Virus record (IMG/VR): IMGVR_UViG_3300030389_002443
Span: 1 to 64,000 of that record
DNA length: 64,000 nt
DNA from: a virus
Strand: one strand, 5' to 3'
The notes beneath the pieces are model-generated. The model was not told the origin of the DNA. It saw only the letters and a list, made by a program, of their open reading frames with translations, and did no database searches. Shown piece by piece: positions 1 through 64,000 of the stretch. The stretch's first letter is position 1; every line of letters begins with the position of its first letter. Made by a program: the position numbers and the translations under genes.

Positions 1-126
1 TTTTCTAGGGGTTCTACCTTCTTCTTCTGCTCTATGTTCTGTTTGAGTTCCCCAATCTTCATCAGACCATGTTTCTAAATCTTTTTGTTCTTTTGTTTTA
101 GCCTTGAGAATATTCCGCCAATTCAT
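1..126 (-). CDS. Partial late protein with N-terminal ILK tag
   Basis: Only the first 42 codons are inside the window; the gene runs off the left edge. It starts MNWRNILKAK, matching the M-x-W-x-x-I-L-K tag shared by its neighbours, and then becomes charged (Lys/Glu/Asp-rich). Its ATG overlaps the stop of the preceding gene (ATGA), so it belongs to the same minus-strand operon. Function is not recognisable; by context a virion-associated protein. Confidence 0.7.
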   Translation of the reverse strand, partial: MNWRNILKAKTKEQKDLETWSDEDWGTQTEHRAEEEGRTPRK

Positions 127-335
127 TTATATTTCCCTCCACGTTTTTTATATTCTCTTGCAGCCCATTGTGCTTTTCTTCCAGACCAAGCACCTCTAGC
201 ATTTCCACCAACACCATCCCCAAAGACTTTATTTTTAGCCTCTCGAACTACCTTTGCTCTTAATTTAGGATTCGCATATGGCGATGATTTTTTCTTTTTC
301 TTTTTCTTCTTCTTTAATACTTCTTCCCAACCCAT
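123..335 (-). CDS. Small basic DUF5872-like protein with ILK tag
   Basis: A 70-residue, very basic protein. It starts MGWEEVLKKK, followed by a long lysine run, then a domain with the pattern NPKLRAKVVREAK and WSGRKAQWAAREYKKRGGKY. This resembles the DUF5872-type 'GxWSARKAQLxxxxYKKxGGxY' segment I know from phages and giant viruses; the molecular function of that family is unknown to me. The strong positive charge suggests nucleic-acid contact. The stop overlaps the next ATG (ATGA). The N-terminal tag suggests co-packaging with the other late proteins. Confidence 0.7.
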   Translation of the reverse strand: MGWEEVLKKKKKKKKKSSPYANPKLRAKVVREAKNKVFGDGVGGNARGAWSGRKAQWAAREYKKRGGKYK

Positions 336-336
336 A

Positions 337-723
337 TTACTTCCCCTTCATTTGATTTTCTTTTGATGTTTTATCATCATCTATTGGGCCTCCAGCAGCC
401 CAAGTGTAACAAGTTCTGTCTTTGTGACATTTGAAATGGTGCATCCAGCAATAACCTAAGTCCCCCTCAAGAGGCATACAATCCATCATTCTATCGCTAA
501 TATCAAAAGCAATACAGTTAGAACATTTTGATTTTTTAGCAACTTCTACTGATGTGTTCCAATGGTCTGCTGCCCTAACCCAATAATCTTCATCTTCTAA
601 ATTAAGAGGGCCATATTGGATGTATTTTGTCTTGATTGCAGCATTTCTATTCTTAGTATTAAGTTTCAAATCTTGTGTCGCTCTAGGACAAGCCAAATCT
701 TTTAAAATAATTTCCCAACTCAT
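337..723 (-). CDS. Cysteine-rich HiPIP-like protein with ILK tag
   Basis: About 128 residues. The start at MSWEIILK is preferred over an upstream in-frame ATG because it carries the shared tag and overlaps the previous stop. The C-terminal half holds a Cys pattern: CSNC, later MMDC, then GDLGYC, FKCHKDRTC and a Trp. This is like short marine-phage proteins often labelled high-potential iron-sulfur-like, where four or more Cys bind a metal centre. A structural metal site is the safer reading; redox activity is unproven. The DNA of the tag is nearly the same as that of the gene starting at 2175. Confidence 0.65.
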   Translation of the reverse strand: MSWEIILKDLACPRATQDLKLNTKNRNAAIKTKYIQYGPLNLEDEDYWVRAADHWNTSVEVAKKSKCSNCIAFDISDRMMDCMPLEGDLGYCWMHHFKCHKDRTCYTWAAGGPIDDDKTSKENQMKGK

Positions 724-1817
724 AATGCCACCTGTAAATAATCTCGCCAATGCATTTTTTGCAAATCCCTATTTTTCGCTGTTTGGGGCGCACTTCTCCA
801 TAAATTAAACCATTGAATTGGAACCCCTCTAACTTTAGCATCTGGCCCATGTGCAGCAAGTAACAATCTTTCTATCTGAGTCGCACTTAATCTAGGTAAA
901 CTAAATTCTTTGACTCCTCCAGCAGCATCTTTTTTACCTGCTAAAGTTTTTATTGAATCTCCTTCTGTTCCATCAACAGTATATTTCTTTTCTAAAAACC
1001 TTTGAAACTCTCTAGGTTTTATTCTAACAACATCTATTTCTTTACCTTCTTTATCTGTCGATTTTGCCCTTGTATATATATTAGCCATTCTTAAGAATTG
1101 GTCTAATTCTTTTCTTAAAGATTTAATATTCACTAATTCTTGATATGTTTTTTCTTTTTGCAATGAACTCATAGGTATAGCCAATTCTAAATGGTCGCCC
1201 TCTAACCCTTCAATAATTTCTTCTAAAAGTGGGAATAGGCCAATAGACATGACCTTTCCTCCGCCCGCATATTTTTCATTTCTTTTAGCAAAAAATACTT
1301 GCCAAAGTGGAGGCTTTGCTTGACCTTTACTTGTACTAGACCATGCTTCTTTTTTACCATAGGTTGCTTTAGATGGAGTCCCTTTATTTTTTTGGCCTTG
1401 TTTATATCTTTCACTATACCAATGCCCATATTGCACTTCCCTTCTTACTGGTTCACCTTTACCAGCAGCATTATAACTATTACGTATATTTCTAGGATTA
1501 TTATCACTAGTGTCACTAATTTGATTACCAGTGCGAATAGCATTCCTAATAAGTCTAAATTCTTGATTGGTTATTTCTTTATCTATCCCACCACTGAAAA
1601 TATTCAAGATTGGATTAATAAATTTCCCAAGTCCAGATACTCTCCTCCTACCTCCTCTATCTGCACTTCTAGAACGGGCTCCATGTCCGATGGCATAATC
1701 GTAAAGAGACATATCTGTTTTTCCAGAACCAATTTTAGCCCCTCTTGCAGCCTCGGCCTCGTCTTCCCATCTGTTGATTTTATCAACAGCCTCTTTTTTC
1801 GTCATCTTTCTTACCAT
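720..1817 (-). CDS. Uncharacterised late protein (365 aa)
   Basis: Unrecognised. The only large protein of this block without the N-terminal tag: it starts MVRKMTKKEAVDKINRWEDEAEAARG. The first half is Arg/Gly/Ser-rich and probably disordered. Residues about 205-330 are more globular (MSIGLFPLLEEIIEGLEGDHLELAIP, given here only as its position at 1195-1255 in DNA). It ends KMHWRDYLQVAL, which looks like a degenerate, C-terminal copy of the tag. The stop overlaps the ATG of the tagged gene that follows. Probably a virion component by position. Confidence 0.6.
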   Translation of the reverse strand: MVRKMTKKEAVDKINRWEDEAEAARGAKIGSGKTDMSLYDYAIGHGARSRSADRGGRRRVSGLGKFINPILNIFSGGIDKEITNQEFRLIRNAIRTGNQISDTSDNNPRNIRNSYNAAGKGEPVRREVQYGHWYSERYKQGQKNKGTPSKATYGKKEAWSSTSKGQAKPPLWQVFFAKRNEKYAGGGKVMSIGLFPLLEEIIEGLEGDHLELAIPMSSLQKEKTYQELVNIKSLRKELDQFLRMANIYTRAKSTDKEGKEIDVVRIKPREFQRFLEKKYTVDGTEGDSIKTLAGKKDAAGGVKEFSLPRLSATQIERLLLAAHGPDAKVRGVPIQWFNLWRSAPQTAKNRDLQKMHWRDYLQVAL

Positions 1818-2175
1818 GCTTTTTCCTCCTTTTTCTAAATCTTAGACTAGGATTTCCTTGGGAATCAAAGAAAGAAATCCCTTCTGTTGTTGCTGAATCT
1901 GATGGGCCTCCACCAGCAGCACTGCTTGAAGTAACTGTACCTGCTGCTTTGAGTTGTTGGAACCAATCTCCTTTCGTAAGTCTAGGAACAGGTCTTTGTC
2001 CCATTCTTGTCTTATACTTTTGTTGTAATTCTGATACTAATCTGTTAACTTTAACGAATGGGTCATTAATTTTGCTTGCAAATTCTTCAATCGCATCATC
2101 GGGTAAATTTTTCAAAGCAGGGAATGATTGTTTTAAACCTTGGATGTCCACTTTTAATATTATTTCCCAACTCAT
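1783..2175 (-). CDS. Late protein with ILK tag (130 aa)
   Basis: Starts MSWEIILKVD, the same tag as the gene starting at 723. The middle contains a helical segment (DAIEEFASKINDPFVKVNRL), then a Ser/Gly/Ala-rich linker and a very basic C-terminus (RFRKRRKKHGKK) that could bind DNA. It overlaps the start of the next gene by 35 bases. No known family recognised. Confidence 0.65.
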   Translation of the reverse strand: MSWEIILKVDIQGLKQSFPALKNLPDDAIEEFASKINDPFVKVNRLVSELQQKYKTRMGQRPVPRLTKGDWFQQLKAAGTVTSSSAAGGGPSDSATTEGISFFDSQGNPSLRFRKRRKKHGKKDDEKRGC

Positions 2176-2179
2176 TTTA

Positions 2180-2431
2180 TCACTCCTGTAAAGAATACCT
2201 CATTTGTTTTACACTCAATCCCGATGATTTTGGCTGACCAAGAGAAGATTCGGACATTACTTTAGGATGGTTATCTAAAAAAAGTTTGAGGTTTCTTGGC
2301 TTTAAGTTTCTTTTCTTTAAAGACCGTATAATTTCGGTAACTGTTGATTTAGGATAAAATTTTAAATGCTCTAAAATTTCTGCTTGAAGTTTTTTACCAA
2401 GTTCTCTTTTTAAAATATCTTGCCAACTCAT
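2180..2431 (-). CDS. Small wHTH-like protein with ILK tag
   Basis: 83 residues starting MSWQDILKRE. After the tag the pattern ILEHLKFYPKSTVTEIIRSL-KKRNLKPRNLKLFLDNHP is typical of a small winged-helix/helix-turn-helix domain and resembles the small wHTH proteins at 33767 and 37618. A tagged DNA-binding protein could enter the virion with the genome and act early. The start overlaps the stop of the upstream gene by four bases. Confidence 0.6.
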   Translation of the reverse strand: MSWQDILKRELGKKLQAEILEHLKFYPKSTVTEIIRSLKKRNLKPRNLKLFLDNHPKVMSESSLGQPKSSGLSVKQMRYSLQE

Positions 2432-3255
2432 TTTAAAAACCTCTCAAATGTTAAATCCCTATATAATTGTGATATTTCATTTTTGTATTTCATAGGGTTA
2501 TTTTTGAGTTTTGGGTTTAGTTTAAATCCATCATCTAAATTGCCTAACTCAAGGAACTCTTCACCATCTAAATCTTCAAAATAGTTATTTATCTCAAAAT
2601 AGACATAACCCGAATCAATTATCCCACCACGTTCTTGATACAATTTATTTCTATTTTGTCTAAACATAATTGGGTCATCCATATCAGCCTTATCCCAATC
2701 AAATTTTTCGGCCCATTCTTCAATGTCAGTAAGCATTCTTTTTATTTGCCTGTCTTCATACCCCTTTTCATATTCAATTACGTCCTTTGAGTCATAACCA
2801 GATATTAAACCTCTTTCTCTTAGTTCTTCCATGTCATCTTTATATCCCTTTAAAATTTTTTTAAATTGAGGAATCCTTGGTCTTTGACCCGCATCAGAAG
2901 GAATGCCTTGTGATACTCTTTTCCTAGCCTCTAATACTTGTTTTAATTTTTGAGAATCGAGTGTCTTTAGATATTTCAAATCTTGTTCATCGTGTGCAAT
3001 GGACTCAAGTTCTTTTTCTCTTTGAAGAATATTATCTAACTTTTTAGAATCAAAATTTATCATAGGTGTATGTTTTATTTTAGGGAAGTCTTTTGAAGGC
3101 GGCATTTGAAGTTTAGAAGGCAACGATGGATGTTTCCGTTCAGTTTGCTTCTCCACATCTTTAGCAGCCTCAGACATTGGCTCCGTTGTATTTCCATCAC
3201 CATCAAGGTCTATGAAATCTGGCTTCTTTGCCTTTAGGATGTCTTTCCAACTCAT
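2428..3255 (-). CDS. Late protein with ILK tag and DxDGDG motif
   Basis: About 275 residues from MSWKDILKAKK; the in-frame ATG three codons upstream is less likely. Residues 13-22 read FIDLDGDGNT followed by EPM, a calcium-binding-like DxDGDG loop that I recognise from short marine phage proteins. The rest is highly charged and helical (many Lys, Glu, Asp), ending in a C-terminal part rich in aromatic and acidic residues. No enzymatic motif seen. By analogy with phage proteins carrying the same loop plus EPM, it may be a head- or scaffold-associated protein, but this is weak. Confidence 0.6.
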   Translation of the reverse strand: MSWKDILKAKKPDFIDLDGDGNTTEPMSEAAKDVEKQTERKHPSLPSKLQMPPSKDFPKIKHTPMINFDSKKLDNILQREKELESIAHDEQDLKYLKTLDSQKLKQVLEARKRVSQGIPSDAGQRPRIPQFKKILKGYKDDMEELRERGLISGYDSKDVIEYEKGYEDRQIKRMLTDIEEWAEKFDWDKADMDDPIMFRQNRNKLYQERGGIIDSGYVYFEINNYFEDLDGEEFLELGNLDDGFKLNPKLKNNPMKYKNEISQLYRDLTFERFLK

Positions 3256-3264
3256 GTTAATCAC

Positions 3265-3564
3265 CTATAACATTGGATTGTCTTTTTTTGCATATACCGC
3301 CATCCTCTCGGCAACTTCCTTCATAAGTTTTTTAAGTTTATTATCAGCCATGTTATATTGGGCTGCAATATCCATAGCCTCGACCATCAAAGATTTAGGT
3401 AAAAACCCACCATAAACTTCTGAATAGTTTGATACTATATCATTGTGAATTAATCCACTTATCACTCCATGAACATCCTCTAATGCTTTCTGAGTTTCTT
3501 TAATATCTTTAAGCAACTTATTGAATGTATCAACATCATCTTTCAATATATCTTCCCACGCCAT
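3265..3564 (-). CDS. Small helical late protein with ILK tag
   Basis: About 99 residues from MAWEDILKDD; an in-frame ATG lies five codons upstream, but the tag and the GGAGGGT-like leader favour the inner start. It is predicted to be nearly all helix (heptads around FNKLLKDIKETQKALEDV and the C-terminal NKLKKLMKEVAERM). It is the first gene of the minus-strand late block, so its upstream region (3565-3640) should hold the late promoter. Function unknown. Confidence 0.6.
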   Translation of the reverse strand: MAWEDILKDDVDTFNKLLKDIKETQKALEDVHGVISGLIHNDIVSNYSEVYGGFLPKSLMVEAMDIAAQYNMADNKLKKLMKEVAERMAVYAKKDNPML

Positions 3565-4017
3565 GAATTTCGCCCCCACGCTTTGACCCTCCTAATCCTA
3601 CATTGGTCTTATAGTTTGGGAAGGATAATATGTTATCCGACACTTTTCAAAAAATGGGGTCAAATTTTTTTGGGGCTTGCAAAATTTTTTTAAAAGGTTT
3701 TATTCTATTTCCAGCGACAAAAGAATTAATCAACAAATTTTCAACATAACATCTCTCCATAAAACCTCTTGTCGGAAAATTGTTATGGGCTAATAAGACG
3801 CATTGTTGTGGGCTTATAGAATGCATTATTCCTCTTGGTAAATTTTCCCACAAAAGCCCGCATGATGAGAATCTTTTGATAAAAATCCCCACAAAAGAAT
3901 GGCTGCGGGGATAAGCATCAACAATCGACTTGAAAGAAAAGAAAAATAAAAAAATAAATAAAAAAAGTTTAAAAAAAAGTTTGTTGGTAAAACGGCTTTT
4001 AAAAAAAATTTTTGAAG
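3565..4017. promoter_or_regulatory. Divergent late/early control region
   Basis: About 450 bases without a convincing gene between the minus-strand late block and the plus-strand early block. On the minus strand a TATA-like ACTATAAG lies near 3606-3613, about 45 bases before the first late start. A perfect inverted repeat, GGATAA-TATG-TTATCC, sits at 3623-3638. Another minus-strand promoter candidate reads GGAATAATGC (3833-3824) followed by CTATAAG. The rest is A/T-rich with long A and T runs. A TATA element plus adjacent repeats suggests archaeal-type promoters controlled by a viral or host factor. Confidence 0.45.
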
Positions 4018-4046
4018 GCAAAGACCCATATGGTTGTAGGCTTTGC
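4018..4046. repeat. Palindromic CCATATGG repeat, copy 1
   Basis: GCAAAG and CTTTGC arms flank a central CCATATGG (4026-4033), followed by TACCCC. It is one of six related intergenic palindromes in 4-12.4 kb (see 7167, 9190, 10567, 11499, 12306). It sits just upstream of an early promoter. Probably a dimeric protein-binding site. Confidence 0.6.
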
Positions 4047-4070
4047 ATACCCCAATCTTATCAGCCCATA

Positions 4071-4133
4071 GGAATAATGAATATAGTTATATATGTAGCA
4101 AGTAGTGGGCGGTATTATGCAAAGGAATAATGC
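4071..4133 (+). promoter_or_regulatory. Early promoter with flanking GGAATAATG repeats
   Basis: GGAATAATG at 4071-4079, a TATA box TTATATATG at 4087-4095, and a second GGAATAATGC at 4124-4133. The ATG at 4117 lies 29 bases after the first T of TATATAT, the expected transcription start for an archaeal promoter, so the transcript is probably leaderless. The same arrangement occurs at 7229-7286 and 14817-14873. Confidence 0.6.
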
Positions 4134-4272
4134 AGAAAAGAAATGGACAGTAAGAATGGAGTGTATATCTTATGATATATGGGCTAAGACCGAACAAGAG
4201 GCTATGGAACACCCCATGGTTTTCGATTGTGCTAATGTTGTATGGTTGAAAGCAGAAGAGGTGGTAGAATGA
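4117..4272 (+). CDS. Small early protein (51 aa)
   Basis: Starts MQRNNAEKKWTVRMEC from a probably leaderless ATG. First gene of the early operon; its stop overlaps the next ATG (ATGA). Its MQRNNA start is encoded by the promoter-associated repeat and matches MQGNNA in the gene at 7270. Looks like a small mixed alpha/beta protein; no family recognised. Confidence 0.6.
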   Translation: MQRNNAEKKWTVRMECISYDIWAKTEQEAMEHPMVFDCANVVWLKAEEVVE

Positions 4273-4394
4273 ATAACGATTATTTATTAGGTATAAGAAA
4301 AACAATAGTAAAAGCAATTCAAGAAGCAACAGACATAGACACAATAGAATATTGGACAGCAGAACTAAAATGTATAGATGAGGTGATAGAATGA
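4269..4394 (+). CDS. Small early protein (41 aa)
   Basis: Codes MNNDYLLGIRKTIVKAIQEA and a short acidic tail. It overlaps both neighbours by four bases and has a GAGGTGGTAGA ribosome-binding site, which supports translation. Function unknown. Confidence 0.5.
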   Translation: MNNDYLLGIRKTIVKAIQEATDIDTIEYWTAELKCIDEVIE

Positions 4395-4546
4395 AAATAG
4401 TAGGTTTTGGTTTTACAGATTTTGGTGAAGAAGAATTTGAATTTAGAGTGTTAGGTCATGGAGGACTTGGTAAAATACAATTCAATATAAGATTACTATT
4501 AGAAGAATTTGAAGATGATATAGTATGGGATGAGGTGACAGCATGA
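4391..4546 (+). CDS. Small early protein (51 aa)
   Basis: Starts MKIVGFGFTDFGEEEFEFRV and ends with an acidic stretch. Four-base overlaps on both sides and a GAGGTGATAGA ribosome-binding site place it in the early operon. No recognised family. Confidence 0.5.
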   Translation: MKIVGFGFTDFGEEEFEFRVLGHGGLGKIQFNIRLLLEEFEDDIVWDEVTA

Positions 4547-4737
4547 AGGATGACAATAGTATAGAGATACCCGATTATGTATTGACAAGTAGTAGAGGAT
4601 ACTTAGTGAATTATATTCTAAAAGAAATGACAGATATCGAATTAAATAGAGTGGTGAGAAAGGCCAATGATATTCTCTATGAGCGTTTGTGCTACTTGAA
4701 AGAGAAAATAGAACAAGGCGTGGAGGTGATAGCATGA
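4543..4737 (+). CDS. Small early protein (64 aa)
   Basis: An acidic N-terminus (MKDDNSIEIPDYVL) followed by a helical segment LNRVVRKANDILYERLCYLKEKI. Overlaps its neighbours by four bases each. Function unknown. Confidence 0.5.
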   Translation: MKDDNSIEIPDYVLTSSRGYLVNYILKEMTDIELNRVVRKANDILYERLCYLKEKIEQGVEVIA

Positions 4738-5675
4738 AACAAGAACAAAAAGATTTTTTATCAAGTAGAAGACGATTAAGGAGAATGGTGGGAGGTTGGA
4801 TTTCCCATGAGGCCATGGAAGTAATGAAAGAAGCAGGTTGGATATTCAAAACAGAAGGTATGAAAATTAATCGTGATTTACCAAATAATGTAGATAGTTT
4901 TCTTAAAATCTCACAAAATTATACTAGAGAGTATAGAATTGAAAAGTTATGTGGGATAACAACAGATAACATTGCTAATGCTATGGAGTGGTTAGAAAAA
5001 CACGAAGACCATGTATTTAGTAAAGAGTATCGTGGTAGTAGTTGGAATCGTCAAGCAAAATTCATTATGATGAAAGAACCTATGACCCTATATAACCCTA
5101 ATAGAAGATATAGAGGTAAAACAAGCACAGTTAAAGGTAATCAGTTTGTATTAGATATGGAAGATTTACATGAGTTAGTAGAAGAGCATCTTGAAGTTAG
5201 AGAGAAGTTGATTAATGATAAACAATTTGAAGAACAACAAGGAATCATTACACGTCATAAAAGAGATTTAATCCAATCAACAATTAAGATTAATGATTAT
5301 ATTATGACTAAAGAAGAGATAGCAGAAAAAGCCCTTCAAACATTTGATGGTTTCAGACGTGGTGTTAGTTGTAGTACACATGGGAAATGGGGTTTTAGTT
5401 TAGATTATATGGGCTTATATATTGACAATGGGAAGTTAAGAACATTTGATGAAGAGCATATCAAAAAATTATATCTTGAAAAACTTAGTGGGGTTACAAT
5501 TAAGTCACTTGTTGATGAAATACCAGCACTAGTTGAAGAATACATGGGGCAACAGAAAATATACTACCAAGCCAGTAAAGATTGGCTAGAGGTAATGAGT
5601 AAATTATATGGCGGCATGTACGCAGTTTATGAGCAACACTATTATAGTGAACATGCAGATGTTGAGAGGTGGTAA
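4734..5675 (+). CDS. Uncharacterised early protein (313 aa)
   Basis: Largest protein of the first early cluster. The start at MKQEQKDFLSSRR is chosen because its ATG overlaps the previous stop and follows GGAGGTGATAG. Basic and helical in the first 60 residues, then mixed; no transmembrane segment or obvious catalytic motif. A segment with spaced His and Cys (RRGVSCSTHGKWGF, around residue 223) is not a clear metal site. By position and size an early host-interaction protein, but nothing proves this. Confidence 0.6.
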   Translation: MKQEQKDFLSSRRRLRRMVGGWISHEAMEVMKEAGWIFKTEGMKINRDLPNNVDSFLKISQNYTREYRIEKLCGITTDNIANAMEWLEKHEDHVFSKEYRGSSWNRQAKFIMMKEPMTLYNPNRRYRGKTSTVKGNQFVLDMEDLHELVEEHLEVREKLINDKQFEEQQGIITRHKRDLIQSTIKINDYIMTKEEIAEKALQTFDGFRRGVSCSTHGKWGFSLDYMGLYIDNGKLRTFDEEHIKKLYLEKLSGVTIKSLVDEIPALVEEYMGQQKIYYQASKDWLEVMSKLYGGMYAVYEQHYYSEHADVERW

Positions 5676-5676
5676 A

Positions 5677-5886
5677 ATGAAACGATTCCCTAAATCAAAA
5701 GGAAAGATACAGGCAGTTCAAATTTATATAATGAAGTTCACTGATATAGAAGGGGATGGGCCAGAAGAATGGCTTAGGCGAAATGATGTGGATTCATATG
5801 GTGAACCTATTGTTTGCACAGTAGAAGATTTGGAATGGGCAGAATCTTATGTATGGGAAAGATGTCAGAAGTTGAGTGATTTATAA
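5677..5886 (+). CDS. Small early protein (69 aa)
   Basis: Starts MKRFPKSKGKIQAVQIYIMK after an AGAGGTGGTAAA ribosome-binding site. A basic start leads into an acidic, aromatic C-terminal half. The stop shares a base with the next start (TAATG). Not recognised. Confidence 0.5.
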   Translation: MKRFPKSKGKIQAVQIYIMKFTDIEGDGPEEWLRRNDVDSYGEPIVCTVEDLEWAESYVWERCQKLSDL

Positions 5887-6044
5887 TGGGCTTGTCTAAA
5901 CCATTAGAGGATTATACTATCCCAGAATTAAAGGCATTCATAAAAAGGTTCGGTGGGGAACATCACTCTTTGTGGAATTGGTCTAAGAAAGATTTGGTTA
6001 TTTATTTGAGAACTATATTAGATAATAAGAAGTCAAACCCATGA
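5886..6044 (+). CDS. Small SAP-like protein (52 aa)
   Basis: The sequence YTIPELKAFIKRFGGEHHSL-WNWSKKDLVIYLRTIL has the helix-turn-helix spacing of a SAP-like or HeH domain, a small fold often used to bind nucleic acid. The match is by pattern only. Starts at the TAATG overlap with the preceding gene and ends just before a promoter. Confidence 0.45.
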   Translation: MGLSKPLEDYTIPELKAFIKRFGGEHHSLWNWSKKDLVIYLRTILDNKKSNP

Positions 6045-6050
6045 GGCAGT

Positions 6051-6098
6051 GGAATAATGCAACAGACTTATATATGTGATATTGGTAGGGAATAATGC
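6051..6098 (+). promoter_or_regulatory. Early promoter with flanking GGAATAATGC repeats
   Basis: GGAATAATGC at 6051-6060, TATA box TTATATATG at 6068-6076 and GGGAATAATGC at 6088-6098. Spacing between repeats is 38 bases, shorter than the 47-53 in the related promoters, so the downstream copy lies close to or within the expected start site. Confidence 0.5.
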
Positions 6099-6111
6099 AG
6101 GAGAGATACTA

Positions 6112-6378
6112 ATGGAAACAACATTGGCAATAGATGAAATAAGAATGAACGAAATAATGGAAGAACTTGAAAGAGAAATTAAAGAAGTACACGCAATGAA
6201 AACCACAGCCTTTGAAAAAAGACATTGGAATGATTGGGAAAAAGCACACGCAAGATTAAATGGACTATTTTTCTGTCGACACTTACTCAAAGGTAATAAA
6301 GAACTTTTGAATTGCTATCAAACTAATATTGAAGGTGTAAAATATAACAGTGGTGGATTCAGACTAAGGGGGAACTAA
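6112..6378 (+). CDS. Small helical early protein (88 aa)
   Basis: Starts METTLAIDEIRMNEIMEELE; a TTG at 6082 in the same frame would add VGNNAGEIL, similar to the MQGNNA starts of other early genes, so the start is uncertain. Largely helical and charged, suggestive of a coiled coil in residues 8-40, with two Cys later (FFCRHLL, LNCYQ). Function unknown. Confidence 0.5.
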   Translation: METTLAIDEIRMNEIMEELEREIKEVHAMKTTAFEKRHWNDWEKAHARLNGLFFCRHLLKGNKELLNCYQTNIEGVKYNSGGFRLRGN

Positions 6379-6379
6379 A

Positions 6380-6661
6380 ATGGGTTGGGAAGTATGGCAA
6401 AAGAAATATCATGATGGTCAGTTTATATTGTATGGTTTTTTCTGTAATACAGCAGATGAAGCATTCGGAAGAGTATTTTATCTAAATGATTGTTATGACA
6501 TAGATACGTTTTATGATGCATGGAAAGATGTTAATGAAGGGATAGACCCAAGAACAATTAGTAGTGATGTATTATGGGAGTGCATAATCAACATGAAAGA
6601 ATACTTTGGCGAAGACATATCAGATTATAGAGAATCACCAATTATAGGAGTTGATGAATAA
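6380..6661 (+). CDS. Early protein (93 aa), unknown
   Basis: Starts MGWEVWQKKYHDGQFILYGF; acidic and aromatic overall. Although W is at position 3, it lacks the I-L-K of the late tag and I do not count it as tagged. The stop overlaps the next ATG (TAATG). No recognised family. Confidence 0.5.
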   Translation: MGWEVWQKKYHDGQFILYGFFCNTADEAFGRVFYLNDCYDIDTFYDAWKDVNEGIDPRTISSDVLWECIINMKEYFGEDISDYRESPIIGVDE

Positions 6662-6990
6662 TGTCTACAAGATGTAATATAGTTGTGAAGGACAATCCTT
6701 TTGGTAAAGATAGAGAACTTTGGTTTTACCGCCATTCTGATGGCTACCCATCTAGTGTATTACCAAGCCTTGAACCATTAATGGATAAACTAAGAAAGGG
6801 TGAAGTAAGAGATAATATAAGTCAGTTCGCTGGTTGGATAATTGTATTAGGCCATGAGGAATATGCCCATTATCAAAACGATTGGAAAGTTGGTGCATAT
6901 GAACCCACCTTTGGTTTACATGGGGATGTTGAATATTTATACACAATTGATTTACAAAAGAAGACATTAACGTATGAGGAGTTTAGGTAA
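6661..6990 (+). CDS. Conserved phage protein of unknown function (109 aa)
   Basis: Starts MSTRCNIVVKD and continues with ELWFYRHSDGYPSSVLP, a pattern I recognise from many phage hypothetical proteins that start with xTRCNIxVxD and have a YRHxDGYP segment. The biochemical function of that family is unknown. Mid-sequence Trp/His/Tyr-rich segments suggest a compact globular domain. It closes the second early cluster and is followed by a folded intergenic region. Confidence 0.65.
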   Translation: MSTRCNIVVKDNPFGKDRELWFYRHSDGYPSSVLPSLEPLMDKLRKGEVRDNISQFAGWIIVLGHEEYAHYQNDWKVGAYEPTFGLHGDVEYLYTIDLQKKTLTYEEFR

Positions 6991-7166
6991 AATATATAAG
7001 ACAATAACAGATAAGATTCATGGGGTTATCACAGTAATAGGGAGAAATTTGATTCTTTTGGTAATTATTTTCTGTCATAGTGAACGGGGATTCGTTCTCC
7101 CCTCTCCCTCCCCCATATTGTTTGTTTCTATCACCCTATAGAACTTTTATTTTTTTAATGGGGCAA
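6991..7166 (+). other. Intergenic region with RNA-like hairpins
   Basis: No gene seen. Near 7098-7118 GGGGA and TCCCC can pair around a seven-base loop (TTCGTTC). Flanking segments ATAGGG-AGAAA (about 7038-7048) and TTTCT-ATCA-CCCTAT (about 7125-7139) can form an outer stem with a four-base bulge. A T-rich run follows at 7148-7157. Reads as a 3' untranslated hairpin or terminator of the operon ending at 6990. Confidence 0.35.
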
Positions 7167-7196
7167 CAAAGATAGAACCATATGGTGTTGTCTTTG
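7167..7196. repeat. Palindromic CCATATGG repeat, copy 2
   Basis: CAAAGA (7167-7172), ACCATATGGT (7177-7186) and TCTTTG (7191-7196) are exactly symmetric about 7181.5. CAACCCC follows. Together with the copy at 11499 it defines the consensus. Confidence 0.65.
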
Positions 7197-7228
7197 CAAC
7201 CCCATCATTCTTATTGGCTGGTGTAGTT

Positions 7229-7286
7229 GGGAATAATGCTTATATATGGGGTATGATGTGGCTTTAATTATGCAAGGGAATAATGC
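7229..7286 (+). promoter_or_regulatory. Early promoter with flanking GGGAATAATGC repeats
   Basis: GGGAATAATGC at 7229-7239 runs directly into TTATATATG (7240-7248). A second GGGAATAATGC lies at 7276-7286. The ATG at 7270 is 29 bases downstream of the first T of TATATAT, so a leaderless message is likely. Confidence 0.6.
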
Positions 7287-7812
7287 AGAACTAACCAAGA
7301 ATGAAAAGAAGATTCAGTTGATTGAGATGTTTCTCAAGGCTGAGAAGAAAACACCACCCCATATAAAAAAGGCTCTTAGGGCTTTAGTAAAAACTGCTAA
7401 AGAAGACATGAGTAATTTTGATGCTGTTTGGCAAGGGATAGTAGGAGTCTGTTCCTCACTACCTAGTTATGGAATTGAAAATCCTACTGGTAGAGGTAAA
7501 CAAGGTGAACTACCATACGATGTAGATGTAAACATCAGAACTATTTGTGAAGCAATATATGATATTAGTATAACCTCATATAAATCTAGTAAGATGTTAG
7601 CAGTTATGGCCAAAGGTAAAAACTACAGTGCTATTACTGCTCAAGAATATGCAGAAAAAGAAGTGAGGACAATAGAAAGAAATCTAAAAGACTGGTACAA
7701 AAACTATTGTAAAATAGGAACTGCTAGTTTCAAACCTAATGCAAGGACATGGGATGGTCAGTTGGTAAAAGGACTTCCAGTATTTGGTTATCCGAAGGAG
7801 GTGAAAGAATGA
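7270..7812 (+). CDS. Early protein (180 aa), unknown
   Basis: The start at MQGNNAELTKNEKK is set by the promoter 29 bases upstream; a longer frame from 7246 would begin within the TATA box. The N-terminus is Lys-rich and helical (IQLIEMFLKAEKKTPPHIKK). The centre has a Gly/Pro-rich loop and the C-terminus is rich in aromatics. No family recognised. First gene of the 7.3-9.1 kb cluster. Confidence 0.6.
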   Translation: MQGNNAELTKNEKKIQLIEMFLKAEKKTPPHIKKALRALVKTAKEDMSNFDAVWQGIVGVCSSLPSYGIENPTGRGKQGELPYDVDVNIRTICEAIYDISITSYKSSKMLAVMAKGKNYSAITAQEYAEKEVRTIERNLKDWYKNYCKIGTASFKPNARTWDGQLVKGLPVFGYPKEVKE

Positions 7813-7922
7813 ATCATGTAAAAAGAAAAGCGGCAAGAAGTAGATACTTGAGTAAATTCAAGGCTAGAAAACATTATGAAAATAATAAAGAAGAAATTAA
7901 TAAGAAGGGGTTGAAAAAATGA
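7809..7922 (+). CDS. Tiny basic protein (37 aa)
   Basis: Starts MNHVKRKAARSRYLSKFKAR; about 40 percent Lys and Arg. Overlaps both neighbours by four bases. Probably nucleic-acid-binding, function unknown. Confidence 0.5.
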   Translation: MNHVKRKAARSRYLSKFKARKHYENNKEEINKKGLKK

Positions 7923-8161
7923 GAAAAGAAAAAGTAGATAAAATAGTATTCGGTGATTACATCGGTGGATATGATAATGGATGTAGAATTGTATTAAAAA
8001 AGGATTATGGCCATATAGAAGTAATCAAAAGATGGGTTTCTGATGGTGGTCGAAATATGTCAAAAATTATATCATATCACTGGACTAATGAAGAAATGAT
8101 TGAATTGATTGAGTTTTTCCAAAATGTTGACTTAGAAGAATGGAAGGAGGAATTACAATGA
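7919..8161 (+). CDS. Small early protein (80 aa)
   Basis: Starts MRKEKVDKIVFGDYIGGYDN; beta-rich N-terminal half and acidic helical end (MIELIEFFQNVDLEEWKEEL). Overlaps the next gene by four bases. Not recognised. Confidence 0.5.
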   Translation: MRKEKVDKIVFGDYIGGYDNGCRIVLKKDYGHIEVIKRWVSDGGRNMSKIISYHWTNEEMIELIEFFQNVDLEEWKEELQ

Positions 8162-8391
8162 GTGAATACCACCACCTAATGCAACAAGGTAGTTTTAGTG
8201 AAACAATACTATGGGATGCTAGAGATAAACTTGACCCGCCAGCAAAAGGATTTGTTATGTTTGCATCATCTTGTCCCGAAACTAATATTCCATTCTTGAT
8301 GAATAATTGGGATGTTGATGAAAAAGATATTGTTATTGTCCTATATGATGGGCATGAAACTATATGGTATCGTAAGGAGGATGATGAATAG
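8158..8391 (+). CDS. Small early protein (77 aa)
   Basis: The start MSEYHHLMQQGSF is chosen for its GGAGGAATTACA ribosome-binding site and ATGA overlap with the previous gene. Acidic C-terminus (WYRKEDDE). Function unknown. Confidence 0.5.
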   Translation: MSEYHHLMQQGSFSETILWDARDKLDPPAKGFVMFASSCPETNIPFLMNNWDVDEKDIVIVLYDGHETIWYRKEDDE

Positions 8392-8392
8392 A

Positions 8393-8728
8393 ATGATTGA
8401 CATAGACAAATATGAAAGACATACACCTACACCTTGGACTGTTAATGTTCACACAATCGGTAAGGATAGGGAAATCACCGCAATAGTGATTGAGTCAAAC
8501 ATGACTACACATTCCAACTGTGTATTAGCAGAAGTCGAAGTTGAAAATAAATACGCTGAGGCCGATGCACAACTCATCGCAGACGCACCACTTCTCCTCG
8601 CAGAAGTCAAGCGTTTACGTGAAGAACTAAGGCTTACTAAGGAATGGTTAGACCAACTTTATGATGAGGAATTAGTGTCTGCGTTTAGGTTTCATGTATA
8701 TGGAATCAATGATGATGGAGATGAATAG
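8393..8728 (+). CDS. Phage-type protein with LLAEVKRLREEL helix (111 aa)
   Basis: N-terminal HTPTPWTV and the central DAQLIADAPLLLAEVKRLRE are typical of short phage proteins of unknown role with the pattern HTPGPW...LIAAAPDLLAEVERLR. The helix is probably a short coiled coil. The same LLAEVKRLREEL helix recurs in the gene at 8909, with near-identical DNA. Confidence 0.6.
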   Translation: MIDIDKYERHTPTPWTVNVHTIGKDREITAIVIESNMTTHSNCVLAEVEVENKYAEADAQLIADAPLLLAEVKRLREELRLTKEWLDQLYDEELVSAFRFHVYGINDDGDE

Positions 8729-8729
8729 A

Positions 8730-8912
8730 ATGATTGACACAGACAAATTTACATTCGACTTATCAAAGTTAAGGTTACTTGAAACAGAAATGCAAGTAAC
8801 AATTTGGAAGCATGAAAAGAGTGGTACACCACAGATAATAATTGATGGGTTTAAAGATGCGTTGAATCACATTACAAAAGCGATAGACATATTGGAAAGG
8901 GATGACCTATGA
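8730..8912 (+). CDS. Small early protein (60 aa)
   Basis: Starts MIDTDKFTFDLSKLRLLETE. The leader MIDxDK and the DNA preceding the ATG resemble the gene at 8393, suggesting a local duplication of the start region. Overlaps the following gene by four bases. Confidence 0.45.
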   Translation: MIDTDKFTFDLSKLRLLETEMQVTIWKHEKSGTPQIIIDGFKDALNHITKAIDILERDDL

Positions 8913-9115
8913 AAAAGGCTGACAAATACGAAGGATTGATTGATGCAGAAGGTTACGTTGACTACGATGGATTAGACCACCTACTAGCAGAAGTCAAGCG
9001 GTTACGTGAAGAATTGGATGCCGCAGAAGATGTTATTCTATATGCTCTTGATAGAGTGGGTAACGATGATGATGCTAAGAAAGTATTTGAGGATTTCTTA
9101 GAGGGGATTAAATGA
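8909..9115 (+). CDS. Small coiled-coil protein (68 aa)
   Basis: Contains HLLAEVKRLREELDAAEDVI, almost identical to the helix in the gene at 8393, then an acidic end. Last gene of this early cluster. Probably a short coiled-coil dimer; function unknown. Confidence 0.5.
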   Translation: MKKADKYEGLIDAEGYVDYDGLDHLLAEVKRLREELDAAEDVILYALDRVGNDDDAKKVFEDFLEGIK

Positions 9116-9189
9116 TACCTAGATATTGGTGGAATGAATAACATGAGATAATAGGTTTTTATATGGGCTAATAGGTTTTTATAGGGTTG

Positions 9190-9220
9190 CAAAGACCTTA
9201 CCATATGGTAGTAGTCTTTG
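9190..9220. repeat. Palindromic CCATATGG repeat, copy 3
   Basis: CAAAGAC (9190-9196), TACCATATGGTA (9199-9210) and GTCTTTG (9214-9220), followed by GCTACCCC. Symmetric within one base. Preceded by GAGATAATAGG, which also precedes copy 5. Confidence 0.65.
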
Positions 9221-9251
9221 GCTACCCCGCCAAAAAAAACGAAAAAAAAGA

Positions 9252-9277
9252 GGGAGGCCACTAAAAAGTGACCCCCC
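9252..9277 (-). terminator. Possible terminator of the DUF932 gene
   Basis: CACT-AAAA-AGTG core with G-rich and C-rich extensions. On the minus strand it is followed by two runs of eight T, as expected for termination of the transcript of the gene ending at 9425. Distance from that stop is about 150 bases. Confidence 0.35.
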
Positions 9278-9424
9278 AATTTCGCCCTCGTGGGAACCAT
9301 GGAACTGAACTATTTCAAGCCGATTAAGCAACATTAACGAATAATGATTTACCCCCATGGTGATTAAGTACCGAGCCTAAATCTATCTCGTATTATTAGG
9401 TTTTATTCACCTGTAAAAATGACT

Positions 9425-10447
9425 CTATGCTTGTATAGGACTAAATTGCATTGAAAGGTCTAAGGCTCTCCTTTTAGAAGTTAAACCATCACCTAATAAT
9501 GAATTTTCTAATCCTTTTGAGACTTCCTCTGGGGTCATATTGTAACCTTTTGATGAACTGACGCATTTTTGATGGTCAACCCAAAAAGTAAAGGCATTAT
9601 ATGCGGCCCAAGCGGTATTTTTCATATTACCTACTAGGTTAGTTTCATGTGACATATTTTGAATTAACTTAGTCAATATATTTTGACTTCTTGTAGTTAA
9701 TTCGCCATCGTCATTATATGATAACTTAGCAGCCTCTATGAAATATGTTTCAATTTGTTCGGGTGTTAATTCTACATTCATTAAGTTTTGATAAAACTCT
9801 TTAGTCCTTTCAAAATCCTCATTGATAAGACCTAATGCTTCTCTAGCAGCATCTACTTTATTGAACATATTTTTAGTATGTCTAATATTGTAAATTTCTC
9901 TTCTACTTCTACCATCTGCTAAAGCCATTTGTAAAGTATTATTGCAAACTACTCTTACGAATGTAGGCATAATTTTTACTGAACCGCTACCATCATGAGT
10001 ATTAGTTAAAAGAAGGTAAGGGATTACTTCATCACCTTCACCAATTTTTACATGATTTGGTAGTTTAGCCAATATCCAAATTGTTCGACCACCTTTCATT
10101 GAACCACATGTTTCATACATTGCTAACCCTTCTTGAACTATTTCATCAAAAAAGGCGAATGCGTCCACATTGTCAAGTACTTGGTACTTTTCACCAACTA
10201 TCCCAAGAGGCAATTCATTATCGCTTCTAACGGTAGCATATTTACTAGATATTGGTCTAAAGGAGCCATCTAACATCTTTTGGTAAACTAGTTCTTTTGT
10301 TACCATCCATTCAAGATGCGCTTTTTCAAGTGCTTCTTTTGATGTCATTAACCCTTCTACTTGTGTCCCTAACCCATGCCATGGGATTCCATTAGCATAA
10401 GCCATTTCTACTTGTCCATGCATGTTTGTAGTAAGATGATGAGCCAT
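9425..10447 (-). CDS. DUF932 / TIGR03299-type protein
   Basis: About 340 residues from MAHHLTTNMHGQVEMAYANG. The motif AYANGIPWHGLGTQV near residue 15, then SSKYATVRSDNELPLGIVG, LLLTNTHDGSGSVKI and VRVVCNNTLQMAL match the DUF932 family of phage and plasmid proteins. The family is conserved in many mobile elements but its function is not established; some members lie near replication genes. The start is set by a GGAGGGTGGT ribosome-binding site. It is alone on the minus strand between plus-strand blocks, so it is probably separately regulated. Confidence 0.8.
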   Translation of the reverse strand: MAHHLTTNMHGQVEMAYANGIPWHGLGTQVEGLMTSKEALEKAHLEWMVTKELVYQKMLDGSFRPISSKYATVRSDNELPLGIVGEKYQVLDNVDAFAFFDEIVQEGLAMYETCGSMKGGRTIWILAKLPNHVKIGEGDEVIPYLLLTNTHDGSGSVKIMPTFVRVVCNNTLQMALADGRSRREIYNIRHTKNMFNKVDAAREALGLINEDFERTKEFYQNLMNVELTPEQIETYFIEAAKLSYNDDGELTTRSQNILTKLIQNMSHETNLVGNMKNTAWAAYNAFTFWVDHQKCVSSSKGYNMTPEEVSKGLENSLLGDGLTSKRRALDLSMQFSPIQA

Positions 10448-10550
10448 TAAGACCACCCTCCACAACAAACAGACACTAGGAGATTTGCCTCTCCTCTAGC
10501 ATAACATAACGTTGTATAACTATCTGTCATGACCTAGTAAGAGATTACCC

Positions 10551-10564
10551 TATATATAGGGGTT
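10551..10564 (-). promoter_or_regulatory. TATA promoter of the DUF932 gene
   Basis: CCTATATATAGG is a symmetric TATA element about 105 bases upstream of the start at 10447. It is on the correct side for minus-strand transcription and immediately next to palindrome copy 4. Confidence 0.45.
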
Positions 10565-10566
10565 GT

Positions 10567-10600
10567 CCAAAGACTAACAACCATATGGTTCAATCTTTGG
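10567..10600. repeat. Palindromic CCATATGG repeat, copy 4
   Basis: CCAAAGA (10567-10573), AACCATATGGTT (10579-10590) and TCTTTGG (10594-10600). The left arm is two bases further from the centre than the right. GACCCC follows at 10611. It lies between divergent genes (10447 minus, 10667 plus), as an operator would. A minus-strand GGAATAATGC lies at 10632-10623. Confidence 0.6.
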
Positions 10601-10666
10601 ATAGCGTAGCGACCCCATAAGTGCATTATTCCAAAGCATTATAAGGGGAAACTGCTAGGAGAGTAT

Positions 10667-10786
10667 ATGGCAGATAGAGATGAACGAGAAATTAAGAAAG
10701 AAATAGAAAAACTATGGGTAAATGCAACAATTCAAGAATTAGAGTGTATTGAAGACTATGTATCTTACATACTAAGGTGGAGTTGA
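10667..10786 (+). CDS. Tiny helical protein (39 aa)
   Basis: Starts MADRDEREIKKEIEKLWVNA, charged and helical. A TATAAG box about 27 bases upstream (10640) implies a leaderless message. Function unknown. Confidence 0.45.
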   Translation: MADRDEREIKKEIEKLWVNATIQELECIEDYVSYILRWS

Positions 10787-10792
10787 TTTAGA

Positions 10793-10864
10793 ATGATTAC
10801 AACATGTTGTGGGATTATGATATTTGTGCATTTGGATTGTCCTTTCTGTGAGGTGGTAGAATAA
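10793..10864 (+). CDS. Possible 23-residue peptide
   Basis: Reads MITTCCGIMIFVHLDCPFCE, with a hydrophobic run and two Cys pairs. It overlaps the next ATG (TAATG) and may be a real short peptide or simply a translation-coupling leader. Low confidence. Confidence 0.3.
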   Translation: MITTCCGIMIFVHLDCPFCEVVE

Positions 10865-11007
10865 TGGCTAAATATATACTAACAGATTGGAAAGGATGCT
10901 ATGAAGATGATGAACCCCATGTTTATATCTTCAAAAATAAAGATGAATTAATTGAAAAGTTATTAGGTTTTTTAGATGATGATATTAGATTAGAGGTGGT
11001 TAAGTAA
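10864..11007 (+). CDS. Small acidic protein (47 aa)
   Basis: Starts MAKYILTDWKGCYEDDEPHV with a GAGGTGGTAGA ribosome-binding site; its stop overlaps the next start (TAATG). Beta-alpha-type pattern; function unknown. Confidence 0.5.
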   Translation: MAKYILTDWKGCYEDDEPHVYIFKNKDELIEKLLGFLDDDIRLEVVK

Positions 11008-11303
11008 TGGCACTAATAATTAGAACAGATGGTAGTACAGAGAAAATAAATAATCCTACCTTAGAACAATTACAAGAAGCAGTAGGAGGTCGCATAGAAT
11101 ATGTCCGTATTCGAGAAGGATTGATAGATGGGTCTAACTATATGTATTGTAATGAGGAAGGAAAAAATGAAGGGTTAGAGTATAATGAACATGCCACTAT
11201 ACTTGCAGAGGGTTGTATCATGAGTTGGGATTTTATTGTAGGTAATGTGGTTGTAATGTTTGAAGGAGAAGATGGTAATCTTGGAGTTCTTGAGGAGGAG
11301 TGA
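11007..11303 (+). CDS. DUF3846-like protein
   Basis: 98 residues. The pattern IIRTDGSTEKIN-LEQLQEAVGGRIEYVRI followed by a segment with EEGK and NEHATILA matches the DUF3846 family common in phages and plasmids, whose function is not known. It sits in a run of small phage-type accessory genes. Confidence 0.65.
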   Translation: MALIIRTDGSTEKINNPTLEQLQEAVGGRIEYVRIREGLIDGSNYMYCNEEGKNEGLEYNEHATILAEGCIMSWDFIVGNVVVMFEGEDGNLGVLEEE

Positions 11304-11449
11304 TTAATTTGTATAAGATAATAAGATTTAGATTTAAAGGTAACAATCGTGTAATAAAACGTAATCTTACCTTAGAAGAAGCACAAGCACATTGCAGAAG
11401 AGATGATACTAGAGGAGATGGTTGGTTTGATGGGTATGCGGAGCAATAA
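11300..11449 (+). CDS. Conserved small phage protein (49 aa)
   Basis: A GTG start overlaps the preceding stop (GTGA). The product YKIIRFRFKGNNRVIKRN-LTLEEAQAHC ends in WFDGYAEQ. I recognise this pattern (YKIxRF...GLTLEEAQAHC...WFDGY) from many phage and plasmid genomes. Function unknown. Confidence 0.6.
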   Translation: MINLYKIIRFRFKGNNRVIKRNLTLEEAQAHCRRDDTRGDGWFDGYAEQ

Positions 11450-11498
11450 CATGAGATAATAAGAAAAGGTAGTTGTTTATAGGGACACTACGTTTTTT

Positions 11499-11528
11499 CA
11501 AAGATTGAACCATATGGTAAGGTCTTTG
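11499..11528. repeat. Palindromic CCATATGG repeat, copy 5
   Basis: CAAAGA (11499-11504), ACCATATGGT (11509-11518) and TCTTTG (11523-11528), exactly symmetric about 11513.5, followed by ATACCCC. Preceded by ACATGAGATAATA as in copy 3. Confidence 0.65.
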
Positions 11529-11599
11529 ATACCCCAGTATATATAGGTAATTTTCTGACTATATCATGACACAAAAAAATGTGACAGGAGGCAATAAGA

Positions 11600-11884
11600 A
11601 TGACTGAAAAACCAAAAGTTAGTGTTGATAGGCACAGGATGACTGCGGGAGAAATAAGGACAGTTTTGAAAAATCATAAACCCACATATGTTTGGGGCAT
11701 GATATCAGAAGGTAATAAAATTGAGTATCTAAGTTTACACTTTGATTTTCTAGGTGTTGAATTTACAATATACTCAACTCACAATTATCCTTGGGATGAA
11801 GATACTAATGTTGATTGGGGTCAATTCATAATTGATGCAAGATTGAAAGGTATAACTGAAACCCATTATGTTGGTGAGGATTGA
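11600..11884 (+). CDS. Early protein (94 aa), unknown
   Basis: Starts MTEKPKVSVDRHRMTAGEIR after an AGGAGG ribosome-binding site. Aromatic-rich, probably a small globular domain. It lies between palindrome copy 5 and the folded RNA region. Not recognised. Confidence 0.55.
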   Translation: MTEKPKVSVDRHRMTAGEIRTVLKNHKPTYVWGMISEGNKIEYLSLHFDFLGVEFTIYSTHNYPWDEDTNVDWGQFIIDARLKGITETHYVGED

Positions 11885-11904
11885 TTAGATATATATCAGA
11901 ACAA

Positions 11905-12290
11905 TAAAAACGGTAAAACCGTCTACTTGTCCTCTAAGTGCTGCGGCATTTAGGGGACTTCTTATATTCAATAATAAATAAGCGAGTGTGAAATAGAAAT
12001 AACTCAAAAAGGCTTCGGCTAGGTTGAGGGTTATTATCTGTTGGCGTTACGAAACCTTGTATTTTACAAGGCAGGTTCGATAAAACAGTAAGTAAATAAG
12101 ATAAAAAAGAATTAAAGATTACACCTATACCCCTTTAATGACTGTTATCTTATCTTACTGCGTAAGAGAAGGGTTCAATTCCCCCGCTTGCTTTATTTTA
12201 TTCTTTGAGGTTATCTCATATCAGATATAGGCAAGGGGTGTGTCACTTTCCCATCACGATTTGATATGAGGTAATCTCTTTTTTTTTATT
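11905..12290 (+). ncRNA. Candidate structured non-coding RNA
   Basis: A gene-free stretch of about 385 bases with stacked stems: ACGGT/ACCGT (11910-11922); a 13-bp hairpin (11929-11941 with 11946-11958) with two G-U pairs; an imperfect hairpin around a GCTTCGGC loop (about 11994-12037); a 7-bp stem CCTTGTA/TACAAGG near 12055-12071; CAGTAAG/CTTACTG (about 12086/12160) enclosing TAAGATAA/TTATCTTA; a tRNA T-arm-like GGGTTCAATTCCC (12171-12183); AAGCGAG (about 11980) able to close with CTTGCTT (about 12187); and a 17-bp stem (12207-12223 with 12262-12278) with two G-U pairs, then T-runs. G-U pairs exist only if the plus strand is transcribed. A TATATAT lies at 11889-11896. Not a canonical tRNA, tmRNA, SRP or RNase P RNA as far as I can see. 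Confidence 0.5.
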
Positions 12291-12305
12291 TTTTTTGATA
12301 GGGTT

Positions 12306-12333
12306 CCAAAGACTTAACCATATGCTAAGATTT
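12306..12333. repeat. Degenerate palindromic repeat, copy 6
   Basis: CCAAAGAC then TTAACCATATG; the right arm is eroded (CTAAGATTTTCC). It still sits in an intergenic position directly after the folded RNA. Counted as a decayed member of the family. Confidence 0.4.
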
Positions 12334-12419
12334 TCCGAGAGTACCAATGCTTAAACGCATTTAACCAAACCCAATCTATAATAAACATCTCTCAATACGA
12401 ACAATATATTGTTATCATT

Positions 12420-12780
12420 TTAGTTATGTTTTTATTAGGTGAGGAGTGGGTTGTATATTATATAGTATATTATATTAGTATTAATGTATTATATTATCTA
12501 TTATATATTGTATTAGTAAGGGAGGGTATTAATCTCATCTATCTCACTTATATCTCATTTTAGGACTTATTAAAAATCTTTATTTTTTATATTGTTTTTA
12601 ATGATTTTAATATATATATCTCATATCTCATATATCTCACTCATGTATGTGTGTGAAAAAAACCCCTTAAATGGCCTTGGGGGTGTTTCCTTTTATTTTT
12701 GACTGAGATGGTGAGATATGAGATATAAGGGAGCAGTGCAGCGTTTAGCCACTGAGATGAATAAGAGATGAGTGAGATGA
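12420..12780. other. AT-rich inverted TCTCA/TGAGA arrays, possible origin
   Basis: An extreme A/T stretch (about 12450-12525) is followed by six TCTCA copies (12533, 12542, 12553, 12619, 12626, 12635) and, beyond a central hairpin, five TGAGA copies (12704, 12712, 12719, 12753, 12773). The two arrays are in opposite orientation. An unwinding-prone A/T block beside clustered short repeats in an inverted layout is the usual look of a replication origin. There is no direct proof. Confidence 0.4.
12654..12684 (-). terminator. Possible terminator of the HMG-CoA lyase operon
   Basis: On the minus strand CCCCC and GGGG can pair around AAGGCCATTTAA, and seven T follow. It lies about 180 bases beyond the stop of the lyase gene. 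Confidence 0.35.
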
Positions 12781-12863
12781 AGCAGACGGGTAATTGCAAG
12801 AGATGGCTTCACCCCACGAATATATTGTAAGAGGGGCTTTTATTTAAAATTCGGGGAGTGTAT

Positions 12864-13697
12864 TTAGGTGACAATATTTTTTGCGAAAGTTGTGGCTAGA
12901 TGTAAATCTTTGATTGGGTCTATTGGAATATCGTTGTTGATGGCCCAAGTTACCAAATCTTCTGTGGCTAGATTAGCACCAGAATCTTTAGCAAAAGGAC
13001 AGCCACCTAAACCACCAATACTAGAGTCAAATTGTCTGATGCCCAAGTCATAGGCATGTTGTACATTGTCTAGAATAGGTTCTGATTTTTCATTGTGGTG
13101 GAGATGTATTGCCCATGTAGTTCCCATGTTTTTTATTAGGGGCGAAAGTTGTGAGATAGATTCTTTATTGGCTAGGCCAGATGTATCAGATAGGACAACA
13201 GTTGAGCCTAATATTGCCGAGGATTGTAATGTGCGTTTGAGATGTTCTGGGTCAAACTTTCCTTCAACTGGACAACCAAATGCATTAGAAACATAGACAC
13301 GAATATCATCTTTAGGAATGCCGTAGAGCATACTTCTGTATCGTGAAAAGAGTTGTTCTAGGCTTATGCCAAAGTTATCTTTATTGAATGTTTCAGAAGG
13401 AGAAAGACACACATTGAATTTTTTAGCACCTACTGAAATTGCACGTTTAAGTCCTTTTTCATTAGGTACAAGAACTCCAAGATTACAATCAAGGTGCGAA
13501 ACTTTTCTATAGAGTGCATCACTGTTAGCCATGTTCGGAACTTTCTTCGGATGGACAAAACTTCCAACTTCTATATTTTTTAAACCAGCGTTGTATAATA
13601 AATTAACCATAGTTACTTTGTCTTCTAAAGGGATTACAGATTTGATTCCCTGTAAACCATCTCTAGGGCCGACTTCGTAAATGGTTATTTTTTCCAT
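12864..13697 (-). CDS. HMG-CoA lyase
   Basis: 277 residues, a complete DRE-TIM barrel of the hydroxymethylglutaryl-CoA lyase type, which cleaves HMG-CoA to acetyl-CoA and acetoacetate. Seen: VGPRDGLQ at residues 9-16 (catalytic Arg12, metal-binding Asp13), SFVHPKKVPNM, LSDTSG, the metal-ligand pair His198/His200 (AIHLHH), the loop signature GLGGCPFA with Cys233, and ANLATEDLV with Asn242. Every residue known to be essential in characterised lyases is present, so activity is likely. It is slightly shorter than bacterial and human mature enzymes (about 300). It is the last gene of a four-gene minus-strand operon with small proteins, two of them clearly membrane-spanning. Archaeal lipids are made from HMG-CoA through mevalonate, so the enzyme could redirect host lipid precursor; this role is inferred. 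Isopropylmalate/homocitrate synthases share the barrel but lack the GGCPxA loop. Confidence 0.9.
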   Translation of the reverse strand: MEKITIYEVGPRDGLQGIKSVIPLEDKVTMVNLLYNAGLKNIEVGSFVHPKKVPNMANSDALYRKVSHLDCNLGVLVPNEKGLKRAISVGAKKFNVCLSPSETFNKDNFGISLEQLFSRYRSMLYGIPKDDIRVYVSNAFGCPVEGKFDPEHLKRTLQSSAILGSTVVLSDTSGLANKESISQLSPLIKNMGTTWAIHLHHNEKSEPILDNVQHAYDLGIRQFDSSIGGLGGCPFAKDSGANLATEDLVTWAINNDIPIDPIKDLHLATTFAKNIVT

Positions 13698-13876
13698 CTC
13701 TTTACTCTCCTAACGATTATAGTAGACAATGATACCCAAAATAAAACTTCTGCTGCAATTAGAATCCCTGCTACGATTGGGCCGAATTTGAATATGTCTC
13801 CGTTGAGGCAACCCTTCACTTGTTCGCAAACATCTGCCATTCTAGGGCCATCTATTGATGGTGGGTTAATGTTCAT
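13685..13876 (-). CDS. Small membrane protein (63 aa)
   Basis: An N-terminal soluble stretch with two Cys (VCEQVKGCLNG) is followed by one transmembrane helix (FGPIVAGILIAAEVLFWVSL) and a basic cytoplasmic-like tail (RRVKRWKK). Overlaps the start of the lyase gene by 13 bases. Function unknown; a membrane-anchored partner in the same operon. Confidence 0.6.
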   Translation of the reverse strand: MNINPPSIDGPRMADVCEQVKGCLNGDIFKFGPIVAGILIAAEVLFWVSLSTIIVRRVKRWKK

Positions 13877-14144
13877 TTTTATCCAATCCGTTTATTCGTG
13901 CGATTTGGCAACCATATCTTATTTTAGTTGTAGAGTCTAAATCCCAAAAGGTAACATTAGATTTGTTTTTATCGTTGATAGAATCTAAGTAAGCACATAG
14001 TTGTTTACGTGACATCTTTTGAAAATCTTCGTCAATGTCTAGACCTAAAATGTTACCATCATTTGGATAAGATACGAACTGTTCTATGAAGACATAAACC
14101 CATCCCATGAGTCTAAGAAAGGATTTAATTATTCCTCCCAACAT
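13866..14144 (-). CDS. Small, possibly membrane-attached protein (92 aa)
   Basis: Starts MLGGIIKSFLRLMGWVYVFI, an amphipathic to hydrophobic segment that may attach to the membrane, followed by a soluble, acidic then neutral domain. Overlaps both neighbours. No recognised family. Confidence 0.55.
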   Translation of the reverse strand: MLGGIIKSFLRLMGWVYVFIEQFVSYPNDGNILGLDIDEDFQKMSRKQLCAYLDSINDKNKSNVTFWDLDSTTKIRYGCQIARINGLDKNEH

Positions 14145-14301
14145 TCCTTAAACCTCCTTTAAAGTCTTGATTCAATTGTTCTTTTTCTACTTCATCAAAT
14201 GTTATTTCTCCAACGTCAAATGTTATGACATTTAGGAGGAAATACCAACTTAACGATAATAGAATTATTGCTGTTGCTCCCGCTATAAATAGTGTTGACA
14301 T
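14125..14301 (-). CDS. Small membrane protein (58 aa)
   Basis: Starts MSTLFIAGATAIILLSLSWY, a single transmembrane helix at the very N-terminus, then an acidic tail (FDVGEITFDEVEKEQ). It overlaps the next gene by 20 bases and is the first gene of the lyase operon. Confidence 0.55.
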   Translation of the reverse strand: MSTLFIAGATAIILLSLSWYFLLNVITFDVGEITFDEVEKEQLNQDFKGGLRNVGRNN

Positions 14302-14398
14302 GACCAGCGCAAGTCGGTGTAGAAAATAAACTAGTAGGTAAGATTGTGTGTGAAAACGTCCATTAGTTATTTATGTATGATTTGCCAGCGAACCTTAC

Positions 14399-14728
14399 AT
14401 GCAAAAAACCTACTCCTTCCACATCACTGATAGTGAAGGGAAATGGAGAATACAATACGAATCTAAAAAGAATGCTTCTAGGATAAAATTGAAAATGATT
14501 AAGGCACTTTGGAAAGAAGAAGGGTTGACAGTGAATGGTATAAGAGATAAGATTGCAGAAACATCCACACACATTCCCACCTCTAATCAACTGGGGAATA
14601 TCTTGCGTGGTTATGATTTATTCAAGTCGACAGAGAAGACAACTGTTGCGTATATAGGAAGTCAATGCAATAGAGTAATGAAGTGGAGTTTAGATATGTC
14701 TTGTTTGAATTTTGAACAAGTCGCTTAA
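14399..14728 (+). CDS. Winged-helix-like DNA-binding protein (109 aa)
   Basis: Residues about 32-80 (IKALWKEEGLTVNGIRDKIA ... NQLGNILRGYDLF) have helix-turn-helix plus wing spacing. It is transcribed divergently from the lyase operon, as expected for a local regulator. Probably a viral transcription regulator; its target is unknown. Confidence 0.55.
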   Translation: MQKTYSFHITDSEGKWRIQYESKKNASRIKLKMIKALWKEEGLTVNGIRDKIAETSTHIPTSNQLGNILRGYDLFKSTEKTTVAYIGSQCNRVMKWSLDMSCLNFEQVA

Positions 14729-14816
14729 TGCTTACTTTTCCGACATAACACGTTCTATAGAAAAATTTGTAAGTGTATTTTTGAGTGGTAACAATTTAGC
14801 CCATCTCGTGTGGTTA

Positions 14817-14873
14817 GGAACAATGCTTATATATGGAATATATTCTCGTTAACAATATGCGAGGGAACAATGA
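14817..14873 (+). promoter_or_regulatory. Promoter with flanking GGAACAATG repeats
   Basis: GGAACAATGC (14817-14826), TATA box TTATATATG (14827-14835), an ATG at 14857 exactly 29 bases after the first T of TATATAT, and GGGAACAATG (14863-14872). The ATG opens only an eight-codon frame (MRGNNDD, stop), so here the downstream repeat is conserved without coding for a longer protein. Confidence 0.6.
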
Positions 14874-15175
14874 TGACTAGCAAGAAAATTAAGAAAATTA
14901 AGAAATGGCCAAGAGAGAAGAAACTAGAACTTAAATGGGTGCAAGTAAGCGAACACTGGGATAATCTTAGAGGAGAAAACCCGTCACTCGATTCAATTTT
15001 TAGTATTTTCATTCAACCTTGTCGTCATCCAGATTGTAATAGAGATAAAGTAGTGGCGAATAAATGTAATTACATTGTAGTTTCAAGAGACAACGATGAT
15101 GAAGTTATGTGTGGAACACATCTTAAAATGGATTACAGGATATGTAAAAATGAATCCTGTAAAGTATGTAATTGA
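14870..15175 (+). CDS. Zinc-binding-like protein (101 aa)
   Basis: Starts at the doubled ATGATG after the promoter repeat (MMTSKKIKKIKKWPREKK). The basic start is followed by a domain with Cys/His spacing: PCRHPDCNRD, NKCNY, MCGTHL, RICKNESCKVC. Eight Cys suggest two zinc sites. Family not recognised. Confidence 0.55.
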   Translation: MMTSKKIKKIKKWPREKKLELKWVQVSEHWDNLRGENPSLDSIFSIFIQPCRHPDCNRDKVVANKCNYIVVSRDNDDEVMCGTHLKMDYRICKNESCKVCN

Positions 15176-15185
15176 GGGGAAAATA

Positions 15186-15437
15186 ATGACAAATAGTAAA
15201 ATAAAAATGGAAGAGAGAGAAGGAGAATGGCACTGGCAAGTTAGTGTCGGAACATTCTTTGGATTAGGCGGAGAGACAGGAAGAGGTAGAAGCAATGACT
15301 ATTGTGCGGCATACCAACAAGCATTTAATTTCATATTAAAGGTTGAAGATGAAGGGTATTTCAAATACTCACCGTATAAGGTAATATCATCTGCTTTGAG
15401 TGTGGTATCTGGTGTAACATATTTGGGGGTGGCCTAA
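15186..15437 (+). CDS. Small protein (83 aa)
   Basis: Starts MTNSKIKMEEREGEWHWQVS. The Gly-rich centre (FFGLGGETGRGRSNDY) is followed by a helix and a hydrophobic end that may be membrane-associated. The stop overlaps the next ATG (TAATG). Not recognised. Confidence 0.5.
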   Translation: MTNSKIKMEEREGEWHWQVSVGTFFGLGGETGRGRSNDYCAAYQQAFNFILKVEDEGYFKYSPYKVISSALSVVSGVTYLGVA

Positions 15438-15541
15438 TGGGTAAAAATTTACATGTAGTAGAATGTGAAGTAAGCGGTTGTAACGAACTATGTTATTATG
15501 GTTCAACTGTTTGTAGTCAAGGATGTGAAAAACATGAGTAG
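15437..15541 (+). CDS. Tiny Cys-rich protein (34 aa)
   Basis: MGKNLHVVECEVSGCNELC... ends VCSQGCEKHE. The CSQxC pattern near the end is like the treble-clef motif of short zinc fingers and matches YCSQEC in the gene at 22528. Overlaps both neighbours. Confidence 0.45.
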   Translation: MGKNLHVVECEVSGCNELCYYGSTVCSQGCEKHE

Positions 15542-16043
15542 ATGTCTAGAATGTTATCGTATATTAGATGATATGGAAAAATTTAAAATTGGAGATAAAA
15601 AATTAGGCCCTACTATCGTTACTGTAATGAACCACAAATCTCATAAAATTGGAATGAGTATAGATTTAGGTGGGTTAGATTATAATTTGGTATGTACTAC
15701 GTGTGGTACTACAAAAAGCATATCTACAAAAGGCACAACAAACCAAGTGATAGGTGTAGACACTTATGGTGGTGAAAGATTCGATATACATGAAAGTTTT
15801 ATAGAAAAAGTTTTATCAAAAGATTGGACATTTTATGAAGATACTAGGTCTGCTAAAAGAAAGGTAATTAGTAGTATTAACAAAAATATGGCTAAAAAAT
15901 ATCAACATCTTATTGAACAAATATTAGAGTTTGAATATAGAAATCAAAAGATAGATAAAATACAAATCACATATGAATCTAAAGGTCAAACTGATGCTAA
16001 AGTAGTAACTTTCTACAAAGACCTTGATGCTAAGAGATGGTGA
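15534..16043 (+). CDS. Zinc-ribbon-like protein (169 aa)
   Basis: The start MSRCLECYRILDDMEKFK overlaps the previous gene and contains CLEC; a second pair, VCTTCGTT, lies near residue 53. The pairs could form one zinc ribbon. The C-terminal two thirds is Lys-rich and mixed alpha/beta. Function unknown. Confidence 0.55.
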   Translation: MSRCLECYRILDDMEKFKIGDKKLGPTIVTVMNHKSHKIGMSIDLGGLDYNLVCTTCGTTKSISTKGTTNQVIGVDTYGGERFDIHESFIEKVLSKDWTFYEDTRSAKRKVISSINKNMAKKYQHLIEQILEFEYRNQKIDKIQITYESKGQTDAKVVTFYKDLDAKRW

Positions 16044-16049
16044 ACAAGA

Positions 16050-16274
16050 ATGATTGATTTTACAGGATTGGGTCGTATGAAAATACACGAACTAAAAGGT
16101 AGGCAATGCGTTCAGTTTTTCCCAGATGCGGGTAAGACAGTACAAGACATGCTAAAGGTGCTGGATGATGGCTTAAAAGGAACAAAAAGGCATAGAGGAA
16201 TATTGATGCAATCAGAATCTTCTAGGAAGAAAGGATTGCCAGTTCCATGTGTTATAATATTCGAGGAGAGATAA
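16050..16274 (+). CDS. Small protein (74 aa)
   Basis: Starts MIDFTGLGRMKIHELKGRQC. Compact beta/alpha pattern with a basic middle. Not recognised. Confidence 0.5.
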   Translation: MIDFTGLGRMKIHELKGRQCVQFFPDAGKTVQDMLKVLDDGLKGTKRHRGILMQSESSRKKGLPVPCVIIFEER

Positions 16275-16278
16275 ATAG

Positions 16279-16479
16279 ATGATTGATTATCTTTATACTT
16301 TGTATGTATTGGTGGGAATGTTGTCCCTTTATGTTTTATATAGAATAGTGGTATTTTATTTGTTTGGAATGAATGCAACTATATTCAAAAAGAGCCTCGA
16401 CAATAAGATACAAAAAAATAAAAAAAGAATAAAAGAACTTAGAAAACTTAGAGATGAATTAAAGGGTGAAAAGAAATGA
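16279..16479 (+). CDS. Small membrane protein with coiled-coil tail (66 aa)
   Basis: A transmembrane helix (YTLYVLVGMLSLYVLYRIVV) is followed by a strongly basic helical tail (KNKKRIKELRKLRDELKG) facing the cytoplasm. Function unknown. Confidence 0.55.
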   Translation: MIDYLYTLYVLVGMLSLYVLYRIVVFYLFGMNATIFKKSLDNKIQKNKKRIKELRKLRDELKGEKK

Positions 16480-16598
16480 AGAGAAAATACAAGAGAAAAG
16501 AAATGAATTATGATAGACCGACAAACAGATTAGTCAAACCTACAAGGCTGGCAAAATCTTCCCCAAAGAAAATGGGTGGATTGAGGTTATTAAAATGA
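16476..16598 (+). CDS. Tiny basic protein (40 aa)
   Basis: MKRKYKRKEMNYDRPTNRLV with a Lys/Ser/Pro-rich end. Four-base overlaps on both sides support translation. Probably nucleic-acid-binding. Confidence 0.45.
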   Translation: MKRKYKRKEMNYDRPTNRLVKPTRLAKSSPKKMGGLRLLK

Positions 16599-16813
16599 AT
16601 GGGTATTTTACTTATGATAGAAGTTGGGAGCAGATAGAAGCAATGCTCGACAAGGCTGAGAGAAAGCAAAACTTTCATTCAGTGGAGATGAGCAAGGAGT
16701 TACCTAAGAAAGAACGGATATTCCATATGCGACAATTCAAAGCATTAGAAGGAGTAATTAAATCCTTACGTTGGGTGTTAGGGGATAAAAACATTGAACA
16801 TCCGTTGGAGTGA
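16595..16813 (+). CDS. Small helical protein (72 aa)
   Basis: MNGYFTYDRSWEQIEAMLDK and a second helix QFKALEGVIKSLRWVLGD. Resembles short helical phage accessory proteins; no defined family. Confidence 0.5.
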   Translation: MNGYFTYDRSWEQIEAMLDKAERKQNFHSVEMSKELPKKERIFHMRQFKALEGVIKSLRWVLGDKNIEHPLE

Positions 16814-16818
16814 TAAGA

Positions 16819-17070
16819 ATGATAGATAAAGAAACAATGAAAATGAATGGTGAAAAATTAGTAAAGTGCGAAACGTGTGATGAAGTGTTTCCATACGTTC
16901 CACAGAAAAGATTCTGTACAGCATGTAAGAAAAGAAGAAGATACCTTAGACAAAAAGATTATGCTAAAAGAGATTATGTTATTGCCAAAAGAAAAACGGC
17001 AGAGGCCATTGCTAAAAAGAAAGCATATGATTATGCTAGAAGAAACCCATCAAAAGGTGTTGAAGAATGA
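16819..17070 (+). CDS. Small zinc-finger basic protein (83 aa)
   Basis: CETCDEVFP and FCTACKKRRR give a Cx2C-x(~15)-Cx2C zinc finger, followed by a long Lys/Arg/Ala helix (KRDYVIAKRKTAEAIAKKKA). The start at ATG 16819 is preferred; a GTG at 16810 is in frame. Likely binds nucleic acid. Confidence 0.6.
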   Translation: MIDKETMKMNGEKLVKCETCDEVFPYVPQKRFCTACKKRRRYLRQKDYAKRDYVIAKRKTAEAIAKKKAYDYARRNPSKGVEE

Positions 17071-17222
17071 GTGAAGTTATAACGTGTGTTTATAGAAGTC
17101 CGATTCAAGAGTGTCCAAATTGTGGTAATACTGAAATAATGAAGTGTACATTTACTGGAGATGAAGTAGTCGAGGGTTATGTTACTTGGCATTGTGGTCA
17201 TTACAGGAAGGTGAAAAAATGA
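17067..17222 (+). CDS. Small zinc-ribbon protein (51 aa)
   Basis: MSEVITCVYRSPIQECPNCG contains CPNCG; later KCTF and WHCGHY could complete a zinc site. Overlaps both neighbours by four bases. Confidence 0.5.
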   Translation: MSEVITCVYRSPIQECPNCGNTEIMKCTFTGDEVVEGYVTWHCGHYRKVKK

Positions 17223-17311
17223 AAAGGTATTTGTGTGTTTGCTACCCAAGTTTCCCAATGAAACAAGATTGGTTTTGTTCAATGTGTGATAGTGAGGTGA
17301 TTGAAGAATGA
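17219..17311 (+). CDS. Tiny Cys-rich peptide (30 aa)
   Basis: MKRYLCVCYPSFPMKQDWFC then SMCD: CxC and CxxC. May fold around one zinc ion. Overlaps its neighbours by four bases. Confidence 0.4.
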   Translation: MKRYLCVCYPSFPMKQDWFCSMCDSEVIEE

Positions 17312-17571
17312 GATTTGAACTTAATGATGAATCAAGTGACATAGTAGAATTTAGATTAATAGAAGATGCAGATATGCCACCAGTTATCATCAAGCAACAT
17401 GAGCATGAAATGACAGTGGTAATCATGATTAATCTACATCACAAGATATGGTTGAGTCTAAAACGCAAATCTATCGCAGGGGCTAACAAACAAATGTTTG
17501 CTCAGATAGATAGCATACTCAATGGGTATCTAGAAGAACAATTAAGGATGAAAGAGTTTGATGAACAATGA
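17308..17571 (+). CDS. Small protein (87 aa)
   Basis: MRFELNDESSDIVEFRLIED, a beta-rich N-terminus and helical C-terminus (NKQMFAQIDSILNGYLEEQL). Function unknown. Confidence 0.5.
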   Translation: MRFELNDESSDIVEFRLIEDADMPPVIIKQHEHEMTVVIMINLHHKIWLSLKRKSIAGANKQMFAQIDSILNGYLEEQLRMKEFDEQ

Positions 17572-18353
17572 CAATAAAAAGTGCGGACAATTTGAAAAAA
17601 GACTGTTTTGGTAGAGACATAATAACAGCAAAAGTTTGCAATGTCCCTAAAAATAAAATAGTGGATTTTTGGAAAAACAGTCCCTTATCACATATGTTGA
17701 AATTTGGAGAGGACAATGAAAACCTTGTTTGTATGGCTTGTGGAATCCCAGAAAAGGAACTAGTAACAAATAATTATGGTGCTTTTGGTGGAATAAAAAA
17801 AGAAAATTCGATTAAGTGGTTAGACAGGGCGCATATTTATCCCGATATGTATGGGGGGTCTAAAAAACCTAATAATTTGCATCTATTGTGTAGAAAATGT
17901 CATGTTGAAAGTGAACTGTTAGAGGGATATGTATATTGGTTATGGATATATCTATGTTCTAAATTATATAAAGAAGGCTCAATGTTGGAATATGATTATG
18001 ATGGCGGTAAAACATATTACGATGATTGTAAATCTATCGCTAAATATGAATCACAAGCAAAAATTAGATATTGGTATGATAGAATTACAGAGTGGAATGT
18101 ACATAGTGAAGAAAAGACGCCATACTCAATGTCTCAGCCACAAGCATGGACATTAATCAATGGCTCAAAATTCATGCCTAACACTTATTACGATATTGGA
18201 GAATTTAAAAATATAGAATTCATTCCAGTGGTGGATGAATGTAGGCAATGGGCTATGATTAGCGAGGAACATAAAAAACTAAACACCGCTACTATGCCTT
18301 TATTACAAACATTAAATTTTGAAACTCATAGAATTTGGAGGAATAAAAAATGA
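17568..18353 (+). CDS. HNH-type endonuclease-like protein (261 aa)
   Basis: A zinc site (VCMACG and LLCRKCH) brackets an HNH core: DRAHIYPDMYGGSKKPNNLH, then LCRKCHVESE. Asn and His positions match the N and second H of HNH nucleases. The C-terminal half (from about residue 125) is a separate Trp/Tyr-rich region of unknown role. Free-standing HNH proteins act as homing endonucleases or nicking enzymes; this one is not inserted in another gene. Catalytic competence is plausible but untested. Confidence 0.65.
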   Translation: MTIKSADNLKKDCFGRDIITAKVCNVPKNKIVDFWKNSPLSHMLKFGEDNENLVCMACGIPEKELVTNNYGAFGGIKKENSIKWLDRAHIYPDMYGGSKKPNNLHLLCRKCHVESELLEGYVYWLWIYLCSKLYKEGSMLEYDYDGGKTYYDDCKSIAKYESQAKIRYWYDRITEWNVHSEEKTPYSMSQPQAWTLINGSKFMPNTYYDIGEFKNIEFIPVVDECRQWAMISEEHKKLNTATMPLLQTLNFETHRIWRNKK

Positions 18354-18604
18354 ACAAAAAAGAAATGGAAAAAGAATTACAAGAGACAAGCCAGAAGTTA
18401 CTAACTGCTACTACGCAATTAGAGACTGCTGTACAGAACAACCAAAAATTAACACAGATGGTATTAGAGGGTAATGCACAAGTTGAGAACTTAAGTAAAT
18501 TAGTTCTGCACTATGAGAAAACTCTAGGAATAGCATTCTCAAGGTTAAATGAACGTTCCACTTTATATACTAGTGGCAGCATGAAAGAAATGGAGGAAGC
18601 ATAA
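18350..18604 (+). CDS. Coiled-coil protein (84 aa)
   Basis: MNKKEMEKELQETSQKLLTA continues as heptad repeats to about residue 64 (LVLHYEKTLGIAFSRL). A simple coiled-coil oligomer; function unknown. Confidence 0.55.
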   Translation: MNKKEMEKELQETSQKLLTATTQLETAVQNNQKLTQMVLEGNAQVENLSKLVLHYEKTLGIAFSRLNERSTLYTSGSMKEMEEA

Positions 18605-18605
18605 T

Positions 18606-18806
18606 ATGCAACTTAGAATATTGAATGCAAGCGGGCATACGCCCTTAGAAGTAACAGCCGATGATGTATTGGATTACATCAGTGATTATCCTACACATTT
18701 AGTTTGTGTAGATGGAACAATTGTCAGCAGACAAGCACTATCCGATTACGATTGGGATGGTGTAGAGACTGTTGATTTGATGCCATCTATAATAGGGGGA
18801 TTTTAG
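18606..18806 (+). CDS. Ubiquitin-like (ThiS/MoaD/SAMP-type) protein ending GGF
   Basis: 66 residues with the layout of a beta-grasp sulfur-carrier/ubiquitin-like protein. It has an initial strand MQLRILNA, a second strand and helix (PLEVTADDVLDYI), strand HLVCVDGTIV, a loop SRQALSDYDW, then DGVETVDLMPSIIGGF. The end matches the xDxVxLxPxxxGG end of ThiS, MoaD and archaeal SAMPs. One Phe after Gly-Gly implies a precursor to be trimmed, as with pro-ubiquitin. An E1/ThiF-like enzyme (21233) and a JAB/JAMM peptidase (21778) are encoded 2.4 kb downstream on the same strand. It may act as a protein tag or a sulfur carrier. Family assignment is by pattern only. Confidence 0.7.
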   Translation: MQLRILNASGHTPLEVTADDVLDYISDYPTHLVCVDGTIVSRQALSDYDWDGVETVDLMPSIIGGF

Positions 18807-19012
18807 TCCACACATCATATGATTACCACCCTAAAGGTAACGGAGTGTGGGGAGAGTGTGGATAGGCCTCTATTAGCCTTTGATGCTCCCCACATTCCAC
18901 TTTACATTCCTTAGTTTACAGGGAAGGTAGGGTAGTAGATTAAGGAAATAACACTTCGTTTAGAACTAACACCACGAGATGTTTGGTTCGCCATCCTTAC
19001 CTTCCCACTTAC
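18807..19012 (+). ncRNA. Candidate structured RNA after the ubiquitin-like gene
   Basis: No gene fits 18807-19043. Two long stems are present: a 13-bp stem (18842-18854 with 18886-18898) with one G-U pair, and a 12-bp stem (18921-18932 with 18995-19006) with one G-U pair. A 5-bp hairpin TTACC/GGTAA (18823-18840) precedes them. TCCACAC (18807-18813) can also pair with GTGTGGA (18856-18862) inside the first loop, giving a possible alternative fold or pseudoknot. The G-U pairs are only possible in a plus-strand transcript. May be an untranslated regulatory element or a separate RNA. Confidence 0.5.
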
Positions 19013-19043
19013 AGGAAAAAATATAAAAAATTAGGTGATTATA

Positions 19044-19214
19044 ATGAAAGACCATGACCCAGAATATGTTACAAGCAGACGCTCAACAGACAAAGTTATT
19101 GCTACTAAATGTAGGATATGTGGAGGTCAATTAACTCACCCATTAGAAGCAAGGAAAGGATTTCATGACAAGTGTTTAAAGAATTACAAGTCAAAAACTT
19201 ACGGGGTTAAATAA
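19044..19214 (+). CDS. Small zinc-finger protein (56 aa)
   Basis: CRICGG and FHDKCLKNY give a Cx2C...HxxxC zinc site like that in the gene at 33984. Basic. Shares one base with the next start (TAATG). Confidence 0.5.
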   Translation: MKDHDPEYVTSRRSTDKVIATKCRICGGQLTHPLEARKGFHDKCLKNYKSKTYGVK

Positions 19215-20401
19215 TGAAAGTAAACGGTTTAGAATTAGATATAAAATTTCAAATTAATGAGGTTAATACGGAACCAACGTTTGACGAATCGAGGCGTGAA
19301 TTAAGACGACAATATTATGTAGACGAAAATTTAGAAACCGACAATAACAGATACGATGGGACTAAAAACTTACTCGTTGAAAATTTTTGTAAAGTTTTAG
19401 ATAAAAATTTACCCCACGTTATTTACACAAAAGAAGTACCATTTAGTTATATTATGACATTTTTTATTAATGGGTTTCCTTTTATTTTTGAGAAATATGA
19501 TAGCAGATTTAAATTGATGGGTAAAATTATGACAAAGAAAGAAGCCTTAACTGCTATTGTGAAAACAGCAATGTATGGTGGAACTTCTAAGAAAGAAGGT
19601 GGGGATGTATTTTTATTCTTTAGTAAATATATCGACACTCCTAATATAATAAAAAGGGCAATAGAAGAAAGGATAGTATATAGGTTCCCTCAATATGAGA
19701 TAACTCCTATTTTCCAAAATGTTTTAATTAATGTTCAAAAGGTGGGAAAGAAAAGATACGCTTTAGAAATAAGTGATAATGTGTGGGGAGGAATATCTGA
19801 AAAAGATTTGATAGCATTTATCAAGATACATAGTCATAAGAAAAAAAATGTGCGTTCTAAATGGTGGAAAATAAAGCCAGAAAAATTATGGGAATATACA
19901 ATTGGTGAAGCCCCAACAGAGTCTCAACTTAATACTATGATTCAATTCTTATTACATAATAGAAAAGATAAAATTGTCGTAGACAAATCTATCGAGTTAG
20001 TTAAAAGTTTGACTAAATTCAAAGATATAAAAATTAGTCGAAGAGGGGAGCAACTGCAAGTGTTAGTGAGAGGTAAGGAAGCATATTGGTATATTCATGG
20101 TGAGATAAAAGATACTGTTCATGGTGGTTTGCAGGACGTGGCTACTACCTTGATAACTAAGTGCCTATCAAACGATATTCCTTGGTACAGTAGGTTTTCT
20201 GGGCCAGATGTTTGTATTGACAATTTGATGGGAGGTAGTTCCATTGGCGACCAAATTTATTCTAGGGCCATGGTATGTATGAATGATAATATATCTAAAA
20301 ATACTGTCAGTACGATACGAAATAAACTTAGAAATTATGGTGATGAAATAATGACAATAGATTTTTTTGACGAAATAGAAAATATATGGGAGGAAGAATG
20401 A
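19214..20401 (+). CDS. Uncharacterised protein (395 aa)
   Basis: Starts MKVNGLELDIKFQINEVNTE. No transmembrane segment and no motif I recognise. Basic residues are spread through the middle (HSHKKKNVRSKWWKIKPEKL). The C-terminal 80 residues carry Asp/Asn-rich segments. It is translationally coupled to TFB downstream (ATGA overlap), so it may work in transcription or host takeover, but that is only context. Confidence 0.55.
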   Translation: MKVNGLELDIKFQINEVNTEPTFDESRRELRRQYYVDENLETDNNRYDGTKNLLVENFCKVLDKNLPHVIYTKEVPFSYIMTFFINGFPFIFEKYDSRFKLMGKIMTKKEALTAIVKTAMYGGTSKKEGGDVFLFFSKYIDTPNIIKRAIEERIVYRFPQYEITPIFQNVLINVQKVGKKRYALEISDNVWGGISEKDLIAFIKIHSHKKKNVRSKWWKIKPEKLWEYTIGEAPTESQLNTMIQFLLHNRKDKIVVDKSIELVKSLTKFKDIKISRRGEQLQVLVRGKEAYWYIHGEIKDTVHGGLQDVATTLITKCLSNDIPWYSRFSGPDVCIDNLMGGSSIGDQIYSRAMVCMNDNISKNTVSTIRNKLRNYGDEIMTIDFFDEIENIWEEE

Positions 20402-21231
20402 TGCGAAATTGTGAGGAGTGTAAATATACGGGAATGACTTTTGATGATAGGCTCGGTGAATGGGTTTGTGATGTATGTGGTTATGTCCAAGTAGAAAACT
20501 TTGAAGAAACTGTCTCTCTTAGCCATCACACTACAGGCGAACAAATACGTGATGCTGATGGGTATGGTCACATTAATCCGAGTCAATACAGAAATTTCAC
20601 TGCGCATGAAGAAGGTTATATGATATTAGGTGAATTCATTGATAGTGATATTATCAGAATAGAGTTTAGAAGTAACTATAACAATTTAGTAAATAACCAT
20701 GTGTTTAGGGGATATTCGATTATAGAGAGATGTGCGGCCTTAGCATATTTCACCTTGAAAGCAAATGGGGTTAGAGTAGACACGACATCTATTTCTAAAA
20801 TTACTGATGTACCTAAAAAAAGAATAAGTCGTATTAGTAAAAAAATCGCTAACCATTTTGGACAATCTAGAATATTGTATCAAAGTAATCCAGAGGCAGA
20901 CATTGATAAAGTTAGGCATGAATTAAATTTATCCTTTGCTTTCGCTAACGATGTCAGAAAAGTTTACTACGCATTAACACAAAGTTTGGATGAAGTATTA
21001 GATACTAAAAGAAAAAGATTCATGGCAGGAGTTATATGGCTCACATTACAAATAAGGGGAGAAACTGGTAGGAATAAGGTTTCTATGGAGTCTGTAGCAA
21101 TGGCACTAAAAAACAACAAAAGTAAAGCAACGGTATCATACGGTTATAATGATATATTGCAAGCAATCAAATTAAACAAACAAATGGTAAATAAAATAAC
21201 AATAGAACAATTAATAGAGGGAGCATGGTAA
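20398..21231 (+). CDS. TFB-like transcription initiation factor
   Basis: 277 residues. An N-terminal zinc ribbon has Cys5, Cys8, Cys24 and Cys27 (CEEC ... CDVC), followed by a linker and two cyclin-like repeats: about residues 95-165 (YSIIERCAALAYFTLKANGV, KRISRISKKIANHFG) and about 190-275. This is the architecture of archaeal TFB/TFIIB, which bridges TBP at the TATA box to RNA polymerase. A viral TFB would redirect host polymerase to viral promoters, and the window has strong TATA elements with unusual flanking repeats it might read. The start overlaps the upstream stop. Confidence 0.85.
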   Translation: MMRNCEECKYTGMTFDDRLGEWVCDVCGYVQVENFEETVSLSHHTTGEQIRDADGYGHINPSQYRNFTAHEEGYMILGEFIDSDIIRIEFRSNYNNLVNNHVFRGYSIIERCAALAYFTLKANGVRVDTTSISKITDVPKKRISRISKKIANHFGQSRILYQSNPEADIDKVRHELNLSFAFANDVRKVYYALTQSLDEVLDTKRKRFMAGVIWLTLQIRGETGRNKVSMESVAMALKNNKSKATVSYGYNDILQAIKLNKQMVNKITIEQLIEGAW

Positions 21232-21232
21232 A

Positions 21233-21787
21233 ATGAGCAAGAGAGTATTAGTAATAGGTGCGGGTGGAATAGGTAGTAATTTAATCCCAATTCTTAGCAG
21301 AATAGGATTATACAACATCACTGTATTTGACCCAGACATAGTAGAAGAAAAAAATATCACTTATCAAAACTTTAAGTTAGGTGAAGTAGGGATGAAAAAA
21401 GCAAATGTAATGGTTAAGTATAAAAAAGTAAAAGGTGAACCATATGCAATATTAACTAAAGAGCAAATTAAGGGATATGATTTGGTTGTATGTTGTGTTG
21501 ATAACTTAGCAGCAAGAAGACTGCTATATGATTATGATAAGCCTTGGTTGGATTTAAGAGCGCAAGGTAGAGGGTGTGTCCTTATCTCATATAAAACGCC
21601 AGTCGAAAAATATAACGAATTGTTAGCGGGGCCAGATGGTAATTTCTCATGTCAAGGAAATGAATGGGATGGTAAAGCAAAGGGTATCAATTGTATGCAT
21701 TACGTTGTGGCTGGATTAGGCGCACAATGGATTCAAAGATGGTTCGCTGGAGATTACGTTGATGATGAAATGGTGGTGTGGTTTTGA
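21233..21787 (+). CDS. E1/ThiF/MoeB-like adenylating enzyme
   Basis: 184 residues, only the adenylation core. VLVIGAGGIGSNLIPIL is the nucleotide-binding Rossmann loop. FDPDIVEEKNITYQNF corresponds to the conserved D...N...Q segment of E1 enzymes, and VVCCVDNLAARRLL to the DNxxxR segment. Cys residues at FSCQG and INCMHY are candidates for thioester or metal sites. Such enzymes adenylate the C-terminal Gly of ubiquitin-like proteins. Shorter than typical ThiF/MoeB (about 250). It overlaps the JAB gene, so the two are translated together, and a Gly-Gly protein is encoded at 18606. Confidence 0.85.
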   Translation: MSKRVLVIGAGGIGSNLIPILSRIGLYNITVFDPDIVEEKNITYQNFKLGEVGMKKANVMVKYKKVKGEPYAILTKEQIKGYDLVVCCVDNLAARRLLYDYDKPWLDLRAQGRGCVLISYKTPVEKYNELLAGPDGNFSCQGNEWDGKAKGINCMHYVVAGLGAQWIQRWFAGDYVDDEMVVWF

Positions 21788-22308
21788 ATTTAGAAAACGC
21801 AATAGTCAATCAAGAATGGAAACTAGAAATAGAAAGTGCGTGGCAAAGATTCAAAGATTGGGGGTATGTAAATAAATATCTTAGGGAAGATTTAACACAC
21901 TATCTTAGACATACTAAAGCAGGTCAAGAAGTTTTAGATACTATTTGGGACATGAGTAAAACAGCATTTGATTATGATAGAGAAGTACAAGTAGTAATAG
22001 ACAGCAACAATAAATTGTTCATTACTTTTGGTACTGGCTCATTAGTTTGGTTTCATGATAATGAAGAATTAACTGGTATGAGAATGCCCATCAAATGTTG
22101 GATTCATACTCACCCATTTGGTAAGGCTTACTTTAGTGGAACGGATTGGAACACAATCAATACTTATGAGCCTATAATGGATTCAGCGATTGTCTTGGGT
22201 GGCGCAGAACGAATGACTTGGATTAAAGGAAAAAACGAAACATACTTTGAAGAATCTGTTCCAATTAATAAAGGGCCAGCAGCATTGGGCTTTTGGGAGG
22301 AGGAATGA
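21778..22308 (+). CDS. JAB/JAMM metallopeptidase (deubiquitinase-like)
   Basis: 176 residues. WIHTHP with His110 and His112, then exactly seven residues to Ser120 and Asp123 (FSGTDW), is a full JAMM motif (HxH-x7-SxxD). These zinc peptidases cut after the Gly-Gly of ubiquitin-like proteins. The start is GTG (21778) or TTG (21784), both overlapping the end of the E1-like gene. The N-terminal 65 residues are helical and unlike standard JAB domains. Likely role: trim the GGF precursor and/or remove tags. Phage tail JAB proteins are an alternative, but those lie in tail operons. Confidence 0.8.
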   Translation: MVLNLENAIVNQEWKLEIESAWQRFKDWGYVNKYLREDLTHYLRHTKAGQEVLDTIWDMSKTAFDYDREVQVVIDSNNKLFITFGTGSLVWFHDNEELTGMRMPIKCWIHTHPFGKAYFSGTDWNTINTYEPIMDSAIVLGGAERMTWIKGKNETYFEESVPINKGPAALGFWEEE

Positions 22309-22541
22309 TGTTCGTGTTTGTCAAGAAGGTAGATGACCATTGGAGAATCGCAGTGGCCACAATCGAAGAAGTGGAAAACCATCAAGTAGATTGGTCAAAC
22401 GATGAATTTTCAAGAGCCACCTTCTGGACAAAAAACGCAGGAGAGGCGTTGCTTGTTGCGGCTAGAATGTATCACTCTCTAAAAGAAGATGGGGTAATAG
22501 GGATTATTCCACTGGAGGACACAGCGAATGAAATGTTTTGA
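22305..22541 (+). CDS. Small protein downstream of JAB (78 aa)
   Basis: The start ATGATG follows GGGAGGAGGA and overlaps the JAB stop. MMFVFVKKVDDHWRIAVATI, then a helix GEALLVAARMYHSLK. No Cys, so not an E2. It may belong functionally to the E1-JAB pair by position. Not recognised. Confidence 0.5.
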   Translation: MMFVFVKKVDDHWRIAVATIEEVENHQVDWSNDEFSRATFWTKNAGEALLVAARMYHSLKEDGVIGIIPLEDTANEMF

Positions 22542-22656
22542 GTGTCGCCATTCTATATTGTGGGGAGAAGAAAGAGTTCCAGACAATAATGGTAGAATAT
22601 ATTGTAGTCAAGAATGTTTAAGCAAGAGGAGAAATGAAAATGAAAGCAGTAGGTAA
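22528..22656 (+). CDS. Tiny zinc-finger protein (42 aa)
   Basis: MKCFECRHSILWGEERVPDN then IYCSQECLSKRR: Cx2C and Cx3C form a treble-clef-like site similar to FLYWCH/TRASH-type fingers. It overlaps both neighbours, by 14 and 23 bases. Confidence 0.5.
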   Translation: MKCFECRHSILWGEERVPDNNGRIYCSQECLSKRRNENESSR

Positions 22657-22999
22657 ATGGGTATTGATTGAAGTAGAACAACAAGAAGAAAACGGTATTC
22701 TTATAGAAGAAGGTAATCGTGGAAAAATAGTATCGTATGGTGCTGATTGTTGTTTCGTGAAAGACATAGCAGAAGGTATTATGACGGCCTTACACGAAAA
22801 CGGTGAGATGTGGAAATCCCCACCAGAAGAAGTGTTTATACAAGGTTCGGCAGAAAATCCTTTCATTGGGGCTGAATGTTATTTTAGCCCTAGAAACGCT
22901 ATAGATGTTGAAGGTTTGAAATGTGTAAGAGACGCAGATATTTTTTGTGTTATACCTTTGGTTAGAACAATAGAAGTAGGTGGTGATACTTTATGTTAA
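22634..22999 (+). CDS. GroES-like co-chaperonin
   Basis: About 121 residues. MKMKAVGKWVLIEVEQQEEN-GILI and GKIVSYGAD match the first strands of the Cpn10/GroES fold (GDRVLVxxxxxEE...GIxxP...GxVxxxG). The C-terminus (DIFCVIPL) matches the final strand. The middle (residues about 45-85) is an insertion or a remodelled mobile loop. It lies directly before and overlaps the GroEL-type gene, the classic groES-groEL order. Assignment rests on pattern and gene order. Confidence 0.6.
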   Translation: MKMKAVGKWVLIEVEQQEENGILIEEGNRGKIVSYGADCCFVKDIAEGIMTALHENGEMWKSPPEEVFIQGSAENPFIGAECYFSPRNAIDVEGLKCVRDADIFCVIPLVRTIEVGGDTLC

Positions 23000-24519
23000 T
23001 TGGTGATGAGGCAAGGGAAGTTTTCAAAACTGGTTTACACAAAGTACACACAGCAGTTGCCCCGACACTAGGGCCAGCAGCAAGAACAGTCGCACTAAAA
23101 CGTAATGGTAGAACTATTGTAATTAATGATGGTGTTACCATTGCAAGAAAGGTTTGGTCAGAAGACCCTTATGAACAAATGGGTATTGATTTAATTTTAG
23201 GGGCAGCAGAAAACGCTCAATCTAAATCTGGTGATGGAACAACAACAGCGACAGTATTGGCTAATGCTATTGTTCAAAATTATGATTATAGTCGTGTTTC
23301 AGATTTTACTGAGTTATTAGAAAAAGACATTAAAAAAGTATGTGAGTTCTTATACAATAAAAAGAGTATTTGTAATTTAGAAGATGTTACTAATGTGGCT
23401 ACTATCGCTGCTAACAATGATTCTGAGTTAGGTCAACTTATTCATGACGTGTTCAAACAAATAGGTAAAGATGGTGTAATCACTGTTGAAAAATCAGATA
23501 CAAACCAAACAACATATAATATGACAGAAGGATTAGAAATAGACAAAGGGTATTTATCTCATCTTATGATTAATGATGATTCTACGGGGGAAGCGATTTT
23601 AAAAAATCCTTTAGTATTATTAACGGATAAAGAAATTAAAAAGTTTGAAGATATATTACCAGCATTAAAAATAGCAGATGCTAATTCACAACCACTTCTT
23701 GTTATATGTAAAGAAATGGAAGGTAGTGCGTTATCTAATATCTTGTTAAACATAGTCCAAAAAAGAATAGATTGTTGTGTGGTTCGTGCGCCAGATTGGG
23801 GGCCGACACAAGTTGAACTATTAAGAGACATGGCTGCTATTTGTGGGGCTAACCCATACTTGTCTACATTAGATATGGATTTAAGAAAAATCAAAAAAGA
23901 TGATTTAGGGACTTTAGATAGAGCAGTAGTAAATAGATACAGTACTGTTTTAATTGGTAAACCACCAAACGAAGAAATATATCAAAAGAGAATAGGCGAC
24001 CTTAATGCTATGTTAGAACAAGTAAAAGAGGATTGGGAAAAAGACAAACTCAGAACAAGACTTGGTAGATTAACTGGTGGGGTGGCCGTAATAAAAGTAG
24101 GTGGTATGACTGAAACAGAAATTACCGAAAGAAAAGAAAGATTAGATGATGCATTAAATGCAAGTAGAGCAGCATTACAGGATGGTATCATTGCTGGTGG
24201 AGGATTTATGTTGAATCTTGCTACTATAGAGTGTGACATCAAAAGTGAAGCATTGAAAAAAGCATTATCAGAACCTATGAAAATTATTGCTAGAAATGCA
24301 GGTCAAGAAATTAGTGGTCAGTATGAAAGAGATATTGTTGATGGTTATGGTTATGATGCTAAAAACAAAAGAATGATTAAAGACTTTTTAGATTTACAAC
24401 ATGGTATTGTTGACCCAGTTTTGGTTACTATGAATTCATTGAGGGTAGCAGCATCTATTGCAAATTTGATATTATCAACAGAAGTAATTATTGCGGAGAA
24501 GGAACAAAATGGATTCTAA
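22993..24519 (+). CDS. Group I (GroEL/Hsp60-type) chaperonin
   Basis: 508 residues against about 545 for GroEL. TLGPAARTVALKRNG, INDGVTIARKV, GDGTTTATVLANAI (nucleotide site, Asp of GDGTT), the apical domain, ALQDGIIAGGG and DPVLVTMNSLRVAASIANLI-LSTE correspond to GroEL segments. TATVLA (not TAVVLA) marks group I rather than the archaeal thermosome. The Gly/Met-rich tail is missing. With the GroES-like partner it probably folds viral proteins such as capsid or the giant tail protein. Chaperonins are reported in related archaeal viruses, but a group I type in an archaeal virus is notable. Confidence 0.85.
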   Translation: MLIGDEAREVFKTGLHKVHTAVAPTLGPAARTVALKRNGRTIVINDGVTIARKVWSEDPYEQMGIDLILGAAENAQSKSGDGTTTATVLANAIVQNYDYSRVSDFTELLEKDIKKVCEFLYNKKSICNLEDVTNVATIAANNDSELGQLIHDVFKQIGKDGVITVEKSDTNQTTYNMTEGLEIDKGYLSHLMINDDSTGEAILKNPLVLLTDKEIKKFEDILPALKIADANSQPLLVICKEMEGSALSNILLNIVQKRIDCCVVRAPDWGPTQVELLRDMAAICGANPYLSTLDMDLRKIKKDDLGTLDRAVVNRYSTVLIGKPPNEEIYQKRIGDLNAMLEQVKEDWEKDKLRTRLGRLTGGVAVIKVGGMTETEITERKERLDDALNASRAALQDGIIAGGGFMLNLATIECDIKSEALKKALSEPMKIIARNAGQEISGQYERDIVDGYGYDAKNKRMIKDFLDLQHGIVDPVLVTMNSLRVAASIANLILSTEVIIAEKEQNGF

Positions 24520-24910
24520 GAAAGTAATATCTGTTAAGTTTCCTGCACCAGTGGGAGCAGAAGTAAAGTGTCCTATATGTGATGGTAATAAATGCATAGC
24601 ATGTGATTGGTCTGGTAAATTATCAATCACTGTAGATGCTAAGGTTCCTATTCAAAGAGCGCACATTGTCAAGTATGTTGTAGATAATTTACAAACAATG
24701 GCTCAAGAGATAACTAAAAAATATGGTATGACACCACAGATAAATACTAAAGAAGTAATTAAAATTAATGACGGTCAATATGAGATAGTTCAGATAAGTA
24801 GTATAGGAGGCGCATGTTGGATTGCTAATAGAATAGACGAATATGCACCACCACAATATTTTACGAATTACCAAGAGTTGACTAAGTTTTGTGGAGGAAT
24901 GGAAATATGA
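24509..24910 (+). CDS. Zinc-binding protein (133 aa)
   Basis: Starts MDSKKVISVKFPAPVGAEVK, then CPICDGNKCIACDWSG, a CxxC-x4-CxxC knuckle like the DnaJ zinc domain. The rest is mixed alpha/beta. It overlaps the GroEL gene, and the DnaJ-like knuckle next to a chaperonin is suggestive, but there is no J domain. Function unknown. Confidence 0.5.
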   Translation: MDSKKVISVKFPAPVGAEVKCPICDGNKCIACDWSGKLSITVDAKVPIQRAHIVKYVVDNLQTMAQEITKKYGMTPQINTKEVIKINDGQYEIVQISSIGGACWIANRIDEYAPPQYFTNYQELTKFCGGMEI

Positions 24911-25128
24911 AAATGATAGGTAAGATACCAAGAGATATGAATAATGAAATACAGGTAAAAACTGGTAAATACAAAGGAATCGAAGTTATAGATATTCGTT
25001 GGTACTATAATAAAGATGGGGAAATGTTGCCAGCAACCAAAGGGTTTAGATGTAATCGTGATGAGTTTAAACATTTGATTGGTGTGTTAAAGAGGGTAGA
25101 AGGTGAGCAAGATGGACTTAGGGATTAA
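24907..25128 (+). CDS. Small protein, PC4-like pattern (73 aa)
   Basis: MKMIGKIPRDMNNEIQVKTG, then YKGIEVIDIRWYYNKDGEML-PATKGFRCNRDEFKHLI. The layout (strands, WYxxxG, PxxKG, xxxxxFxxL) resembles PC4/Sub1-type single-strand DNA-binding transcription cofactors. The match is by eye and needs a profile search. Confidence 0.5.
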   Translation: MKMIGKIPRDMNNEIQVKTGKYKGIEVIDIRWYYNKDGEMLPATKGFRCNRDEFKHLIGVLKRVEGEQDGLRD

Positions 25129-25312
25129 ATTAATATTAGTAAGGTTACAACAAGTTAGAGACCGAGTAGAAACTCTATATGGTGATATTGATAAATTAAT
25201 TACTGATACTAATATGGAAACGAAAGAATTCCAAGTGGGTATGTTTTTGGGAATGGGTATGATTGTAGAACAACTTATGACTTTATTCCCAGATTTATTA
25301 GAGGAGGAATAA
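25112..25312 (+). CDS. Small helical protein (66 aa)
   Basis: MDLGIKLILVRLQQVRDRVE and a second helix LGMGMIVEQLMTLFPDLLEE. Overlaps the previous gene. Function unknown. Confidence 0.5.
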   Translation: MDLGIKLILVRLQQVRDRVETLYGDIDKLITDTNMETKEFQVGMFLGMGMIVEQLMTLFPDLLEEE

Positions 25313-25314
25313 AA

Positions 25315-25479
25315 ATGGAAGATGAAGAAAAAATAGATAAAATGCGGGAACTAGAATTAAGAGTGCAAGAGTTAGAAGAAAGGTTTGACTGGTTAAAAAA
25401 GAAATATGATTACGATTTAAATGCTATGGTAAAAGCACTGAGCGATTTAACAGGAGAACCAGAATTCAAATTTAGGTGA
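25315..25479 (+). CDS. Small coiled-coil protein (54 aa)
   Basis: MEDEEKIDKMRELELRVQEL forms clear heptads. GGAGGAAT ribosome-binding site; the stop overlaps the ligase GTG start. Confidence 0.5.
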   Translation: MEDEEKIDKMRELELRVQELEERFDWLKKKYDYDLNAMVKALSDLTGEPEFKFR

Positions 25480-26918
25480 TTAATTTGCTTTGGTCTGATT
25501 TCGCCAGAATGTGCGAAGCAATTCAAAATAGAAAATCGTCCAATGAAAAGGGGGCGATTCTTAAAACTTCTAATTTAATTGATGAGGCCAAACAAATACT
25601 TAGTTTGAAAATAGAACCTAATTTTATTAAAGATAAAAAAGCAATAGTTTGGATTGCTAAAATTTATGAAGTGTTGGAAGAAGATATATCTCAACAAATA
25701 AAAATACATGGAGATATTGGTGAAGGCATAAAATGGTATGTCGAAAATTCCAACAAGTCAGATTATACGGTAAAACAAATAAAACATCTATTAGAAATGA
25801 ATTGTAGCAAAGTAGACTCGAATGCGTTTTCTTTGATTAAAGAGGCTTTTGAAAAAATGAGCAGTAATGAAATCAAATGGTTCATTCGTTATTGGTTAAG
25901 AAAACCTAGAAATGGAATAGATGATGGTATTATGAGAAAAACATTTGGAGAACCTAAAGCACGTTTTCAAGTTGGTATTTTAGTACCACCTCAATTGTCA
26001 AGTCCACTCAAGGGCATTCCTAAAATTTGGCCTCTTATTATGGAATATAAATACAATGGAATCCGAGTGCAAATACATAGGCAAGAAGATATAATAATAT
26101 TATATAATAGGTCTGGCAAAAACATCACTAAATTATTTCCAGATGTAATTGAAACAGTAAGAAGTTGGGACAATGGTAATTATATTTTAGATGGAGAAAT
26201 TTATCCAATAGAAAAAGGTAAACCTGCTGCCTTTAGAAATATAAATGTAAGAATACATTCTAATGATATTTCACAGGCTGTAGAAAAATGCCCAGTGAAA
26301 TTAGTTGTATTCGATTATCTTTTTGAAAACTCCCCATTACGAGAAAGAATAAAGTTAATGGAAAATATAGTTCCAGAAAAATTTAGAACGGTTAGATATA
26401 CAAACTATCCAGATTATGATTCATTTGAAAAACATAAAAATTTATTTTATGCTCAAGCCATTTCAGATGGTTTTGAAGGTATTATGTTAAAGGATGCTAA
26501 CGGTAAATACGAACCAGCGAAAAGGTCATGGTTCAAATTCAAGCCTTCTAAAATAGACTTAGATGTGGTTATAACTTCTGCTAGATATGGTGAAGGAAAA
26601 AACCAATCAGTGTTTTCTTCATTCGATGTTTCAGTCAAAGATGAAGGTAACTTTGTTGACGTAGGCACTGTTGGAGTTGGTTTTAGTGAAGAAGATTTAA
26701 AGATATTAACTAATAAATTAAGAAGAACAATCATTAAATTTGATAATGGGACTTATGAGTTTTTACCTAGAATAGTTCTAAGTGTTTCTGCTGATTTAAT
26801 TACTAAAAATAGTAAAGGATTATGGGGGCTAAGGTTTCCTAGAATGGTAGCAATCAGAGATGATAAACCAGTATCAGAAATTAATACGATTGAAGATGTT
26901 GTAAGTTATGTGAGATGA
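25476..26918 (+). CDS. ATP-dependent DNA ligase
   Basis: 480 residues from a GTG overlapping the previous stop (GTGA). The adenylation motif is EYKYNGIRVQIH with nucleophile Lys192 (family pattern ExKxDGxR, here Asn for Asp). Then ILDGEIYP (motif III), SDGFEGIMLKD (motif IV) and WFKFKP (motif V), with an OB domain at the C-terminus. The N-terminal 170 residues match the helical DNA-binding domain of archaeal/eukaryotic ligase I, though shortened. Seals nicks in viral replication or repair. It opens the replication block. Confidence 0.9.
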   Translation: MINLLWSDFARMCEAIQNRKSSNEKGAILKTSNLIDEAKQILSLKIEPNFIKDKKAIVWIAKIYEVLEEDISQQIKIHGDIGEGIKWYVENSNKSDYTVKQIKHLLEMNCSKVDSNAFSLIKEAFEKMSSNEIKWFIRYWLRKPRNGIDDGIMRKTFGEPKARFQVGILVPPQLSSPLKGIPKIWPLIMEYKYNGIRVQIHRQEDIIILYNRSGKNITKLFPDVIETVRSWDNGNYILDGEIYPIEKGKPAAFRNINVRIHSNDISQAVEKCPVKLVVFDYLFENSPLRERIKLMENIVPEKFRTVRYTNYPDYDSFEKHKNLFYAQAISDGFEGIMLKDANGKYEPAKRSWFKFKPSKIDLDVVITSARYGEGKNQSVFSSFDVSVKDEGNFVDVGTVGVGFSEEDLKILTNKLRRTIIKFDNGTYEFLPRIVLSVSADLITKNSKGLWGLRFPRMVAIRDDKPVSEINTIEDVVSYVR

Positions 26919-26922
26919 TAGG

Positions 26923-27324
26923 ATGTTTACAAAAGAACAATTGCAGGGGATATTATTATCATTGGCCAAAACTGAAATTACTGTTCAACGGCAAGAAAGT
27001 AGAGATGTAGGTTTTGCTGTAAGATTAGCAGTTCATTTTAGAGCGAAGAATCTTGAGTTTGTTGAAGCATTACAAAGAACTTTTTTACAATATCAAATAG
27101 AAAGCAATCTAAGATTACATGAAAGTAAAACTAGAAAGCAACCTATATTATCTGTTAGAAAACTCGAATCGCTATTAAGATTAAGTGATTTGATTCCTAT
27201 AGTTCCAGATGCTTTAAGTCAATGGGATAATTTCTTACAGGCTTTGGAGATAGTAGAACACGCTGAACATTTGAATCAAGATGGAATACAAGAAATCATA
27301 GAATTAAAGGAGGCGAATAAATGA
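26923..27324 (+). CDS. Protein with weak LAGLIDADG-like pattern (133 aa)
   Basis: LQGILLSLAKTE at the start, FVEALQRTFLQYQIESNLRL in the middle and FLQALEIVEHAEHLNQDGIQ near the end have the spacing of a single-motif LAGLIDADG fold, but the acidic catalytic residue of the first helix is not convincing. It overlaps the ATPase gene downstream. May be a domesticated DNA-binding relative. Confidence 0.4.
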   Translation: MFTKEQLQGILLSLAKTEITVQRQESRDVGFAVRLAVHFRAKNLEFVEALQRTFLQYQIESNLRLHESKTRKQPILSVRKLESLLRLSDLIPIVPDALSQWDNFLQALEIVEHAEHLNQDGIQEIIELKEANK

Positions 27325-28157
27325 GTTGGGCAGCGATGTCAAAAAAGGAGCAACCTATAATTGTTGTAGGGAAACCATCTACTGGTAAAACAACAATCGC
27401 TCTTTCTTTATTGGATGAACCTCTGATATTTTTTGCAAACGAATTTGAAAAAGGAGTTCCGAAAGACATACAGTTATTGATTGAGGATGTGCATCATAAG
27501 GCTAATACCGAAGAAATAGTTAATCATTTGCGTAAAACAAAGGCCAAAGTTGTTTTAACTTCTGTCGATAAAAAATCAATACCAGCAGCGATTAAAAAAT
27601 TATGTAAAATAAAATTGGCTGGTTCTACAGTGCATTCCCCTTTTGCAGATATTGCTCCTAGAAGTGTGCCAGCACTAAATCCTAAAGTTGAAATTTTCGA
27701 CATGTTAAAAATCTATTTAAGAAACAGAGATAGAGATGAAGTTGCCAGAATCTTAAAGAGCAATCGACCACCAGATGTATTTCTCATGAATGCATTATCT
27801 GACCATGTTCACTTTAATAGATTATTATTTGTGGATGCTAAAGTTAAGCGCAGATGGAGACAACCGTACTTCTATGAGATGTTGGCTTATGCTTTTAGTG
27901 GTGGACACGCTGGAAGATTTTCAATGCCTAAGTTCGCTCAAGATAAAGAAAGGCGTAGAATATTAAGAAGATTAGGATTCAAAATTAATGAGTGGGGTCT
28001 TCTCATGGATATTGTTAATGGCTCAGAAAAATTTAGACATTATACTCAAAAGAGATTAAACAATCAAGAATATAGATTGTTAGGTATTGGTGAAAAACCA
28101 ATTACTAGAAAAAAGGTACGAAAGAAAAGTAAGAAAACATTGGAGGATTATATATGA
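27321..28157 (+). CDS. P-loop ATPase, putative clamp loader large subunit
   Basis: 278 residues. VVGKPSTGKTTIALSLL is Walker A. Then VVLTSVDKKSIPAAIKKLC resembles sensor 1 and the following helices of AAA+ clamp loaders. The end KKSKKTLEDYI is a PCNA-binding-like tail. It lies immediately before and overlaps RFC small subunit, the usual partner. Together these suggest a strongly reduced RFC large subunit (cellular RfcL is about 400-500 residues). Walker B is not clear. The N-terminal MSWAAMSK is not counted as the late tag. Confidence 0.55.
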   Translation: MSWAAMSKKEQPIIVVGKPSTGKTTIALSLLDEPLIFFANEFEKGVPKDIQLLIEDVHHKANTEEIVNHLRKTKAKVVLTSVDKKSIPAAIKKLCKIKLAGSTVHSPFADIAPRSVPALNPKVEIFDMLKIYLRNRDRDEVARILKSNRPPDVFLMNALSDHVHFNRLLFVDAKVKRRWRQPYFYEMLAYAFSGGHAGRFSMPKFAQDKERRRILRRLGFKINEWGLLMDIVNGSEKFRHYTQKRLNNQEYRLLGIGEKPITRKKVRKKSKKTLEDYI

Positions 28158-29074
28158 AAAGCGAATTATGGGCGGAAAAATATAGGCCAACTAGATTGGG
28201 TGATATGATAGGGCAAGATAGTTTTAGACTAGATGCCGAAGGATGGATTGAGCATAAAGATATGCCACACCTTTTGTTATTTGGGCCAGCAGGAGTAGGG
28301 AAAACAGCAGCAGCAATGGTGTTGGGTAAAGAATTATTAGGAGAATACATGGATAATTTTTTAGAAATCAATGCTAGTGATGACAGAAAATTAGAAGTTG
28401 TTAGAACTCAAATAAGAGAGTTTGCACAAACTATGAAGATTGGTGATGTTCCTTTCAAGATTATACATTTAGATGAAATGGATGGGATGACAACAGATGC
28501 TCAAAATGCATTGAAGAGAGTTATGGAAAGATATTCTGAAAATGTCAGATTCATTATTACTTGTAATGATAGAAATAAAATTATTCATCCTATTCAATCG
28601 AGATGTGCCAATTACTTTTTCCAACGATTAAGTGACCAAAGAATTTTTGACTTAGTTATGCGATGTTTGAAAAACGAGCAAATTCCAAACATTGAGGAAA
28701 AAGTTTTGTTCCACTTTATAAGTGCGTACAATGGTGATGTTCGTAGGGTGTTGACTGAATTGCAAGCGGCTTTGATTTCTGGACGACCTTTAGGGGTTCA
28801 AGTTATTCAAAGTTTCAAGGGTTATTCTGATGTGGTTCACAAGATAATAGATGGTGATAGAATGAATGCATTGGAATTATTGTGTGACATGAATAAAGAC
28901 GGTCAAACTTTACAAGAAATTTGTTCTGGATTACATGAAGTAGTTATGAGGGACGAAATAGATTACAACAACAAATTCACTTTTTTGCGAGCCATAGGCG
29001 AAGCAGAATGGCGAAGCACTAACATGACACCAAGAGTTTTGTTGTCTTGGTTAGTAGCATCAATAAAAATATAA
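28154..29074 (+). CDS. Replication factor C small subunit
   Basis: 306 residues, close to the usual 320. AEKYRPTRLGDMIGQD is the RFC box, LLFGPAGVGKTAAAMVLGK Walker A, IHLDEMDGM Walker B (LDEAD in most relatives), and IQSRC the arginine-finger SRC motif. Loads the PCNA ring encoded at 31366. Very confident. Confidence 0.95.
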   Translation: MKSELWAEKYRPTRLGDMIGQDSFRLDAEGWIEHKDMPHLLLFGPAGVGKTAAAMVLGKELLGEYMDNFLEINASDDRKLEVVRTQIREFAQTMKIGDVPFKIIHLDEMDGMTTDAQNALKRVMERYSENVRFIITCNDRNKIIHPIQSRCANYFFQRLSDQRIFDLVMRCLKNEQIPNIEEKVLFHFISAYNGDVRRVLTELQAALISGRPLGVQVIQSFKGYSDVVHKIIDGDRMNALELLCDMNKDGQTLQEICSGLHEVVMRDEIDYNNKFTFLRAIGEAEWRSTNMTPRVLLSWLVASIKI

Positions 29075-29087
29075 TGGAGGAAAAAAT

Positions 29088-30404
29088 ATGTATTGGGAAA
29101 ACAGTATAGAAGAAATAGAAAACACAGCAAGAGTTCTAGAAATGGAGGCTACTGCACTGAACGAAAAACTAGAAGAAATAGTGCTACAGCACAATCTGAA
29201 TAAAGAAACAGATGGTCAGCAAATAATGGCTATGTTTAGAAATTGGGCGCAGCAAGTTAGGAGGAGACAAAAACAAGGCACTCCTAATCTTTCTAATAAC
29301 ACTGGCTCTTTTGTCAAAAGAGGATTTGGTATGTTTGTTGGTATGGATGAAGTTCGTAACAATATGCAATATCCTAGAGATATGATTAAGGCTGCTTGTG
29401 AGCATGATTTAGAAGCAGTTTATCGTGGTGGTATAGAAGTTAGTAGTAGACCATATGGTATTTCACTTACAACTAAAACTGAAACAGGTTATCAAATTAG
29501 TTATATTGCCAACGGAGAAGAAACAATTCGTGATAAAACTCTTGGTGGTAAATCATTAGATGAAAACTGGTTCAATAAAAACATCAAAGACAATTCTTGG
29601 GAATTTGAACTTGGTTGGGCTACTCCAATTGATTTGACAGAAAGGTTTCAAAATGGTGACAAAAACCCAATGTATTCTAAACCATTGGCATTAACTGATA
29701 ATACTAGGAGAGCATACTTTATTGGCCAAGGGCCGAATGATGAACTACCTAAATATTGGCCAATCCAACTTAGAGATAAAGGTGAGAGTTTAGTCGCTAC
29801 AAATTTTTCAGAAAAGGTTCCATTATTTGAACCAGTATATTTTACTGGTGTTTGGAATGAAGAAAGAAATATTGTTTATGGTACAAAAAACTCATTGGAC
29901 ACTTTATTAATTAATAGTAAACTACCAGAAGACCATGATGATAAAATTGCAGTTACTCCAAATGTTTTGGATATGGTTAACAGTTGCATGGGTGGATTGA
30001 CTACTAATTTGGTTAATTTAGATATGTACCATAAAAACTCATTAACTAAATCATATGCTGAAAGATTAGTTATTACTGATGGTATGGTTACAAATATGCA
30101 ACCATCTCCAAACAAACTTGGTAACAGAACTATTTGGCTTGGTTCTTTAGATAATTACAGTTACGATATTGACCAATATGAAGATACAGTTTGTTGGTTG
30201 CCTTCTCACATTGATTTAGACTTTGGTGTAGGTAGTCAAGTACTTGTTATTGGAAGAACATCTCAAAGAGAAACTACAGATGAAGAAACTGGTGAAGTTA
30301 CAATTAATCCAGTAACTATTAATGTTGCAGGATTATTAGTATTAGAAAGAAAAGGTGAGCCTACAGTAGTTAGTGTAGAAAGCACTGATGATGATTGGTG
30401 GTGA
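29088..30404 (+). CDS. Putative single-strand DNA-binding protein (RPA-like)
   Basis: 438 residues. It lacks enzymatic motifs. The C-terminal domain (about residues 365-425, VCWLPSHIDLDFGVGSQVLV ... VAGLLVLERKG) has OB-fold-like strands, and the protein ends in an acidic-aromatic tail (STDDDWW) like those SSB proteins use to recruit partners. Position between clamp loader and recombinase fits. Identity remains an inference. Confidence 0.5.
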   Translation: MYWENSIEEIENTARVLEMEATALNEKLEEIVLQHNLNKETDGQQIMAMFRNWAQQVRRRQKQGTPNLSNNTGSFVKRGFGMFVGMDEVRNNMQYPRDMIKAACEHDLEAVYRGGIEVSSRPYGISLTTKTETGYQISYIANGEETIRDKTLGGKSLDENWFNKNIKDNSWEFELGWATPIDLTERFQNGDKNPMYSKPLALTDNTRRAYFIGQGPNDELPKYWPIQLRDKGESLVATNFSEKVPLFEPVYFTGVWNEERNIVYGTKNSLDTLLINSKLPEDHDDKIAVTPNVLDMVNSCMGGLTTNLVNLDMYHKNSLTKSYAERLVITDGMVTNMQPSPNKLGNRTIWLGSLDNYSYDIDQYEDTVCWLPSHIDLDFGVGSQVLVIGRTSQRETTDEETGEVTINPVTINVAGLLVLERKGEPTVVSVESTDDDWW

Positions 30405-31369
30405 TTTCAAAGTCAATTGTTAGGTTGACAGAAGGTTTTTCCAGTAATAACAAGCAAAATCTTTCCTTTGCGGAAATAGTGGTTCCGTACCATGAACTTG
30501 TTCCCTTCAAAACAACTACAGGAGAAATAAATATGCAAAGTGCGTTTAAATTAGGAACTAATTCAGAAGATGAATTTAAAAAACAATGTGAAGAAATAGA
30601 TAAAAGGTTAGCAGCCATGAACAAAAGAAACCGTTCTTTTTTAAGAGTCGGTATTCATGGTGAACCTAAATCTGGAAAATCGGGTGTAGCCTTAGATTGT
30701 TTAACAGAAGAAGAAATCAAAGATGGTTGGAAAGTGATTGCGTTAGATTGGGATAACGGCTGTGAACCTACATGGAGAAACAACTGGGATTCTAGTGAAC
30801 ACATTATTGTTTTTGACCCTCACTGTTTTAATGAAGATGGCTCTCCTAACTTTGCTCAAAGTGAAAAACTAGCAGAGGCTTTTGTTCGTAGAGTTAAGAA
30901 TGGTGACTTCGGTGATAAGTATAAATTTGTATTTGATGGTGTAGACAAATGGTTAGTTAGATGTTTTGATACTTTGACCAAAGGTAAAAAAGAAACAGAT
31001 TTCAAATTTATTCCTATCCTATATGGTAAGAGAAACAGACATTATAATTTATTGTTAGATAAAGTGGATGCTTTAGAATGTGATGTATTTTTCATCACTC
31101 ATATGAAAGATGTGTATGAGGGCATAAACAATCCTAACCCAGTTGGTAAAGAAGCAGATTGGCATAAAAGCACTCCTGCTAGATTTAGCCATGAGATTAG
31201 GATGACTAAAACTAAAAAACTAAAAAGTGTAGAATATACGGCTGAAATCCTTTCATCTAAATCTAATACATTAAGTGTTGGTAAAACATTCAAAGTTTTA
31301 GAAGTTGACCATCAAAAGAATGAAGTTAATTGGAGCGGTATTCCTCCACTAAAAGAGGGAACAATATGA
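30401..31369 (+). CDS. RadA/Sak4-like RecA-family ATPase
   Basis: About 322 residues from the GTG that overlaps the previous stop. VGIHGEPKSGKSGVALDCL is Walker A; YKFVFDGVDKW is a Walker-B-like strand; VFFITHMKDVY fits the sensor strand of Sak4-type single-strand annealing ATPases, which phages use for recombination-dependent replication. No N-terminal HhH domain of full RadA. Likely partner: the single-strand binding protein upstream. Confidence 0.7.
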   Translation: MISKSIVRLTEGFSSNNKQNLSFAEIVVPYHELVPFKTTTGEINMQSAFKLGTNSEDEFKKQCEEIDKRLAAMNKRNRSFLRVGIHGEPKSGKSGVALDCLTEEEIKDGWKVIALDWDNGCEPTWRNNWDSSEHIIVFDPHCFNEDGSPNFAQSEKLAEAFVRRVKNGDFGDKYKFVFDGVDKWLVRCFDTLTKGKKETDFKFIPILYGKRNRHYNLLLDKVDALECDVFFITHMKDVYEGINNPNPVGKEADWHKSTPARFSHEIRMTKTKKLKSVEYTAEILSSKSNTLSVGKTFKVLEVDHQKNEVNWSGIPPLKEGTI

Positions 31370-32121
31370 TAATAAATATGGATAGTTTTCTAAAGGCAAT
31401 CAAGTATTGTACAATGAAGGGCAAATGGGGCGATAAAAGTGGTGAGTTATCATCTCAGATAACTTGTAAAGTCGAAGATAATAATTTATATTTGCTTAGT
31501 GCTAACAGAGCAAACTCTGTTGCTGTAGCATATAAGTTGGTCTTAGACAACGCAGAAGATGTTGAGTTTGTTTTAGATTTAGAAGTGTTGCCTATGTTGA
31601 AAACCTTTTCTGGTGAGGTTGAGTTTGAGGTTGATAATGTTTTGACAATATTGCAAGGTAGTGATTCTGCTACAGTTCCGTTAGTCGCTCATCATGAAAA
31701 TGAATCAGCGATTGATAGATTTAGTCCTAAGTTAATCAATTGGATTGATGAAGGTTTTGGGCCAGACTTTACATTCGGTTCAACTAAATATGACTTAACA
31801 GTAAACTTAGATGCTGATAGTTTGACTCAATCTATTAAGGCTTGTGACACAGTGGGCGCATCTAATTATATTTTGAACTTTCATCCAAATGAAAGATTAT
31901 ATTTACAAGCATCTAAAGGTCAAAGAAAAATATCTAACGAATTACAAATGAGAGAACATAGTGGTAACGCTGCTACTGTTCCTTTTGCAGCACCTATTCA
32001 TGTTTTATTTCAAAGTGAAAACGAATGGGATAATAGAATCAATTTGAGATTACATGATGACATGCCGTTATTTGCAAGTACAGATTTCGCTGCAATAGTA
32101 GTAGCACCATACATGAGTTGA
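31366..32121 (+). CDS. PCNA sliding clamp
   Basis: 251 residues, the standard PCNA length. MDSFLKAIKYC, then two similar halves (ILQG..., then LTVNLDADSLTQSIKACDTV) and a C-terminal APYMS in place of the usual APK/AP end. The ring would tether the viral polymerase and other partners with PIP tails. Overlaps both neighbours, between the recombinase and the polymerase. Confidence 0.8.
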   Translation: MIINMDSFLKAIKYCTMKGKWGDKSGELSSQITCKVEDNNLYLLSANRANSVAVAYKLVLDNAEDVEFVLDLEVLPMLKTFSGEVEFEVDNVLTILQGSDSATVPLVAHHENESAIDRFSPKLINWIDEGFGPDFTFGSTKYDLTVNLDADSLTQSIKACDTVGASNYILNFHPNERLYLQASKGQRKISNELQMREHSGNAATVPFAAPIHVLFQSENEWDNRINLRLHDDMPLFASTDFAAIVVAPYMS

Positions 32122-33767
32122 GATACATGATTATCACACACAAAGATAATACTATTTATCTTAGATGGCGTGATGAAAATGGTAATAGATTAGAAAAAGA
32201 AGTTACTGATTTTAGACCATATTTTTATGTAAATTCTGATGAAAGAATGCCGCAAGCATATAATATTCGTGTTACTAATTCTCAAGGTAGAAAGATGAAA
32301 CTACCTCAAGAGTTTGTTTACGAGAGAACCAACCATGTCAATTTAGAAAAACAACCTTTGACTAAAGTTATGGTTACTAAATATAATGATATTAGAACCG
32401 CTAGAAAATACTTTGATAAAACATACGAGGCTGATGTAAGTTTCACTCATCGTTATTGTATTGATGAGATGACCGAAATACCAGAATATGATTTACGCAA
32501 GTGGTATTGGGATATGGAATGGATGACTACAGGAGAATATGATGGGGCAATAACAACTATTGCTGTTTATGATAATTATGCAGATTGCATAAACTTATAC
32601 TATTGGACTCCCAAAGATGCTAAACTAGATATGATTGTAGTAGATGCTGTCGAGTATCATTTTAATTCAGAAAAAGATATGCTTGAGGCTTTTGTTGCTG
32701 ATGTAGAAGAACAAGACCCAGACATGTTGATTGCATGGTTTGGGTTACAAGCAGATGTCCCTAAGTTATTTGAAAGGTTAGAAGAAAATAATATTGATAT
32801 TGGTAGACTATCTCCTATAGGATTAGTTAAACCTAGTAAGAAAGCATGGAATCAAATATCACCTATATCTCAACCTATTTATGGTAGATTGTGTCTAAAC
32901 TTAGACCATGCGTTTGAAAGACAATGGAACGATGCACAACGAGGAACTTTACCATCTACTGCTTTAGATTTCGTTGGCAATCTTTTATTTGGAGAAGGTA
33001 AAAAGAAAGAGTCTAAATTTACGGATAAAAACGAATTCTTTAGAAGGGCTTGGTTAGAAGACACTCAAAATTATTTAGATTATAATATTCAAGATGTGGT
33101 ATTACTAAAACGAATAGATGATGAAAACGCAATATCAGAATCGATACTAGCATTACAACGATTACTAGTTGCACCTTTCGATGCTTGTTTCTATGCTTCT
33201 CACATGGGGGGTATTTATTTCATGAGACACGCTGATTGGAAAGTACCAACAGGCGATAAGGACGCTGAAAGAGTAGAGGTAACTGGGGCTATGATATTCG
33301 ACCCAGAAATAAACAAAACACATGGTAGGCATGATAATGTTGCGGCCTTCGATTTTGCACAACTATATCCTTCTATGATGATGGCTAGGAATATTAGTTG
33401 GGAAACTAAATCTCGTACACCTACAGATTTTGCTTGTAATTTAGCGACACCACAAGACTTTAGCCCTGTAATCAAAAAAGATATGAGGTATTATAAAACA
33501 GATAAACTAGGTTTGTTACCAAGGTCTGTTCTTAATCTTAAACGACTTAGAGATGAGTACAAGTCTAAAATGAAAAAGGCAGACTCTAAAGAAGAATATC
33601 AAAAATGGTTTAACAATCAGATGGCTGTAAAAAGACTTATGGCCAGTTTCTATGGTGTAACTGCGTTTCCTAAGTTTGGTTGGTATGACCCAGATTTGGC
33701 TAACAGTATTACTGCTAGTGCTAGAGAAGCAATTAGACATGCTGCTAAAGTTGCGGAGGGATTATAA
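32118..33767 (+). CDS. Family B DNA polymerase, N-terminal part
   Basis: 549 residues. Exonuclease I WDME (Asp132/Glu134), exonuclease III YNIQD, motif A FDFAQLYPSMM (Asp412), and motif B KRLMASFYG (Lys505). The protein stops soon after motif B; motif C lies in a separate gene at 34226. Both parts are intact and the split is clean, so the enzyme is probably a heterodimer, as in Methanothermobacter. The start is TTG (overlapping the PCNA stop) or ATG three codons later. Exonuclease II is altered (WFGLQAD, Phe where Asn is usual). Confidence 0.92.
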   Translation: MRYMIITHKDNTIYLRWRDENGNRLEKEVTDFRPYFYVNSDERMPQAYNIRVTNSQGRKMKLPQEFVYERTNHVNLEKQPLTKVMVTKYNDIRTARKYFDKTYEADVSFTHRYCIDEMTEIPEYDLRKWYWDMEWMTTGEYDGAITTIAVYDNYADCINLYYWTPKDAKLDMIVVDAVEYHFNSEKDMLEAFVADVEEQDPDMLIAWFGLQADVPKLFERLEENNIDIGRLSPIGLVKPSKKAWNQISPISQPIYGRLCLNLDHAFERQWNDAQRGTLPSTALDFVGNLLFGEGKKKESKFTDKNEFFRRAWLEDTQNYLDYNIQDVVLLKRIDDENAISESILALQRLLVAPFDACFYASHMGGIYFMRHADWKVPTGDKDAERVEVTGAMIFDPEINKTHGRHDNVAAFDFAQLYPSMMMARNISWETKSRTPTDFACNLATPQDFSPVIKKDMRYYKTDKLGLLPRSVLNLKRLRDEYKSKMKKADSKEEYQKWFNNQMAVKRLMASFYGVTAFPKFGWYDPDLANSITASAREAIRHAAKVAEGL

Positions 33768-33994
33768 TGGTCAATGCTAAAAACAAATATCAAAGAATTA
33801 TCAAACAAGCAATAGATATATTAGGTGATGATGAAATGACCACTAGAGAACTTTATGATATTTATGTTGATAAACATTTTAGGTCATGTCCTACAATACA
33901 AGGATTAGGTATGATTTTAAAAAGACATAAAGAATTTGTTAGATTAAATAAATATGATTATCCTGCAAGATGGAGGGTTCGGGATGAGCAGTGA
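33767..33994 (+). CDS. Small winged-helix protein in the polymerase split (75 aa)
   Basis: IDILGDDEMTTRELYDIYVD ... IQGLGMILKRHKEFVRLNKY is a winged-helix layout much like that of the gene at 37618. It shares a base with the polymerase stop (TAATG). Its position between the two polymerase parts is unusual. DNA-binding is likely; role unknown. Confidence 0.55.
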   Translation: MVNAKNKYQRIIKQAIDILGDDEMTTRELYDIYVDKHFRSCPTIQGLGMILKRHKEFVRLNKYDYPARWRVRDEQ

Positions 33995-34229
33995 GGCTAC
34001 ACATATATGTAGAAGATGTAAAGGAACTGAGGCTTATAAAACAGTGATAAAAGGTAAGGGGTTAGTTGTGTGTGTAGAATGTGATTACGAATGGGTTCCA
34101 CATGGTTATTGTTTACATTGTAGAAAAGCACTACAACCTATTGGTTCTGCTAGAATGAATGGCGCACCACATAAGGATTGGAGTTCTAGAAAATATCACA
34201 AAAAATGTTGGAAGGAGTTGAATTTATGA
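33984..34229 (+). CDS. Small double zinc-finger protein in the polymerase split (81 aa)
   Basis: The start at MSSEATHICRRCKGTEAYKT is preferred. CRRC ... VCVEC forms one zinc ribbon; YCLHC ... YHKKC a second, similar to the gene at 19044. Overlaps the second polymerase part by four bases. Probably nucleic-acid-binding. Confidence 0.55.
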   Translation: MSSEATHICRRCKGTEAYKTVIKGKGLVVCVECDYEWVPHGYCLHCRKALQPIGSARMNGAPHKDWSSRKYHKKCWKELNL

Positions 34230-35029
34230 AAGTAATATACGCTCACACAGATTCTTTGTTTTGTCCTGTTGAGTCGATAGACCACGCTAAAAGCACATGT
34301 GATTATCTCAATCAACAGGTTAGAGAAATATTCCCTAATATTCTTGGTTTAGACCAGCACCCAGTTACTTTAGAATTTGAAAAGTTTTATTCTTCTCTCG
34401 GTATAGGTATTACTAAAAATCGAAATGCTGGTTTCATATCTTGGAAAGATGGTGAACATTTGGATGAGCCAGAATTTGTAGTCACAGGTTTCTCTGTAAA
34501 AAAATCTACAGAAATACACATTGCAAAAATTGTGCAAGAGATGGTTTTGAAAATGTGGGCGAATGGCAAATCTGAAAAGGAAGTCACCAAATATTTAAAG
34601 CAAGCATACCAAAATATCAAGAAAGGTAAAATAGAAATGGGTAGTTTTCTTAAAAGGTCAAGGCTTAGAAAATCTATTAATGATTATGCAACATTAGCGG
34701 GTGGAGTTGCAGGTGCAGTATATTACAATACTCACTTGAATCCTTCTGACCCCATAACAGATTCTTTTATCACAATCAAATGCAATATATTATCTGGCCC
34801 TAAAACTGTTCCACTAAATGATGGGACTTCTAGGGTAGCGACTTATATTTCAGTCAAAGAAAAAAATGAACTATTGCCTTTATTAGAAGAAGGTAAGATA
34901 GAAATAGATTATGGGTATTATGCCGACTATTGTATTAACAAGGCTGACCCTATATACAAAGCAATGGGTTGGGATATGTATCACATTTACGCTGACCCGA
35001 AACAAAAAACATTGGAGGATTGGTTTTGA
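34226..35029 (+). CDS. Family B DNA polymerase, C-terminal part
   Basis: 267 residues, beginning almost exactly at motif C: MKVIYAHTDSLF, where most relatives have Y-x-DTDS. His replaces the first Asp; the second, more critical Asp (residue 9) is kept. The thumb follows, with FEKFYSSLGIGITKNRNAGF corresponding to the KKRY region. It ends QKTLEDWF, a good PCNA-interacting (PIP) tail. No intein remnants are seen at the junction. Confidence 0.9.
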   Translation: MKVIYAHTDSLFCPVESIDHAKSTCDYLNQQVREIFPNILGLDQHPVTLEFEKFYSSLGIGITKNRNAGFISWKDGEHLDEPEFVVTGFSVKKSTEIHIAKIVQEMVLKMWANGKSEKEVTKYLKQAYQNIKKGKIEMGSFLKRSRLRKSINDYATLAGGVAGAVYYNTHLNPSDPITDSFITIKCNILSGPKTVPLNDGTSRVATYISVKEKNELLPLLEEGKIEIDYGYYADYCINKADPIYKAMGWDMYHIYADPKQKTLEDWF

Positions 35030-35196
35030 TGTTTTGGAAAAAAGAAGTTAGGGACGATAAAAAAATAACTAGAATGCAAATCAAAATAGAATCTTTGCAA
35101 GGACAGGTAAACACTCTAACAAACAATCAAAAAAAAATAATTAATTTAATATCAAAAATAGAACAGGTAATAGAAGAATGGAAGGAGGAATTATAA
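35029..35196 (+). CDS. Small coiled-coil protein (55 aa)
   Basis: MFWKKEVRDDKKITRMQIKI leading into heptads to the end. The start overlaps the polymerase stop (TGATG) and the stop overlaps the next ATG. Function unknown. Confidence 0.5.
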   Translation: MFWKKEVRDDKKITRMQIKIESLQGQVNTLTNNQKKIINLISKIEQVIEEWKEEL

Positions 35197-36056
35197 TGCA
35201 AGAATACACATATCAATGGAACTATCAATGGGCCGAAGACGAAGACAAACCAATTTTGAAGATTACTAAATCTTCACTAGGAACTTTCAATTGGTGTAAA
35301 AGACAATATTTACATCAATATATTGAAAGGCTTCCACAAGATACATCTCCAGCGATGTTGAAAGGTTCGATAGTTCACAATGCTTATGAGGCATTATGGG
35401 ATGACTTTGATATTTCAAAAGCAGAAAATATGAATGAAGAAGAACTTCATTTTTATTTTACTAGTTTATTTCCTATAGATGATTATGGTGAAGTTTATGA
35501 TAATGTGATAGATTTTGAAATTCAAAGATTTTTACAATCAAAACAAGAGGGTACTTTATCTTCTTATGTTCCTTTGGAAAATGAAGTTACATTAGATGCT
35601 GAAATACTTATACCCTTTGATGCAGACCCCACACATGAATTGAAAAGAAGTTATATTGTCCATTTACAAGGTATCATAGATAGAGTGTTTCAAGAAGAAG
35701 ATATATGCTTCCCTATGGAATTAAAAACAGGGATTTGGAAAGATGCTAAACTTAGCCATATGCGTGGAGAGATGGCCTTTTATAAACTGTTAATGGATGA
35801 GCAAATAGATGAAAACGGTGAAAGATTGTTTCCCCCTGTAACAAAATGGGGTTGGTATTACCCAGAAAGTAACTATTGTTATTTAGAAGAAGTAAAATCA
35901 ACTTCAATGACAGCGTTAAGAAAAAGACTCGCTAGATTAATATGGGGTTACGAGAACAATCATTTTCCTGCGTCATTTTATTATAGGACTTGTCAGAATT
36001 GTTCTTTTTTGGGATTGTGTGAAGCAGCAGGAGAAACAGGATTGGAGGATTGGTAA
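35196..36056 (+). CDS. Cas4/RecB-like PD-(D/E)XK nuclease
   Basis: 286 residues. KGSIVHNAYE (His), GIIDRV (Asp), PMELKTG (ExK) and MAFYKLL (QxxxY-like, here Glu-Met) form the RecB-type nuclease core. FNWCKRQY plus CQNCSFLGLC give four Cys for an iron-sulfur cluster as in Cas4 and AddB. No CRISPR array or other cas gene is nearby, so it most likely processes DNA ends in replication or recombination. It ends TGLEDW, like the PIP-type tails of its neighbours. Confidence 0.8.
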   Translation: MQEYTYQWNYQWAEDEDKPILKITKSSLGTFNWCKRQYLHQYIERLPQDTSPAMLKGSIVHNAYEALWDDFDISKAENMNEEELHFYFTSLFPIDDYGEVYDNVIDFEIQRFLQSKQEGTLSSYVPLENEVTLDAEILIPFDADPTHELKRSYIVHLQGIIDRVFQEEDICFPMELKTGIWKDAKLSHMRGEMAFYKLLMDEQIDENGERLFPPVTKWGWYYPESNYCYLEEVKSTSMTALRKRLARLIWGYENNHFPASFYYRTCQNCSFLGLCEAAGETGLEDW

Positions 36057-36460
36057 TGAAAGATAAAATAATTCAAAAGATAGAAAAACAAGAGTGGAGG
36101 TTTGCAGACTTGTTAAAATTAAAAGAAGTCGCTAACCACTTAGCAGAAGAATTGTATATGGAAATGACTAATGCAGAGAAGATAAAATTAGTGTGGGAAA
36201 AAGATGTTCCCGAAGGAACCTTTGCTATGGTTTTTCCACCATTGGTAAAAGAACATTTAACTAAAGAGATTATGGCGGTATTTCAAAATAAATTCGAGTC
36301 TGCTACAGTTTCTTTTGGTGAAGGCGCACCACCTATGATTGCAGAAGAAATACCACCCCCACCACCAGAACCAATAGAAGAACATATAAAAGAATCAGAG
36401 CCGCCAAAGGAAGGCGAGATAAAAACAAGAGGCGGTAATATCAAAGTAAAGAGGGTATGA
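36056..36460 (+). CDS. Protein with proline-rich tail (134 aa)
   Basis: The helical N-terminal half (MKDKIIQKIEKQEWRFADLL) and mid domain are followed by an EIPPPPPEPIEEH linker and a short basic end (GGNIKVKRV). The linker suggests a flexible adaptor. No family recognised. Confidence 0.5.
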   Translation: MKDKIIQKIEKQEWRFADLLKLKEVANHLAEELYMEMTNAEKIKLVWEKDVPEGTFAMVFPPLVKEHLTKEIMAVFQNKFESATVSFGEGAPPMIAEEIPPPPPEPIEEHIKESEPPKEGEIKTRGGNIKVKRV

Positions 36461-36461
36461 T

Positions 36462-36611
36462 ATGTTTGATAAAATAATAGACGGGCAAGATAAATTAAAT
36501 GAAACATTAGAAAAAATACATGAAACATTACAATTCAGTAATAGAATTTTAATGATGGTAAACGCAGTTAATATTGCAACCATCATCACAATATTTGTTT
36601 TGGTGTTTTGA
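36462..36611 (+). CDS. Small tail-anchored membrane protein (49 aa)
   Basis: A polar helix (DKLNETLEKIHETLQF) is followed by a C-terminal transmembrane segment (NAVNIATIITIFVLVF). Overlaps the primase start (TGATG). Confidence 0.5.
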   Translation: MFDKIIDGQDKLNETLEKIHETLQFSNRILMMVNAVNIATIITIFVLVF

Positions 36612-37621
36612 TGCGATTTCCTAGAGAGGTTTGGTTTGGGTCACATCTTTCCACAGACGGTCAATCCCCAAGGATTGTAGTTTGGAACAAAAAGGAATAT
36701 GCTGACTTAGTAAAAATAAATAATGGTAGAAGAAATTGCTACACGAATGTTTATGATTACGAACAATTTACAGATAAGGTAGATACTTGGGGGAGAACTA
36801 CAGGTGTACCTGTTCAAAGAACTGTTATATTAGATAGGATATTTTTAGATTTTGACGCTCACGATGACCAACTAGAACAAGCAAGAAAAGATACTTTGAG
36901 TTGTGCTAAGGTCTTATTAGATAATAACACTTTATTCGACATCATATTTAGTGGGAGAGGATTTCATGTCCACGTATATGGAGAAAGGGCTACTGACATC
37001 AGACAAATACAATCTTGGTTTAGACAATGGGATTATGAAACTTTAGATGATTGTGGCGTTCAAATAGGTAGGCATAGAAGAATAGTCAATACTATGAATA
37101 TGGCTTCACAACTGTATTGTATTCCTTTGACCATCGAACAATTAGAAAATTTTACTGTTGACATGGCTAAAACCAAAAACAACACAAGAACTACTTATGG
37201 TGAAGAACTAGTTAAATGGCCAGAAGTCCAAGTGCTATCAGCAGCACCGAAAGAAATTGCACAAGTTAGAAAGTTAGGGAAGTTATCTGTATTGCCATGT
37301 TTGTATAACGCTATAATGGTTCAAAATCCTTCCCATACTGCAAGAGTATATCTTATATCTTGGTGGAGAACCTTGTTAGGTGGCGGGTCAACTACTGCTA
37401 AGATAGCAATAGAAGACCAACCAGTGGTTGTAGAAAAAATAATGAATGAATTAAAGTCAATCGAGGGATTAGGTCAAACCATCTGGTTAGATTGGAATGA
37501 AGCCCTCACTAGAAAATATGTGAAAGGTATTGTAAAAAAAGGTTACAATGCCCCTAGTTGTTCTGATATATTAATACCAGAAGGCTACTGTATAGGAAAA
37601 TGTTGGAGGTTTCCAGAATGA
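36611..37621 (+). CDS. Archaeo-eukaryotic primase, PriS-like with PriL-like end
   Basis: 336 residues from the ATG overlapping the previous stop. FLDFDAHD holds the catalytic Asp80 and Asp82; SGRGFHVH (residues 114-121) is the second AEP motif with its His. The C-terminal part has Cys in LPCLYNA, APSCSDI and GYCIGKCWRF, like the iron-sulfur domain of PriL. It therefore looks like a PriS catalytic core fused to a PriL-type domain in one chain. Makes primers for the PolB. Confidence 0.8.
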   Translation: MRFPREVWFGSHLSTDGQSPRIVVWNKKEYADLVKINNGRRNCYTNVYDYEQFTDKVDTWGRTTGVPVQRTVILDRIFLDFDAHDDQLEQARKDTLSCAKVLLDNNTLFDIIFSGRGFHVHVYGERATDIRQIQSWFRQWDYETLDDCGVQIGRHRRIVNTMNMASQLYCIPLTIEQLENFTVDMAKTKNNTRTTYGEELVKWPEVQVLSAAPKEIAQVRKLGKLSVLPCLYNAIMVQNPSHTARVYLISWWRTLLGGGSTTAKIAIEDQPVVVEKIMNELKSIEGLGQTIWLDWNEALTRKYVKGIVKKGYNAPSCSDILIPEGYCIGKCWRFPE

Positions 37622-37854
37622 AAAAAGTACCAAGGATAGAGAGAAAAAGAAGGTCTTATTGGCAAGATTGGGTAGATGAAATTATGAAAGACGGGAAAGA
37701 AAGAAGTTTGAAAGGTATTATAGAAGACCTTATTGTTAGAAAAGGCACTCTATATATCCCTCAATCTGTAAGGTTAAGTAAATATCTTAGGAGTAATCCG
37801 ATATATATTTATCACAAACCAAAACAATACACTTTATTTAGGAGGGAAGATTAG
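37618..37854 (+). CDS. Small winged-helix protein (78 aa)
   Basis: MKKVPRIERKRRSYWQDWVD, then LKGIIEDLIVRKGTLYIPQS-VRLSKYLRSNP, a winged-helix layout resembling the gene at 33767. Overlaps the primase by four bases. DNA-binding likely. Confidence 0.55.
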   Translation: MKKVPRIERKRRSYWQDWVDEIMKDGKERSLKGIIEDLIVRKGTLYIPQSVRLSKYLRSNPIYIYHKPKQYTLFRRED

Positions 37855-38549
37855 TGGCTTTAATTATTGATGATAGGGAAAAATCTACATTTTCTAAAAT
37901 AATTGAAGAAAAGGCTGCTAAAATGGGAGTTCTAACGGAACGTAAAAGACTTGAAGTTGGCGACTACGTAATTGGTGATGTTTGTTTTGAGATAAAATCT
38001 TCTCAAGATTTTTTGCAGTCTGTATTAAACAAAAGAATTTGGAATCAAATAGATAACATGGACAGAAATTATCAAAGAAATTTTGTAGTTATTCATGGGA
38101 CTGTATTGGATGCTGTTGATAAATTTATGACTCATAGTACAGGGGGTGGTTCTGATTACCGCTCAAAATCTATTTGGCTAAAAAGCAAATTCATGGGGGC
38201 AGTGGGAAGAATAAGATTAGATTACGATGTTGATGTAATTTGGAAAGATAGTGAGGCTAGTGTTATTGATGAGGTAATAACAATTATCAAAATGTCTCCA
38301 AACAAGAGAGCAGTTATTGAGCCTACTATAATTAAAAAAATAACTACAGAAGATGTTAGGGTAGATATGTTAGCCATGTTAAAGGGTCTTACTAGACCAA
38401 AGGCAAGATTGTTGTTAGAACATTTTGGTTGTATCATGGAAATAGGTGAGAACGAAGTTTCAGATATTCTCAAAATTAAAGGCATAGGTAAAGTAACTGC
38501 CGAAAGGCTATTAAACATATTAAATTCAGAAGAAAAGGTGGGACAATGA
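37854..38549 (+). CDS. XPF/Hef-type (ERCC4) nuclease
   Basis: 231 residues, GTG start. IIDDREKST, LEVGDYVIGDVCFEIKSS and QDF form the ERCC4 active site (GDY...ExK...D; cellular relatives have ERK). A tandem helix-hairpin-helix follows (LKGLTRPKARLLLEHFG, ILKIKGIGKVTAERLL). Cuts branched or flapped DNA at forks. Lacks the helicase half of full Hef. Confidence 0.9.
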   Translation: MALIIDDREKSTFSKIIEEKAAKMGVLTERKRLEVGDYVIGDVCFEIKSSQDFLQSVLNKRIWNQIDNMDRNYQRNFVVIHGTVLDAVDKFMTHSTGGGSDYRSKSIWLKSKFMGAVGRIRLDYDVDVIWKDSEASVIDEVITIIKMSPNKRAVIEPTIIKKITTEDVRVDMLAMLKGLTRPKARLLLEHFGCIMEIGENEVSDILKIKGIGKVTAERLLNILNSEEKVGQ

Positions 38550-40105
38550 TAGACGGATTCGATGATGAGTTATATGATATAATGAATGATATTCCAGATG
38601 TAGACATAGAAAAACAAGATTATGAGTTACCTAAATTAGTAAAGGACTATGTAGATGTCGCTAAAGAATATTCTATTGAAAATGAATTTCCAGCAACCAT
38701 AACTTTCTTTATGATACTTGGACAAATCCTAAAAGACTTTTATACTATCCCAGTTAAAGCACAACGTATAGACCCTAGAGTTCATTTTGCTTGGTTTCAA
38801 ACAGCAAGAACTGGTAAAACTGCAATATGGAAAATGTTAGAGGCTATTTGCGATATGGTGTTTGGTAAGATTAATGACGATGATGAAAAGTTCAACACTT
38901 TTGAAATAGTCGAAGCAACTGATGCTGCACTCATTGGTTCTTTTGGGGCTAATGGGTCATTCGATAACACAACTAAACAAAGGTTTGAAAATTGGTTAGA
39001 TGATGAAAATATAGACATAGAAGACTTTGATGATGGTGATTTGGTTCAATTGATGACAGATGTGCCAGCAATTCCTAGAGATTTTACAGGGCCAGATGAT
39101 GTAAGAATACAAAGGCAAATTTTCATACAAGGTGGTTTAGAAGGGAGCGGTCTTGCTCAATGGGATGAATTTGAATCAAGTGGTATATTCAAGAAAAAAG
39201 CCAATAATGAAAATGTATTAGTTTATCTTCAAAAATTTATGAATGGATTAGAAAGTAAATCTAATATTATTCGTAAAAGATTAGCAGGGGGCGATAAAGA
39301 AATTGTTTGTGATTGCCAACGCTCAATGTACGCTACAACATATGTTCCTACTAATTTCTTAGAAATATTATTTAATAGTGGAGCATTACAAAGAGCATTA
39401 GTTTATGTTAGGGAAATAGATGAAGATATTCTCCATATTCAAAGAGATACATTTATTGACGGTTTAGGGGAAGAATTTGATGGTTTTCCAGAATGTGAAA
39501 GGTTTGCCAATGCATTAGTTAGAATTTATCAAGAAGTAGAAAAAAGATTTAATGAAGTAGGAGTTAAATCAAAGGTGTTTACCTTTGACCCTAATGCTAA
39601 AGAGGTGTTAAGATTATCTTATAATAAAATGGAATATGCGATAGTTAATCATCCACCTAAAGTAAGAAAACTTGCAAGGTCATTCCAAATCAATTTGATA
39701 CAATATGAAATGATATTTTCTACTTTGATTTGTGCTATTGAGTCTGTCAACAGAACACAAGGTAAATTTATAGTCACTCCTAAAAATATGCACCAAGCAA
39801 GAAAAGTTGTTGAGCCATGTTATGATTATCTTATAGAGTGGTTACAAAACAGTATAAGAGGGGATGTTGTAACAGCAGAACTTCAACACAACGCTAGACT
39901 CAAAACATTTAGGGAAACATATGATGGATTACAAAAGAAAGATGGTTGGGTAAATCAAAAAGAGTATTTACATGAAGTTGCGGCCCGAATGAATAAGGGA
40001 ACGTCTACAATATACCGATATTGGAAAAAAGATAAAATATCAGAATACTTTGAGAGCAAACAAGTAGTACGAACTACTTATATTAAATGGAGGAAGCAAG
40101 AATGA
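38546..40105 (+). CDS. Replicative-helicase-like AAA+ ATPase
   Basis: 519 residues. FQTARTGKTAIWKMLEAI is a Walker A lacking its first Gly; LAQWDEFESS is Walker B; YVPTNFLEILFNSGALQRAL fits sensor and arginine-finger positions. The last 70 residues (NQKEYLHEVAARMNKGTSTI-YRYWKKD) form a winged-helix domain. No N-terminal MCM zinc domain is seen. In this setting it is the best candidate for the viral replicative helicase. Cannot be assigned to MCM or D5-type by eye. Confidence 0.65.
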   Translation: MIDGFDDELYDIMNDIPDVDIEKQDYELPKLVKDYVDVAKEYSIENEFPATITFFMILGQILKDFYTIPVKAQRIDPRVHFAWFQTARTGKTAIWKMLEAICDMVFGKINDDDEKFNTFEIVEATDAALIGSFGANGSFDNTTKQRFENWLDDENIDIEDFDDGDLVQLMTDVPAIPRDFTGPDDVRIQRQIFIQGGLEGSGLAQWDEFESSGIFKKKANNENVLVYLQKFMNGLESKSNIIRKRLAGGDKEIVCDCQRSMYATTYVPTNFLEILFNSGALQRALVYVREIDEDILHIQRDTFIDGLGEEFDGFPECERFANALVRIYQEVEKRFNEVGVKSKVFTFDPNAKEVLRLSYNKMEYAIVNHPPKVRKLARSFQINLIQYEMIFSTLICAIESVNRTQGKFIVTPKNMHQARKVVEPCYDYLIEWLQNSIRGDVVTAELQHNARLKTFRETYDGLQKKDGWVNQKEYLHEVAARMNKGTSTIYRYWKKDKISEYFESKQVVRTTYIKWRKQE

Positions 40106-40332
40106 ATTGGGAATACGATTTTATAGTATTTGATATAGAGAAGGGGCCAAAAATTATTCAAGAGGTTTTAAATACTCATGGTGCAGATGGTTGGGAATTG
40201 TGTTCCTTGTTACCTGTTGCTGGTGTAAAATTATGTGCTTATATGAAAAGAGCAGTTGAGCCAGAAGAACCAGAAGGCAAAGAAGATGAGAAGAAAAAAG
40301 AACTGTTAAATCTTTGGAGCGATAAACAATGA
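40102..40332 (+). CDS. DUF4177-like protein (76 aa)
   Basis: MNWEYDFIVFDIEKGPKIIQ, then LNTHGADGWELCSLLPV and LCAYMKR match the DUF4177 pattern (WEYxxV...LNxxGxxGWELV...xxxxKR). Function of the family is unknown. The W at position 3 is not the late tag. Confidence 0.65.
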   Translation: MNWEYDFIVFDIEKGPKIIQEVLNTHGADGWELCSLLPVAGVKLCAYMKRAVEPEEPEGKEDEKKKELLNLWSDKQ

Positions 40333-40388
40333 ACACTACTACTTGGCTTTCAATTTATAATATAACGTCTTGTAGTAGGTGGTATTAA

Positions 40389-40976
40389 TTGAGTAATGTA
40401 ATGGCCTTAGATTTGGAAACAAAAAATCTTTCCAATGAAATAGGCGGTTGGGGCAACACTCACATGTTTGTAGTTTCTACAGTTTGCACATATGATGGCA
40501 CAACAATGAAAACTTACGCAGATGAAAATGATATTCAAAAAGAAGGGGTGTTTCCTCTTAGACAATTAAAGTTTGATTTAGATGACCATTTTGAGAAAGG
40601 TGGTTTCTTATTAGGCCATAACATTCGTGGATTTGATTTACCAGTATTAAGAGATTCACCAACGACACATATCGGTTGCATTCACAAATACTTAACAGAA
40701 AAAAGATATATTGATACTAGCACTATCTTGAATAAGACTCAAGGAGAAAGATTCCATTTAGAAAATCTAGTTCATTATAATTTAGGAGAGAAAAAATCTT
40801 TAGAAAGTGTCCAAGCACCAGCATTGTGGAAATCTGGAGAATATGACACTGTTATGGATTATTGTGCAAAAGATACTAAACTAGTATATGATTTATGGAA
40901 GCATGGTAAAGAAAACATGGTAAAGGCTTATAGTCAAGTGCAAGATAGCGTAATTGAAATCGGGGTTGATTGGTAA
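40389..40976 (+). CDS. DnaQ-like 3'-5' exonuclease
   Basis: 195 residues from a TTG, or ATG at 40401. MALDLETKN (DxE), GHNIRGFDLPVL (exonuclease II) and YCAKDTKLVY (YxxxD, DEDDy type) give all four acidic residues. Likely proofreading or DNA-degrading activity, possibly compensating for the altered exonuclease II motif of the split polymerase. Confidence 0.8.
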   Translation: MSNVMALDLETKNLSNEIGGWGNTHMFVVSTVCTYDGTTMKTYADENDIQKEGVFPLRQLKFDLDDHFEKGGFLLGHNIRGFDLPVLRDSPTTHIGCIHKYLTEKRYIDTSTILNKTQGERFHLENLVHYNLGEKKSLESVQAPALWKSGEYDTVMDYCAKDTKLVYDLWKHGKENMVKAYSQVQDSVIEIGVDW

Positions 40977-41254
40977 TGCAAAATTTTACTGGAACAGGAT
41001 TTAGCAATGAGGAAATTAAAAAAGAAGATATTGCAAAAAATATCAGAAATAAAGCAGATGCAATAATGTCATTGCGTGAAATGCATGTGTTACTTTTAAA
41101 GGTCGGTAAAGCAAGAATGGAACAAGGTGGTTTTTTTGAACTTGACAAAAATAGGTCAAAAAAGGCAGAACAAGAGGCTGACAGGTTAGAAGATGAGTTT
41201 AAACAACGAAAAACACAAATGATGGAATATTTACGAGATATGCCCCACGATTAA
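40976..41254 (+). CDS. Small helical protein (92 aa)
   Basis: MQNFTGTGFSNEEIKKEDIA and a long charged coiled coil to the end (AEQEADRLEDEFKQRKTQMM). Overlaps the exonuclease stop (TAATG). Function unknown. Confidence 0.5.
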   Translation: MQNFTGTGFSNEEIKKEDIAKNIRNKADAIMSLREMHVLLLKVGKARMEQGGFFELDKNRSKKAEQEADRLEDEFKQRKTQMMEYLRDMPHD

Positions 41255-41272
41255 AACAGGAGATGAAAAAGA

Positions 41273-41428
41273 ATGGAAACAGCAGAAGTAATGGCTTGGT
41301 TTTTCTTCTTAGTGGTAATATCTATATTGTTCTTCGCAGCCTTTGGCTCAAGCAATATTGATGAAGCAACTATCGAAGAATATATGGCAAGATTAATGGA
41401 ACAAGAAAAAGATGGTGGAAGACGGTAA
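41273..41428 (+). CDS. Small membrane protein (51 aa)
   Basis: An N-terminal transmembrane helix (VMAWFFFLVVISILFFAAFG) with an acidic tail. GGAGATG ribosome-binding site about 12 bases upstream. Function unknown. Confidence 0.5.
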   Translation: METAEVMAWFFFLVVISILFFAAFGSSNIDEATIEEYMARLMEQEKDGGRR

Positions 41429-41430
41429 CG

Positions 41431-41574
41431 ATGGCTTCAATTAGGCAATACTGTCCTAATTGTAAAAAGTCAATCATTCCTCTGAGATTGATAGGGAAAT
41501 ATGTATCAGATAGGCCAGATGTAAAACTGTGGAACTGTAGTGAATGTTCCTACTTTTGGACTAACGCTCATTAA
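41431..41574 (+). CDS. Small zinc-ribbon protein (47 aa)
   Basis: YCPNCKKS and NCSECSYFW give a four-Cys zinc ribbon like those of transcription or tail accessory proteins. Starts two bases after the previous stop. Confidence 0.5.
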   Translation: MASIRQYCPNCKKSIIPLRLIGKYVSDRPDVKLWNCSECSYFWTNAH

Positions 41575-41577
41575 ATC

Positions 41578-41609
41578 CTCCCTCCCAATGATGCCTCTGG
41601 CGGAGGGAG
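41578..41609 (+). terminator. Hairpin between genes
   Basis: CTCCCTCC and GGAGGGAG (eight perfect pairs) around a 16-base loop. It directly precedes a GTG start, so it may act as a terminator, an attenuator, or a ribosome-site block for the next gene. Confidence 0.4.
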
Positions 41610-41610
41610 T

Positions 41611-41814
41611 GTGAGAAAAAAATATAATTGTGTTAAATGTAGTTATGCCATGTCGTATGATTTGGTGTTAACTTTATCTTTTTACTTTTGGACTTTTATT
41701 TTTGGATTGATTGTTAGTAAGCCTTCCAAATCGAAAACCATCGTAAGCATCAAACCTCGAAGGCCGCCAAAACCAGAAGTGTTCCAGATAGAGAAGAAGT
41801 TTGAAAATACATAA
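41611..41814 (+). CDS. Small Cys/membrane protein (67 aa)
   Basis: A GTG start within the hairpin's downstream side (GGAGGGAGTGTG). YNCVKCSY is a Cys pair; YDLVLTLSFYFWTFIFGLIV is a transmembrane segment; the tail is basic and proline-rich (KPRRPPKPEV). Last plus-strand gene; the following 155 bases hold no gene I can see. Function unknown. Confidence 0.45.
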   Translation: MRKKYNCVKCSYAMSYDLVLTLSFYFWTFIFGLIVSKPSKSKTIVSIKPRRPPKPEVFQIEKKFENT

Positions 41815-41969
41815 AACTAATTTTTTTTAAAATATTCTTTTGTTAAATTTTTGTAACGTGTATTTGTAAGTGAAAGTGAACAGAATTTATTTTGTGACGT
41901 GTTACAACTAAAAAAAGTGGCAACGCAAAGGTAGGGGTAGAAGGGGTATGTTTGGGTAAAATTGCACTT

Positions 41970-42089
41970 TTACTTTTTCAGTTTTTCAACTACAACATAC
42001 ACGAATAGAAAAAAACTAGAAATCATAGATATTCCTATTAAAAATAAACCACATGTTTCTAAAACGGTAAGAGATAATCTTTCTGACAT
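41970..42089 (-). CDS. Tiny membrane protein at the end of the tail operon (39 aa)
   Basis: MSERLSLTVLETCGLFLIGI continues as one long transmembrane helix with a basic end (VEKLKK). A GAGGTAAAC ribosome-binding site overlaps the end of the preceding gene. A small membrane protein at the end of the late genes could be a holin or other lysis protein; that is a guess. Confidence 0.45.
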   Translation of the reverse strand: MSERLSLTVLETCGLFLIGISMISSFFLFVYVVVEKLKK

Positions 42090-42096
42090 GTTTACC

Positions 42097-42588
42097 TCAT
42101 AAACCTTTAACTATTATAGTTAAATTAGCCGTATCTGAACCACCGCTATTAGAACCCTCATATTCCATATTTGCATTATATACATTTCTATTCATACTAG
42201 ATGATATTGTTATAGTCCCATTAGTATAATTTTGAGAACTAGATGTTGTATTACCTACAGCACCAATACCTGCACTATCTGAAGTTTCAGATAAAGTCCA
42301 ACTATGTGTAGTAATTGCCCCACCACCACTTTGAGTTCCTCCATATGCTTTTAGTGTAAGCACCGTTGCAGAACCACTTTGTACAAATAAATCAGTATTA
42401 TGAGCATAATCAAAGTCAGTTCCCGAACTAATAGGTGAACCACCATAAAAAACATTCGCATCCGCACTTATAGTTATAGAATTTGTAGTTCCATCATCAT
42501 CTTTAATTCTAACATTTTGTGGTGCGGCTACAGCAGCAGCAGTAGTAACAGCGTAAGAATTAATAACAATAATACCCATATCAATCAT
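42097..42588 (-). CDS. Small tail fibre/decoration protein (163 aa)
   Basis: A hydrophobic, Ala/Val-rich start (GIIVINSYAVTTAAAVAAP) is followed by a Ser/Thr/Gly/Asn-rich beta domain with Ig-like spacing (NVRIKDDDGTTNSITISADA ... TANLTIIVKG). Overlaps the large fibre gene by four bases. Probably a fibre tip or surface decoration protein. Confidence 0.5.
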   Translation of the reverse strand: MIDMGIIVINSYAVTTAAAVAAPQNVRIKDDDGTTNSITISADANVFYGGSPISSGTDFDYAHNTDLFVQSGSATVLTLKAYGGTQSGGGAITTHSWTLSETSDSAGIGAVGNTTSSSQNYTNGTITISSSMNRNVYNANMEYEGSNSGGSDTANLTIIVKGL

Positions 42589-45551
42589 GTCCTATATCCA
42601 TAAAGTGTAACCTTTAATCCTTTACCAGCAGTAGAAGAACCTATTTGGTCTATGTCAAAAGTTATCAAAGCATCATTCGCTAAAGAAGCATCACTAATTA
42701 CTGCCGCAGTTGCCGCAGATGAAGAAGTAAGTTCACTAGCATCTATTGTTAATTTAGTAGAAAGTATTGTTGACCCTGCTTCATTTATATCCACTGTAAT
42801 AGTTGAACCTACTGGTGCAGTATTAACAGTTGCTTTTACACCAGTTAGTGTCATAGCGAAAGGCATATTGAAACTTGCTTTACCATTTCCAGTTGTTAAA
42901 TCAGTAGTTTCATCTGATAAAGAAATTATGAAAACTTCTTCTGATAATAGTATATCATTACCCGCATCATTTGTAAAATATAATGTATTAGGTGTATCAT
43001 CATGAACCCATAATTGACCGTAAGCCGCAGTATCAGCATCAGCATCGGCTTGTTCTTTTAATGTAAAAGCACCTTCAACTGTTAACTTTGTTTTAGGCGC
43101 ATTAAGTCCAACGCCTACTTTATCAGCAGAAGCATCAACGAATAATAAATTAGTATCAGAACTACCTTCACATCTAAAGTCTATATCATCCGCTTGCTCA
43201 TTGATTACTACATCTCTTGTAGCGGCTCTTAATCTAATATATTCGCTAAGAGTTCCAGCCTCAATTAAATTAAAAGTCATATGACCGTCTTCTGAATCAT
43301 CTGATGTATCATCCATTCCCGCTTCAATTGTAGCATAATTTACTTCTTGGGGTACATTACTATTATTGACTCCATCATTTTCTCCCCTAAATACAATTTG
43401 TCCTATAAGGTCATTATCATCTATATCTGATGCTGCTGAATCTGCATCTCTAAATAATACAAGATTAGGAGCGGAAGTAGCCGCACTAGCAAGAGTTCCT
43501 TCTATTAATAAGTGGTCGCCCGAACCACCCGAAAGAATATGCAAAGGAGCAGTAGGAGCAGTAGTTCCAATACCAACGTTACCTTCATCAGTAATTCTCA
43601 TTCTTTCTGTTATTCCTGCATTTGCGTTGTTAGTTGAAAAGGCCAGAGTGCCATCATTAACACCTGTTAGTTCATTTAAAGTAGAAATTCTAGCACCAAT
43701 ATAAGAAGTAGGCCCATGAGAATCATAATTTTTAAAATCTATTCTTGCATAATCTGTTCCCGTTGCGTTCCTTGCACCTTCAATGATAAGCGTCCTAGTG
43801 TCACTTAAATCAGCAGTTCTCGCTAAGGTTGTATCTCCTTTAACTTCTAATACTGTAGTTGGAGCATTAGTTCCAATGCCCACATTACCATCTGTGTGAA
43901 TTCTCATTCTCTCTGCGGCTGTATCTGTTCCACTTACTTTGGTATGGAATGTCATTATAGATGTTCCAGTTCCATCTCCACCACCAGATTTTAAGATTAA
44001 ATCCCCACCATCTATGTTATTACCATTAGTGGATGTAGAACCCGCAGAGATAGTTAAGTCTCTACCTGCTGTTGTTGAAGTTGTTGCCGCTACACTTACT
44101 GTTGCATCTTGCCCATTTCCAAAACCAACATCTCCACCTGTAACTGTTAAATCAGTTCCAACTGTTGCAGTAGTTGTAGTGGTTAATGCACCTGTAACTG
44201 CTAATGTGCTTCCATCAAAAGTTAAATTAGATTCAGCATCTAACTCAGTTGTAGTAGAGCCAACAGTAACAAGTTCATTTTCAGTTGCATTATTTAATGC
44301 TGTAATAGGACTTGATACTATATCAGTCCCATTGATTGCAAACGTTTTACCCGATGCTAAGTCTATACCACCGTCATCTATAGTTACTATATCTGTTCCA
44401 TCAACATCAAAGATATATTTTCCCTTATTGGCAGTGGAGGAAGCAGCCGCAGTTGAAAACTTAACAAAATCTAAAGTTTGTGCGCCCGAATCAAATACTG
44501 ATTGTATCAATAGTTTTTCAGCATCAGCACCACCAATAGATAAACTAGGGTTTCCGTCATTAACATCTTCTAACAATTTCAAATCTGAACCATCAAAAGT
44601 TAAATGGTCTTCACCAGCAATGGCGTTTGAACCAGTAACAGTTACTATTGTATTATTAGTTGAACCAGTTAAAGACGCTCCACTAGCACCTATATCACTA
44701 GCAACTTCAGAACCAGTTCTAAAATCTACATTCCCACTACCATCTAAAACTAAAAATTTATCTGTATCTGTTCCAGCATTTACAACACTGCCTAAATTCA
44801 AAGTTCCTACAACAGAAGTAGCACCTAGCCCATCAACAGAAAATACAGTTGTGTCACCGTCATCACCATCAGAATCATCATCCGATAAAATTTCAAATTT
44901 TTCATCTGCTGTATTATCTGCTAATATAAATCTAATATCCGCATTTGCTATTTTATTTTTAAATACTGTTCTTGTTCCGTCACCAAAAACATCCATTACT
45001 GGAGTATATGCATTTGAATCTAAATAACCTATTGATAGATTATTATCTGTTTTGTGTGATGTAAAAAACTGTGTTGGTAAACTTGCAGTTGCAGTATCGG
45101 CATCGTGAGCAACTTTAACTAAACCGATAGGAATGTCACCATCAGTCAATTCTGGAATGTCATCAACTGATGTTGATATTCTAACATCCATTGAATTATC
45201 TGCTTTGACTACTACTAGATGGTAGAAGTTACCAGAAGTTGGTCTAGTTAATGGATGTGCGCTTAAAGTGCTTACTGAAACATATTCTCCATCTCTAAAT
45301 ATCTTACCTGCCGCAACTTCAACTGTTGGGGATGTTCCACCAGCATAAGTGAAGTTGAACCCCATACTTCCAGCCGCACCATTTTTTAATGCATAATTTC
45401 CTGTAGCCGCAGAATACAATGCTTTGAAAACCCCAGAATGTGGGAAATCTAGCCCATCTCTAATTTGCAGACTTGCAGTTTCATCACCAGTATTTGCTGG
45501 TGTTACTAATTGACTTATTCCTACCCCGTCATTGTTAACTATTAATGTCAT
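42585..45551 (-). CDS. Tail fibre protein (988 aa)
   Basis: Ser/Thr/Gly/Asp-rich beta-structured protein. Repeats of the type GNVGIGTNAPTTVLEV, GNVGIGTTAPTAPLHI and DKVGVGLNAPKTKLTV are diagnostic of fibre proteins in many marine phages. The N-terminal 200 residues look like an attachment domain, and the last 110 form a separate beta domain. Probably the receptor-binding fibre. Confidence 0.8.
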   Translation of the reverse strand: MTLIVNNDGVGISQLVTPANTGDETASLQIRDGLDFPHSGVFKALYSAATGNYALKNGAAGSMGFNFTYAGGTSPTVEVAAGKIFRDGEYVSVSTLSAHPLTRPTSGNFYHLVVVKADNSMDVRISTSVDDIPELTDGDIPIGLVKVAHDADTATASLPTQFFTSHKTDNNLSIGYLDSNAYTPVMDVFGDGTRTVFKNKIANADIRFILADNTADEKFEILSDDDSDGDDGDTTVFSVDGLGATSVVGTLNLGSVVNAGTDTDKFLVLDGSGNVDFRTGSEVASDIGASGASLTGSTNNTIVTVTGSNAIAGEDHLTFDGSDLKLLEDVNDGNPSLSIGGADAEKLLIQSVFDSGAQTLDFVKFSTAAASSTANKGKYIFDVDGTDIVTIDDGGIDLASGKTFAINGTDIVSSPITALNNATENELVTVGSTTTELDAESNLTFDGSTLAVTGALTTTTTATVGTDLTVTGGDVGFGNGQDATVSVAATTSTTAGRDLTISAGSTSTNGNNIDGGDLILKSGGGDGTGTSIMTFHTKVSGTDTAAERMRIHTDGNVGIGTNAPTTVLEVKGDTTLARTADLSDTRTLIIEGARNATGTDYARIDFKNYDSHGPTSYIGARISTLNELTGVNDGTLAFSTNNANAGITERMRITDEGNVGIGTTAPTAPLHILSGGSGDHLLIEGTLASAATSAPNLVLFRDADSAASDIDDNDLIGQIVFRGENDGVNNSNVPQEVNYATIEAGMDDTSDDSEDGHMTFNLIEAGTLSEYIRLRAATRDVVINEQADDIDFRCEGSSDTNLLFVDASADKVGVGLNAPKTKLTVEGAFTLKEQADADADTAAYGQLWVHDDTPNTLYFTNDAGNDILLSEEVFIISLSDETTDLTTGNGKASFNMPFAMTLTGVKATVNTAPVGSTITVDINEAGSTILSTKLTIDASELTSSSAATAAVISDASLANDALITFDIDQIGSSTAGKGLKVTLYGYRT

Positions 45552-45982
45552 TATTCTACCTCCACTGAAAGAGTAATATCTATTTGGTCTGAATTATTAA
45601 AAGGGCCGATTGCATCAAAAGGAAATCTAGCCAACATTATACTTTCTACTGTTGCCTCTGTACCATCTGTATTAGATTCTCCAGTAATCTGAACACCTTC
45701 TAATCTCATCTCATCGAATTGATTATCTTGAGGTAACTCCCCGAACACACCAAATTCTCTAATCGCACTAGCAGCCAATTGACTACCTGTTACTGTTAAT
45801 TTGAAATCTGTACTAGTATCACCAGTATTAGTAATTGTTAGTGTTTCATTTGCAGTCAAAATTGGAACATCCAATGTGTTTGCATTCGGGTTAGTAGTAT
45901 CTCCACCTATCCCAACATTACCTGTCGTAAAAAAAGTTTGTAAAAATAAATTTACTTTTTTCTTAGCATCTTCTGTTATCAT
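45551..45982 (-). CDS. Small tail protein (143 aa)
   Basis: MITEDAKKKVNLFLQTFFTT is a short helix, followed by a beta-rich domain containing GNVGIGGDTTNPNANTL, related to the fibre repeat. Overlaps both neighbours. Probably connects fibre to baseplate. Confidence 0.6.
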   Translation of the reverse strand: MITEDAKKKVNLFLQTFFTTGNVGIGGDTTNPNANTLDVPILTANETLTITNTGDTSTDFKLTVTGSQLAASAIREFGVFGELPQDNQFDEMRLEGVQITGESNTDGTEATVESIMLARFPFDAIGPFNNSDQIDITLSVEVE

Positions 45983-48900
45983 GTTAAATCCTCATCTAAA
46001 ATTACGCTTGTCTCTACTGAACCTAAACTTGGGTTGAATCCCACGCTGTTAGTCGCTACATTAACTGCATAATTAAATCCAATGGTAAATGGACTACTAA
46101 ACACACCTGTTTTAGTAGCAACTAGTCTTACTCCTTTGATTTTCATAGTGTCAAAGAAGTTGTTTGTGTCATTGACTGATTTAAATTTACTTGCTCTTAA
46201 AAAGGCTAAAGTCTTTTTACTTTTAACCATCAGTTCAGCAAGTCTTTCACTAATCCCTTTATTGTAAGCCCCTATTTCTAATTCCATTATACCTAGATTA
46301 TCATACCTTATTTCTAGTACAACATATCTATCTGCGGGAATTCCTCTACTTGGAATATCTAAACTAATTATATCTCCAACTCTAAGATACTCTAACCCTA
46401 CCATAGATATTTTAATCGTTATCCTAAAGTTATTTTTGGCATAAAAGTCTAACAATTTATTTGCTTTAACATCTGCTTCTTCTTGAGTTCTTATAGTTTC
46501 ATCAACTTCCTCAAAGGTTTTCTTTCCAACTTCTTTTATACTTGCGCCTAATCTTCTAATAGATTTAACCCCAGAACCATAAACTATTACTTCATTATAG
46601 AAATCGTATTGTGATTGTTCTTTAGACACATCTATAATATTACTAGTTTCTTCTGATATACCATAACCCGAATAATCTAAATTAGCATTATCTGGTCTAA
46701 TTTTTATTCCTTCTGAGGTGATAGTAATTCTTTTATCTTTAAATTCTGTTAAAAATTGAATGGCTTTGTAGACATCTATTCCTGTAAATTCTGGCCCAGT
46801 AAAGTATGGGTATTCTACAGTTGATTCTGTAAAATCAATATTGTTAATTTTCATTATATCTTCTACTATATCTTCTGTTTCCATAGCAATAGTGGCAGTA
46901 GAGGCTATGTTTGCTTTTACTGGGTTTCTTATTTTAGAAGGTAATGGAGTTTTTACTGTAAATATTTCCCCAACAGAAACTATACCTGCCATTTTTTGAC
47001 TTACTTTTTCACCAAAATTTATGTTACAAGCCGTCATCAAACCTGCTGGTGGTTTAGATACACTCATTTGTTTTCTTTCTTGCGCATCTCCGTCATTTAA
47101 TAACACGTCATAAGACTTACCACTTTCAAATCTTTTTCCACTGCCCCCATCTCCAAAAATAGTCGTAAAGTAATTGAAAGTTGGAGGGCTTGAATTTATA
47201 TTAGTAACTCCTCTCGGAACAATATGAATATCATCACTAGTTGAATCCATATTAACTAATACATACATAGATTGAACTGCTTCTTTATATCCAAATACCT
47301 CTCTTTTATCGCTTACATTTTCTCCATTCCATAATTGAATATGTGGGACACTTGCATACATCTTATCATCAAAAGGTCTTTTCGTAGTAGAGGAACTTAG
47401 CGTGTATAGATTAATTGAAGATGGGGAATCTGGCCATAAACATGTTTCTGATGGTTTCATTACTTTATAATAATTAGAAATATATGGAGTACTAGTGTTG
47501 ACATTATCTACAATCAACACATGTTCTCTAGTATCTGCGCCTTGTGATACGCTATGACTAATTACGTGCATAATATGTTTAGGTAACAATCCTTCTTCTG
47601 AGGCCATGAAAGAATATTGAGAATCATTAGCACCAGTTCCAGCATTAGTCCAAGTTCCACCAATAGGGTATCTTCTAGTACTATCTGCTGAGTTTATGGT
47701 TCCTTGAGTTCTACCTTGATAATATCCTTCTGTAGATACAAGATAATACCCTGTTAAATTAGGAGCAAAAGCAAGCCAATGGTTATCATCCATTTCTGAA
47801 TTATCTCCTTCTTTTATTGTTATTACTGCTTGCGACCCAGTATTAGATGATGTATCTAATCCACTTGGTTTGTGAGTCAATTGTGAGAGCGCACCGAAAC
47901 TAACCCCTAAATTAGATTGAGCATATTGGCCTAAATGCAAATATGGTTTAAATAATATTTTAGCACCATCTGCAACATTGGTTGGTTTTTCTTCTGCATT
48001 AAATGTTACAGCAGCAAAATCTTTATCATATGCTCTTTTAATTTTTGGATTAGAAATACCATTACTAATATTAGTAGTTTCTGCGAATTGAAGATATGGG
48101 GCAGAAGGAAACTCATTTGCACCATCGGAATTAGAACGTAATTTTTTACTTGACATTTTTAAGTATATTCTGTTTTCTTTTAATATACCAGTACCAACAG
48201 CAGAATACAACGCATCTGAAACTGGGAAAGTCATACCAGTTGCTAATTGTCCACCTTCTTCATCTGCGTTATCTATAGTAAATCTATCTAAAACAACCCC
48301 TTTTAATCCACGATAAATATTTCTACCTTGGCTAAGATAATATAATATTTTAGAAGAATGAACTACATCTCCTTGTGCGTAATTTGCCTGTGTTCCTGCT
48401 GGTGCAGAATCGGGACTTATGAACATATAATTGTTAACTGTAGTTGCCCTAAATATAGGTGGTAACATACATAATGCTAATGTATCATCGTTTCCTCTTT
48501 TTAAATTTTCATTATTTGCTAAGTCTTCTTCTGTTGCCCCAGTTAAAGTAATGTTAGTAGGAGTCACTACATTTGCAGTGCCAACATTGTGAACAATACC
48601 TACTTGCGCCCCTGCATTATCATACACTTTATCTCTAGGGCTAAAACTCCAATTAGCATAAGTTCCATCTACAGTTATACTTGCGGAAGCACCAGCAGTT
48701 ATTGCCCCGTCCACCAAAGTATCTGTTTCAGTTGGTGATAGAGGGAAATATGCTGAATTTGTAGAAGTTACTGAATTATCTGGTTTGCTAAACACTGCAT
48801 TTGTTCCAGTTGGATTTTGTTCAATGTCATAATTCTTTAAGGCAAAATTAGTATCTCCAACATATTTACCAGAAAATATTGCCCCTTTAGTTTGCGTTAT

Positions 48901-51900
48901 ATCATTAAATGTTGCTACATTTCCTTCCTTATGGGCTAATATAGAATCTGCTGTTCCTATGCCACCCAATCTAGGTAACCAATATGCAGCGTTATTTGTA
49001 AAATCCGCATCATCTGTAAATCTAAGACAAAATATATTTCCAGTATATTGGGTATCTGAGCCTGTGGGAAATTCCACTGCCGCACTAAATGTTAATTTAT
49101 TATCAGCAGATGACGTTGCTGAACCATCTGTAGCGACTTTACCTAAAAATTCACCTCTGTCGGTATATATGTATGGCCACCCTCTATCATTAGTGCTATC
49201 ATTAAAATCAGTATCAATTTGTGAAGCGGTAACTGCGCTGCCATTTTTTGTAACTGTTGCTACAGTTGTACTATCCCATCCAGTAATAGCGTAATTACCA
49301 TTAGTTAATCCTAAATTGTTTAATGTTTTTAATGGTAAAAAATTAGGAACTGCTAAAGTGTCAGCATCATCAAATCTTTGTCTATTAGTGATTTCACTTT
49401 CATTTATTGGAGATTCTGGGTCAACTACATTAAAGTGCCAATCAAAGGTTAAATCTATCAACCTCATTAAACCAAACCTTTTGATTTGATTCCCAGTAAT
49501 AGAGGACGATGTTATCGGTACAGTTTCAAAAGATTCATCCGTCATTTCATGTGATGATATAGAACCTACATAATTTTCATGAGTTACTTCTGATGAGATT
49601 CTTGCTCCAGAATCGTGTAATACTAGATTGTAATCTGTCAAATCTCTAGCAGAAAAACCTAAATGATTTGGCCTAGACATTGATTCTGGATATAAATCGC
49701 TTGCTGCGAAAATATGATAACTTATTCCTTTTGGGTCTATTTTATCTAATACAGTTTGTCCTTGTGTTACTGGATTATGTCTCCAGAATTCTAATGGATT
49801 ATATTCACTAGTACTACTGGCTGATAGTGTTTTACTATCAGTAGAAGTAACAGCAGTAACTTGTTCAAATCCCCAAGGCCCACCAAGATTAGAATATTGA
49901 GTACCGTATGACATAGTTGAACTTGTCATTAATTTTGGGAGTTTATCAAGTAATTGTTTGGTTTCGTTTCTTATTGGCTCGGATATAGTATTACTACCAT
50001 ATACTGGGCCGACTCCTCTAGTTTCTAAACTACCTATCTTCTTTTGATTACTATAAGCAGTATCATAATAATCATAATCATAAGGGTACAATTTTGCACC
50101 CATTTGGACATCATTGGTAGCAGATGTTCTTCCGTTTATTCTTTGGCTAGATTTATATGAACTAGCATAAGCATGAATATTACCAACATCTCTACCATTA
50201 TATTCTATGAATTTTTCACCGATTCTAATATCTCTTGCTGCCCTATATAAACCACCTTTTTTAGATTTCTGTAAATCAACATAGCGATATATTGGCTTAC
50301 CAAATCTAAAATTAGTTCCAGTTACAGTTATGGTTAAAGATGTAGTCCATTCGGCATAATTGACTGCCCCATTTATTAATGGTTTTCTACTGTTACCTAA
50401 GACTGGATTAACTGCTTGTAATATGCCACCATCATTTAACCCTTGAGTGTTTATAAAATATAAACCATGATTGTGTTGTGTAGAAACATAGAGTTGTTCA
50501 TTTTCTGCTAAACTAACCCCATCTGGAAGTTTAGACTCTAACAAAATATCCCATTCTGTCGGGGTTTGTGCGCCAGCCCTTGCTCTAATCTTGTAAACGA
50601 TTCCAACAAAAGTACCATCACTTTTGTAAATAGGATTGCCTTCACCTATGTTTGTATTAGCACTTCCCGTATCTACAGTAATTTCATTTCTATGACCTGC
50701 ACTGTAAGTTGAACCATCAAAATAAGTTTGAGAATTATCGTCATCACTAGCAGCATCTATTTGTGTAGTAGTTACCGTCACTGTTTCAAACCTAACATCT
50801 TCTACATTTCTATCAACTCTTGCTAAAATAGCAGGACAATTAGGGGCGAGTTCAATTATTGCTTCACCTTCACCACTTTCAATACTTACTATATTATAAT
50901 GAGAAAGAGAATTAATTGTGTTTACTGCTTTATTTCTAGCATTAGCAAAAAAACCAACATCAGTATCACCAATATCTCTAACGTTATCTAAGTAATATCC
51001 TCTAGCCCTACCGTCAGAATCATCACTAGTATTAGCCAATAGTTTACCTTCTTTAGATGTGACTAAGTTAGAACTTGATGAAAATGTTAATTTTTTACCA
51101 CTAGTAAAGAAAAATCCTTTATTAGACGCTCCTTTTAAAGAAGTTGGAGTATTTGTTAGTGTAGGATGAGATTGAATTGCCTTTCCAAAATAAACACTAT
51201 TAGTATGATTTGAATTATATATGTTGATAGATGATTTATACAAGGTTTGATTTCTTGCACTGTATGCGACTGAACCATCATCTAAAGTTATTGTATTACT
51301 AGAAATATTAGAAACTACCCCTATAAAATTATAATCTCCAGCACTGCTAGTAAATACTAAATCTCCTGTACTTAATACGCTACCATCACTTACAGTAAAT
51401 GATGTATCACCAATAAAAATTTCACCATCAGAATCATTAGTTAACGCAGTCCCAGTATCTTGAATTTCATAATATGGCCCAAGTGTAGAGTAAACCCAAT
51501 CCTCTGAAAAAGTATAATTTTTATTAAGCACTGGCCCTAACAATTTAGATACATCACTTCTACCAGTAATCATAAGTTTGTGCATTCCAAATTGTATTTT
51601 TTCTTCTATTGTTTCTACACTACCTTTGAACATTACTTTTTCTACAATATACGCACCAGCAAAATAATCTAGAATAGAACCAGTTTTCTTATTAGTATCT
51701 ACTAGATTTACAGATGCTTGATGTGTAGTACTTCCAGCAACATTTGTTAAAGTATCAATTGGAAAGTATGCTTGAGTTATACCATTAGTAGTTAATCCAG
51801 TAGTGGGTGAAAAATCTCTATCAAAATCTTGTATTTTTACGTATTGATTTTTAGAATCTCCATATTTTATTTTTATGGTTTGACCAGATAAACTATCATC

Positions 51901-54021
51901 TCCAGCCAATGTCAATTCTAACCCGTTGATTCTAGATTCTGCAAAAGATGTAAGTGCTGTACTATTGTATGAAAGAGTATCAGTCCCAATAACTATATCG
52001 GCAGACATAGGTAAAGAATCATAAGTTATCTCAGTATCTATTGGAAAATCTACCATAAGAGTAGAAGTTAGTTTTGACCAAGTTCTTCTAAATGCTTTAG
52101 CAGAAGTTAAATTTTCCCTAAGCCCACCAGAAGAAAACCCAGACTCATCTGATTCTCTATAATGTGAAATAGTAACTTGTTGTGAGCCGTTAGATGGCGC
52201 ACCAACCGCACTTATTTTGTAACGGTTAGTATTTATTCTAATAGTTTCAAAAGAACTACCAGATACTAGAAGTGTCCTTAAATCTTGACCTTCTTCTAAA
52301 TCATCAAAAACGAGAATAGTATCTCCAGAGGACTGTGAAGTAATTGTACCAAATAACCTAGACATTTCTAAATAACTAATATTACCAGATGCAACGACTT
52401 GTTTAAGTTCTATGGGGTCATTTGCATTTATCTTTTTAGCCATAATATTATGTGCATCTAAAATTTCTATTTCTGCATATGAACCAGCAGAGGTTATAGA
52501 ATTAGATAATTTGACATCAGAAACTCTAGGTATTTTTTCATTTTTTATTGGACTGTCATCGTAATGTAAATATCGTAACGGGCCATCAGTTAGAAAATGG
52601 CCCTTTTTTCCACTTCTCTCTCTATTGATATTAAGAAACATATTTGACCAAAGGTTTATGATTGCAGAAAAACTTTGATTGTAATCACCAGCAGTTGTAC
52701 CAAAAGGAGTTCCATCTCCACCATTATCATCTAAATATCTTCTGTATTGCGTTGGTTGGCCACTACTAGCAAAACCAGTACCACCTGTCCCTCCACTACC
52801 TGTTACTGCAAAAGTCGGCTCATCTGCCGCTCTAAGATTGTCTACTAATAATCCATGATGATTAAATCTACCTGTGTCTGAAACAAAATTACCATATTCG
52901 GATTCAGTAGAAAATATACTTAAATCGTGATACATTGTATTATTATAAGTAGAACCATCATGTCTATTGATAGTTCTTCTTATTCCATACTTTGTATTAT
53001 TATTTAATTGATTCTTATTATCTACCCTATCATTGTAAAAATAAAATTTAGGAGAACTAACATAACAATATTCTATATGTTTTTGAATGGTAAGGTCATC
53101 TGAACCATCATCATCAGTATCAAAACTAGCAGTGCCATGTAGTAAACCATAAGCAACTGCCACTACATCTGTTCTTGTTTTTAGTGGCCCTTTATAAATT
53201 GCAAACTTTGTCCCTTTGGGAACGTCTGTAGGCATAGGAGGGTCGAATTCAAGATAAGAGTAGATGCTTGTATCGCTTTCTTCTGAATTAACAGAAGTAA
53301 TTTTTGCCATATGGTGTAAGTTTTCATCATCTGCGTGAAGTATAACAAAATAATCATTTGTCGACATCCCAGAATTAACTGCTGATAATTCTTGTCCTAA
53401 TACTTCTTGTTTATCAAATACATGAAGTCTATATGATTCTGTTCTACTTAAATTAGATAAATAATCAGAATGAACATCCACTGTACTAGTTCTTCTCAAA
53501 TTTTCATTATCTGCTAACGCCACTAAATTATTTGTAGCCCCACCAGAACCATCATCAAAATATATTCTATGTCCACCAGAAATAGTTACTATATTTCTTA
53601 CTGTGCCAACTAATGCGCCAGTATCGTCAAAAATGCTATCTCCTAATTTAAATACTAGATTAGGGTCTATTGTATCAACATCTACATATCCTTGAGAATC
53701 TGCACTTATTGCCCCATCTACTAATACACCAGTATCAGTATTTGGATATAATCTGTTCACTACAGCAGATAAAGTAGTATCTGTTGAGCCATCTGAATAA
53801 GACACCCCATATACGCTACTTGTATTGCCAGCACCAGTTGGATTGGTTGGAGTATTATAAATTTCATAACAAACCAGTTTATATGTTGCATCGTTAAATG
53901 TTCCCGCTCCAGCAGCAGTTTTCAAAAGAGGATTAGTAGGAACAGAGGATTGAATGGTAGTTCCTGTCGGTGTAGACATAGGAGTAGAACCTGTTCCCAT
54001 GACAAAAAAATCTAATGACAT
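45979..54021 (-). CDS. Giant baseplate/tail hub protein (2680 aa)
   Basis: Largest protein of the window. The C-terminal 250 residues (ITITSEGIKIRPDN, KSIRRLGASIKEVGKKTFEE, LRVGDIISLDIPSRGI, MELEIGAYNKG) resemble the hub domains of phage gp27/gpD-type baseplate proteins. Most of the rest is Ser/Thr/Asn/Asp-rich beta structure. A module with GDSIFDDTGALVGTVRNI recurs several times (for example NPIYKSDGTFVGIVYKI, DKVYDNAGAQVGIVHNV). Probably a fusion of hub with receptor-binding modules. No peptidase motif seen. Confidence 0.7.
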   Translation of the reverse strand: MSLDFFVMGTGSTPMSTPTGTTIQSSVPTNPLLKTAAGAGTFNDATYKLVCYEIYNTPTNPTGAGNTSSVYGVSYSDGSTDTTLSAVVNRLYPNTDTGVLVDGAISADSQGYVDVDTIDPNLVFKLGDSIFDDTGALVGTVRNIVTISGGHRIYFDDGSGGATNNLVALADNENLRRTSTVDVHSDYLSNLSRTESYRLHVFDKQEVLGQELSAVNSGMSTNDYFVILHADDENLHHMAKITSVNSEESDTSIYSYLEFDPPMPTDVPKGTKFAIYKGPLKTRTDVVAVAYGLLHGTASFDTDDDGSDDLTIQKHIEYCYVSSPKFYFYNDRVDNKNQLNNNTKYGIRRTINRHDGSTYNNTMYHDLSIFSTESEYGNFVSDTGRFNHHGLLVDNLRAADEPTFAVTGSGGTGGTGFASSGQPTQYRRYLDDNGGDGTPFGTTAGDYNQSFSAIINLWSNMFLNINRERSGKKGHFLTDGPLRYLHYDDSPIKNEKIPRVSDVKLSNSITSAGSYAEIEILDAHNIMAKKINANDPIELKQVVASGNISYLEMSRLFGTITSQSSGDTILVFDDLEEGQDLRTLLVSGSSFETIRINTNRYKISAVGAPSNGSQQVTISHYRESDESGFSSGGLRENLTSAKAFRRTWSKLTSTLMVDFPIDTEITYDSLPMSADIVIGTDTLSYNSTALTSFAESRINGLELTLAGDDSLSGQTIKIKYGDSKNQYVKIQDFDRDFSPTTGLTTNGITQAYFPIDTLTNVAGSTTHQASVNLVDTNKKTGSILDYFAGAYIVEKVMFKGSVETIEEKIQFGMHKLMITGRSDVSKLLGPVLNKNYTFSEDWVYSTLGPYYEIQDTGTALTNDSDGEIFIGDTSFTVSDGSVLSTGDLVFTSSAGDYNFIGVVSNISSNTITLDDGSVAYSARNQTLYKSSINIYNSNHTNSVYFGKAIQSHPTLTNTPTSLKGASNKGFFFTSGKKLTFSSSSNLVTSKEGKLLANTSDDSDGRARGYYLDNVRDIGDTDVGFFANARNKAVNTINSLSHYNIVSIESGEGEAIIELAPNCPAILARVDRNVEDVRFETVTVTTTQIDAASDDDNSQTYFDGSTYSAGHRNEITVDTGSANTNIGEGNPIYKSDGTFVGIVYKIRARAGAQTPTEWDILLESKLPDGVSLAENEQLYVSTQHNHGLYFINTQGLNDGGILQAVNPVLGNSRKPLINGAVNYAEWTTSLTITVTGTNFRFGKPIYRYVDLQKSKKGGLYRAARDIRIGEKFIEYNGRDVGNIHAYASSYKSSQRINGRTSATNDVQMGAKLYPYDYDYYDTAYSNQKKIGSLETRGVGPVYGSNTISEPIRNETKQLLDKLPKLMTSSTMSYGTQYSNLGGPWGFEQVTAVTSTDSKTLSASSTSEYNPLEFWRHNPVTQGQTVLDKIDPKGISYHIFAASDLYPESMSRPNHLGFSARDLTDYNLVLHDSGARISSEVTHENYVGSISSHEMTDESFETVPITSSSITGNQIKRFGLMRLIDLTFDWHFNVVDPESPINESEITNRQRFDDADTLAVPNFLPLKTLNNLGLTNGNYAITGWDSTTVATVTKNGSAVTASQIDTDFNDSTNDRGWPYIYTDRGEFLGKVATDGSATSSADNKLTFSAAVEFPTGSDTQYTGNIFCLRFTDDADFTNNAAYWLPRLGGIGTADSILAHKEGNVATFNDITQTKGAIFSGKYVGDTNFALKNYDIEQNPTGTNAVFSKPDNSVTSTNSAYFPLSPTETDTLVDGAITAGASASITVDGTYANWSFSPRDKVYDNAGAQVGIVHNVGTANVVTPTNITLTGATEEDLANNENLKRGNDDTLALCMLPPIFRATTVNNYMFISPDSAPAGTQANYAQGDVVHSSKILYYLSQGRNIYRGLKGVVLDRFTIDNADEEGGQLATGMTFPVSDALYSAVGTGILKENRIYLKMSSKKLRSNSDGANEFPSAPYLQFAETTNISNGISNPKIKRAYDKDFAAVTFNAEEKPTNVADGAKILFKPYLHLGQYAQSNLGVSFGALSQLTHKPSGLDTSSNTGSQAVITIKEGDNSEMDDNHWLAFAPNLTGYYLVSTEGYYQGRTQGTINSADSTRRYPIGGTWTNAGTGANDSQYSFMASEEGLLPKHIMHVISHSVSQGADTREHVLIVDNVNTSTPYISNYYKVMKPSETCLWPDSPSSINLYTLSSSTTKRPFDDKMYASVPHIQLWNGENVSDKREVFGYKEAVQSMYVLVNMDSTSDDIHIVPRGVTNINSSPPTFNYFTTIFGDGGSGKRFESGKSYDVLLNDGDAQERKQMSVSKPPAGLMTACNINFGEKVSQKMAGIVSVGEIFTVKTPLPSKIRNPVKANIASTATIAMETEDIVEDIMKINNIDFTESTVEYPYFTGPEFTGIDVYKAIQFLTEFKDKRITITSEGIKIRPDNANLDYSGYGISEETSNIIDVSKEQSQYDFYNEVIVYGSGVKSIRRLGASIKEVGKKTFEEVDETIRTQEEADVKANKLLDFYAKNNFRITIKISMVGLEYLRVGDIISLDIPSRGIPADRYVVLEIRYDNLGIMELEIGAYNKGISERLAELMVKSKKTLAFLRASKFKSVNDTNNFFDTMKIKGVRLVATKTGVFSSPFTIGFNYAVNVATNSVGFNPSLGSVETSVILDEDLT

Positions 54022-55220
54022 TACAAGTTCGCCTCCTCAAACCTATAATATAATAGTGTTGACCTAAAACTAGGGGCCAAAGTCTCTAATGTATCAAAAT
54101 TACTTTTAGCATCTGATAATATAGCAAACTCGTGCAACTCCCCCATAAATTGTGTAGGTGTCCCAAATTGATAACCAGTTGGGCCAATGGTATTGTTAAG
54201 ATTACCTAATCCACTTGCAGGGACTTGACCAATGTAACTATCTGCTTGCTCAAAAGTAAATGCACCAACAACATCTATGTTCCCAGATTCTTTTAGTTCT
54301 CCATTTACATAAATAGATAAATGCTTAGTAAGGTCATTGTAAACTGCTGCTATGTGATAAGAGTTAAACATGTAAAATGCTTCTTTGTAAGCATCAGTAT
54401 AAAGAACTGCTCCATCAGATAATGAATTAGATTGGCTCATAGTAATAGTAGTGCCGCTTATACCAGTTACAGTGCCAATAGAAGTAAATGTAGTCCCACT
54501 CAAAGTGTATAATCTTTGACCTTTGTAAACTCTATATTGTGTAGTGGCAGTAAAATTAGCAGCACTTGATGTAGCCCCGTTTACAGTAGTTCCTGTTTTT
54601 CTGTATCTTGCTCTATTATCCCCCTCATAGGCATTATCATTATATGTTGTAGTTGGATATTCTCTTTGTGTCGATGTTCCTGTATGGTAAGTATTGGCAG
54701 ATATAACATTATTTGAGGTTGTTAATGATTTAGTAGTGCCGTTATTATGAACTTGAAATTTCACTTGATATTCTGCGGGTTGATTTGTATTATGGTTTGT
54801 ATTGTTAACTAAACTCAGACTAACATTTCCATTGTAAAATAATGTCATTTCTTGAAGATAACGTAGTTCAACCCCACCTACTTGTATTGTCCCAGTGCCA
54901 GCATGAGAAGGAGAATATACAAAGTCTTCAAAATTACGGGGAGTGCCATCACAATTAGAGGGCATTGTTCTTCTGCTTGATAGAACTCCAGCATCACCTA
55001 CTGGAGAGTTGATACCACTAGATTGTAATTCAAAATCAAAACCCCACCCATTTATTTCATATGGGGTAATAATAGTTTCAATTGTAAAACTACCTTCGTG
55101 TCCAAATAAACCATAGCCTTCTCCAGAAACTTGTGGAATTTTTATATGTCCGTTGCACATTACAGGAAAGACTAGTGCTTTCCTATTAGACACGTACATA
55201 TTCATAGGCATAGTAATCAC
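54021..55220 (-). CDS. LamG-like (concanavalin-type) tail protein (399 aa)
   Basis: GTG start overlapping the previous stop. The C-terminal half (FNSYHIAAVYNDLTKHLSIY-VNGELKESGNI ... GELHEFAIL) is a laminin-G/concanavalin-type jelly roll that often binds glycans. The middle carries a copy of the VYKGQRLYTLSGTTFTSIGT module found in the giant hub protein. Likely host-surface binding. Confidence 0.7.
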   Translation of the reverse strand: MITMPMNMYVSNRKALVFPVMCNGHIKIPQVSGEGYGLFGHEGSFTIETIITPYEINGWGFDFELQSSGINSPVGDAGVLSSRRTMPSNCDGTPRNFEDFVYSPSHAGTGTIQVGGVELRYLQEMTLFYNGNVSLSLVNNTNHNTNQPAEYQVKFQVHNNGTTKSLTTSNNVISANTYHTGTSTQREYPTTTYNDNAYEGDNRARYRKTGTTVNGATSSAANFTATTQYRVYKGQRLYTLSGTTFTSIGTVTGISGTTITMSQSNSLSDGAVLYTDAYKEAFYMFNSYHIAAVYNDLTKHLSIYVNGELKESGNIDVVGAFTFEQADSYIGQVPASGLGNLNNTIGPTGYQFGTPTQFMGELHEFAILSDAKSNFDTLETLAPSFRSTLLYYRFEEANL

Positions 55221-56059
55221 CCAAGAGGAACAGTTGCTACCTCAAATTCTAAATTAAATTCAACGTGTGGTTGCCCACCAACTAATGTAGTTCCAAAATT
55301 TCTAATGAATCCTTTTATTCCTTCTGCTGGACTATCACTGGATGAACTAAATGGGTCTGGGTAAGGAGAATGACCTATAGTAAAATCGTTATCTAATTTA
55401 TGGTTTTTACCTTTGTGTCTTGAACCAAAATTAAAAGGAACCATCTTTGCACTGTCTACATTTCTAGTTGCTGCTGTTGCTATAGTGTCATTATGATACA
55501 GCCAATATTTAGAAACAAATGATGGATATAAAATAATCAACTCGTTAAGATTTTGTTGTCTTTGAACAATAGAAGAATCAACATAAGAATGAATCATTTG
55601 AGCAACTTCGTGTGCTGTCATCTCTACATCAATAACATCAAACCCATTAGATTGGCTAAATTCATTCGGTGAAGTCCCACTATAAGTACTAGATGTTCTG
55701 TCTAGAGTAGTATCACTTAATGCTCCTGCGCCATCTATAGCATTCAAAGGATATGCTTTTTGAATACTTTGATTGGTAATAACTCCATCAATAGAAATAC
55801 TTTTTTGCGTCATACCTAAATCTATACCTAAGTTTGTAGATTCACCTTTTGATATACCAGAAAAAGGTATAGGAAAAGACGGAACTTGTTTTGTAGTTGT
55901 TATGTTAATATTTTCTGCCTTTAATGCTATTCTATTTTGCATAGAAGCACCAGTAGCAGATATTACATCGCTATCTAATAATTGTGTTGGTTCTCTATTA
56001 GCCAATTGTAAAAAAACATGATGGCCACTTAATCCTGTATTTGGGCTTGCAAAACTCAT
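55217..56059 (-). CDS. Probable distal tail protein (280 aa)
   Basis: MSFASPNTGLSGHHVFLQLA, then a beta-rich domain. It lies between tape measure and hub, where distal tail (Dit-like) or gpL/gpM-like proteins are encoded in long-tailed phages. Assignment by position; sequence not recognised. Overlaps both neighbours by four bases. Confidence 0.5.
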   Translation of the reverse strand: MSFASPNTGLSGHHVFLQLANREPTQLLDSDVISATGASMQNRIALKAENINITTTKQVPSFPIPFSGISKGESTNLGIDLGMTQKSISIDGVITNQSIQKAYPLNAIDGAGALSDTTLDRTSSTYSGTSPNEFSQSNGFDVIDVEMTAHEVAQMIHSYVDSSIVQRQQNLNELIILYPSFVSKYWLYHNDTIATAATRNVDSAKMVPFNFGSRHKGKNHKLDNDFTIGHSPYPDPFSSSSDSPAEGIKGFIRNFGTTLVGGQPHVEFNLEFEVATVPLG

Positions 56060-57672
56060 AATCTCACTCCCGTACTTGTACTCCTATTCATTTCTCTACT
56101 TACCATTTGCCCTACTCTCCTAGCAATATCTCTAAGTTCATTTTCACTTGCACCAAGACGGCCATTGACATGAACATTAATTGTATTACCGCCACCATTA
56201 GGTGTAACAGCAGAACCCTTGGGTAAATTGACTATCTCTGGCCCACGTTCACCAACCAAGAATGCACCAGATTTAGTTACTGTTCCACCTGTGGCCAGCC
56301 CCACAATATTACTTATTCCGCTCCCTATTGATTCCCCTGCTGCTACATATGACATACCAGAACTTACCAATCCCTCTTTTGCTGCTCCGAATTGACCTGT
56401 GAGGGCTAAGAAAACAGAACCTATACCTTTACCGATACCAAACAATATTTGGGTGATGCCTATTACTACTTGAGAAAGACCTAATATGATTCTGGCTATA
56501 GTCATAATTGACGCAAAAGCAGCCATTGCATTTTTGTAACCAGCACTATTTTTACTTAAACCTGCTTCTTGCAAAGAGGCAGCAAATCTAACTTTTACTT
56601 TTTCAAAGAAGGCACTAAAGTCAAATGTACTAAACCACTTAATAAATCTTGAAAGTCCTTCTATTAAAAACGCAAATATCTTTGGTAAAAAATCAGCAAG
56701 TCTAGGTATTATCTCGTTTATAGCAAAAGCGACTAAATTTGCCAATCCTGTTAGAACAAAATCACCAAATATACTTAATACTTCGTTAAAAGTTTTTGTT
56801 GGGTCTGATAATGCTTTGAATAACTTAACACCTGCTTCTACTACTGGTTTTAAATAAGAATCATAAAATTCTATTAATGTATTTTTTAATTTTTCAACTC
56901 TCCTTTTTAATTTAGCAGTATCTTTAAATGCCTCCATCAATGGTTTTCTAAACAGATAAATTGCTGCAACAATTAATCCAAATCCAATTAATCCCACAAT
57001 AACTAATTTTGCTAACCCTCTAAAAACTAAACTTACTGTCCTAGAAGGTAGACTGGCTAAAAAGTTAAATGCTCTTTTTTGAAGTGTGGCTACTTTTATA
57101 TTTATTTCTGCTGCCCTTTGTTGTATTTTTTGAAATGGAGTTTTAATATATCCAAAATTTGCTTTTCCTTCTTCATTGATAAGCCCTACTTCTCTTGCTG
57201 TGTCTGTAGTCTTTTTCATTCGACTAAGAACCTTTCCTGCTTTTTCTAGTTGCCCAGTCTCTCTAAGTCTGATGTATCTCTTTTCTAAAAACTTCATCTC
57301 TTCTTTATACGTTTTGAATAATTTACCTTTACCACCTACTTCTTTTGCAAGTAATTCTAATTTTTCTTTTTGTGCTTTGTTTTCTTCTAACGCAATCATT
57401 CTTAAAGCGTGTTGTCTACCATATAATACTTTTAAAATAGCAGCACTTTCTTTGAGTGTTTTGACTTGTTTTTCTTGAACTTTATTATTTTCTTTTGTTT
57501 TTCCCATAAAAAACGCAACGGTATCTGTTAAACCTTTAAGTCTAAACATAGCGTTTCCGATGGGGCCACCTAACCTCATCATCCCTTGATATAATGTGCC
57601 TTCACCAAAACCAGCAAGTCCTTTTCTAGCATCTTGTGCCGCAGACTCTACTTCTCTAAGGCCATCTCTCAA
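56056..57672 (-). CDS. Tail tape measure protein
   Basis: About 538 residues. An N-terminal helical region is followed by hydrophobic segments (LVIVGLIGFGLIVAAIYLFR; VVIGITQILFGIGKGIGSVF). The ending GERGPEIVNLPKGSAVTPNG ... NTINVHVNGRL is a standard tape-measure C-terminus. Located directly after the tail assembly chaperone. Length suggests a tail near 80 nm (about 0.15 nm per residue). Start is uncertain: TTG at 57672 is used here, but the frame is open about 39 bases further upstream. Confidence 0.85.
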   Translation of the reverse strand: MRDGLREVESAAQDARKGLAGFGEGTLYQGMMRLGGPIGNAMFRLKGLTDTVAFFMGKTKENNKVQEKQVKTLKESAAILKVLYGRQHALRMIALEENKAQKEKLELLAKEVGGKGKLFKTYKEEMKFLEKRYIRLRETGQLEKAGKVLSRMKKTTDTAREVGLINEEGKANFGYIKTPFQKIQQRAAEINIKVATLQKRAFNFLASLPSRTVSLVFRGLAKLVIVGLIGFGLIVAAIYLFRKPLMEAFKDTAKLKRRVEKLKNTLIEFYDSYLKPVVEAGVKLFKALSDPTKTFNEVLSIFGDFVLTGLANLVAFAINEIIPRLADFLPKIFAFLIEGLSRFIKWFSTFDFSAFFEKVKVRFAASLQEAGLSKNSAGYKNAMAAFASIMTIARIILGLSQVVIGITQILFGIGKGIGSVFLALTGQFGAAKEGLVSSGMSYVAAGESIGSGISNIVGLATGGTVTKSGAFLVGERGPEIVNLPKGSAVTPNGGGNTINVHVNGRLGASENELRDIARRVGQMVSREMNRSTSTGVRL

Positions 57673-57688
57673 GCCACTTATTGCGTCC

Positions 57689-58269
57689 CTATCTAATGCC
57701 AGATTTCTTCACCGCCTTGTCTATTTCTTTCGCTTTCATCGCTTCGACATTTGTGTGGATGAGTAGCATATCCATAAAGAGTTCTGATGGCATCTTGTAC
57801 ACCTCAAGGGGGCTTATCCCCAATCCTTTTGCAAGAGTATATACCATTATTCTGGATGACAGCCTAGCATCAACAGGTCTTCCTTGTAAAGCCTGTTTGA
57901 TTACTCGTTTTTTTGGTCATCCCCCTGTATCATATCTTGCATAGGATTAGGGAGTATTTCTTTTAATTGATTTCCGATATAAGGACTTAATCTTATATAG
58001 TCTATCTTTGATAATTCTGGTTCAGTTTTTTCTATGAAATTTTCGACCATAAACTTATACATTGCGTTAAGGTCTAAATTCATTTCACCTGTTTTGGCAT
58101 CTAATTTCATAACAGAGTTCATGGCTTGTTCTACTTGTAACCATGTTGGCTCTTTTACCCATACCTTCAGATATTCGTCCGAATCGGGGGCGACTCGGAT
58201 ATAATGCTCTCTTGCTTGGCCAGCAAATAATGCTGACTTGTTTGTTACTATTTTTTCCATTTTTTTCAC
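57689..58269 (-). CDS. Tail assembly chaperone, -1 frameshift product (G-T type)
   Basis: Reading from 58269, the ribosome meets A-AAA-AAC at 57913-57907 (codons CAA AAA AAC). A -1 slip there continues as CGA GTA ATC and stays open for 72 more codons to TAG at 57691-57689: RVIKQALQGRPVDARLSSRI ... KKSGIR. The extension ends next to the tape measure start, as the T part of phage gpG-T does. The heptamer, frame, length and position all agree; slippage itself is inferred. Confidence 0.75.
57901..58269 (-). CDS. Tail assembly chaperone, short form (G type)
   Basis: 122 residues from MEKIVTNKSAL (a start three codons in; the frame opens at MKKMEKIV). SDEYLKVWVKEPTWLQVEQA and LSKIDYIRLSPYIGNQL fit a small helical chaperone. 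It ends GDDQKNE within the slippery site described for the longer product. Holds the tape measure during tail assembly. Confidence 0.75.
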   Translation of the reverse strand: MKKMEKIVTNKSALFAGQAREHYIRVAPDSDEYLKVWVKEPTWLQVEQAMNSVMKLDAKTGEMNLDLNAMYKFMVENFIEKTEPELSKIDYIRLSPYIGNQLKEILPNPMQDMIQGDDQKNE

Positions 58270-58280
58270 CTTTTACTTAC

Positions 58281-59174
58281 TTACATTGTTTGGTGTGAAT
58301 ATAATACATTGAACCATTCTGATTTAGTGAAAGGTTGTTTTTGTTGTGGGCCAGCAGGTGGTGGGTTAGCAGGTGGTGGGCCTGTTCTTGTTCCTGCTGG
58401 TGGTGTACCTGCTACTGGTCGTTTAATGTCTCTACCATGTAGTTTACCTTTGTTTTGTTCTGCTTGTAATTGTGCTTCTAATGCTTCAAGTCTTGGTCGT
58501 GCAGCAGGATTACCAGCAACTTCCGCTTTCATTTGTTGTATCTGATTATTTAAATCTTGAATAACTTGTGGGTCTGGTCGAGCAGCCACATTTGCTTGAG
58601 TGGGTGATGGGACATTTGTTTGTGCGCCTCTTGGTTGATTGGGACTAGGTGTTACCATTTGCCCTAATCTTTGTTTGCCATATCCTGCCGCACTACGTAA
58701 AGCACCTAAACCACCTTTTACCCCTCTTAATGCTAATTTACCTGCTCCTGCTGCTAACTGACTCCTATAACTTTGTCCTGCTGCACCGAATGGTACTTGA
58801 TTTTGAGATGAGGCTTGATTATTTATATTCCTAATTTGCGCTGGAGTCATACCAGATTGTTGAAGGTATGTTACTTCTTCTCTACTTAAATTTCTAAATT
58901 GAGGGTGTGGGTTTGCTTTTGCTTGTGCTTGAAGTTCATTACCTTGTTCTGGTTTGAGAGTTATTGCATCTGCTCTCCCTTGTACTGCTTGTTGTGGTGT
59001 GGGCTTTCCTTGAGGTTGTTGTTGCCGTTGTTGCATTCGTTGTCTCTCTGCTGCTGTCGGTGGGCCTCGTCTTCTTCGAGTTTGAGGATTGGCTGGTTGA
59101 GCAATAGGAAGCCCTACGTCCAACGTACCTTGTTGCTTACCTCGTTGCTTAAGAATATCAAACCATTCACTCAT
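58281..59174 (-). CDS. Disordered Gln/Pro-rich protein with ILK-like tag at both ends
   Basis: 297 residues from MSEWFDILKQRGKQQG, a variant of the late tag. The end PFTKSEWFNVLYSHQTM repeats SEWFxxL at the C-terminus. Between them the chain is Gln-, Pro-, Ala- and Arg-rich, probably disordered, with one Gly/Ala-rich helical part. Located between tail tube and tail chaperone. May be a scaffold or linker that brings tagged proteins together. Confidence 0.6.
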   Translation of the reverse strand: MSEWFDILKQRGKQQGTLDVGLPIAQPANPQTRRRRGPPTAAERQRMQQRQQQPQGKPTPQQAVQGRADAITLKPEQGNELQAQAKANPHPQFRNLSREEVTYLQQSGMTPAQIRNINNQASSQNQVPFGAAGQSYRSQLAAGAGKLALRGVKGGLGALRSAAGYGKQRLGQMVTPSPNQPRGAQTNVPSPTQANVAARPDPQVIQDLNNQIQQMKAEVAGNPAARPRLEALEAQLQAEQNKGKLHGRDIKRPVAGTPPAGTRTGPPPANPPPAGPQQKQPFTKSEWFNVLYSHQTM

Positions 59175-59316
59175 TTTCTTCAACTACTGTTTCTTCTTTT
59201 TTCTTTCTAGACTTGCGTTGTTTCTTTGGCTTAGGAGGATTTTTCTTAGCCTCTAATACTCTTAATTTAGGAATTGCTTCTCTACGATGAGATTTTAAAT
59301 TAATTGTTTTTTCCAT
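59167..59316 (-). CDS. Small basic protein (49 aa)
   Basis: MEKTINLKSHRREAIPKLRV, then a Lys/Arg/Pro stretch (KPKKQRKSRKKK) and an acidic end. Overlaps the start of the next gene by eight bases. Function unknown. Confidence 0.5.
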   Translation of the reverse strand: MEKTINLKSHRREAIPKLRVLEAKKNPPKPKKQRKSRKKKEETVVEENE

Positions 59317-59321
59317 CTAAA

Positions 59322-61079
59322 TCACCCTTGTAATACCCAGTGTGTTTTCACTGTGCATGAATTCAAAGTTCTAGGCATAATTGTAGCATCTACAATGAAA
59401 GGACTGTTATCTTCTGGTATTGGGAAGTTAGCCGCACTAATAAAATAATCTGTGAATTTCAATGTAATGTTTTCACCATTTTCTTTTGTAAAAAGTAACT
59501 CAATCATTTGTGCGCTAGTGCTTGGATTTTCTGCATCATTTAATAATTGGTCAAACAATAATGAATCTGTAACTAAACCACTTAATGTAATCTCATACAT
59601 TCTTTGTGCTGGTAAAATTGATTTTGAACCTTTCTTATAATTACCGACAAATCTTTTTTCTTGTAAGTTATTGTTTATTGTTAATGTAAAGTTTGATATT
59701 TTCAAAAACTGTTGGCCGAATATGCTTAAACTACCATCATGGAAAAAGAATGGTTTTAGGAACTCTTCTACACTAGCATTTGCTCCACCAGCACCAGAGC
59801 CAAAGTTGATTAAACTCCTATCATCTGTTACTCCTCTTCTTGCTAAATAAGCCGCAGCGACAGAAGATGTATCATTACCTTGTGGTTTTATAATTTGCTT
59901 TGTCATTAAATCCATGCTCATTTTAAGTTCTTCACCTTCATTAGCCATTAAAGTTAAAGTATTGACTGTATTACCTGTTGCTATTCTTGTAAAAACTTCA
60001 TCACTTACTGTTAATGTTTTTGATGTCCCATCATTAGCAGTAGTCGAGTAACTTTGGTTTGTACCGTCTGATAACATTGATTGTGTAGGTGAACCTTTGT
60101 TGATTACATGTTCTAATGTAAAGGAAGGCAATTCACTACCATTGGCTTCTCCAAAAGTATAGGTGATTGCATTATCTATTTCACCATCTGCTCCAACAGT
60201 TGAATGTGTTAGTAGTTCTAAAGTTTCAGTTGCACTTGCTACATGTGCTTCCGCAGTTATCCCTAAATCAGAAGGTATTGCTGGTGGACATGAAACATTG
60301 TCAACACTTCGGTAAAAGAACGGGCCTTGTTCTAACATCCCAGAATTATTTCCACTAGAACCATCATCTAAATAAAATCCAGTGGTGGTTGTTGTAACAA
60401 ACATATCAGTATAGTTATCAACTCCTGTAAATGTAGCATTTATATTAGTACATTTACCTAACGCATAATACAACCATGTTCCTTGATTAGCACTAACTTC
60501 AAAGGCCCCTCCTGCTGCGTTTTCCATTCCTTTAAATTGGAAAGTAAAATTTCTACTTCCTCCAAGAGCAAGATTCTTTTGTAATACTTCTATTTCTGGA
60601 TTAGGGAAAGTAATAGTGTTTACTATTCCTAACCAATTATCTGCGAGCAATGTAGGTTGGGCTTGACCACCATCATCATTTGTTTTAGGGCCGAAAACTG
60701 GCGCACCAAACTTTCTTATAATGATATAAGTATTATCACCAGTTCCACTATGGTATTCTTCATTGAAATAAAGTTTATTATAACTGTTACCAGAAATAAC
60801 TCTACTGTGTACGAGAGTTCCATCATCTTTAATAAAATCAGCAATACAACCACTATAGACACTATCTGTTAACAAATATTTATCAGTAAATGCTACTCCA
60901 CTGTTATTAAATTGAGATTTAAGGTCGGCTAAATCAAGTTCATATTGTCCTCTAGTTTTATCTGTGGACGTGGTTGAACTGCTAAATGCCCCGTCTTTAA
61001 ATCCTAAAAATAAATCACTCTCTGGGACTAATGTTACTGATGCACCAGACCCCATCCATACTTCACTATTCGTTACCAT
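59322..61079 (-). CDS. Probable major tail tube protein (585 aa)
   Basis: Abundant Ser/Thr/Asn/Gly beta structure; starts MVTNSEVWMGSGASVTLVPE. Upstream of the tail chaperones and tape measure, where tube proteins are encoded. Long for a tube protein, with an inserted module (SGCIADFIKDDGTLVHSRVI) similar to repeats in the hub. Assignment by position and composition. Confidence 0.6.
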   Translation of the reverse strand: MVTNSEVWMGSGASVTLVPESDLFLGFKDGAFSSSTTSTDKTRGQYELDLADLKSQFNNSGVAFTDKYLLTDSVYSGCIADFIKDDGTLVHSRVISGNSYNKLYFNEEYHSGTGDNTYIIIRKFGAPVFGPKTNDDGGQAQPTLLADNWLGIVNTITFPNPEIEVLQKNLALGGSRNFTFQFKGMENAAGGAFEVSANQGTWLYYALGKCTNINATFTGVDNYTDMFVTTTTTGFYLDDGSSGNNSGMLEQGPFFYRSVDNVSCPPAIPSDLGITAEAHVASATETLELLTHSTVGADGEIDNAITYTFGEANGSELPSFTLEHVINKGSPTQSMLSDGTNQSYSTTANDGTSKTLTVSDEVFTRIATGNTVNTLTLMANEGEELKMSMDLMTKQIIKPQGNDTSSVAAAYLARRGVTDDRSLINFGSGAGGANASVEEFLKPFFFHDGSLSIFGQQFLKISNFTLTINNNLQEKRFVGNYKKGSKSILPAQRMYEITLSGLVTDSLLFDQLLNDAENPSTSAQMIELLFTKENGENITLKFTDYFISAANFPIPEDNSPFIVDATIMPRTLNSCTVKTHWVLQG

Positions 61080-61102
61080 TTTTTTTTCACCTACTTACTT
61101 AC

Positions 61103-61666
61103 TTACGGTAAGGCCACTGCATACTTTTGTAATTCTATCTGAACTTTGTACCCAAACAGCCTTTTGGCTCGGTCATTCGACTCCGTTCTACCCCTTAAAT
61201 ATATAAGGTCGAAAGAATTAGAATCTCCACTAACTGTCACCTTCGCTCCTTTGCGATTCGCCTCAAGTCTATGACGGACAATTTTATACAAATTTTCTAG
61301 TCTATCTCTAGCAAAATTGGCATCACTTGCCCCTCTATCGTCTTGTATTGTGCGAATATGTAATGTTAATGTGTAGATTTCATTCCTAATATCATAGGCT
61401 ACTGTAGGATAATTTATTGTCTGAGAATCCTCAAAAACTACTATGAGGTCAGAAGAAGATTCTCCAGCAGCCGCAGTAGATAAATCATAAGCCCTACCTT
61501 TGTTTTTTGTCATGTTGCGAATGTCTATAATTGTTGGAGTTACTTGATGTGCAGCAGGTATAGATAATGAAGAAATTGAACCTGCCCATGTATTAGTTCC
61601 ACCATATTGGCTAGTAGCAATATTAGTACCTTTTAACAACTCAACAACATAGGTTACTTCATCCAT
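61103..61666 (-). CDS. Probable tail terminator/completion protein (187 aa)
   Basis: MDEVTYVVELLKGTNIATSQ, then a beta-alpha domain (YDIRNEIYTLTLHIRTIQDD) with a helix LENLYKIVRHRLEANR. The layout and position before the tube gene resemble gpU-type tail terminators. No sequence signature proves it. Confidence 0.5.
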   Translation of the reverse strand: MDEVTYVVELLKGTNIATSQYGGTNTWAGSISSLSIPAAHQVTPTIIDIRNMTKNKGRAYDLSTAAAGESSSDLIVVFEDSQTINYPTVAYDIRNEIYTLTLHIRTIQDDRGASDANFARDRLENLYKIVRHRLEANRKGAKVTVSGDSNSFDLIYLRGRTESNDRAKRLFGYKVQIELQKYAVALP

Positions 61667-61670
61667 AATA

Positions 61671-61826
61671 TCACTTTAATTTTCTTGCATCTTTAGCCCA
61701 TAAATCTAACGCCTCAGATAGTATATCTTCTTGACTTAATCTTCTAGCAAATGCGCCAAACCCTGCCTCAGCAAACATAGCCTCTAAATCTTGTACATCT
61801 TTCATGTATTGTTTCAAAGACTTCAA
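61671..61826 (-). CDS. Small helical late protein (51 aa)
   Basis: A TTG start overlaps the previous stop (TTGA), or ATG at 61805. YMKDVQDLEAMFAEAGFGAF ... ILSEALDLWAKDARKLK is all helical. The frame fills the gap between two structural genes almost exactly, supporting it as real. Function unknown. Confidence 0.5.
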   Translation of the reverse strand: MKSLKQYMKDVQDLEAMFAEAGFGAFARRLSQEDILSEALDLWAKDARKLK

Positions 61827-62941
61827 TCTACCAACACCACCGTACTCTTGTATGCATTCAATGTTTCATTTGCTTCTAAAGTTAATAAATCATATTTTTC
61901 TCTAGGAGTAATTTGATTACCACTTTCACCAATCAACACTGTTGAATCATCATGACGCAATATTTCACAACACGCTAATTTTGTAGCGGCTTCTGCAATA
62001 CTTGCTGGCACTCTTTGATTACCTGCGATATAAGTTACTCTTATTGAATTAGATAATGAAAATGGGAACTTTTTTCTAAAGAAGATTCTGCCTTCATGCC
62101 CTATTGTCCAGAAGTTACTCAATCTACCTAACTCTTCTTTATCTGTAAATCCTGTAACAGTTATACCATGTGCGTTCAAAGTAGATGAACTACCATTAAG
62201 ATAAATTAAACAATTAGCCCCATCATCACTAGGTAATAAAGACGATATTACTACTTTATTATTATTTTCAGAATCTAATGTTGCATAGAAAAAGTCTGAT
62301 ACTTGTTTAGCACCTGTACTATCAGTTTGTGCTTTTGCTTGAGTTGCACCAGTTAGTGTAGATGTGTTAGCAGGGAATGTTTCATTGATTAGTGCTACAA
62401 GTTCTTCTGCCGCAGTTTGATTACCATAAGTTGAATCAAATCTAGAATCAGTAGTTCCTGCTAATAAATTAAACACTAAACCACCATTAGGTAATTTAAG
62501 ATTGATTTGTGTAGTATTACTTTGAATAGCAGTAAAATCATCAAAGTTAACTGTGGCAGTAGCAGATGCTAAATCCAAATAATTGTTTCCTTCGTAGATT
62601 TCTAACCTTATGAGTTTACGAATGTGTGGATTATCTAACTGAACAAACCCTACATAATCTACAAAATCAGTAGGTATTGCAACTACATTACTTGTGAATG
62701 AAAAGTTGTGGTACTCATCTCTATAAATTATAGGTCGCCAAGATGTTCCTGTGATACTATCTATCCTATCTTCTACATTTCTTATTATCGTACCTACTTC
62801 TGCTGAGGTAGGATTAGTTGAAGAACTGAAAGCAGGTATTTGTAACATTGCTGCTATGAGAGTATCTGTTGTATAATAGCCATCTCCATTATTATAATTA
62901 GGGGCTATTGCTGTCCTATCAGATGGTGATATGTATTTCAT
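61823..62941 (-). CDS. Probable head-tail connector protein (372 aa)
   Basis: IIRNVEDRIDSITGTSWRPI near residue 50 and the C-terminal AATKLACCEILRHDDST ... YDLLTLEANETLNAYKS match the helical parts of gp6/adaptor-type connectors. The middle is an inserted beta domain rich in Ser/Thr/Asn. Position next to the head side of the late genes supports it. Confidence 0.55.
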   Translation of the reverse strand: MKYISPSDRTAIAPNYNNGDGYYTTDTLIAAMLQIPAFSSSTNPTSAEVGTIIRNVEDRIDSITGTSWRPIIYRDEYHNFSFTSNVVAIPTDFVDYVGFVQLDNPHIRKLIRLEIYEGNNYLDLASATATVNFDDFTAIQSNTTQINLKLPNGGLVFNLLAGTTDSRFDSTYGNQTAAEELVALINETFPANTSTLTGATQAKAQTDSTGAKQVSDFFYATLDSENNNKVVISSLLPSDDGANCLIYLNGSSSTLNAHGITVTGFTDKEELGRLSNFWTIGHEGRIFFRKKFPFSLSNSIRVTYIAGNQRVPASIAEAATKLACCEILRHDDSTVLIGESGNQITPREKYDLLTLEANETLNAYKSTVVLVD

Positions 62942-64000
62942 GCAGTGGCCTCCTCAATGTATCGCTTTAATGATTCCATATTATTTTTTAAATGTTTCCA
63001 CAAATCATTTTTGATTTGTAAATCATCAGTTTTTATATCTCTCCCCACATTATCTAACGAAGAAGGTTTATCTGGAGAAAGCAATTCTTCTATAGTAGGC
63101 TCTCTTCTTGTTTCTCCTCTAGTTGGCTGGTAAGTTACTAATTCTTCTAGAGGAATTGCTTTGATTGTTGCTTTACCTAATAAGTCATTTTCTTTAATTT
63201 CTATTTTTATATCATAAGTAAAAATTATGAACGGGTTTAATAAGTAATCAGAATTACTTACAGTGCCAACTTTATCCTTCCAAAACTTATCTTCTAATTC
63301 ATTAAACCAATCAACACCATCAAAAAAAGCCTCTAAAATTTTTCGTTTTTTTGCCTTACTATCTTCACCTTGCAATTGCTCTTTTATTTTTTTTGCAAAT
63401 CCTTTTCTACTATCAAATTTAACAGAGGCTAATTCTTGTGGTTCTTTATAACTTCTACCCCACTTTATAGGGAATTCTTTACCTAGCATTTCTTTTAATT
63501 GTTCCTGTAAAAATGTTTTAGTAGATGGTTCTGGTAACGCAGTATAAGAAAAAATATTATCTTTAAATTGTACATTAGAATTTTGATATTCCATTTTTCT
63601 CCATAGGCTTTCTTCTCGTTTTATTCTAAAATCCATAGGTGTTCTTTCTAAGAACGTTTCTGTTAATCGAGTCCTAAGACCTGTGAATTCTGACTTTGGA
63701 GTATTTATATTTTTAAATGTCCAATCCTTTAATGCCTCGTCTACAAAATTAATATCTAAATTTAATTTCTTTTTACCATCCTCATTTGATTCAGTTCTTT
63801 TTTGCACTGCTGTATCTATTCTTTCATTTTCTAATTTTGTAAACGCTTCTTTTAGATATTCTTTGGTTCGTTCTAAATTAGGATTTTCTTTTTCTGAAAA
63901 TCTTTCTTCAATGTCAGCCATATAAGCAGGTAATAAATTGCAAATAATTTCTCCCTTGTCATAACATCCTATGAGCCAATCTAAAAGATGTTCTTTAATA
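62938..64000 (-). CDS. Late structural protein, partial at the right edge
   Basis: An ATG at 63921 gives 327 residues (MADIEERFSEKENPNLERTK), but the frame is open from there to the window edge (KEHLLDWLIGCYDKGE just before it), so the gene probably starts outside. Charged and helical N-terminal half, mixed C-terminal half. Its four-base overlap with the connector gene places it among head-proximal proteins. Not recognised. Confidence 0.6.
   Translation of the reverse strand, partial: IKEHLLDWLIGCYDKGEIICNLLPAYMADIEERFSEKENPNLERTKEYLKEAFTKLENERIDTAVQKRTESNEDGKKKLNLDINFVDEALKDWTFKNINTPKSEFTGLRTRLTETFLERTPMDFRIKREESLWRKMEYQNSNVQFKDNIFSYTALPEPSTKTFLQEQLKEMLGKEFPIKWGRSYKEPQELASVKFDSRKGFAKKIKEQLQGEDSKAKKRKILEAFFDGVDWFNELEDKFWKDKVGTVSNSDYLLNPFIIFTYDIKIEIKENDLLGKATIKAIPLEELVTYQPTRGETRREPTIEELLSPDKPSSLDNVGRDIKTDDLQIKNDLWKHLKNNMESLKRYIEEATA

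Follow-up and report, generated by a model that had tools for sequence, protein, structure and literature searches.

The window, 64,000 nucleotides of a 67,131-base IMG/VR record, carries the gene for a complete HMG-CoA lyase, which probably serves as a working auxiliary metabolic enzyme of a magrovirus-like virus of marine, probably Poseidoniales, archaea. The full residue set, the family matches and the predicted fold bear out the original prediction of a complete lyase. Each of the six catalytic and metal-binding residues that it named (Arg12, Asp13, His198, His200, Cys233 and Asn242) was found in the 277-aa protein, together with E43 and D171, which it had not listed. By alignment, R12, D13, E43 and D171 correspond to R41, D42, E72 and D204 of human HMGCL, and H198, H200, C233 and N242 to its H233, H235, C266 and N275. 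The equivalents of Gln45, Ser75 and Asn138 were also retained in the alignment of the main viral lyase family, as was the GLGGCP loop, which holds the catalytic Cys and is a feature of HMG-CoA lyases.

Among the NCBIfam families, hydroxymethylglutaryl-CoA lyase was by far the best for the window lyase (205.6 bits, E=9e-61), while homocitrate synthase, the next family, reached 23 bits; the Pfam HMGL-like family matched with E=2.4e-22. The score lies below the curated PRK05692 cut-off of 246 bits, which is a naming threshold and less a biochemical feature. The best matches in a PDB sequence search were all HMG-CoA lyases. When the AlphaFold model (pLDDT 94.5) was compared with PDB structures, HMG-CoA lyases filled the first 14 places at TM about 0.87-0.92, with 0.92 for human HMGCL (2cw6), and the methylthioalkylmalate, isopropylmalate and homocitrate synthases trailed after a gap.

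Table 1. Features of the window, with their positions, strands and the basis of assignment.
Feature	Position	Strand	Basis
HMG-CoA lyase, DRE-TIM metallolyase, 277 aa (ATG at 13697, stop at 12864)	12864-13697	-	residues, Pfam/NCBIfam, AlphaFold, PDB matches; dN/dS 0.14 vs L001
63-aa protein, one hydrophobic stretch	13685-13876	-	dN/dS 0.08 vs L001
92-aa protein, cluster c31	13866-14144	-	alignment; dN/dS 0.14 vs L001
58-aa protein, cluster c59, first gene of the operon	14125-14301	-	dN/dS 0.13 vs L001
Tagged protein	2180-2431	-	N-terminal peptide
Tagged protein	2428-3264	-	N-terminal peptide
Tagged protein	3265-3579	-	N-terminal peptide
Tagged protein	58281-59183	-	N-terminal peptide
ThiF/E1-like protein	21233-21787	+	Pfam 3.9e-19
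Chaperonin, divergent type	22993-24519	+	E about 1e-38
PolB, first part	32118-33767	+	
Small ORF between the PolB parts	33954-34229		
PolB, second part	34205-35029	+	

The lyase had been described as closing a four-gene operon, and the overlapping same-strand frames and Shine-Dalgarno-like sites confirmed this arrangement. On the minus strand, the genes for the 58-aa, 92-aa and 63-aa proteins are followed by the lyase; the 3′ end of the 63-aa gene and the start of the lyase share 13 nt, the 92-aa gene shares 11 nt with the gene after it, and Shine-Dalgarno-like AGGAG(G) sequences lie ahead of the 92-aa gene and of the lyase. Compared with the relative L001, all four genes had dN/dS values of 0.08-0.14, and this purifying selection, which includes the lyase, indicates that all four are real genes. 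The description of the small neighbours as membrane-type proteins likewise held, since the 58-aa protein, with one hydrophobic stretch, and the 63-aa protein look membrane-spanning when judged by eye. The 63-aa protein had no match in Pfam, PHROG or PADLOC. The 92-aa protein c31, which has 139 confirmed viral relatives, showed a hydrophobic N-terminal segment and a conserved LDSTxKIR motif in the alignment, and homologues of c59 stand beside c31 in L001 and L106.

The view that the lyase is borne by a virus proved right, and an archaeal-type host, which had also been named, is probable. The replication genes of the window are of archaeal type (split PolB, RFC, ATP-dependent ligase, ERCC4 nuclease and PD-(D/E)XK nuclease); it also has a chaperonin and matches to tail tube and tail fibre proteins, with a weak one to a tape measure protein, and the best matches of its RFC were haloarchaeal tailed viruses. 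Tailed-virus genes, an archaeal-type replisome and a chaperonin, the gene content used to recognize magroviruses, therefore occur together in the window. Magroviruses, which are tailed viruses infecting Poseidoniales / Marine Group II archaea, have been described as carrying a chaperonin, and one was found in 33 of the 41 lyase-bearing records examined; three of the 41 had a clear archaeal TFB; the ICTV profile of the Aoguangviridae lists PolB, clamp loader, ligase, chaperonin and HMG-CoA lyase (PMC10768690). Gene content, as distinct from formal placement in a family, points to a magrovirus-like tailed virus, and its host would probably be a marine archaeon of the Poseidoniales. As separate observations, the PolB of the window is split over two frames with a small ORF between them (Table 1), and the Aoguangviridae figure legend likewise lists PolB-NTD and PolB-CTD (PMC10768690). 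Two chaperonin types occur in these viruses, a divergent one in the window and in G002, G007, G009-G011 and G013, and another with E below 1e-115 in most other lyase-bearing records. A ThiF/E1-like protein is encoded shortly before the window chaperonin.

The scan of viral contigs gave 52 lyase loci, and 10 further records, a very divergent lineage among them, were reached via the neighbour gene c31; with the window included, the lyase is present in 63 viral records, some of them near-identical, and identity to the window copy ranges from about 37 to 92%. The catalytic residues were invariant in the 53 main-family copies at all positions that the alignment covers, and also in the 10 further copies; one shortened copy lacks the R12-D13 end. 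An origin by faulty assembly or from host DNA had been named as a way in which the prediction could fail, and the contig is indeed metagenomic, but L001 is collinear with the window (90% DNA identity across 12903-14876) and the 63 viral records place the gene in several conserved viral contexts, which makes such an origin extremely improbable.

A phylogeny against bacterial lyases, suggested along with the original prediction, placed all viral lyases on one side of a 100/100 branch and 58 bacterial lyases on the other; as the cellular lyases in the tree were all bacterial, one clade is not yet one capture, and the presumed host is a possible source. The same split was obtained in a tree without a divergent viral lineage. 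This lineage (L143, L144, L145, L156, L159, L160, L162, L163 and L141) misses the GCPxEG loop and keeps the R, D, E, D, H, H, C and N residues, and its lyase is inserted beside c31, downstream of the chaperonin in most members. When genome contigs were scanned with the lyase, the best matches were bacterial among the matches listed.

Three INPHARED matches were not accepted as viral lyases. In two Acinetobacter 'phage' records the lyase belongs to an operon with acyl-CoA dehydrogenase, carboxylase and enoyl-CoA hydratase genes, and the stretch examined holds nothing viral, so that these records are probably bacterial DNA; the third, MT836185, is an unannotated record and was not counted as evidence. 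One of these records, the 328-kb 'Acinetobacter phage MD-2021a' (L004, CAKLQH020000001.1), shows a bacterial-looking acyl-CoA catabolic operon in 10.8 kb and is probably a bacterial chromosome mislabelled as phage.

The viral lyases differ from the bacterial ones in their motifs. A Thr two residues past the second metal-binding His was found in 92% of the bacterial lyase set, whereas Gly, Asn, Arg or Lys replaces Thr237 of this H-D-T motif in the viral copies; the GCPxEG loop is changed or missing in many viral copies, and Gly274, which adjoins the metal-binding Asn, is likewise relaxed. Because Thr237 is lost and the GCPxEG loop altered or missing, substrate preference may have shifted, and, judged from the alignment, these changes could permit altered substrate handling. 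A related reaction, the aldol-type cleavage of a different 3-hydroxy-3-methyl acyl-CoA or diacid, would agree with both changes and with the score under the family cut-off, but it is an improbable reading given that the main family keeps the catalytic set, the GLGGCP loop and the Asn138, Gln45 and Ser75 equivalents, and that the predicted structure is nearest to HMG-CoA lyase. In our reading the substrate would be HMG-CoA itself.

Further, the position of the lyase was compared among genomes. About 20 loci have it between the terminase and portal genes; in others it occupies a slot on the downstream side of the chaperonin and c31, and in the window it lies near c59/c31. A search of viral contigs with the same neighbours, which had been suggested as a check, succeeded in part: lyase relatives stand near c31 in several records besides the window, but most c31 loci are without one, the lyase being found within 6 kb of c31 at 11 of the 80 c31 loci surveyed (L138-L217). 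We therefore rejected the 92-aa c31 as an obligate lyase partner, and the membrane proteins are better regarded as neighbours. In these 80 loci the slot beside c31, which in many cases lies downstream of the chaperonin, is occupied by genes that differ from virus to virus, and it is possibly a cargo hot spot.

We infer the following course of action. The lyase would be made during infection from the last gene of its operon, would hold a divalent metal by D13, H198, H200 and N242, and would, with R12 and C233 in catalysis, cleave host HMG-CoA to acetyl-CoA and acetoacetate in an irreversible reaction. In archaea, HMG-CoA arises in the mevalonate route and membrane isoprenoid lipids are made through it, while a leucine-degrading host gets HMG-CoA from the leucine route as well. 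As the cleavage is one-way, any activity would divert HMG-CoA of whatever source from mevalonate and isoprenoid lipids towards acetyl-CoA and acetoacetate. The 41 lyase-bearing records, many of which are probably incomplete, yielded no thiolase, HMG-CoA reductase or CoA-transferase; a viral multi-enzyme pathway was rejected on this result, and the lyase most likely acts alone on the host pool.

What the virus would gain can be read in two main ways, of which acetyl-CoA supply, the leucine end-step included, is placed slightly ahead of lipid limitation. It is quite conceivable that the lyase completes the breakdown of leucine or isovalerate in a host that feeds on peptides, easing a bottleneck on the way from amino acids, freed during infection, to acetyl-CoA and acetoacetate. 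In the literature, Marine Group II archaea figure as degraders of proteins and peptides that have transporters for branched-chain amino acids, and HMGCL 'involving in leucine degradation' is among the auxiliary metabolic genes assigned to magroviruses (PMC10160649), but this KEGG label is an annotation and not a test, the literature search gave no statement of upstream leucine enzymes in the hosts, and the 41 viral records yielded neither the thiolase nor the CoA-transferase searched for. A somewhat more tentative possibility is that the lyase depletes HMG-CoA and stops isoprenoid lipid synthesis, which would free acetyl-CoA or weaken the host membrane, with the operon's membrane proteins co-acting on the envelope. 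The passage of archaeal lipids through HMG-CoA, the occurrence of the lyase without the searched pathway partners and the setting of the window copy among small membrane-type proteins, with other lyases near c31 in several records, are consistent with lipid limitation, but for the majority of c31 loci no lyase lies within 6 kb, and many lyases sit far from c31, for example adjoining terminase/portal genes. As a more speculative and rather unlikely extension, the viral lyases could be a long-separate virus-specific branch whose HDT and GCPxEG changes are tuned to throttle archaeal isoprenoid synthesis; if true, the virus would be using the lyase as a metabolic weapon, aimed at a pathway that is peculiar to archaeal membranes.

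HMG-CoA is a branch point between carbon catabolism, such as leucine breakdown, and archaeal membrane lipids, and a viral lyase would consequently touch a pathway that bacterial phages need not target in the same way. Since very divergent viruses of marine archaea have kept the gene, it may well confer a steady benefit, and its role is open to tests in vitro and in tractable archaea.

A separate observation concerns dozens of unrelated proteins in these viral contigs that start with one of two recurrent peptides. M(T/S)(A/P)FDxAWxLLK (pattern R1) opens 87 proteins of 51 unrelated clusters and M(S/T)W(K/Q/E)DILK (R2) opens 55 proteins of 36, with N-terminal enrichments over the remaining proteins of about 27-fold and 18-fold, respectively, which are partly circular because the patterns were written by eye from these proteins; neither had an N-terminal match among 826 proteins from bacterial loci. 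Four tagged proteins are encoded in the window (Table 1), and others in L002, L009, L012, L015, L107, L116, L118, L120, L128, L130, L132 and further records, while the HMG-CoA lyase never carries either peptide. The peptides are possibly a targeting or packaging signal, such as a capsid- or compartment-targeting tag. A limited literature search turned up no description of them, and they may be more novel than the lyase finding.

The statement that no virus with this enzyme had been described was wrong, as HMG-CoA lyase is named for magroviruses in PMC10160649 and, for the Aoguangviridae, in the ICTV profile (PMC10768690). The magrovirus lyase is the same enzyme, found in archaeal tailed viruses with chaperonin, PolB, RFC and DNA ligase, and was published as an annotation; the residue conservation across the family, the virus-only clade among the sampled sequences, the movement between slots and the motif changes are, as far as checked, new here. 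Compared with cellular lyases (human HMGCL 2cw6/3mp5, Acinetobacter 6nds and Bacillus subtilis 1ydo), the window lyase shares the fold, the catalytic and metal-binding residues and the GLGGCP loop, but it is shorter, has lost Thr237 and is about 30-35% identical in structural alignments, and the viral lyases form a clade of their own apart from the bacterial ones. The homocitrate, isopropylmalate and citramalate synthases, which are DRE-TIM relatives, have the TIM barrel and metal site in common with the window lyase but are more distant, at TM about 0.77 and 14-20% identity.
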